Positions 1-24,276 of a DNA stretch of 24,276 nucleotides are shown in pieces. The notes beneath the pieces are model-generated. The model had not been told where the DNA came from and ran no database searches. It saw only the letters and a program-made list of their open reading frames with translations. Source of the DNA: a virus; the IMG/VR virus record IMGVR_UViG_3300011430_000040, positions 1 to 24,276 of that record; one strand, 5' to 3'. Made by a program: the position numbers and the translations under genes. The first letter of the stretch is position 1, and every line of letters begins with the position of its first letter.

Positions 1-170
1 GTGTCGAGTGGCCGCAGATCGGAATACTTCGTGAACGCAAGCGCTTCATTTGGAAGGCCCGTTACTTCGTGAATCTCGAAGGTCACGAACACGAATTTCC
101 AACTCTGAAAGACGCTTTCGTTTGGCTGATGCAGGCCACAGGGAGGGTTGATGAAATCTCGAAGCACTGA
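1..170 (+). CDS. C-terminal part of an unidentified early protein (5' end outside the window)
   Basis: An open frame runs from the window edge (first full codon at 3) to a TGA at 168-170 and gives about 55 residues. It has no internal stop and is rich in aromatic and basic residues, including VEWPQIGILRERK near the start and FVWLMQATGRVDEISKH at the end. Its end overlaps the start of the next gene by about 20 bases, the same close packing seen throughout this strand, which supports it as a real gene tail. I do not recognise the family, and with the N-terminus missing no function can be given. Confidence 0.6.
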   Translation, partial: VEWPQIGILRERKRFIWKARYFVNLEGHEHEFPTLKDAFVWLMQATGRVDEISKH

Positions 171-840
171 GATAGGCAAAGGCGAACCGAAGCGCTGGTC
201 GTACTCGGCATGGTCTTCCTATGACCAGTGCAACTTCAAATACTATCTGGGCTACATTGCTAAGGCCAAGCAGGCGAAGAACTGGGCGATGGAACGCGGC
301 AGCGAAATCCACAAGATGGCCGAGTACTTCCTCAAAGGCGAGATACACGGTGTACCGAAGAAGCTGAAGAAGCTGACGACAGAGTTCAAGGGATTGCAGA
401 AGGCCAAGCCCATCGTCGAGAAGTTTTGGAATGCCGACAAGAAATTCCGCGAAGTCGGCGACTACAAAGGATGGGTCGTTCTGAAAGCTGATGCAGCCTT
501 GCCACCAAAGAAGCAAGCAGCGCTAGTCATCGATCATAAGTCTGGCAAGGCATGGCCTGATCACATCAAGCAGGCCGAACTATCCGCGGTGGTAACAAAG
601 GGCCGCTACCCGGAAACGGATGGCGTCGATATAGAATTCTGGTACATCGATCAGGGCGAGGTTGTGAGTTGGCACTTCAACGACCGCATTCTGGTACCAC
701 TGAAAGAGGTGTGGACCGAGCGCGGAGAACAGTTGATGAGCACGCGCAAGTTCCTACCGATGCCAAGCCAGAAATGTCAGTGGTGCCCATTCCGTTCCGA
801 TAAGGGCGGGCCATGCAAGGCATGGAAGAAGGTTCTATGA
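151..840 (+). CDS. Cas4/RecB-like PD-(D/E)XK nuclease with probable Fe-S cluster
   Basis: This 229-residue protein has the layout of the Cas4/AddB-type branch of PD-(D/E)XK nucleases. Visible motifs are RGSEIH (49-54, with the metal-binding His54), KADAAL (Asp114), VIDHKSGK (Asp128 and Lys130, the D-x-K core) and Gln141 in the motif that follows. One cysteine near the N-terminus (Cys27) and three at the C-terminus in a C-X2-C-X9-C arrangement match the four-cysteine 4Fe-4S signature of that branch. Such phage enzymes act in DNA end processing and recombination. I chose ATG 151 because GGGAGGG lies just upstream; a TTG at 148 is the alternative. The stop overlaps the ATG of the VRR-NUC gene. 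The fold is confident; the exact biochemical role is inferred. Confidence 0.85.
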   Translation: MKSRSTEIGKGEPKRWSYSAWSSYDQCNFKYYLGYIAKAKQAKNWAMERGSEIHKMAEYFLKGEIHGVPKKLKKLTTEFKGLQKAKPIVEKFWNADKKFREVGDYKGWVVLKADAALPPKKQAALVIDHKSGKAWPDHIKQAELSAVVTKGRYPETDGVDIEFWYIDQGEVVSWHFNDRILVPLKEVWTERGEQLMSTRKFLPMPSQKCQWCPFRSDKGGPCKAWKKVL

Positions 841-1187
841 GCAGGGCTGGACGCAAGCCAGAGAAAATTGCTGAACGCAAATTCGTCAAGCTCGTTGAAA
901 ACAAGTATCGAGGACAGGCCATCAAGCTACAGACTGCCGGACCCTATGGAACTACTGGCCGCAATGATCGTCTTGTACTGGTACCCGGCCCGGTCATCGT
1001 GCTGATGGAGTTCAAGCGAGAAGGCGAAGAGCCCACCAACATCCAGAAGTTTCGGCACAAGCAGTTTCGACGGATGGGAGTTCCAGTGCATGTCGCATTC
1101 AGTTGTGAGGAAGCCGAGTGGTACCTTCAAGCGGCGATTCAAGCCCAAGCGGTACCAGTACGCCAGCGTAAAGTTCGGCGTAAGTAG
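837..1187 (+). CDS. VRR-NUC domain nuclease
   Basis: This 116-residue protein matches the stand-alone phage VRR-NUC nucleases, a PD-(D/E)XK lineage that includes the catalytic domain of FAN1. Key positions are Glu13 in the first helix, Asp44 in GRNDRLVL (many relatives have GxPD here), Glu58-x-Lys60 in LMEFKREG and Gln70 in the following helix, then a GVPVHVAFS strand. Related proteins act on branched DNA. The start is ATG 837, which shares bases with the stop of the previous nuclease (ATGA) and has GAAGG upstream; an in-frame ATG at 813 lies deep in the previous gene and is less likely. The last 98 bases are read in another frame as the start of the helicase. Catalytic residues appear intact. 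Confidence 0.85.
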   Translation: MSRAGRKPEKIAERKFVKLVENKYRGQAIKLQTAGPYGTTGRNDRLVLVPGPVIVLMEFKREGEEPTNIQKFRHKQFRRMGVPVHVAFSCEEAEWYLQAAIQAQAVPVRQRKVRRK

Positions 1188-2634
1188 ACCAGCAGCCGGA
1201 TTCTTCCTCGCGCCCGGACTGGGCAAGACCATCATCATCCTTATGATCTTCAAGATCTTGAAGGCTCTGGGGCTGGTGGACGAACTTCTAGTGATAGCCA
1301 AGCGACGCATCTGTTACGAGGTCTGGCCCAAGGAAATTCGCAAGTGGGACCGGACGTGTCACTTCAGTTACGCCATTGTCCACGGTCGCCACAAAGAGGA
1401 AGCCCTGTGGGCGAAGTGCGACATCCGCATCATGAACTACGACTCGATGGACTGGTTCAAGCGGCAGAGAAAGTGGTTCCGTCGTGGCAAGCGTGTGATG
1501 CTAGCCTGTGATGAAAGCAGCAAGCTGCGACACACTCGCACGCTGCGCTTCAGATCACTGAAGAAGGTGCTGCCGCACTTCGTACGCCGCTACATCGCCA
1601 CAGGCTCACCCGCACCTAACGGGCTGATGGGAATCTTCGGGCAGATCTACGTGCTGGACTTCGGCGATCGGCTAGGCCAGTACATCACTCATTTCCGCAA
1701 TAAATACTTCACTCCATCTGGATACATGGGGTACAAGTGGAAATTGATGAAGGGCGCCGACAAGAAGATCTTCGAGCGCATAAAGCCTCTGGTCATTCGC
1801 TACGGCAATGACGAGTTAGATCTGCCGCCGCTGACACCACTATTCAGGAAGGTGAAGCTGCCGCCAAAAGCGCGTGAGATCTACGACGAGATGGAGCGCG
1901 AGTTCATAGTACGACTAGAGAACGACGACATCGTAGCGGCGAATGCTGCTGTCGCCAGCACCAAGTTACGACAGATGGCCAATGGAGGCGTATTCTACAA
2001 TGAACGATCTAAAGGGTACCGACTCATTCACGATGCGAAGGTTGAGAACCTTGTTGACCTACTCGAAGAGCTCAATGGAGAACCTGCGCTAGTTGCCTAC
2101 GAATACAAGCACGACATTGAACGAATCAAGAAGTACCTCAAAAAGCATGCGCCACAATTCAAAGACGCACCTTTCGTCGGTGGGCATACCAAGGACAAAG
2201 AACTGAGGAAGCTGTTACGTAAATGGGACAAGGGTGAGATCCCGGTGATGTTCGGCAACCCCGCCAGCATTGCGCACGGCTTGAATCTGCAAGGCAAGGG
2301 CGGTATCGTAATCTTCTTTTCGCTAACTTGGAATCTGGAAGATTACGAGCAGTTCATTCAGCGTGTCTGGCGTCAGGGCCAGAAGCGCAGGGTCTTGGTC
2401 TATCACATCGTCGCCAAGAATACGGTCGATGATGCTATCCTGTTGGCGCTAGCCAGCAAGGATCGAACACAGAAAGCATTACTCAACGCAATGGAGCACC
2501 ACTATGGAGTTCACACCCACCACCGACGAAGAGCTGAAAGACATTCGGCGACGCGCGAGAAAGCGGGGAGACGCCAAGCACGCCGCGAAAGAAGAACGCA
2601 AAAATGGTCGCGGCGAAAAGAAGCTGCGGCTTAA
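1090..2634 (+). CDS. SNF2-family DEAD/DEAH-like helicase/ATPase
   Basis: This 514-residue protein is a phage SNF2-like superfamily 2 ATPase. Motifs in order are a Q-motif-like KRYQ (20-23), Walker A APGLGKT (41-47), motif II DESS (141-144, where DEAH would be), motif III TGSPAPN (171-177), motif V NPASIAHGLNLQG (390-402) and motif VI QRVWRQGQKRRV (424-435). It should remodel or translocate on DNA during replication or recombination, probably with the two nucleases directly upstream. GGGAG at 1076-1080 sits nine bases before ATG 1090. The Q-motif is coded inside the overlap with the VRR-NUC gene, so the overlap is real. From about residue 471 the C-terminus becomes Arg/His-rich low-complexity sequence, exactly where the next gene overlaps it, and may be an overprinted tail. 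Confidence 0.9.
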   Translation: MSHSVVRKPSGTFKRRFKPKRYQYASVKFGVSRPAAGFFLAPGLGKTIIILMIFKILKALGLVDELLVIAKRRICYEVWPKEIRKWDRTCHFSYAIVHGRHKEEALWAKCDIRIMNYDSMDWFKRQRKWFRRGKRVMLACDESSKLRHTRTLRFRSLKKVLPHFVRRYIATGSPAPNGLMGIFGQIYVLDFGDRLGQYITHFRNKYFTPSGYMGYKWKLMKGADKKIFERIKPLVIRYGNDELDLPPLTPLFRKVKLPPKAREIYDEMEREFIVRLENDDIVAANAAVASTKLRQMANGGVFYNERSKGYRLIHDAKVENLVDLLEELNGEPALVAYEYKHDIERIKKYLKKHAPQFKDAPFVGGHTKDKELRKLLRKWDKGEIPVMFGNPASIAHGLNLQGKGGIVIFFSLTWNLEDYEQFIQRVWRQGQKRRVLVYHIVAKNTVDDAILLALASKDRTQKALLNAMEHHYGVHTHHRRRAERHSATREKAGRRQARRERRTQKWSRRKEAAA

Positions 2635-3529
2635 GGGCGATGCTCTTCGTTATGCGCTCGAGAAACAGCAGGACTTCCATGTCTATGGCCGTCACCTATT
2701 CGAGCGCTTCATCGAGTTCGTCAAGGAGAACGAAGGGCCGAAGCCTCGGTACCATTCGTATCTCAAGCGCGATGCGGCAGATGGCAAGTTCTGCTTTGAC
2801 ATACAGTCGGCGCTATCCCGCATGGCGTGGCAGCAGCTCAGCAACTTGATCCACGTAGCGGTCACAAGTGGCGAACGACCCATCGGTATCGCCACCCGCA
2901 ACTGGTCGGAAGCATTCCACTTCGCCCTTCACTGCCTGCACTTGGCGCTGAAGGTGAGGGAGAAGAAGGGCGCATTCAAGCTGACGGACTTGGATGTGTT
3001 GGATGATTGGCCCGTCGATGAACGCAAACGTCCCACGAAGGAGGACAGAAAGATGTCGAACAAAGAACTCGAGGCCCTCGAAGCCAAGAAGGATGAGGAC
3101 GAAGACGAGGACGATGAAAGCGAGGATGAGGGTAGCGAGGACGAGGACGAGGAGGACGAGGACGAGGAAGACGAAAAGCCCAAGAAACGGAAGGGCAAGG
3201 GCTTCGGCAAGTCCAAACCGAAAGCTCGTGACGACGAGGACGAAGAGGAAGATGAGGAGGAAGAGAAAGTGAGCAAGCGCAAGTCGAAGGAAAAGGGCGG
3301 AAAGGAGAAGACCAGCAAGAAGGTCGACTTGAGCGACAGCTCAGTCATCTCCCGCATCGGCACCCGTGATAAAGGCGGCAAGAAGACAACGTTCCTCGAA
3401 ATGATTCCCAAGAAGGGGATCAAGTACAAGGAGCTGGCTGCCAAGGCGAAGGACGGAGGTATTCCGTCAGGCAAGGTGAAGCCGTGGCTGAAGGCTTTCA
3501 TCAAGTACGAGTACATCAAGGTCTCGTAA
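2504..3529 (+). CDS. Unidentified protein with long Asp/Glu tract and basic flanks
   Basis: This 341-residue protein has three parts: a basic N-terminus (about 10-45) leading into a globular-looking segment (50-170), a highly charged middle with nearly pure Asp/Glu runs (197-225 and 243-255) interleaved with Lys/Arg-rich stretches, and a compact C-terminus (about 275-341). I recognise no domain. Acidic tracts of this kind occur in DNA mimics, histone-like chaperones and single-stranded DNA-binding protein tails, but none can be assigned here. GGAG at 2493-2496 lies seven bases before ATG 2504. It overlaps the helicase by 131 bases. A second, stronger Shine-Dalgarno (AAGGAGG, 3038-3044) precedes in-frame Met184, so a shorter 158-residue product is possible. 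A terminator follows the gene. Confidence 0.8.
   Translation: MEFTPTTDEELKDIRRRARKRGDAKHAAKEERKNGRGEKKLRLKGDALRYALEKQQDFHVYGRHLFERFIEFVKENEGPKPRYHSYLKRDAADGKFCFDIQSALSRMAWQQLSNLIHVAVTSGERPIGIATRNWSEAFHFALHCLHLALKVREKKGAFKLTDLDVLDDWPVDERKRPTKEDRKMSNKELEALEAKKDEDEDEDDESEDEGSEDEDEEDEDEEDEKPKKRKGKGFGKSKPKARDDEDEEEDEEEEKVSKRKSKEKGGKEKTSKKVDLSDSSVISRIGTRDKGGKKTTFLEMIPKKGIKYKELAAKAKDGGIPSGKVKPWLKAFIKYEYIKVS
3038..3055 (+). promoter_or_regulatory. Internal Shine-Dalgarno and candidate second start in the acidic-protein gene
   Basis: AAGGAGG at 3038-3044 is followed eight bases later by an in-frame ATG at 3053. This is a better ribosome binding site than the one at the gene's own start. Initiation here would give a 158-residue protein containing the acidic tract and the C-terminal domain but lacking the N-terminal half. 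The alternative is that the match is chance within a purine-rich stretch of coding sequence. Confidence 0.45.
3092..3268 (+). repeat. Low-complexity GAN-codon repeat tract
   Basis: Runs of GAC, GAG, GAT and GAA codons encode the Asp/Glu tracts, so the plus strand is strongly purine-biased here with imperfect trinucleotide repetition. Such a tract could change length by slippage. The complementary strand therefore reads as a serine-rich open frame, which is an artefact. Confidence 0.7.
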
Positions 3530-3541
3530 TCGCCATCAATT

Positions 3542-3576
3542 GAACGGCGGTGGCCCGTGCTGCCGCCGTTCCTTTT
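3542..3576 (+). terminator. Rho-independent terminator between the helicase block and the modification block
   Basis: GAACGGCGG (3542-3550) pairs perfectly with CCGCCGTTC (3563-3571) around a 12-base loop and is followed by CTTTT (3572-3576). It lies 12 bases after the stop of the acidic-protein gene and just before the Shine-Dalgarno of the next gene. The short T-run suggests partial read-through or control by antitermination. Confidence 0.7.
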
Positions 3577-3587
3577 CGGGAGCCTCC

Positions 3588-3797
3588 ATGAAGCGCAAAA
3601 TAATGATTGAAGTAGAAATCGACATACCAGAAGGAGCGACGCACTTTGTTGGGAATCTTACAGATGATCCAACATGGTACAAGTATGTGATAAACTCCAC
3701 TGGCGTGATCAGAGCTTGGTACTTCTATTATCCAGTACGACAGACGTGGTTGTACGACAGCGAGTATGCGCCTAACTTTCTTAAGGAGGCCCCGTGA
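3588..3797 (+). CDS. Small hypothetical protein
   Basis: This 69-residue protein starts at ATG 3588, with GGGAG at 3578-3582 as its binding site; an ATG at 3540 in the same frame lies before the terminator hairpin and is unlikely. It begins with a short basic segment, then a beta-rich acidic stretch (IEVEIDIPEGATHFVGNL), then an aromatic-rich segment with WYKYV and WYFYYPVRQTW. The pattern resembles small phage proteins with a single beta domain, but I do not recognise a family. Its stop overlaps the GTG start of the base-hypermodification gene, so the two are probably translated together. Confidence 0.65.
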   Translation: MKRKIMIEVEIDIPEGATHFVGNLTDDPTWYKYVINSTGVIRAWYFYYPVRQTWLYDSEYAPNFLKEAP

Positions 3798-4831
3798 AGT
3801 ACAAGACTAACCTCCTCGATACGTTCTTCTACTGGATCAACGAACGCCAGCGAATTTACGTAGCCAAGGAAATCGACAAGAAGCCATGGCCATGGACTAA
3901 GGACAAGATCCTTAAGACCTACAAGTTCACGAACGTATTCCGCCAACTTGACTTTGTCACGCGACAGTGGGAAAAACGTTTCGTTAACCTGCTAGGGCGC
4001 GGTAAGAAGATGAGCGACGGCGATCTGCTGTTCCACTGCTCGATGTTCCGTCTATTCAACTGGCCCGCCACTTACGATGCGCTGTACTACGGTATCGCGG
4101 GCTGGCACAAGAAAGCGGCAATGCGTCTCCTAACGGAACGAATGAATGCCGGCGATCAGATCTTTACTGGAGCCTACATCATCCCCAATGCTGGCCGTGA
4201 AGATCCAAAGATTCAAGTGATCTGCGAAGCGCTGGACTACTTGCGCCAGCATCGTGATCAGTTCGCTGCCGACATCCGGCGGCATCGTTCAATCGAAGAA
4301 GCCTGCCTCGTACTGCAGGATGTTCCAACAATCGGCGGCTTTATTTCCTACGAGATTGCCTGCGATCTGCGATTCACGCGACTGCTGGCAGACGCCACCG
4401 ATATCAATTCGTGGGCCAACCCCGGACCCGGAGCGCAGCGTGGCATCAATCGTCTGCTGACTGGCGGGCGATGGGTCAAGGGCAAAAAGCCGGACTACGT
4501 CGCTGTCATGCGAGATCTACTTGGCAAGGCTGCACGGCGCGTGAACCAGAAGTTTTTGAAGAAGGTAGAGTGGCCGTTCGAAATGCGCGAGATCGAGCAC
4601 TCGCTCTGCGAGTTCGACAAGTACGTGCGCGTGAAGAACGGCGAAGGCAGGCCGCGCAGCAAGTACATCTCGCGCCAGCGATGCAAGATCTGCGAACGCT
4701 ATCTGAACGATTCACGTGACCTATTATCCCGGGAATGGGAGGGGCAAGATTGTTTGCAGTGTGCAGCGGATGCTGGCGATATTGACGCTAAGAAAGAGGT
4801 AGCCGCATTGAAACGGAGGAAGAAGAAATGA
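3794..4831 (+). CDS. DNA base hypermodification protein (5-hmdU DNA kinase helical domain / aGPT-Pplase superfamily)
   Basis: This 345-residue protein carries signatures of the helical-domain superfamily found in 5-hydroxymethyl-dU DNA kinases and alpha-glutamyl/putrescinyl-thymine pyrophosphorylases of thymine-hypermodifying phages: FYWINERQRIY (12-22), KPWPWTKDKILKTY (30-43) then FTNVFR, MFRLFNWPATYDAL (84-97), a HhH-like VPTIGGFISYEI (177-188) and WANPGPGAQRGI (207-218). These proteins act on 5-hydroxymethyluracil or its phosphorylated form in finished DNA. No Walker A motif is present, so if it is a kinase-type protein the P-loop partner is elsewhere. The C-terminus adds four cysteines (297, 300, 320, 323; C-X2-C-X19-C-X2-C), a probable zinc ribbon. 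The start is GTG 3794, four bases after AAGGAGG. The superfamily is fairly sure; the precise reaction is not. Confidence 0.75.
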   Translation: MKYKTNLLDTFFYWINERQRIYVAKEIDKKPWPWTKDKILKTYKFTNVFRQLDFVTRQWEKRFVNLLGRGKKMSDGDLLFHCSMFRLFNWPATYDALYYGIAGWHKKAAMRLLTERMNAGDQIFTGAYIIPNAGREDPKIQVICEALDYLRQHRDQFAADIRRHRSIEEACLVLQDVPTIGGFISYEIACDLRFTRLLADATDINSWANPGPGAQRGINRLLTGGRWVKGKKPDYVAVMRDLLGKAARRVNQKFLKKVEWPFEMREIEHSLCEFDKYVRVKNGEGRPRSKYISRQRCKICERYLNDSRDLLSREWEGQDCLQCAADAGDIDAKKEVAALKRRKKK

Positions 4832-5637
4832 AAGCCCGCATCGTGATACCTACACGCGCAAGGCCCGAAGTTAAGACCTTCTATAACCTGCCGAAGGAAA
4901 TTCAGAAGCGCACAGTCCTCGTCATCAGGCCAGATGAAGAGTGGTTGTACGAGGCAATCCCATGCAAGAAGATCATGCTGGACAAAGGAGTGGAGGGCCT
5001 GAGTCCTACGCGACAGTGGATCCTCGACAACATCGACGACCGCTACGTCATCCAGCTGGACGACGACTTCAGTTCGTACAGCTTTAAGCCAGACATGCGT
5101 CAGTGGAAACTCATCAAAGCTACGCCTCGTCAGGTTGTGGAGATGTTTGAACTGGTAGATTTCTGGCTGCGAAAGTGCGTTGTCCACGCTGGTATCATGG
5201 ATCGAGTCCGGGCCGCGCAGCCAAGCAAGTCTGGCGAAGAGTACTCCGAGAATACTCTGTGCATGCAGTTCCTCGGCTACGACCAGAAGATTCTGCAAGA
5301 GGAGGGCGTACGCTTCGACAGAGTGAGGCTGGCGCAAGACAAGGACGTGTGCCTTCAGCTTCTGGAGCGCGGCTACGGTAACCGTGTATCGAAGCGGTTC
5401 TCGTACAACTGCTCCGGCACGGATACGACTGGAGGCTGCGCCGTATATCGGACAGAGAAGCTGCGTATCAAGCAGGCTAAGCTTCTGGCCCGTCTTCATC
5501 CCGGTATCGTGACGCAGATTCAGAAGACCGTGAAGAAACATGGCGAGACTATCACGCGCATGAAGAATCGCGTGAGCTGGAAGCTCGCCTTCTGTTCAAG
5601 AATAAAGGATCGAGTACTACCTGAGGAGGATGACTGA
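4828..5637 (+). CDS. GT-A fold glycosyltransferase, candidate DNA-base glycosyltransferase
   Basis: This 269-residue protein has GT-A/GT2-like features: an N-terminal nucleotide-binding strand IVIPTRAR (5-12), a second strand TVLVIRPDEEW (29-39), SPTRQWIL (59-66) and the metal-binding IQLDDDF with Asp78-80. A later segment with GYDQ, FDRV and QDKDVCLQLLERGYG fits the acidic catalytic region. It resembles the glycosyltransferases described next to base-oxidation or base-modification genes in phages (the TET-associated type), though no TET/JBP dioxygenase is visible here. Its place between the hypermodification protein and the TS-like enzyme suggests that hydroxymethyluracil in DNA is the acceptor. 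GGAGG at 4815-4819 precedes ATG 4828, which overlaps the upstream stop. The fold is confident; the acceptor is inferred. Confidence 0.7.
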   Translation: MKARIVIPTRARPEVKTFYNLPKEIQKRTVLVIRPDEEWLYEAIPCKKIMLDKGVEGLSPTRQWILDNIDDRYVIQLDDDFSSYSFKPDMRQWKLIKATPRQVVEMFELVDFWLRKCVVHAGIMDRVRAAQPSKSGEEYSENTLCMQFLGYDQKILQEEGVRFDRVRLAQDKDVCLQLLERGYGNRVSKRFSYNCSGTDTTGGCAVYRTEKLRIKQAKLLARLHPGIVTQIQKTVKKHGETITRMKNRVSWKLAFCSRIKDRVLPEEDD

Positions 5638-5638
5638 A

Positions 5639-6679
5639 ATGATCGGACACATATTGGCTCGTAACGTCAACGACGCATTCGAGCGGCTGAAAGAACTGGT
5701 GACCGCTGACTATCAAGATCAATGGCGTTACATTGCGCCTCGTGGTCAGCCTACGATGGAGTACAAAGGAGCGTTTATCACGGAGTACATTTACCCAGAC
5801 GAACGGGTTCTCTTTGATCAAGCCCGTGACGCCAACCCGTTCTTTCACTTTTTCGAAGCGCTGTGGATTCTGGCGGGAAGACGTGACTTATTCTTCCTGA
5901 CGCAGTTCCTTCCACGCATGGCCGACTTCAGCGATGACGGCAAAGTCTTGCACGGAGCCTACGGATACCGCATGCGATTTCATTTCGATGGTGACGCAAG
6001 CACAGACTGGAATGGGGCCAGTCGTCTTGATCAGATCATTACGGTCATCAACATTCTACGCGGTGACAGAGATACGCGGCAGGCCGTCATTGGCATCTGG
6101 GATCCATCAAGTGATCTTGGCAGAAAGACCAAGGACCTGCCGTGCAATGATCTGGTATTCTTCAAGGTCCGTGATGACAAGCTGAACATGACCGTCTGTT
6201 GCCGCAGCAACGACGCTATTCTAGGAGCTTACGGTGCGAACGCTGTACACTTCAGCTTTCTGCAGGAGCTCGTAGCCCGCATGGTCGGTGTCAGGCTTGG
6301 TACGTACACGCAGATTAGCGATTCATTCCACATCTATCTGGACGAACCGTCATGGCTCCGGGCCAAGGCTTTACCTGCGGCTGACCTGTATCGCGAACAA
6401 AGAGTCAAACCGTATCCGCTTGCCAATGGAACGATGGACGTGGCGGCATGGCTCGCTCAGCTCGACTGCTTCTTTGCTGGGACGATTTGCGAGTACGACA
6501 CGCCAGACCCGTTCTTTGCCGAGGTCGTCAGCCCATTGTGGGCCGCATGGCTACGATGGAGCAGCAAGATCGATACGAAGGTGCAACGCATTGATAACGC
6601 TTTGCGATTCGTAGAGCAATGCAAGGCTGAAGACTGGAGCTTGGCCTGTGCCCGCTGGCTCGAGCGGAGACGCCCATGA
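5639..6679 (+). CDS. Thymidylate synthase-fold protein, probable dUMP hydroxymethylase
   Basis: This 346-residue TS-family enzyme has catalytic Cys169 (DLPCN), the phosphate-binding RSND (189-192), GAYGAN with Asn201, and HIY (231-233). Cysteine-to-arginine spacing equals that of E. coli ThyA. Asn201 sits where ThyA has Asn177, the residue that favours dUMP over dCMP; dCMP hydroxymethylases carry Asp. The GAYGAN form, one residue longer than the ThyA loop, is that of the phage clade which includes dUMP hydroxymethylases. With a hypermodification protein and a glycosyltransferase beside it, 5-hydroxymethyl-dUMP is the likelier product, but ordinary dTMP synthesis cannot be excluded. I prefer ATG 5639, nine bases after GGAGG (5625-5629); ATG 5630 would have no spacer. 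It ends in an ATGA overlap with the HD gene. Confidence 0.85.
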   Translation: MIGHILARNVNDAFERLKELVTADYQDQWRYIAPRGQPTMEYKGAFITEYIYPDERVLFDQARDANPFFHFFEALWILAGRRDLFFLTQFLPRMADFSDDGKVLHGAYGYRMRFHFDGDASTDWNGASRLDQIITVINILRGDRDTRQAVIGIWDPSSDLGRKTKDLPCNDLVFFKVRDDKLNMTVCCRSNDAILGAYGANAVHFSFLQELVARMVGVRLGTYTQISDSFHIYLDEPSWLRAKALPAADLYREQRVKPYPLANGTMDVAAWLAQLDCFFAGTICEYDTPDPFFAEVVSPLWAAWLRWSSKIDTKVQRIDNALRFVEQCKAEDWSLACARWLERRRP

Positions 6680-7236
6680 ATTTGCAACGACTGAAGTTGA
6701 TGCGAGCGGCGGCTCGCGTCGAACGCTTCCACGTAACCCCGACACTTCATTGCCAGACTGTTGGCGAACACTCCTTCGGCGTGATGACGATTCTATTTGA
6801 GGTAGCGGAGAAGCCGAGCTTCGAGCTGATAATAGCTGCCCTCGTTCATGATGCACCGGAAGTTCTTACCGGGGATATTCCAGCACCCACGATGTGGGAG
6901 CATCCGGTGCTCAAGGAAGCGATGGGCCATGTCGAACACATGACCATGCTGAAATTCAACCTCGATCACATCGCCGCCAAGCTGACGGATAAAGAACGAA
7001 ACCTGTTGCGCTTTGCCGATTCAATGGAGTGTGTACTATTCGCCATCGAAGAAGCAACCGACGGCAATCGAAAGATGGCAACGGTTGCATGGCGCTCACT
7101 AGATGCTATCAGAAAGCGCGGCTTAGTCGAGCTCACATTGGGAACGATGCATCTGTATGAGTTCGTCTGGGCGCATCTTGAATTTGCGCATCCGCGCGGC
7201 ACAGGAGAAGGAGCATTGCATGGCTGGCCCGAGTGA
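6676..7236 (+). CDS. HD-domain 5'-deoxynucleotidase, YfbR-like
   Basis: This 186-residue HD phosphohydrolase matches the YfbR type. It has RFH near residue 18, GEHS with His32, the VHDAPEVLTGDIPAP block carrying His58-Asp59, Glu62 and Asp67, and a last metal ligand Asp115 in RFADSMEC. E. coli YfbR, a protein of similar size, removes phosphate from deoxynucleoside monophosphates. Beside a TS-like enzyme, a reasonable role is shaping the deoxynucleotide pool, for example removing host dTMP or another unwanted monophosphate so that modified nucleotide is used; that role is inferred. The ATG overlaps the upstream stop (ATGA), with CGGAGA before it. All metal ligands appear present. Confidence 0.85.
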   Translation: MNLQRLKLMRAAARVERFHVTPTLHCQTVGEHSFGVMTILFEVAEKPSFELIIAALVHDAPEVLTGDIPAPTMWEHPVLKEAMGHVEHMTMLKFNLDHIAAKLTDKERNLLRFADSMECVLFAIEEATDGNRKMATVAWRSLDAIRKRGLVELTLGTMHLYEFVWAHLEFAHPRGTGEGALHGWPE

Positions 7237-7750
7237 CATGTCATACAATGCGGTCAACAGACGTATACGAGAAGCAGGAGAAAGACTCATGAAGAAAGAT
7301 TTGACGGCGGCGGAAATTCACGCCAAGTATGGCGACCCCAACGAGCGGCAGATTGGTGGTAGTCATTACCAGAAGCAGAAGATTCAACACTGGGACTATG
7401 TGCTGGCGAACAACATCCCGTACATGGAAGCTCAGGTCATCAAGTACGTGAGCCGCTGGCGCGACAAAAACGGTCTCGAGGATCTAGAGAAGGGGCTGCA
7501 CTACCTCGAGAAACTGATCGCCCACGAAACCAAGAAGGAACTTGACAAGCGCATGGGGCAACCGATGCACGGGCATGATGACGTGGACGCACCGAGTTAC
7601 GAAGCCTTAGAACTGAAGTGTGATGTCTGCAGAGGCACTCAGTTTGACCTAACGCCAGTGCAGGGTTTCTACAAGAATGATCCGATCAAACACCGCAGGG
7701 TCTGCAGTAACTGCGGCGCAGCCTATCCCGGACTCGTGGAGGATGAATGA
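7220..7750 (+). CDS. DUF3310 protein with C-terminal zinc ribbon, possible nucleotide kinase
   Basis: This 176-residue protein contains a DUF3310 core at about 44-105: GGSHYQKQ, then WDYVLANNIPYMEAQVIKYVSRW, then KNGLEDLEKGLHYLEKLI. T7 gp1.7, a dTMP/dGMP kinase lacking a Walker motif, is associated with this family, so a monophosphate kinase role, perhaps for 5-hydroxymethyl-dUMP, is possible here. After a linker the C-terminus has paired cysteines (134/137 and 162/165) forming a zinc ribbon not needed for the core domain. ATG 7220 follows GAGAAGGAG (7205-7213) at good spacing. A second in-frame start at 7289 also has GGAG eight bases upstream and would still leave the domain whole. It overlaps the HD gene by 17 bases. 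The domain is confident; the kinase role is inferred. Confidence 0.8.
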   Translation: MAGPSDMSYNAVNRRIREAGERLMKKDLTAAEIHAKYGDPNERQIGGSHYQKQKIQHWDYVLANNIPYMEAQVIKYVSRWRDKNGLEDLEKGLHYLEKLIAHETKKELDKRMGQPMHGHDDVDAPSYEALELKCDVCRGTQFDLTPVQGFYKNDPIKHRRVCSNCGAAYPGLVEDE

Positions 7751-7923
7751 AATTCGTAGTCTACAAGGACATCATCGATCAATGGCGCTGGCGGCTGGTA
7801 GCCGCGAACAGTAAGATCATTGCGGATTCAGCCGAAGGATATAAAGACAAGCGAGATTGCCTGAAGGGAATCGAACTCGTCAAAGCGGCCAACATCCATA
7901 CGGAGGTACAGGAGGCAACATGA
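7747..7923 (+). CDS. DUF1508/YegP-domain miniprotein
   Basis: This 58-residue protein reads MKFVVYKDIIDQWRWRL, then a turn at AANSKIIADSAEGYK, then a helix DCLKGIELVKAA. That is the single-repeat DUF1508 (YegP) pattern of an aromatic-rich strand, an N-G/S turn, S-E-G-Y and a helix starting with a charged residue. The function of the family is not established. GGAGG at 7738-7742 precedes ATG 7747, which overlaps the stop of the DUF3310 gene (ATGA), so the two are translationally coupled. It is a full-length single domain, not a fragment. Confidence 0.75.
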   Translation: MKFVVYKDIIDQWRWRLVAANSKIIADSAEGYKDKRDCLKGIELVKAANIHTEVQEAT

Positions 7924-8132
7924 AGAGCGCCATCCCAGATGGCCTACCGGTATTCAACGCGTCAGCTTTACGATGCTCTATCAAGACATCGTTGTATTAC
8001 AACGCAAACGGAACGCTGGTGGAAGACGTGGTGCTGTCAGGGCCACGTGGATACCTCGCCCCAAGGTGCGGGCCGGCAAGCGCTGGCAAAGCCTGCCGGC
8101 GGCCTATACGGCGGGCCGGCGGCACGCATTAG
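7920..8132 (+). CDS. Doubtful small ORF at the end of the early strand
   Basis: ATG 7920 overlaps the YegP-gene stop (ATGA) and has GGAGG at 7911-7915, four bases upstream, which is why I chose this frame. It would encode 70 residues beginning MKSAIPDGLPVFNASAL and ending in an Arg/Gly/Pro-rich tail. The other two forward frames are also open here, with ATGs at 7939 (to 8193) and 7973 (to 8386). The tail enters a GC-rich, hairpin-dense region, so the true coding frame is uncertain. I recognise no family in any of the three frames. Confidence 0.35.
   Translation: MKSAIPDGLPVFNASALRCSIKTSLYYNANGTLVEDVVLSGPRGYLAPRCGPASAGKACRRPIRRAGGTH
8072..8100. repeat. GC-rich hairpin
   Basis: GCCGGCA (8072-8078) pairs with TGCCGGC (8094-8100), with an inner GGC-AAA-GCC mini-stem (8086 onward) next to the right arm. 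No T-run follows on either strand. It is the first of four strong inverted repeats in the convergent region. Confidence 0.5.
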
Positions 8133-8148
8133 CAGCCCGCTGGCACGG

Positions 8149-8182
8149 CTGGCGGCAGGGTACCCGCTACCCATGCCGCCGG
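8149..8182. repeat. Long GC-rich hairpin in the convergent region
   Basis: GGCGGCA (8151-8157) pairs with TGCCGCC (8174-8180), and directly inside it GGGTA (8158-8162) pairs with TACCC (8168-8172) around a five-base loop with one bulged A. The outer CT/GG adds further pairing. There is no adjacent T-run, so it is not a standard terminator on either strand; a processing or protection structure or a protein-binding site are alternatives. Confidence 0.6.
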
Positions 8183-8222
8183 TACCCGCCTAATCGGGGC
8201 TGGAGGCTGCCTCCATGGCATC

Positions 8223-8247
8223 TAGGGCCATTGCCAGCCCGGCCCTA
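8223..8247. repeat. Hairpin TAGGGCC/GGCCCTA
   Basis: TAGGGCC (8223-8229) and GGCCCTA (8241-8247) form a perfect 7-base-pair stem with an 11-base loop. It stands between the long hairpin at 8149 and the late terminator at 8287, with no T-run beside it. Confidence 0.45.
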
Positions 8248-8280
8248 CGGGCACTCCGGCCGGCGGCTATGCTGCGGTGC

Positions 8281-8325
8281 AACAAAGCGGCCCGGTAGCG
8301 CCTGCCATGGCGCCGACCGGGCCGC
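8281..8325 (-). terminator. Strong terminator of the late (minus-strand) operon
   Basis: GCGGCCCGGT (8287-8296) pairs perfectly with ACCGGGCCGC (8316-8325). Inside, GCGCC (8298-8302) and GGCGC (8309-8313) extend the stem. Read on the minus strand the hairpin is followed by TTTGTT (8286-8281). It lies 18 bases past the stop of the last late gene, exactly where an operon terminator is expected. The plus strand lacks a T-run after the hairpin. Confidence 0.8.
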
Positions 8326-8343
8326 GCGTCTCACGATCTTCAA

Positions 8344-8526
8344 TCATCCTCTGATTTTCGCCCTCGCAGAATCCAGTTCTGCCTGAGCGTCAGCCGAGGC
8401 GGCAGTGACTTCTTCGTCCGTCACATCTCGCCCCTCGTTCGCTGCCTTCATGAGAACCTTCGAATACCTCGCAATCGCATCGCCAGCCTGAATGATCAAC
8501 TGAAGCAGGATAGCTGCGTTGTTCAC
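8344..8526 (-). CDS. Small helical protein, last gene of the late operon
   Basis: This 60-residue protein (MNNAAILLQLIIQAGDAIARYSK, then a charged segment with EGRDVTDEEV and a helix ending AELDSARAKIRG) resembles small proteins common at the end of phage lysis cassettes. Their function is not known to me. It is mostly amphipathic helix with no clear membrane span. The start is GTG 8526, overlapping the stop of the lipoprotein gene (GTGA), with GGAGG seven bases upstream. The strong late terminator follows immediately. Confidence 0.7.
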   Translation of the reverse strand: MNNAAILLQLIIQAGDAIARYSKVLMKAANEGRDVTDEEVTAASADAQAELDSARAKIRG

Positions 8527-8882
8527 GATGGCCCTCCTGCCGCGATTGCGGCTTGCAACGCCTTGAGAATCAACAGAGCATCATCCAGTCTGGTTTCTGC
8601 TCCGGTTCTATCGGTCGAGTAAAGCTGGACGGCCGCGTCGACGGCCTTCTTCACCTGCTCGACTTCATCCAGACTCTCGAGTGCTTTCTCCTGTGTGATC
8701 TTCTGGCTGACGTACAGAGTCGTCACCGTTTGAGACGCAGCCGACACACTGCTGTAAGCGGCCACGGCTCGCTTGTTGAACGTGTCAGCTTGCGGAACGC
8801 CCAGCGACTGACACGCTGCCAGCATGAGCACGGCGATGTACATCAGCCGCCGTGGATACAGAAAGTCTTTCATCTTTTCCAT
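8523..8882 (-). CDS. Phage lipoprotein with lipobox, o-spanin candidate
   Basis: This protein of about 119 residues has a short basic N-terminus, a hydrophobic stretch and a lipobox LAAC followed by QSLGVPQ, so it should be cleaved and lipidated at that cysteine and anchored in the membrane. The mature part is mainly helical (SQKITQEKALESLDEVEQVKKAVDAAVQL), low in proline, and ends in AIAAGGPS. Its place just after the holin-like gene makes an outer-membrane spanin (Rz1-like) role possible, though classical Rz1 proteins are proline-rich and shorter. I use ATG 8882; GTG 8885 and an ATG at 8873 are alternatives near the same GGAGG (8887-8891). The lipobox is clear; the spanin role is inferred. 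Confidence 0.75.
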   Translation of the reverse strand: MEKMKDFLYPRRLMYIAVLMLAACQSLGVPQADTFNKRAVAAYSSVSAASQTVTTLYVSQKITQEKALESLDEVEQVKKAVDAAVQLYSTDRTGAETRLDDALLILKALQAAIAAGGPS

Positions 8883-8891
8883 CACGCCTCC

Positions 8892-9104
8892 TTACGTCTT
8901 GTTAAAAACGGGAGCTGTAGTTACGAACCGCAGCCAGATATTGCCGGCCACCGTTATGATGGCATCAGCATGCTCCAGCAGTGTGTCAAGCGTGCTGCTG
9001 ACTTCTTCCGATCCAGGAACCGGAGCGTCCGGTTTGATGACCTGGAAAAGCATGATCACGCCCATGACTGCGTTGAAGATAATTGTCTTGTAGCCTTTCA
9101 ACAT
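8892..9104 (-). CDS. Holin-like small membrane protein
   Basis: This 70-residue protein starts MLKGYKTIIFNAVMGVIMLFQVI, a basic N-end followed by a membrane span (about 8-24). It then has a short polar section rich in Pro/Ser/Glu and a second moderately hydrophobic segment (ADAIITVAGNIWLRFVTTAPV, split by the charged LRF) near the C-terminus. The size, the topology and the position directly after the endolysin gene fit a holin that times lysis. GGAGG lies five bases before ATG 9104. No experimentally known holin class can be assigned, so the name is by context. Confidence 0.65.
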   Translation of the reverse strand: MLKGYKTIIFNAVMGVIMLFQVIKPDAPVPGSEEVSSTLDTLLEHADAIITVAGNIWLRFVTTAPVFNKT

Positions 9105-9113
9105 TTCGTCCTC

Positions 9114-9542
9114 CTACTTGATACCGTTGTATTCGAGGCTATAGTGGTTACCATCACGAAAGCGCCCGCCCCACCGCGCGTCCGGAGCCTGTCGTTCCCA
9201 CCACTCACCGAAGAGCCTGTGGGCTTCCGTCTCTCCAAGATAGACCCCATTCTTGAAAAGGTTTAAATCGATGGCCAGCTTGAGCTGATGAATGCTCAGG
9301 CGGATCCCGTTGTTCTTACCATTGTTGATCAGTGCCTTGGCAAGTGCTGGCGCTGTATCCAGCAAATCTGTCGCTACTGCTGCCCGTCCATCCTCCCCCA
9401 GTGCATTGATCTCAGCCTGCTCATCCGAGCGTAGGGCTTCCCCAAACGTTACTTCGTATCCCGCCGCGTACATCTGCCGAATCAAGTCTGCTACCATCCG
9501 TGCAAAGCGGCTCTGCTTCTGCCTCAGTGTCTCAGTTGCCAT
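9114..9542 (-). CDS. Endolysin, M15-family (VanY-like) peptidase
   Basis: This 142-residue protein has the M15 zinc-peptidase pattern. It begins with a helix ending in FGEALRS, followed by SIHQLKLAIDLNLF with His85 and Asp92 as zinc ligands in the S-x-H-x6-D arrangement, and WGGRFRDGNHYSLEY with His133 as third ligand. Such enzymes (L-alanyl-D-glutamate or DD-peptidases) cut the peptide stems of peptidoglycan at lysis. There is no signal peptide, so export would depend on the neighbouring holin. The start is ATG 9542, with GGGAG six bases upstream; it shares one base with the upstream stop (TGATG). Confidence 0.9.
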   Translation of the reverse strand: MATETLRQKQSRFARMVADLIRQMYAAGYEVTFGEALRSDEQAEINALGEDGRAAVATDLLDTAPALAKALINNGKNNGIRLSIHQLKLAIDLNLFKNGVYLGETEAHRLFGEWWERQAPDARWGGRFRDGNHYSLEYNGIK

Positions 9543-10015
9543 CAATTACTCCCTGCTTCTGCTGCCTCTTTGAATCCGATTTCCTCGCACGTCGGTGCTC
9601 GATATCGGTCCTCTTTTGTCAACTCGCGGTACTGCGTAGCCTGTTTTCGAATCTCCTTACTGAGGTACTCAACTTCTTCAGCATCGCGCGACTTGCATCG
9701 ACGCTTTACCAGCAGATCAATTTGATCCGATGTCAGTTTTGCAAGTATCGTGTTTGTTGAATCTGTTTGCTGATTTACTGCGTCCTCCACTTTCTTCAGA
9801 CGATCTTCGATTGGCTTGACTGAATCCTGCACCTTCTTCTCAATATCTCCAGCCCATGCCAGCGAACCGAGCTTCCAAATGCCAGTCGTTGCCGCTAACC
9901 CGAAAAAGGAAAGACCTAGCAACGTTACGATTGACACGGCCCCTACCGTGTTCCGCCATCGCTTCTGCGACTTAGGATCATCTCCCGGAAAGAACCTGTC
10001 AATTAGGTCGAACAT
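9542..10015 (-). CDS. Membrane-anchored coiled-coil protein, i-spanin candidate
   Basis: This 157-residue protein has a basic cytoplasmic-type N-terminus (KSQKRWR, 15-21), one hydrophobic span (about 24-47) and then a long charged helical region with coiled-coil character (DIEKKVQDSVKPIEDRLKKVEDAV). Two cysteines lie in the C-terminal third. N-in/C-out topology with a periplasmic coiled coil fits an inner-membrane spanin (Rz-like), with the downstream lipoprotein as a possible partner. In many phages, though, an uncharacterised protein of this shape simply precedes the endolysin. AAGGAGG is five bases before ATG 10015. The anchor is clear; the role is inferred. Confidence 0.65.
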   Translation of the reverse strand: MFDLIDRFFPGDDPKSQKRWRNTVGAVSIVTLLGLSFFGLAATTGIWKLGSLAWAGDIEKKVQDSVKPIEDRLKKVEDAVNQQTDSTNTILAKLTSDQIDLLVKRRCKSRDAEEVEYLSKEIRKQATQYRELTKEDRYRAPTCEEIGFKEAAEAGSN

Positions 10016-10025
10016 GTCGGCCTCC

Positions 10026-13000
10026 TTATGGTCTCAGTAAGATACTGATTGTGCGGCTCAAGTTAGTTGACGACTGGAAAGCGCCCGTGCGCGTGCCTGT
10101 TGCACCAGTAGCCGCAATCTCTTCATCCGCAACCGTCACGACGGCGTAATCTGTACCCGGCACCACCACTCGCGGCGTCATAGCCGGGTCTTCGTCAACC
10201 GTTGCACATTGAGTACTGCCATCAGATGCGCCAAAGAAACAAACCAGCATTGTATCTGTGACGGTCGCCGTAACGGACGGGCACTCCACATCTGCTGAAG
10301 CTGACCCATTCACCTGGAATACGGAGTCATCAACTGGCGTACTGATATTCGCCCCAGAGTACGATACGATAAACGCATTGCTCGAATTGGAGAATAGACC
10401 GCTGCCGCCAACGAACGTGAACGTGTAGTCGGCCGGCTCGCTTCCTCCAGCCACGCGTGAGTAAATCTCCATGTGCATGAACGCCGTGGTACCGACTGCC
10501 TCCACCAATGTCCAGCCTGATGGCGCGCTGATACTGGGCCATCCCGCACCACTACCAGCCTCAAATAGAATACACGCCAGCATCACATCATCTTCAACCG
10601 TGCCAGTCGGTCTATCGATGGTAACGTCTGGGTCGCCATTGTTGATGGTTTCAACGGCCGACGCTGCGCGGAATGCGAGAGCCCCACCGCCCCCTTCGGC
10701 GTCAATGTTGGCAGCATTTTCAATGTGCACCGACATGATACGGAGCTGAATGGAGTTATCGACGTCGGCAGTAGTCCAGTCGGCAGAAGCCTGCACTATG
10801 TTTGCAACCGTGGTGTCAACCGTGAACCCTGACGCGTTAGACATCGGCACGACGGCTGACGGCCCCGTATCACCGAAGTGAGTTTCGCCCTGCGCCTCCA
10901 TGGTAGCTGTAGCCCCATCACTATGTAGAGCAAGGTAGGCATCGACTGACCAACCTGCATCTGTCAGTCCGCTATCTAGCGTGAAGGTCCCAACCAGAAC
11001 AGTCTGTCCGCCAAAGTCAACCCTCAACGTAAGCGCCTCGGTACTTCCATAGGTACTGAGTACTCCAGCCAGATGTACACGGATCAACGACCCTTCTACC
11101 AAGGTAGCCGGAATAGAGTACTCCGAATCAAAGAAAGTTTCCGCTGCGGTATTCGCAACCGTATTATCCGTAGGAATGAAAGAGTTCAGATATGCCAACC
11201 CTGCTCCACCTGCTCCGCCAGTTGGATCCATCCATGCGACACCAAGCGGTTCTGTGGAATCTGCGGTCAGAACCTGTCCGTTAGTACCTACCGGTAGCCG
11301 TTCATCCACCGTCGCGCCACGGACAATCAAATCACCAAGCGTCGTCGTTGGCGAGGTAGTCAACCATGGCGGCGGCAGTATGTCACCGACATCGTCGACA
11401 GCGAAGTACTCATCATCGTCTTGATTGAAGATGACTGCACCTTGCCCAACCTCACTGAAGATCCACTCTTCAGCGACATCATCCCACTCTGCAATCTCCC
11501 CTTCATGGCCCGTCCACGCTCCAGTTGCCGCTGGCGAATTCGGAATATAGTAACGATCTCCTTCGGCTGGTGTCATTGGCGGAGTGCTGACATTATTCGC
11601 CAGCACAGATGGAAACGAGTCGGTGTCCGGCGGCAGCGGCGGAACACTGGGGTCAGCCGGATTATCTTGCTGCGCCGTGTATACTGTGCCGGGCATACCG
11701 AAGATGTCTTCGATAGCTTCCACAGTGATGTAGCCTGACGTGACCACGCCTCCGCGAATGCTCGCCACGCGCATGACCATCTCTTCGATGCCAAGTTCTG
11801 CCCACGAGAACTTGAAGACATCCATTTGTTTCAGTTGCCAGAAACGGCGGTTGACCCTGAACGTCACTTTTGCCAGCGGAGTGGAGCGCGACACCAGTTC
11901 ACGCATCGCCACTCGCTGCGCCAACGTGTTATCACGGATACCGTTGAGACTGATCTTCGTAGGTACGCGTGCGCCCTGTGCCGTGATGTTCGCCAGATCC
12001 TGCACTGTAATCGGCACGTCCTTCTGCGTGTCCGGGTCAGTGAAGACCATAGTCAGTTCATTGACAGTCTCGCCCCAAAGCTGCCGCTGAAACTGTTGAA
12101 CCTCTGCTATGTCATTCTCATCGAAGATTGGCAGATCATCTGGGTCGTAATCAGCACGGACCAGCTTCAGTTCATACAGCCCGGTTGAATGATTGATAAC
12201 CAATGCCCCGGCCACGTGATCCATCACGAGCTGCAAGAAATCCTCGATGGTCGACTGCTGATTCCACATCATGCGAAGACCAAAGCCTTCAGCAAGGAAC
12301 GTGTCAGCAGCCTCGCCAAACGTTACCGTATCAATCGACGAAGTCGGCTCGCCCATTCCCCATTCAGGATTAGTCAGGCACTCATAGATGATATGCGCCG
12401 GATTCATGCCGATCGTGTTGATGGTGGCATCGCCCGGATTCCATACCGTGTCTTGGAACCAGCCTTCAAGAATACGACGTACTGTGAACGCCATCGGCTT
12501 CAGGTACGGAGTATTGCCGACATAGCCTGAGTTGACAGGCTGGCCGCTCATCGTAACTGTGCCGCGCTCCCAAACGACGCCCACTACGCCACGGAATGCG
12601 GGAATGTCTGCACCAAGCTGCGTGACAAGATAGGCGTTCTGAGTCTGCGCTGCCTCGCCCATGCACAGACTGAAGCGAGCCTGCAACCCGCCTTCGCGCT
12701 TGCTGCCACCGAAGAGGTCTGGAACGTTGACGTCACCTGTACCGCTGGCCGTCAAGTTGCCAGTCCACGCCTCCTTATCCGCCGCACGTATGCGCGTGAA
12801 GGCATCCACCGGCCCATGACACAAACCAAAGTGCTGACCTAGGTAATATTTGTAACCGATCGTGGACGAACCGAAGAGACTGCCCTTCTTGATCGCCCTG
12901 TTTGAAAGATTGCCGTACCAGAGAACGTTAGGCCCGGTTATTTCCACCTGCCCAAAGACAACCGGAACTGGCCGATCTTCCTCGGCAACAGGGATGTCGA

Positions 13001-13100
13001 AGTCCTCCAGCATCGCAGCTTTCGGCTTCGGCGGCTTCGGCGCCAGCGCGTAGCTGACTAGCAGACTGACAATGAACCAGACTATCTGAACCCAGATCAT
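10026..13100 (-). CDS. Tail tip / host-specificity protein, J-like, with DUF2793 and fibre-like C-terminus
   Basis: This 1024-residue central tail hub protein has a hydrophobic N-terminus (4-20) and then the J-type PVPVVFG (44-50), ITGPNVLWYG (54-63) and hub domains to about 470. A Pro/Asp-rich linker leads to a DUF2793 module (about 497-575, with AEGDRYYIP, GAWTGHEGEIAEW and a closing beta strand). A short collagen-like GGAGGAG spacer follows, then two beta-sandwich domains (about 640-810 and 815-1024). The last resembles the GWT-type domain seen at phage fibre ends and is the best candidate for receptor contact. It should form the distal tail tip. ATG 13100 is preceded by AGGA. The fold of the first half is confident; receptor binding is inferred. 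Confidence 0.88.
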   Translation of the reverse strand: MIWVQIVWFIVSLLVSYALAPKPPKPKAAMLEDFDIPVAEEDRPVPVVFGQVEITGPNVLWYGNLSNRAIKKGSLFGSSTIGYKYYLGQHFGLCHGPVDAFTRIRAADKEAWTGNLTASGTGDVNVPDLFGGSKREGGLQARFSLCMGEAAQTQNAYLVTQLGADIPAFRGVVGVVWERGTVTMSGQPVNSGYVGNTPYLKPMAFTVRRILEGWFQDTVWNPGDATINTIGMNPAHIIYECLTNPEWGMGEPTSSIDTVTFGEAADTFLAEGFGLRMMWNQQSTIEDFLQLVMDHVAGALVINHSTGLYELKLVRADYDPDDLPIFDENDIAEVQQFQRQLWGETVNELTMVFTDPDTQKDVPITVQDLANITAQGARVPTKISLNGIRDNTLAQRVAMRELVSRSTPLAKVTFRVNRRFWQLKQMDVFKFSWAELGIEEMVMRVASIRGGVVTSGYITVEAIEDIFGMPGTVYTAQQDNPADPSVPPLPPDTDSFPSVLANNVSTPPMTPAEGDRYYIPNSPAATGAWTGHEGEIAEWDDVAEEWIFSEVGQGAVIFNQDDDEYFAVDDVGDILPPPWLTTSPTTTLGDLIVRGATVDERLPVGTNGQVLTADSTEPLGVAWMDPTGGAGGAGLAYLNSFIPTDNTVANTAAETFFDSEYSIPATLVEGSLIRVHLAGVLSTYGSTEALTLRVDFGGQTVLVGTFTLDSGLTDAGWSVDAYLALHSDGATATMEAQGETHFGDTGPSAVVPMSNASGFTVDTTVANIVQASADWTTADVDNSIQLRIMSVHIENAANIDAEGGGGALAFRAASAVETINNGDPDVTIDRPTGTVEDDVMLACILFEAGSGAGWPSISAPSGWTLVEAVGTTAFMHMEIYSRVAGGSEPADYTFTFVGGSGLFSNSSNAFIVSYSGANISTPVDDSVFQVNGSASADVECPSVTATVTDTMLVCFFGASDGSTQCATVDEDPAMTPRVVVPGTDYAVVTVADEEIAATGATGTRTGAFQSSTNLSRTISILLRP

Positions 13101-13109
13101 TCTATTTCC

Positions 13110-13928
13110 TCAGAACACCGAATTGCCGCCGTAAGGATTCGTTCCAGGAATATACGGGAAACCGCCATAATTGATGACGTTGTTGAACTTCGCAATGCAT
13201 GTCGGTACCGTATGATCACAACCTGGAAAAGCGTTGACCACTTGGCCCGAAACCAACCCTGGAACCGGATGTGTGATGGTGACGTTGGCACCAATGTGCG
13301 TCTTGATGGCTCGCCTCTCTATCACACCGGGAGTAACCTCCCATTCAATGTAGCCGCCCGCAAACCAGTTGTCAGGCAGAGCATCGAAGTCGCCGCTGTT
13401 CAACGTGATACCATCGACAGATGAAAGCGTGACGATTACCAAGAAGGCTGACGAGTTCGCCTTGCACTCCCCACCATAGAGAATGTGCGGACACTGGCGT
13501 TGATAAAGCCGACGCAACCCTGTACGACGCATGCTAGTCAGCACGTTCTCACAGTTTAACTGCGCGGTCGGCCCATCCACCGAGACATTCAGTACTCGGC
13601 CCCTCCACTTGATAATAGCTTCCTGCGCACCATCGTTGAAGTGAACCTCGCGTAATGTGAACAGAACGACGTCGCTTGGCGGAGCTGCGCGAAACAGTCG
13701 TGCAATCACGAAGTCACTGCGGCATGTAAGCGTGATGTCGTTCTTCGGCAGGTCACCAGTTTCCTCAAACTCGCTACGTGAAAGCGGCGTAGCGAGATAC
13801 ATCTTTGTCTGGTACTCGTAGTCCTGCTGCCCGCTGGTGAAATAGCGAATGACTCCGTTGACGGTGAACTCGTAAAGCTCTACCGGGAAGCCTGATTGAT
13901 CGCTGATTTCTTGGAGATCATACGTCAC
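13110..13928 (-). CDS. Minor tail / hub protein, BR0599/DUF2163-like
   Basis: This 272-residue protein carries marks of the BR0599/DUF2163 family found beside the tail tip in siphoviruses and gene transfer agents: CPHILYGGECKAN (Cys146, Cys155), CDHTVPTC (Cys237, Cys244) and the C-terminal GGFPYIPGTNP (255-265). The cysteines may bind a metal or an iron-sulfur cluster, as proposed for GTA hub proteins. It should sit in the baseplate hub between tape measure and tip. The start is GTG 13928, with GAGG eight bases upstream, and it overlaps the previous gene by 11 bases. Confidence 0.85.
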   Translation of the reverse strand: MTYDLQEISDQSGFPVELYEFTVNGVIRYFTSGQQDYEYQTKMYLATPLSRSEFEETGDLPKNDITLTCRSDFVIARLFRAAPPSDVVLFTLREVHFNDGAQEAIIKWRGRVLNVSVDGPTAQLNCENVLTSMRRTGLRRLYQRQCPHILYGGECKANSSAFLVIVTLSSVDGITLNSGDFDALPDNWFAGGYIEWEVTPGVIERRAIKTHIGANVTITHPVPGLVSGQVVNAFPGCDHTVPTCIAKFNNVINYGGFPYIPGTNPYGGNSVF

Positions 13929-15612
13929 TGTTGTAACCTCTGAACACCGTCACTGATTCCGCCACGTGCGGAGCATCCCACGAAATCTCAATGCTATCGC
14001 TATCAAGCCGGGCCAGCGACATCCAACTGACCATTTCAACATCTTCTGGATCCACCGTTACGCCTAGCGCGGTATCAATGGACATGCGCTCGACCGTCGG
14101 ACTGATTGTCTGTGGCGCACTGACTCGGCGATAGAAGATCGTACCATCCTTCAACTTGATACGAATGTCGCGCCTGTGCACGCCACCTTCGGCATACGAT
14201 ACCAGCCCGGCATACTCGAAGTCGACATTCGTAGCAGCACTACCGATGGTGACGACCACAATCAGATCATCCGTGAAGGTCGGTACCCACATTCCTTTGA
14301 ACCTGCCCTTGCGTGCGAACAGGAACTTTCTAAAGTAGTCAACATCAGCACGTGATAGAAGCATCCAGCGATACCCGAAAATTTGATACGGAATAAGAGC
14401 TTCGTCGACAGTTTCAATGAGACCGATCTGACCATCTACATCGACAGCCTTTCGCTCATACCCAACAGACGGATCATCGTTACGCCCGTCCGGTGGATCG
14501 ACCAGCACAGGGTAAGTACGATAAATCACCGATTCCGTAGCAGCAGTGTACGTCGTTCCTTTGTCACACCGGAACGACGCTACGCCGTACCCGTAGTTCC
14601 GGAAGAACGCCGACAACTGGAAGGGCGACTCAAGGCTGGCAAGCCTTGCCGGATAAACCTTTGTGCCCGGTCCCCACTCGTTGACCGTCGGTGTCGTAGT
14701 CGCAACGTCGTTCGCATTGACTGCGGTAATTTCCAGCGCCTCGTGGTTGCTATCGTCATGCGCAATCAGCATGATAAGTTCACCGACAGTGAACGACTTG
14801 GTTGCTGTGCTAACTGGGATGGTAGTCACACCATCTGCCAGTGTCGTCATAAGTCTCGCAACGTCGGGCCATACTGGCAGCGCCCAAAGTCGAGCGCCCC
14901 AGTTGTACAGAGCATTCTCGAAAATGCGGCGCTGCTGACCCTCGATGTCCACCGTGAATTCGAAGAATTGGCGCGGATTTATGCGCAGTTGACGACGCTG
15001 CTCCTTGGCATTGTATGAAATCATCGCATCCGTTTGCCACTCCAAACGCTCACGAATTCCGTTAGCCCAGTTCGGCGTCCATCGCCACGCTATCACCCGC
15101 GTGCCCGTTACGTCCATTTCGTAATCACGATTATCAAAGTCAAACGTAATGACTGCGTCAATCGTTGCCGGTCCATCCGCACTTGCCTGCAAGATGTACG
15201 TAAGTTCCTGCAGCGGCGCGAACACGGTCGGTGGTCCAGCTACAGGACTGACGACTACCAGCCCATCACCGTTCGTAATGATGATATCATTGAGCGTGCG
15301 ATTTACGAAGAACGCGTTGAAGATGTAGAACGGAACCTCTTGTGAACTGACCACCGCGCCCAGATCCAGCTCAGCAAATTGGATATGAATGTGATTATAC
15401 CAGTGCAAGAAGCCGAACATCGGCGACTCGAACCCGGTGTGCGTATTCTCTGGCTCATCAACCGGCTGCGTATCAGTCGACGTTCCAAAGAATGCGGACG
15501 AAATATCATCCGCAAGATTGAGAACTGGCGGTACGTTATTGCCGATCGCAGGGTTGGTGTAGGCCGTGAAGATCGCAAACCCTGTCTCCAGAAAGCCGGT
15601 GATGACGGCCAT
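13918..15612 (-). CDS. Minor tail / virion structural protein
   Basis: This 564-residue beta-rich protein lies between the two paralogous structural proteins and the BR0599-like hub protein, so it is almost certainly part of the distal tail. Recognisable stretches are RRIFENALYNWGARLWALPVW, YFRKFLFARKGRFKGMWVPTF and a C-terminal SWDAPHVAESVTVFRG. I recall similar segments in tail proteins of other siphoviruses but cannot attach a named family. ATG 15612 shares one base with the upstream stop (TAATG), indicating coupled translation. Its length and position are compatible with a distal tail or hub protein. Confidence 0.75.
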   Translation of the reverse strand: MAVITGFLETGFAIFTAYTNPAIGNNVPPVLNLADDISSAFFGTSTDTQPVDEPENTHTGFESPMFGFLHWYNHIHIQFAELDLGAVVSSQEVPFYIFNAFFVNRTLNDIIITNGDGLVVVSPVAGPPTVFAPLQELTYILQASADGPATIDAVITFDFDNRDYEMDVTGTRVIAWRWTPNWANGIRERLEWQTDAMISYNAKEQRRQLRINPRQFFEFTVDIEGQQRRIFENALYNWGARLWALPVWPDVARLMTTLADGVTTIPVSTATKSFTVGELIMLIAHDDSNHEALEITAVNANDVATTTPTVNEWGPGTKVYPARLASLESPFQLSAFFRNYGYGVASFRCDKGTTYTAATESVIYRTYPVLVDPPDGRNDDPSVGYERKAVDVDGQIGLIETVDEALIPYQIFGYRWMLLSRADVDYFRKFLFARKGRFKGMWVPTFTDDLIVVVTIGSAATNVDFEYAGLVSYAEGGVHRRDIRIKLKDGTIFYRRVSAPQTISPTVERMSIDTALGVTVDPEDVEMVSWMSLARLDSDSIEISWDAPHVAESVTVFRGYNSDV

Positions 15613-16526
15613 TACGGAATCCTGAAGGCGTATCCGTAGTACCCGCTACTTTCATCCACCGAAAGGCTACCTTGATTGAAGATGTCAGAACGACGAACCA
15701 ATGGAAAGACTATCCAGTCGTCACCGCCAATAGAGATGATCTCGCCCGGCGTCAAGTTATTCAAGCTAATGGCACGTAGATTCGGGATTCTGCCAATCGG
15801 ACTACGCTGGCTGCTGGCCCTATTCACAAAGTACGTGAGCGGAGCAAGGTGGTTCTGCAAATTCCACAGCTGATACCCGCGATATTGGAAGGGTGAGTGC
15901 AGGCCAGCGCTACGATAGCTTCCTGTCGCACGGTTAGGATTACCGACGTCCGTACTAGCCGACGTAACCATCTGCCAGTTGTTAGTCTTAGCATCGTAAT
16001 CGCACCAGACATGAGCATCGAATTCATTGACGCACTTCGAATCACAAATTGCCTGATGAAGCCCGAAGTCTGGAAGATCTCGGCTCGAAGTCGAAACATC
16101 CCACACAACGCCATCAACGTAGACTCCGCCCGTGTAGGCTCCGTGCTTGACAAGCTCGCCAAACGAGAAGTTGCGGTAATGACCCGCCGTCATCTCCAGA
16201 CTGACATGCAGATACTCCGCACTAGTTTCGTCGCCAGAAAAGAAGTGATAGGCTGTGTATGGCCCGACTCCAATCAGCATCACCAACGTCATGCCGGAGT
16301 TGTTCGTCTGTGCGTCGAACGCAGCAGCCGCGTTGTAAGTAATGGCCCCCCTGAAGAACAACTCGTTGGCATCAGTATTGACGCCCACGACGACGGTGTC
16401 CTTTCGGAATACTCGGCCGACAGTTGCCGGGCTCACCGTCCAGCCATTGGCAACGGCGAACGTCTCGAGCTTGTCGATCAAGTCTTCCGGGTCGTTAGCC
16501 GTACCGGTTTCGTAGTCTAGCGCCAC
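15612..16526 (-). CDS. Virion structural protein, paralogue of the upstream gene (copy B)
   Basis: This 304-residue protein starts MALDYETGTANDPEDLIDKL, matching the GTATDHEDLYNDL start of the protein coded just before it. Both also share a tyrosine- and tryptophan-rich middle and a C-terminus with GGDDW(I/L)IV-type sequence followed by F/Y-x-YA(F/I)R. The two are therefore tandem paralogues with the same fold. Position after the tape measure points to a tail or tail-tip structural role. The start is GTG 16526, with AGGAGAG upstream. Its stop overlaps the next gene's ATG by one base. No function can be given beyond structural. Confidence 0.75.
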   Translation of the reverse strand: MALDYETGTANDPEDLIDKLETFAVANGWTVSPATVGRVFRKDTVVVGVNTDANELFFRGAITYNAAAAFDAQTNNSGMTLVMLIGVGPYTAYHFFSGDETSAEYLHVSLEMTAGHYRNFSFGELVKHGAYTGGVYVDGVVWDVSTSSRDLPDFGLHQAICDSKCVNEFDAHVWCDYDAKTNNWQMVTSASTDVGNPNRATGSYRSAGLHSPFQYRGYQLWNLQNHLAPLTYFVNRASSQRSPIGRIPNLRAISLNNLTPGEIISIGGDDWIVFPLVRRSDIFNQGSLSVDESSGYYGYAFRIP

Positions 16527-16536
16527 TGCACTCTCC

Positions 16537-17481
16537 TCAGGTCAATCGGATGGCCGCGTAATGAAAGCGCGACGTACGGAAGATGTTCTGTACGATCAGA
16601 TAATCATCGCCACCGAAGTCGATGGTATCCTCGCTCGCTGCACCAAAGCCCGGTACTGCAAAGGCTCCGTCAAGTTCACCGTAGAAATCGAATGACGGAT
16701 CCTCGCCCATCAGTATTAGCGGAAACATTGTCAACGAACCATCAACGTTGTCTCGCATCTCACGCCAGCGAGCAAACGTTTCAGTCGTGATTCCTTCCGG
16801 TATAAAGAACGAGGCATTATACGGCCACATGTAGTTTGAAGTGGACTCTGGTGTCTCGCTTCCGCTATTGTTGAAGAAGTTCGCGACGTATCGCCATACG
16901 CCAGCCGGATCCAAGAACTGCGATGCGTAGTTGATATTCGGTACCGAGCCACTCTGCAACCGACCCGGGTCATAAAAGTTCCGAATGTCGGGCGTCGTTT
17001 CAGACCACCGGGTATTGGCGATCTGCGGTGACGAACGATAGTACGGCTGCGGCCACTGGCCGGGAGTTCCATATGGCAACATCTTACCAAGATACGACGC
17101 CGTGTAGACCGTCGACACTTTCGTAACGATGATCACACGCTGCCCGTTGGCAATGAACCAATATGGGATCGAAGTATCCCACAACGGATGATACCCGATA
17201 GTCGACATTCCGGGCTGTGTCTGGAAATCCACTAGCGCACTGTATGCACGGAACATCCATGCAGACAAAGCGAAGGAGTCCGTGCCCGCATTCTCTACGA
17301 ACCCGAAGCCGACATGAATCTCTTCCGTAGTAGTGAGTCCGGGCGCTACGAAGATGGAGCGTGTCGCATCATCGTCAAGAAGCGTCCAGTCTGGGCCTGT
17401 CGGCCCGGCCGTCTGAAGCCATGCCACAAGATCATTGTAGAGATCTTCGTGGTCAGTCGCTGTACCGATTAGAACTGGCAT
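16537..17481 (-). CDS. Virion structural protein, paralogue of the downstream gene (copy A)
   Basis: This 314-residue protein begins MPVLIGTATDHEDLYNDLVAW and ends IDFGGDDYLIVQNIF then FHYAAIRLT, both mirrored in the next protein. The middle is rich in aromatic residues, with PYWFIANGQRVIIVTK and an NYMWPYN segment, as in many tail surface proteins. It is the first gene after the tape measure, the usual place for distal tail proteins. ATG 17481 has GAGGG four bases upstream. Gene duplication followed by divergence is the simplest account of the pair. Confidence 0.75.
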   Translation of the reverse strand: MPVLIGTATDHEDLYNDLVAWLQTAGPTGPDWTLLDDDATRSIFVAPGLTTTEEIHVGFGFVENAGTDSFALSAWMFRAYSALVDFQTQPGMSTIGYHPLWDTSIPYWFIANGQRVIIVTKVSTVYTASYLGKMLPYGTPGQWPQPYYRSSPQIANTRWSETTPDIRNFYDPGRLQSGSVPNINYASQFLDPAGVWRYVANFFNNSGSETPESTSNYMWPYNASFFIPEGITTETFARWREMRDNVDGSLTMFPLILMGEDPSFDFYGELDGAFAVPGFGAASEDTIDFGGDDYLIVQNIFRTSRFHYAAIRLT

Positions 17482-17488
17482 GTTGCCC

Positions 17489-19804
17489 TCATGGTGCGAT
17501 TAGCCTACGTATTCCCTGCGCATTGCGCTGGATAACATTCATGATCGACTTCTCGCCGCTCGGTGAACCGATGGCGCTCGTAACTAATTGCGGATCCAGA
17601 ACGTTGATAATACGAACTCCACCACCTGACGGTGACGTACTGCCGTTCTGTCCTCCAGCATTCAGCCCGCCCTCGGCGAATCGCGGATACCCAGTCTTAA
17701 ACTGGCGAACTCTTGGTGTGAAGAACCCATCGTTCATCGCTTCCAAGAATTCTTTGGCGCCCGGCTGGCGTACAACTGATTGACGCACGACAAACTCGCC
17801 CTTGCTTAACCACGCCAGATTACTGTCGCTCGTACCGGTCCCTTGCCCGCCAACCTCGCCACCTTCGGCGAAGCCTGTACCGCCAGCCGCACCACCACCG
17901 AACGCGCGCAGGAGCGCGAGCGTCGCCTGCTTAGCAATGATCTCTGCAGCTAGGTCCGCAATCGCCTGCGCGATACTGCGGAATACTCCCTTAATCACAT
18001 CGCCAGCATCCTCGAACTTGTCGAGATTCTTCAGCACACTACTGATACCCTGCTCGATACCTTCCACAGCGGCCTGACGAAACTGAATAGATGCGTCGGT
18101 GGCTGCTTTCTGTGTTGCCTGAAGTTGCTCGATAGCGAGTGTGTACTGCTCAACACCAGCGACAGCCTCCGTTCCAATAGCCGTAGCTGCCTTTTGCAAT
18201 TCGACATTGATTGCCTGTAACTGAGGAATGCGCTGCGCTTCAAGCGCCAAAATCTGCTGCTCAGCTTGGAACTGTGCAATGACGCCAGCCTGCGCATTAA
18301 TGTTGATACGCTCGCGCGCGTCATCAAGCGCTTGCATGGCTTGATCAAACTGCGTCTTCAATTCTTCCAGGTTAAACGAAGCTCGCGATGACGTAGTAAA
18401 CCTGTCGATTATTCGTTGCCGATCAGCATCGGCTGCCTGCACAACTTCCAGCAGCTTCGCAATCTCAGCGGTATCCTTGGCCAGATTGCGCTCGAAGGCT
18501 TCTTGCCGCTTACCCTCCGTATCCGCAAGCTGCGTCTCGATGTCGAACAATCTTTGAGCTGCGGACTCACGCTGGTCTGCCAACTTCTTCTCTTCGGCTG
18601 CTTGCTTGGCACGCTCACGCTCAAGCTCAGACTCACGCTTCTTGCGCGCGGCTAGCTCCTCGCCAGACTCCACATCCTCTGGTGCTCCACCACGAACAAT
18701 CGGCTTTATGTCTAGCTCGATCTCCTTCTTATTCGCTTCCTGCACTAGTTTGTCGAATTCACCGAATGCCTCTTCGAACCCTGCCTTCAGTATGTCCCCT
18801 GTCTCACCGAACGCATCAATCAGAATGCTTCCAGCTCGTCTAAAGTCTCTCTGCAGGACTGCCTGTATCGCTGCAATGTTCGCAGCCAGCCCTCGGCCAA
18901 TTACCTGTAGGACCGTACTGATGACGGTCTCGGCAATCTTGAATAGTTGAATGACGACACGAAGAACGCGTCCTACCTCTTGGCCGAACGTCTTCATTGC
19001 GTCAACGCCTTCCCCCTCTGTCGCTTCCTTGAACCCGTCCATCGCCCCCTTGACGGACGGTAGCAGTCCGCTGATAAACTGGAGGGCCAGCCCGCGTACC
19101 TGATTCCTTATCTCGGTAAAGCTGTCGTTGACATTCTCAGCCAGCAGTGCGGCTTCCTGCGTGACGATGAGACCCATGCGCTCGGCCTTCTCGCGCACGG
19201 CATCGAAGCCTTCGGTCCCTAGCTGATTCAGCAGTGGGATGAGTTGCGCGCCAGCCTTACCGAAGATATCGTAGGCGAGTTTGGTCTTCTGTGCTCCGTC
19301 CCTGATCTTGCTCAACCGATCAGCGATGATGGCGAATTGTTGCCCTGTGTCCTTTCCAGCGAAGTCCTCTTTGGCCAACCCGAGCGCAGCAAAGGATCGC
19401 TCTAGTTCTTTGTTGCCCTCAGCGAGCTTACCTGTATTGACGGCCAGCTTGATAAGTCCTTTGTCAAGCTGATCTACCTCGACATCTGCTGTGCTGGCCG
19501 CTACTCGCAGAACAGACAAGCTCTCAGTGCCAGCGCCCGTCTTCTGTGCGGCCTTACCTATGGCGTCGGCGTAGTCAACCGCTTCTTTCGTCAACCTGAT
19601 AAAGCTGAGACCGCCAACAGCGGCGGTCACCTTGGAAATCAGTCCGCGAACTCCACCAAAGGATGCAGTCAGGCTTGCGAATGCGTTCTTACTGCGCAGT
19701 CCTTGCTTCGTGGCTTCGTCACCAATCTTCTTGAGCGCGTCGGTTACCTCCTTAATGCCTTCGGCGGTTAGACGAACTCGTACGTCTGGTTTACCGTTCG
19801 CCAT
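17489..19804 (-). CDS. Tail tape measure protein
   Basis: At 771 residues this is the longest late protein except the tip. It has a tape-measure N-terminus (AIGKAAQKTGAGTESL and YDIFGKAGAQLIPLLNQLG at 179-195), a hydrophobic helical section (about 280-320), a long charged coiled-coil stretch (about 375-560) and a Gly-rich C-terminus with FAEGGEV, WLSKGEFVVRQS and RFAEGG repeats. Tape measure length sets siphovirus tail length, and by the usual ratio this would give a tail of roughly 115 nm. It follows the frameshifted chaperone genes, and its ATG overlaps the end of the T region by 14 bases. AAGGAAGGG precedes the start. Confidence 0.93.
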   Translation of the reverse strand: MANGKPDVRVRLTAEGIKEVTDALKKIGDEATKQGLRSKNAFASLTASFGGVRGLISKVTAAVGGLSFIRLTKEAVDYADAIGKAAQKTGAGTESLSVLRVAASTADVEVDQLDKGLIKLAVNTGKLAEGNKELERSFAALGLAKEDFAGKDTGQQFAIIADRLSKIRDGAQKTKLAYDIFGKAGAQLIPLLNQLGTEGFDAVREKAERMGLIVTQEAALLAENVNDSFTEIRNQVRGLALQFISGLLPSVKGAMDGFKEATEGEGVDAMKTFGQEVGRVLRVVIQLFKIAETVISTVLQVIGRGLAANIAAIQAVLQRDFRRAGSILIDAFGETGDILKAGFEEAFGEFDKLVQEANKKEIELDIKPIVRGGAPEDVESGEELAARKKRESELERERAKQAAEEKKLADQRESAAQRLFDIETQLADTEGKRQEAFERNLAKDTAEIAKLLEVVQAADADRQRIIDRFTTSSRASFNLEELKTQFDQAMQALDDARERININAQAGVIAQFQAEQQILALEAQRIPQLQAINVELQKAATAIGTEAVAGVEQYTLAIEQLQATQKAATDASIQFRQAAVEGIEQGISSVLKNLDKFEDAGDVIKGVFRSIAQAIADLAAEIIAKQATLALLRAFGGGAAGGTGFAEGGEVGGQGTGTSDSNLAWLSKGEFVVRQSVVRQPGAKEFLEAMNDGFFTPRVRQFKTGYPRFAEGGLNAGGQNGSTSPSGGGVRIINVLDPQLVTSAIGSPSGEKSIMNVIQRNAQGIRRLIAP

Positions 19805-20138
19805 CTTTCCCTTCCTTCAATATGCGAGGAATTGCGGGAGGCTTTCCGGGCTTCTTCTTGTGAGGAGCCAACGTCGCCCAGAGCATAAGCCTCTGGTTGT
19901 AAGAGCGTGCCGCGTCCTCACGGATGAGGTGAAGATAGCGTAACAGAGCTTCGCGTAACGGCCAACACAAAACCTCCTGCGCTGCTCTGTAGTCATAGTC
20001 TGCGACGACCCTGACAAGATGATTCCAATCCGCGTAATCTAGTGCGCCACGTTCTGGCTTGAAGACTGTGCCGGGTCGTCCCTTCCCTGTTGGCCGGAAG
20101 AGCTCAGGGAAGTCCTCAAAGATACGACCCCTTGTTCG
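19791..20138 (-). CDS. Tail assembly chaperone T region, made as a G-T fusion by -1 frameshift
   Basis: After the TTTTTTC heptamer the -1 frame stays open for 115 residues to a TAA at 19793-19791. It reads RTRGRIFEDFPEL, then YADWNHLVRVVADYDYRAAQ, then LREALLRYLHLIREDAARSY, and ends in a Lys/Pro-rich tail. This is protein-like sequence with no usable start codon of its own near the beginning. Fused to the first 119 residues of G it gives a 234-residue G-T protein, as in lambda, where both forms act as chaperones on the tape measure. Its end overlaps the tape measure start by 14 bases. Confidence 0.85.
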   Translation of the reverse strand, partial: RTRGRIFEDFPELFRPTGKGRPGTVFKPERGALDYADWNHLVRVVADYDYRAAQEVLCWPLREALLRYLHLIREDAARSYNQRLMLWATLAPHKKKPGKPPAIPRILKEGKDGER

Positions 20139-20494
20139 AAAAAATCCATCACCAGACGCACAGCAAATGCAAACACTGTGCTCTTATCCTCCTTGTCAGT
20201 TAGCCCCTCAAGAAACTGGGCGAGCTGCTCCGACGATTCGGGTGACCAGTCAAGGTCCGTCCTTTCAGCGTCGATGAAGCAGCTCGCCAGTACCGGGATC
20301 AGCGCTTGCGACTGAATGAGCTGATTGAGAAGCCTGTTGGCAAACTCTTCGGCACTTTCTTCCGCGTGCTTGATGATCTCGCTGATGCCAGACTTCCGAA
20401 TCTGATTCATCAAATGGAGATCGTGCCTCACTGTTGAAGTGAGGACCTGACGTAGCTTTCGCCCGCCAACAGTAATCTCAATCGCTTTCGTCAT
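20039..20494 (-). CDS. Tail assembly chaperone G
   Basis: This 151-residue protein lies between tail tube and tape measure, the fixed place of the G chaperone. It is mostly helical after a short beta start (MTKAIEITVGGRKLRQVL), with an acidic centre (EESAEEFANRL, DAERTDLDW) and the RLVMDFFEQG segment that carries the slippery site at Phe118-Phe119. The residues after that are Ser/Gln-rich, as expected for a tail used only in the unshifted form. ATG 20494 is one base after the stop of the tail tube gene and has no strong Shine-Dalgarno, so it probably depends on coupled translation. Confidence 0.85.
   Translation of the reverse strand: MTKAIEITVGGRKLRQVLTSTVRHDLHLMNQIRKSGISEIIKHAEESAEEFANRLLNQLIQSQALIPVLASCFIDAERTDLDWSPESSEQLAQFLEGLTDKEDKSTVFAFAVRLVMDFFEQGVVSLRTSLSSSGQQGRDDPAQSSSQNVAH
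20138..20144 (-). promoter_or_regulatory. -1 programmed frameshift slippery heptamer TTTTTTC
   Basis: On the minus strand T-TTT-TTC lies in the right register for X-XXY-YYZ slippage: zero-frame codons GAT TTT TTC become TTT TTT in the -1 frame. The -1 frame is then open to 19791. A perfect 8-base-pair stem, CTTCCCTG (20112-20105) with CAGGGAAG (20089-20082), follows about 25 bases downstream, farther than a typical stimulatory structure. Confidence 0.8.
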
Positions 20495-20495
20495 G

Positions 20496-21290
20496 TCACA
20501 CCGCCAGTGGGTCGTACCGCTCGAGAACGTAGTTCGGCGTTGTCGGGTGGTTCACGCCATCGCTCTGTACAGCCATGCGCAGGCTGAAGTTGCCGAAGTC
20601 GTCACCAATAAACCCAAGTTCGCCGTCCGGGTTAATGGACACACGCCACGCACGCAGCCTGTAGTTCGGGCCACTAGCGTTGTCCGATTCGAAGTGCAGG
20701 AAGGCCTCGATCAGCGACTCATTGCCACCGTCAATCGTCTGAATCGTGGTGACCGTCGCTCGCGTGAAGTCGACCAGAAGATCTCCGGTGCCATCTGGTA
20801 TGGTTCCACCCGGAACAATGTACAGCAGCCCACGGATCAGATCCGCTGTATAGTCTGTCCCGAGCGTGTAGGTCGTTCCGGCTGGATCTGTCGTTACCAC
20901 GAGCGCGGCAATATTTCGACTACCGAGATCATAGTAACGGCCATGTTGAACATTGGCGATTGCCATGTCCGTCACGGCTACCGCCGACTGCGTTGCTTCG
21001 GCAACGTTGCCCATCATTGCCAGTGCGAGATTCTCCATCTCGAATTCGTCAAATACGCCCACAACCTCAATCGTGCGACGCGAAACTACGCGCTTGAGAA
21101 GCGGGGCCGATTCTTCCACGGCACTGAACTTTTCACGAACCTCGTCCGTGGTAGAAAGCCTGAGCTCTGTCACGTTACCGACAAAGCGCAAACTGCCTGA
21201 CGGTGCGTTATTCACGTACCGATCAAGCATCAGGGCTCCTCTCCCCAATACGAGATTGTCGCCGTTTGCAGCAAAAATTACCTGACTCAC
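20496..21290 (-). CDS. Major tail tube protein
   Basis: This 264-residue beta-rich protein begins GTG-Ser-Gln-Val with GGAGGA before it. It contains tube-type features: GSLRFVGNVTELRLSTTDE early on, a central segment with GTDYTADLIRGLLYIVPGG, and a C-terminal part with YRLRAWRVSINPDGELGFIG. Position between the tail terminator and the chaperone genes is the standard one for the tail tube subunit, which polymerises around the tape measure. It is long enough to include an inserted loop or Ig-like region at about 110-190, but I cannot be sure of a separate domain. Confidence 0.85.
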   Translation of the reverse strand: MSQVIFAANGDNLVLGRGALMLDRYVNNAPSGSLRFVGNVTELRLSTTDEVREKFSAVEESAPLLKRVVSRRTIEVVGVFDEFEMENLALAMMGNVAEATQSAVAVTDMAIANVQHGRYYDLGSRNIAALVVTTDPAGTTYTLGTDYTADLIRGLLYIVPGGTIPDGTGDLLVDFTRATVTTIQTIDGGNESLIEAFLHFESDNASGPNYRLRAWRVSINPDGELGFIGDDFGNFSLRMAVQSDGVNHPTTPNYVLERYDPLAV

Positions 21291-21302
21291 TTTGTCTCCT
21301 CC

Positions 21303-21755
21303 TTACGACATAGCCTCTTGATTCGTGGCTCGTGTCGTGTATGGAATTTCAAGTTCAACGGTTACGGCCATGTGAGGGTTCTCGCGCGCAGCTACGCGCC
21401 ACCTTATCGCTTGCTCTAAAGCCTCGTGGCTAAGCTCCACCAAACTGCCATCAACAATTCGTTTGTTGTTCAGCCTCGCTGTGATCCAGATAAGTGCTGG
21501 GTCCAACGACTTATCCGGCTCTGGCTCGGCTGTACGCAGTTCTATAACCAGCGTCAAGGTTCGTTTCGTCAACGGACTAACACGGTTCGATGCAGGCTCG
21601 ACCATCTCCACCGAGTGATATACCATGGCAGTAGGTAGCGACTCCAAATTGATAGCTATCGTCTTCAACCTTTCGAACTCCGGTACGGCTGCGGGCCGAC
21701 CAGTGTTCAGCGTTACTACGATAGCATCTACAATCTGATCACGAATACTACTCAT
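21303..21755 (-). CDS. Tail terminator / tail completion protein
   Basis: This 150-residue protein starts MSSIRDQIVDAIVVTLNTG and continues with a long beta-meander: LPTAMVYHSVEMVEP, RTLTLVIELRTAEP, a helix-turn with LDPALIWITARL and a final VTVELEIPYTTR strand. This matches tail terminator (gpU-like) proteins that cap the tube at the head end. I use ATG 21755, because an in-frame start at 21824 would run back over the head-tail joining gene. The binding site is weak (GAGAG). Its neighbours are the head-tail joining protein upstream and the tail tube downstream. Confidence 0.75.
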   Translation of the reverse strand: MSSIRDQIVDAIVVTLNTGRPAAVPEFERLKTIAINLESLPTAMVYHSVEMVEPASNRVSPLTKRTLTLVIELRTAEPEPDKSLDPALIWITARLNNKRIVDGSLVELSHEALEQAIRWRVAARENPHMAVTVELEIPYTTRATNQEAMS

Positions 21756-21762
21756 GGTTCTC

Positions 21763-22056
21763 TCACAGTGAAAGCATGACGTGCGTATACTTGCCTTCGT
21801 GTATCGCCCTTCTTTGGCGAACACTGTAGCTCGTACCGTTTATCAGCACGATGTCATCACCGACCATTCCTACAACGTCGGCAGTATGAAATGTCAACCC
21901 TATCACGCGCGCGATAGCAGCAGTGTCCATCTGGCCCTCGTTAACACGCTCCTCAAACTCATCCTTGATCGCCTTCACAATGACGCCTTTGTAAACTACG
22001 TCGACAGCTGTGTTAGCGTTCAAGAAGATATCGCGGTCGTTATCGCCGAGGACCAT
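21763..22056 (-). CDS. Head-tail joining protein
   Basis: This 97-residue protein begins MVLGDNDRDIFLNANTAVDVVY and contains KGVIVKAIKDEF, TFHTADVVGMVGDDIVLINGTSYSVR and a final short strand. This pattern of an Asp/Phe-rich start, a G-x-x-V-x-(G/A)-I-x-D strand and an INGTSYSV hairpin is that of gpFII-like head-tail joining proteins, which bind under the portal after packaging. ATG 22056 has GGAGAG upstream. Its position between the capsid block and the tail terminator agrees. Confidence 0.75.
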   Translation of the reverse strand: MVLGDNDRDIFLNANTAVDVVYKGVIVKAIKDEFEERVNEGQMDTAAIARVIGLTFHTADVVGMVGDDIVLINGTSYSVRQRRAIHEGKYTHVMLSL

Positions 22057-22065
22057 GTGGCTCTC

Positions 22066-22380
22066 CTACTTCTTCCTGGACTTTTTCGGCTTCTCTTCCT
22101 CCGAATCATCCTGGAGCTTTGGTTCGTCACCATCGGCGGAGGGAGCTCTCTGCTCAGAGCTCATTTTCTCCACCTTGTCCCAGAATACCTTCGGCAAAGG
22201 GTCGCGCGTCACAACGACCTCACCTGCTTTGAACTGAACTTCCGTGATCGGTGCGAACAGTCCTTTGTTCTCGCCTTCGAGTGCCCGCACAAAGTTTTGA
22301 CGACGCCGAAGCTGATCACCTTCGAGCTTGAGGACGACGCCTCGAAGCGTGATCGGCACCAACGTCCTGTAACTATTCAT
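22066..22380 (-). CDS. Small protein of the head-tail connector region, unidentified
   Basis: This 104-residue protein has a compact first part (about 1-70, beginning MNSYRTLVPITLRGVVLKL, with QFKAGEVVVTRDPLP) and a disordered tail (Ser/Asp/Glu then PKKSRKK at the end). I recognise no named family. Location between the major capsid and the head-tail joining protein suggests a head completion or connector role. AAGGAGA six bases before ATG 22380 directly follows the T-run of the terminator upstream, so some transcripts must read through it. Confidence 0.65.
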   Translation of the reverse strand: MNSYRTLVPITLRGVVLKLEGDQLRRRQNFVRALEGENKGLFAPITEVQFKAGEVVVTRDPLPKVFWDKVEKMSSEQRAPSADGDEPKLQDDSEEEKPKKSRKK

Positions 22381-22390
22381 CGCTATCTCC

Positions 22391-22420
22391 TTAAGAAAGG
22401 GCGGAGTATTTCATCCGCCC
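22391..22420 (-). terminator. Terminator-like hairpin after the major capsid gene
   Basis: Read on the minus strand, GGGCGGA (22420-22414) pairs perfectly with TCCGCCC (22405-22399) around an eight-base loop, followed by TTTCTTAA. It sits 20 bases after the major capsid stop and before the next binding site. It may stop part of the transcripts so that capsid mRNA exceeds downstream mRNA, or protect that mRNA's 3' end. Confidence 0.65.
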
Positions 22421-22440
22421 GTGGGTTCTCCTGATGCCGA

Positions 22441-23403
22441 TCAGGTCATCGTCACGAGCAACGCATGCTGCCAGAGTCCATAGGCAACATTCCGCCACGT
22501 CTCGACGCCGTACCAGTGCTTGCGCTCCTTGAACTCCAGCTCACTGCCTTCCACGATCGCCTTCATTTCGACCGCCGTCTCTTCCTGTCGGATGAGGGGC
22601 TTGATCGCACTGTCGGCGCGGAAGATTGCGAACTTGTCAGTCCAGGTCAGGCGAGTATTCGCGACGTAGGACACGTCGAACCCGCCCGAACGCACGGCAG
22701 CCAGAGTTGTCTGCGATGCTCCGGGAGTGTCGTTCGGAACATACAGCGCTCGAGATGCGATGCTCCACAGCGACACCGGGCACATCACGAGGAACGCACG
22801 AGCATTCTCGTTCATCGGCTCGTTCTGATCATCCCTGAAAGCTGCCATGGCTGCAATGCCGGTCGTCACCGCCAGTTGAAACTCTTCAACCGAGGGGCTG
22901 GCCGCTGCCGCACCATGAACGATCGTTGGCAACGTCGAGATATCGACGGCGATATCGTTCGACTGGCTGGTAACATTCTCGCCTTCAACGTGGTCCGTGT
23001 CGAAGAAGAATTGCCCGTCGTAGCATACTGCCGCTTCGCCAGCAATTATCAGCGTGCTGAGCAATGACGCCCAGTGTGCAGTCGTTCGCTGGGCCATTTC
23101 ACGAACCCGAACCATGATCTGGCTCGTCTTGTCGCGACGCAGCTCATCGATGTCAACTTCGAGTGTTGCTTCGTAGAGCTTGTTGCGGATCGTGATCCCG
23201 TTCTCGCGAAAGCCTTTGGCCTCTCGACCACCGACCCACTCGCGCATAACGGGCGCTTGACCGAGCCACGGATATTCTTCCGATGGCTGGTTAGACTGGA
23301 AGAGATTCGAGATTGCGCCGATCCACGCAGCTCCCGGATCCTGTTCCAGAGTTTTGTAGTACGTACCAATGATGGCACGACTGGAAAGTCTCTGTGCACC
23401 CAT
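22441..23403 (-). CDS. Major capsid protein, Mu gpT type
   Basis: This 320-residue protein matches the Mu gpT-like major head subunit family, an HK97-fold capsid lineage. Landmarks are EYPWLGQAPVMREWVGGRE (about 43-61), GITIRNKLYEATLEVDIDELR and CYDGQFFFDTDHVEGEN in the middle, and FLVMCPVSL then WTDKFAIFRADSAIKPLIRQ. Some relatives of this group are cleaved and some are not; no cleavage site is evident here. AAGGAGG lies before ATG 23403. The cement protein gene is directly upstream and a terminator-like hairpin is downstream. Confidence 0.92.
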   Translation of the reverse strand: MGAQRLSSRAIIGTYYKTLEQDPGAAWIGAISNLFQSNQPSEEYPWLGQAPVMREWVGGREAKGFRENGITIRNKLYEATLEVDIDELRRDKTSQIMVRVREMAQRTTAHWASLLSTLIIAGEAAVCYDGQFFFDTDHVEGENVTSQSNDIAVDISTLPTIVHGAAAASPSVEEFQLAVTTGIAAMAAFRDDQNEPMNENARAFLVMCPVSLWSIASRALYVPNDTPGASQTTLAAVRSGGFDVSYVANTRLTWTDKFAIFRADSAIKPLIRQEETAVEMKAIVEGSELEFKERKHWYGVETWRNVAYGLWQHALLVTMT

Positions 23404-23436
23404 TGAATTTCCTCCTTATGAGGGTTGTTGATCAGA

Positions 23437-23853
23437 TCAGGGCGCCGCCGTCCACGCTGCGTTGAACTCCACTACCGCGAGGCCTGTGGAAATCCACCGC
23501 GACACCACGCCAATCAGCGTGTTGTTCGTAGCGGTCAGTGTGAACACGTCGTCATCCGATGCGTACACCGGAGGACGGTCGTTTGCCGTGATGGCCAGCC
23601 CCGAAATCGGTAGCACGACCTTGCCTCTCGTCTTCACGCGCACGTTCTTGTCGCCGGCAGCTCCAGTGGAGTTGTCAGCCTTACGGTCCGCGAACCCGAG
23701 AAACTTATCGAGCGCCACGAGGGGTCGCGCGAAGCCGGAAGCATTTTCTCCGACAGCGCTGCCTTCGTAGATGATGTCCGTCGCAATGACCGGATACTCT
23801 TCGATCCAGCCAAGCTCATACGGACGAGCCAGATCGCTTGAACGAGTCGTCAT
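23437..23853 (-). CDS. Capsid cement / decoration protein (DUF2190-like)
   Basis: This 138-residue beta-rich protein has short strands separated by turns: VIATDIIYEGSAVGENASGF, KFLGFADRKADNSTG, VRVKTRGKVVLPISGL, PVYASDDDVFTLT and TLIGVVSRWISTGLAVVEF. That is the usual pattern of small capsid decoration or cement proteins. Its place just before the major capsid gene agrees. It would stabilise the capsid from the outside. ATG 23853 is preceded by GGAGGAAAACAC. The fold class is probable; no single family name is certain. Confidence 0.8.
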   Translation of the reverse strand: MTTRSSDLARPYELGWIEEYPVIATDIIYEGSAVGENASGFARPLVALDKFLGFADRKADNSTGAAGDKNVRVKTRGKVVLPISGLAITANDRPPVYASDDDVFTLTATNNTLIGVVSRWISTGLAVVEFNAAWTAAP

Positions 23854-23893
23854 GTGTTTTCCTCCTGACTACTCAGTTAATGTTGCCGCCATT

Positions 23894-24276
23894 TCAGGCC
23901 GACTTGGTCTTGAGAAAGCTCACATTGCTCTCATTTTTCTTGAAAGCAACGAAGATGCCGAAGTCATGCTCGTACTCCGACTTCTCTTCCAGACTCATGC
24001 CGTCCCAGACAGGCTTCAGTGCCGCCTCAACCTCCGCCTTCGGAGTGTTGGCATCGAACTCCGTTGCCTTCACTTCCTTCTCCTTCGGCCTCTCGACACG
24101 ATCGATACTGGGCGCTGCCGGTTCCGGCGCTTCGGCACGCAGTTTGCCGAGCTTCTCGCCTCGGGCTGCCTTCTCCGCCGCCAGAACCTGAACCGCCGCA
24201 TAATCGCCGGTCGTCTTGCCGTCGAAAGCCAGTTTGTTGATCAACGCTTCGTGACCCGGGAGGCTCTGTGCAAGCA
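23894..24276 (-). CDS. C-terminal part of a Mu gpI-like protease/scaffold protein (5' end outside the window)
   Basis: The frame is open through the window edge; the first visible residues are LAQSLPGHEALINKLAFDG, followed by KTTGDYAAVQVLAAEKAARG, a Pro/Glu/Lys-rich linker and a helical end closing with NVSFLKTKSA. A TTG at 24244 could be taken as a start, but the homologous-looking LPGHEALI segment continues upstream of it, so the gene is partial. The SLPGHEALI-x-LAFDGKTTG pattern is typical of the C-terminus of Mu gpI-type phage protease/scaffold proteins, which fits the position just before the cement and capsid genes. The catalytic part is not in view. Confidence 0.7.
   Translation of the reverse strand, partial: LAQSLPGHEALINKLAFDGKTTGDYAAVQVLAAEKAARGEKLGKLRAEAPEPAAPSIDRVERPKEKEVKATEFDANTPKAEVEAALKPVWDGMSLEEKSEYEHDFGIFVAFKKNESNVSFLKTKSA

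Follow-up and report, generated by a model that had tools for sequence, protein, structure and literature searches.

In phage lambda, as described in PMC5009743, the tape measure gene is immediately preceded by a pair of overlapping ORFs, and a -1 shift close to the end of the first, G, gives rise to gpG and gpGT. The tape measure protein is bound by gpG and by the G portion of gpGT, the tail tube subunit by T. The same source describes the G-T frameshift as widely conserved despite low sequence similarity across phages. An equivalent G-T arrangement has been predicted in Burkholderia phages KL1 and AH2, in a paper stating that many but not all such shift sites have an RNA structure downstream (PMC3483164), and a frameshift prediction tool has been trained mainly on the shifts of tail assembly chaperones (PMC10274946). 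Among the papers searched, none combined phage tail assembly frameshifting with the heptamer TTTTTTC.

We analyzed a virus record of 24,276 bases, hereafter the window, whose late genes run on the minus strand in the order capsid (Mu gpT-like), tail terminator, tail tube (phrog_807), G, tape measure and tail tip genes. The window shares with lambda a pair of overlapping ORFs immediately ahead of the tape measure gene and a -1 shift, here predicted, close to the end of G; very probably, this shift is a programmed -1 ribosomal frameshift like that of lambda G-T. Compared with lambda, which is known here by description, the window has TTTTTTC as its heptamer and a hairpin downstream, and its G and T proteins reach no Pfam cut-off and have no PHROG match at E 0.1. 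The same gene order and an annotated frameshift product are found in Casjensviridae and in the Stenotrophomonas and Xanthomonas phages Suzuki, Suso and HXX_Dennis. The records of Suso and HXX_Dennis, which have the same TTTTTTC as the window, note both the frameshift product and the slippery sequence, and the record of Stenotrophomonas phage Suzuki notes a frameshift product at the same place. The window nevertheless differs from these three phages in that its G and T could not be linked to theirs at E 0.01.

The G-T locus and its slip site

G and T are placed between the genes for the tail tube and tape measure proteins. The gene for the major tail (tube) protein (264 aa, 20496-21290, minus strand; phrog_807, E 5e-49) ends 1 base before G, a 151-aa ORF at 20039-20494 on the minus strand that its position and architecture mark as a putative 0-frame tail assembly chaperone. 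T, a region of 115 aa plus stop in the -1 frame of the same strand (19791-20138), is followed by the tape measure gene (771 aa, 17489-19804, minus strand), which matches PHROG tail length tape measure families (e.g., phrog_8462, E 8e-31) and starts inside the end of T. With T left out, the gap from G to the tape measure gene amounts to 234 bases, while the 11 other junctions among the chosen late ORFs range from -62 to 60 bases.

The heptamer TTTTTTC lies at 20144-20138 on the minus strand in the context GA[T TTT TTC], with its first T being the third base of a G codon, so that it matches X_XXY_YYZ and reads T_TTT_TTC in G; the exact register claimed in the original prediction was thus confirmed. 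This is the sole copy of TTTTTTC on either strand of the window, though the count is no evidence in itself because 2.6 copies are expected by chance. Within G, it is the only in-register XXXYYYZ, and in the 11 late ORFs, in-register XXXYYYZ heptamers of any kind occur at 3 of 4259 codon positions, TTTTTTC being one of them.

The -1 frame has its last stop before the heptamer at 20186 and its next one at 19793, leaving 115 codons open past the heptamer, and T, with its stop at 19793-19791, overlaps the tape measure ORF (start 19804) by 14 bases. The open frame of 115 residues ending just inside the tape measure gene was therefore found as predicted. When the -1 frame was entered from 2940 positions inside ten other late ORFs, none remained open for 115 codons and the longest reached 94, a null that is only a guide since most of T extends beyond G. 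The lack of a start codon near the beginning of T was likewise borne out: there is no ATG, GTG or TTG among the first 56 codons after the heptamer, and the first possible start in the frame is the TTG at 19970, the 57th codon. Codon usage in the window gave T the top score of the frames tested on its own stretch; the score was below those of all 154 true-gene windows and was equaled or exceeded by 146 of 770 wrong-frame windows.

Other parts of the window were recorded alongside. Two adjacent ORFs of 314 and 304 aa at 15612-17481 each match phrog_687 (structural protein) and are probably a tandem pair of paralogs. An ORF of 341 aa at 2504-3529 contains long acidic (D/E) and lysine-rich stretches, and a 349-aa ORF at 5630-6679 presumably resembles thymidylate synthase. 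The late module is mosaic in its nearest phage relatives: for the capsid (22441-23403), these are Pseudomonas phage KT1 and Sinorhizobium phage phi3LM21, among the best 25 of 214 phage records; for the tail tube (20496-21290), they are Casjensviridae, among the taxonomy-checked records from the best 40 of 256; and the tape measure is nearest to other phages than either of these.

Homologs of G and T and selection on the T frame

Two Pfam matches of G below the cut-off, Imm48 (E 0.005) and DUF6179 (E 0.1), were taken as chance, and the single Rfam match was discarded as far below its gathering score. A tblastn search of the window's G and T against 50,697 phage records gave no match at E 0.1, and direct protein searches retrieved two contigs only, both with identical G and T; one of these differed from the window at 10 positions in 5967 bases compared, none of them in G-T. 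Synteny yielded 40 G-T sets including that of the window, whose G and T had no link to any other at E 0.01. No homology could be established when profiles of the window's G and T were compared with three other G-T clusters and the L111/L102/L052 group. The best match of window G to the Casjensviridae cluster had a probability of 7.7%, and we do not claim this link although the match scored above all 100 shuffles. Structure models predicted for G and T from single sequences were of low quality, with mean pLDDT of 43 and 45, respectively.

Relatives were found by a scan with a small tail-tube alignment, the alignments A1 and A2 being too varied to scan with. We then searched for homologs of the window's G and T in the open frames of the other 112 of 116 loci. 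T matched five uncultured virus contigs from IMG/VR, L273 (E 3e-20), L274 (1e-17), L275 and L276 (both 2e-17) and L272 (9e-16), and G matched the same five at E 4e-17 to 2e-12; beyond these contigs, neither had a match in those frames even at E 10. As L274, L275 and L276 are at least 99.95% identical, the five contigs represent three distinct lineages: L273, L274/L275/L276 and L272. The T proteins of L273 and L274 had no matches in the phage records either, and comparisons of G and T from L272-L274 with known families gave weak, chance-level matches only.

The three lineages share the arrangement of the window. In each of them, T is in the -1 frame relative to G and shares 14 bases with the following ORF, a homolog of the window's tape measure protein (E 1e-51 to 6e-80), and a run of Ts and a hairpin are found at the same place. 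Identity of the relatives' T to that of the window is 36-39%, with 28 invariant columns; the alignment extends from the first codons of T, and the invariant residues begin at codon 9. The slip site differs in detail: the window has six Ts, L273 and L274-L276 have seven (TTTTTTT at the same place, read T_TTT_TTT), and L272 has G_TTT_TTT_CCC, a run of six that contains no perfect in-register heptamer. Besides the window, two of the three lineages thus retain a perfect heptamer. In L272 (4102-4112), the run is retained in the register G_TTT_TTT_C, T is still in the -1 frame and the hairpin is still present. Conceivably, there is a separate tail-chaperone lineage in which a simple stretch of Us decoded by a single tRNA (Phe), together with a downstream hairpin, suffices for -1 slippage even where the heptamer register has been lost, as in L272 (G_UUU_UUU_C), via single-tRNA slippage or with a contribution of transcriptional slippage, but we regard this as rather unlikely.

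We compared L272 and L274 for selection on T, using the alignment columns from 37 on, nearly all of which are past the G stop (about five L274 codons still overlap G). Over these 81 codons, pN/pS was 0.28, with 17, 8 and 26 differences at codon positions 1, 2 and 3, respectively. In the longest ungapped block, the T frame had a pN/pS of 0.25, in comparison with 0.79 and 2.75 in the other two frames, both of which contain stops. For pairs that involve the window, which are near saturation, pN/pS across all of T was 0.61-0.74. Between L272 and L274, the first 20 codons, in which T and G overlap, gave pN/pS of 1.0 for T and 5.5 for the frame of the G tail, and so neither of the two was seen to be constrained there. 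The comparison shows purifying selection in the T frame and argues strongly for translation of the main part of T.

Downstream hairpin and related tape measure loci

The original prediction named an 8-bp stem about 25 bases downstream of the slip site. Such a stem exists on the minus strand, with CTTCCCTG (20105-20112) beginning 25 nt after the heptamer and pairing with CAGGGAAG (20082-20089), but it is not conserved in the relatives: in the consensus fold of the four sequences, that part pairs otherwise, and the stem is specific to the window. The stem is enclosed by an outer one of 7 bp that had been overlooked, formed by GGGTCGT (20124-20130, minus strand; 7 nt after the heptamer) and ACGACCC (20073-20079, minus strand), and it is this outer stem that is kept in the relatives. 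In L273, L274 and L272, the stems are perfect, measure 9, 8 and 7 bp, respectively, start 5-6 nt after the T run and differ in part of their sequence. Elsewhere in the same sequences, a stem that long is found at 3% (window), 0.5% (L273), 1.8% (L274) and 5% (L272) of places.

On the four-sequence alignment, 90.6% of the cells of the outer helix are paired, in comparison with 25-56% when the helix is slid, and four of the eight pairs show changes on both sides. Shuffled alignments reached the outer helix in 2 of 500 cases for the covariation score, in 17 of 500 for the number of both-sided pairs and in 32 of 500 for pair types, in a sample of four sequences from which the structure itself was derived and in which the L272 and L274 stems are shared by descent. 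The RNAalifold covariation term was small (-0.44). In terms of folding energy, the window hairpin alone is no more stable than its composition predicts (z of -1.0 and -1.3), and extending the stretch by 13 nt upstream and 20 nt downstream shifted the preference to another fold. The z-scores in the relatives were -3.1 for L273, -2.2 for L272 and -1.5 for L274, and the L274 stretch ranked at 42% by folding energy within its locus. On the sequence comparisons, the downstream hairpin is probably the stimulatory element of the shift.

We surveyed 42 tape measure ORFs related to that of the window, each preceded by 600 nt or more of sequence. Of these, 30 had a G-T candidate containing a shifty heptamer, as did 91 of 1565 other long ORFs, taken from the same loci and including overlapping and near-duplicate ORFs; with any XXXYYYZ accepted, the numbers were 32 of 42 and 191 of 1565. 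Several of the 91 positives among the controls are annotated tape measure genes missed by the search (e.g., in L012-L018, L025 and L026). The remaining 12 of the 42 had no shifty candidate. In a broader set of 50 related tape measure ORFs, 33 had at least one G-T candidate, or 31 after setting aside L101 and L225 with their unlikely heptamers. Among the 17 ORFs without one, 8 start no more than 3 bases from the start of the locus and the other 9, in L212, L170, L155, L226, L217, L092, L216, L224 and L227, had upstream sequence in which no XXXYYYZ G-T candidate was found. The heptamer TTTTTTC is also used in the candidates of L020, L102, L192, L194, L219 and L238. After removal of the near-duplicates L204, L251 and L252, 15 of the 36 relatives with a candidate had a stem of 7 bp or more that begins 4-10 nt downstream, with 1.5 expected.

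Proposed mechanism and alternative explanations

Under the proposed mechanism, most ribosomes would terminate at the end of G and produce the 151-aa G protein, while a minority would slip back one base on T_TTT_TTC and produce a 234-aa G-T fusion, with the hairpin 7 nt downstream helping the slippage. If the products behave as in lambda, the tape measure protein would be bound by G and by the G portion of the fusion, the T part would recruit the tail tube subunit, and the ratio of the G and G-T products may matter for tail assembly. The position of the locus, the register, the open -1 frame, the homologous T in the -1 frame of three lineages, the selection on the T frame and the hairpin with compensatory changes 5-7 nt downstream all fit the G-T model. 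The central claim of the original prediction, a programmed -1 frameshift giving a G-T tail chaperone, gains support from the register, the T homology, the selection and the hairpin; slippage itself, its rate, the chaperone role and the binding by G and G-T are parts of the model that we infer.

The slip site being a homopolymer (six Ts in the window and L272, seven in L273 and L274-L276), RNA polymerase could slip on the T run and place part of the mRNA in the T frame, yielding the fusion without ribosomal slippage, and the retention of the run but not of the heptamer register in L272 is in line with this. A run of six or seven is, however, short for polymerase slippage, and a hairpin located 5-7 nt downstream and carrying compensatory changes, which that mechanism does not need, is what ribosomal shifting would lead one to expect; we regard the transcriptional explanation as highly improbable. 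A homopolymer at the junction is also where a sequencing or assembly error could have split one continuous gene. To this we give practically no credence: two additional contigs carry an identical G-T, one of them while departing from the window at 10 other positions among 5967 compared, and the -1 offset is seen again in the three homologous lineages and beside 30 of the 42 related tape measure genes.

The weak codon usage of T in the window would suit a T that is translated from its own start or not translated at all. A start of its own is hard to reconcile with the lack of ATG, GTG and TTG in the first 56 codons of a region that nevertheless aligns with its relatives from the first codons and has invariant residues from codon 9, and lack of translation is contradicted by the selection acting in the T frame; in either form, we find this explanation extremely improbable. 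The programmed ribosomal frameshift is the reading we retain, and T would accordingly be a gene missed by start-codon-based gene calling.

Judged on its sequence, the G-T tail chaperone frameshift of the window is an ordinary one, and its G and T belong to a family new to the libraries searched. The frameshift is of a familiar type and leaves the understanding of the mechanism unchanged; what it adds to a conserved recoding event is a G and T family without library matches, together with a hairpin backed by covariation.
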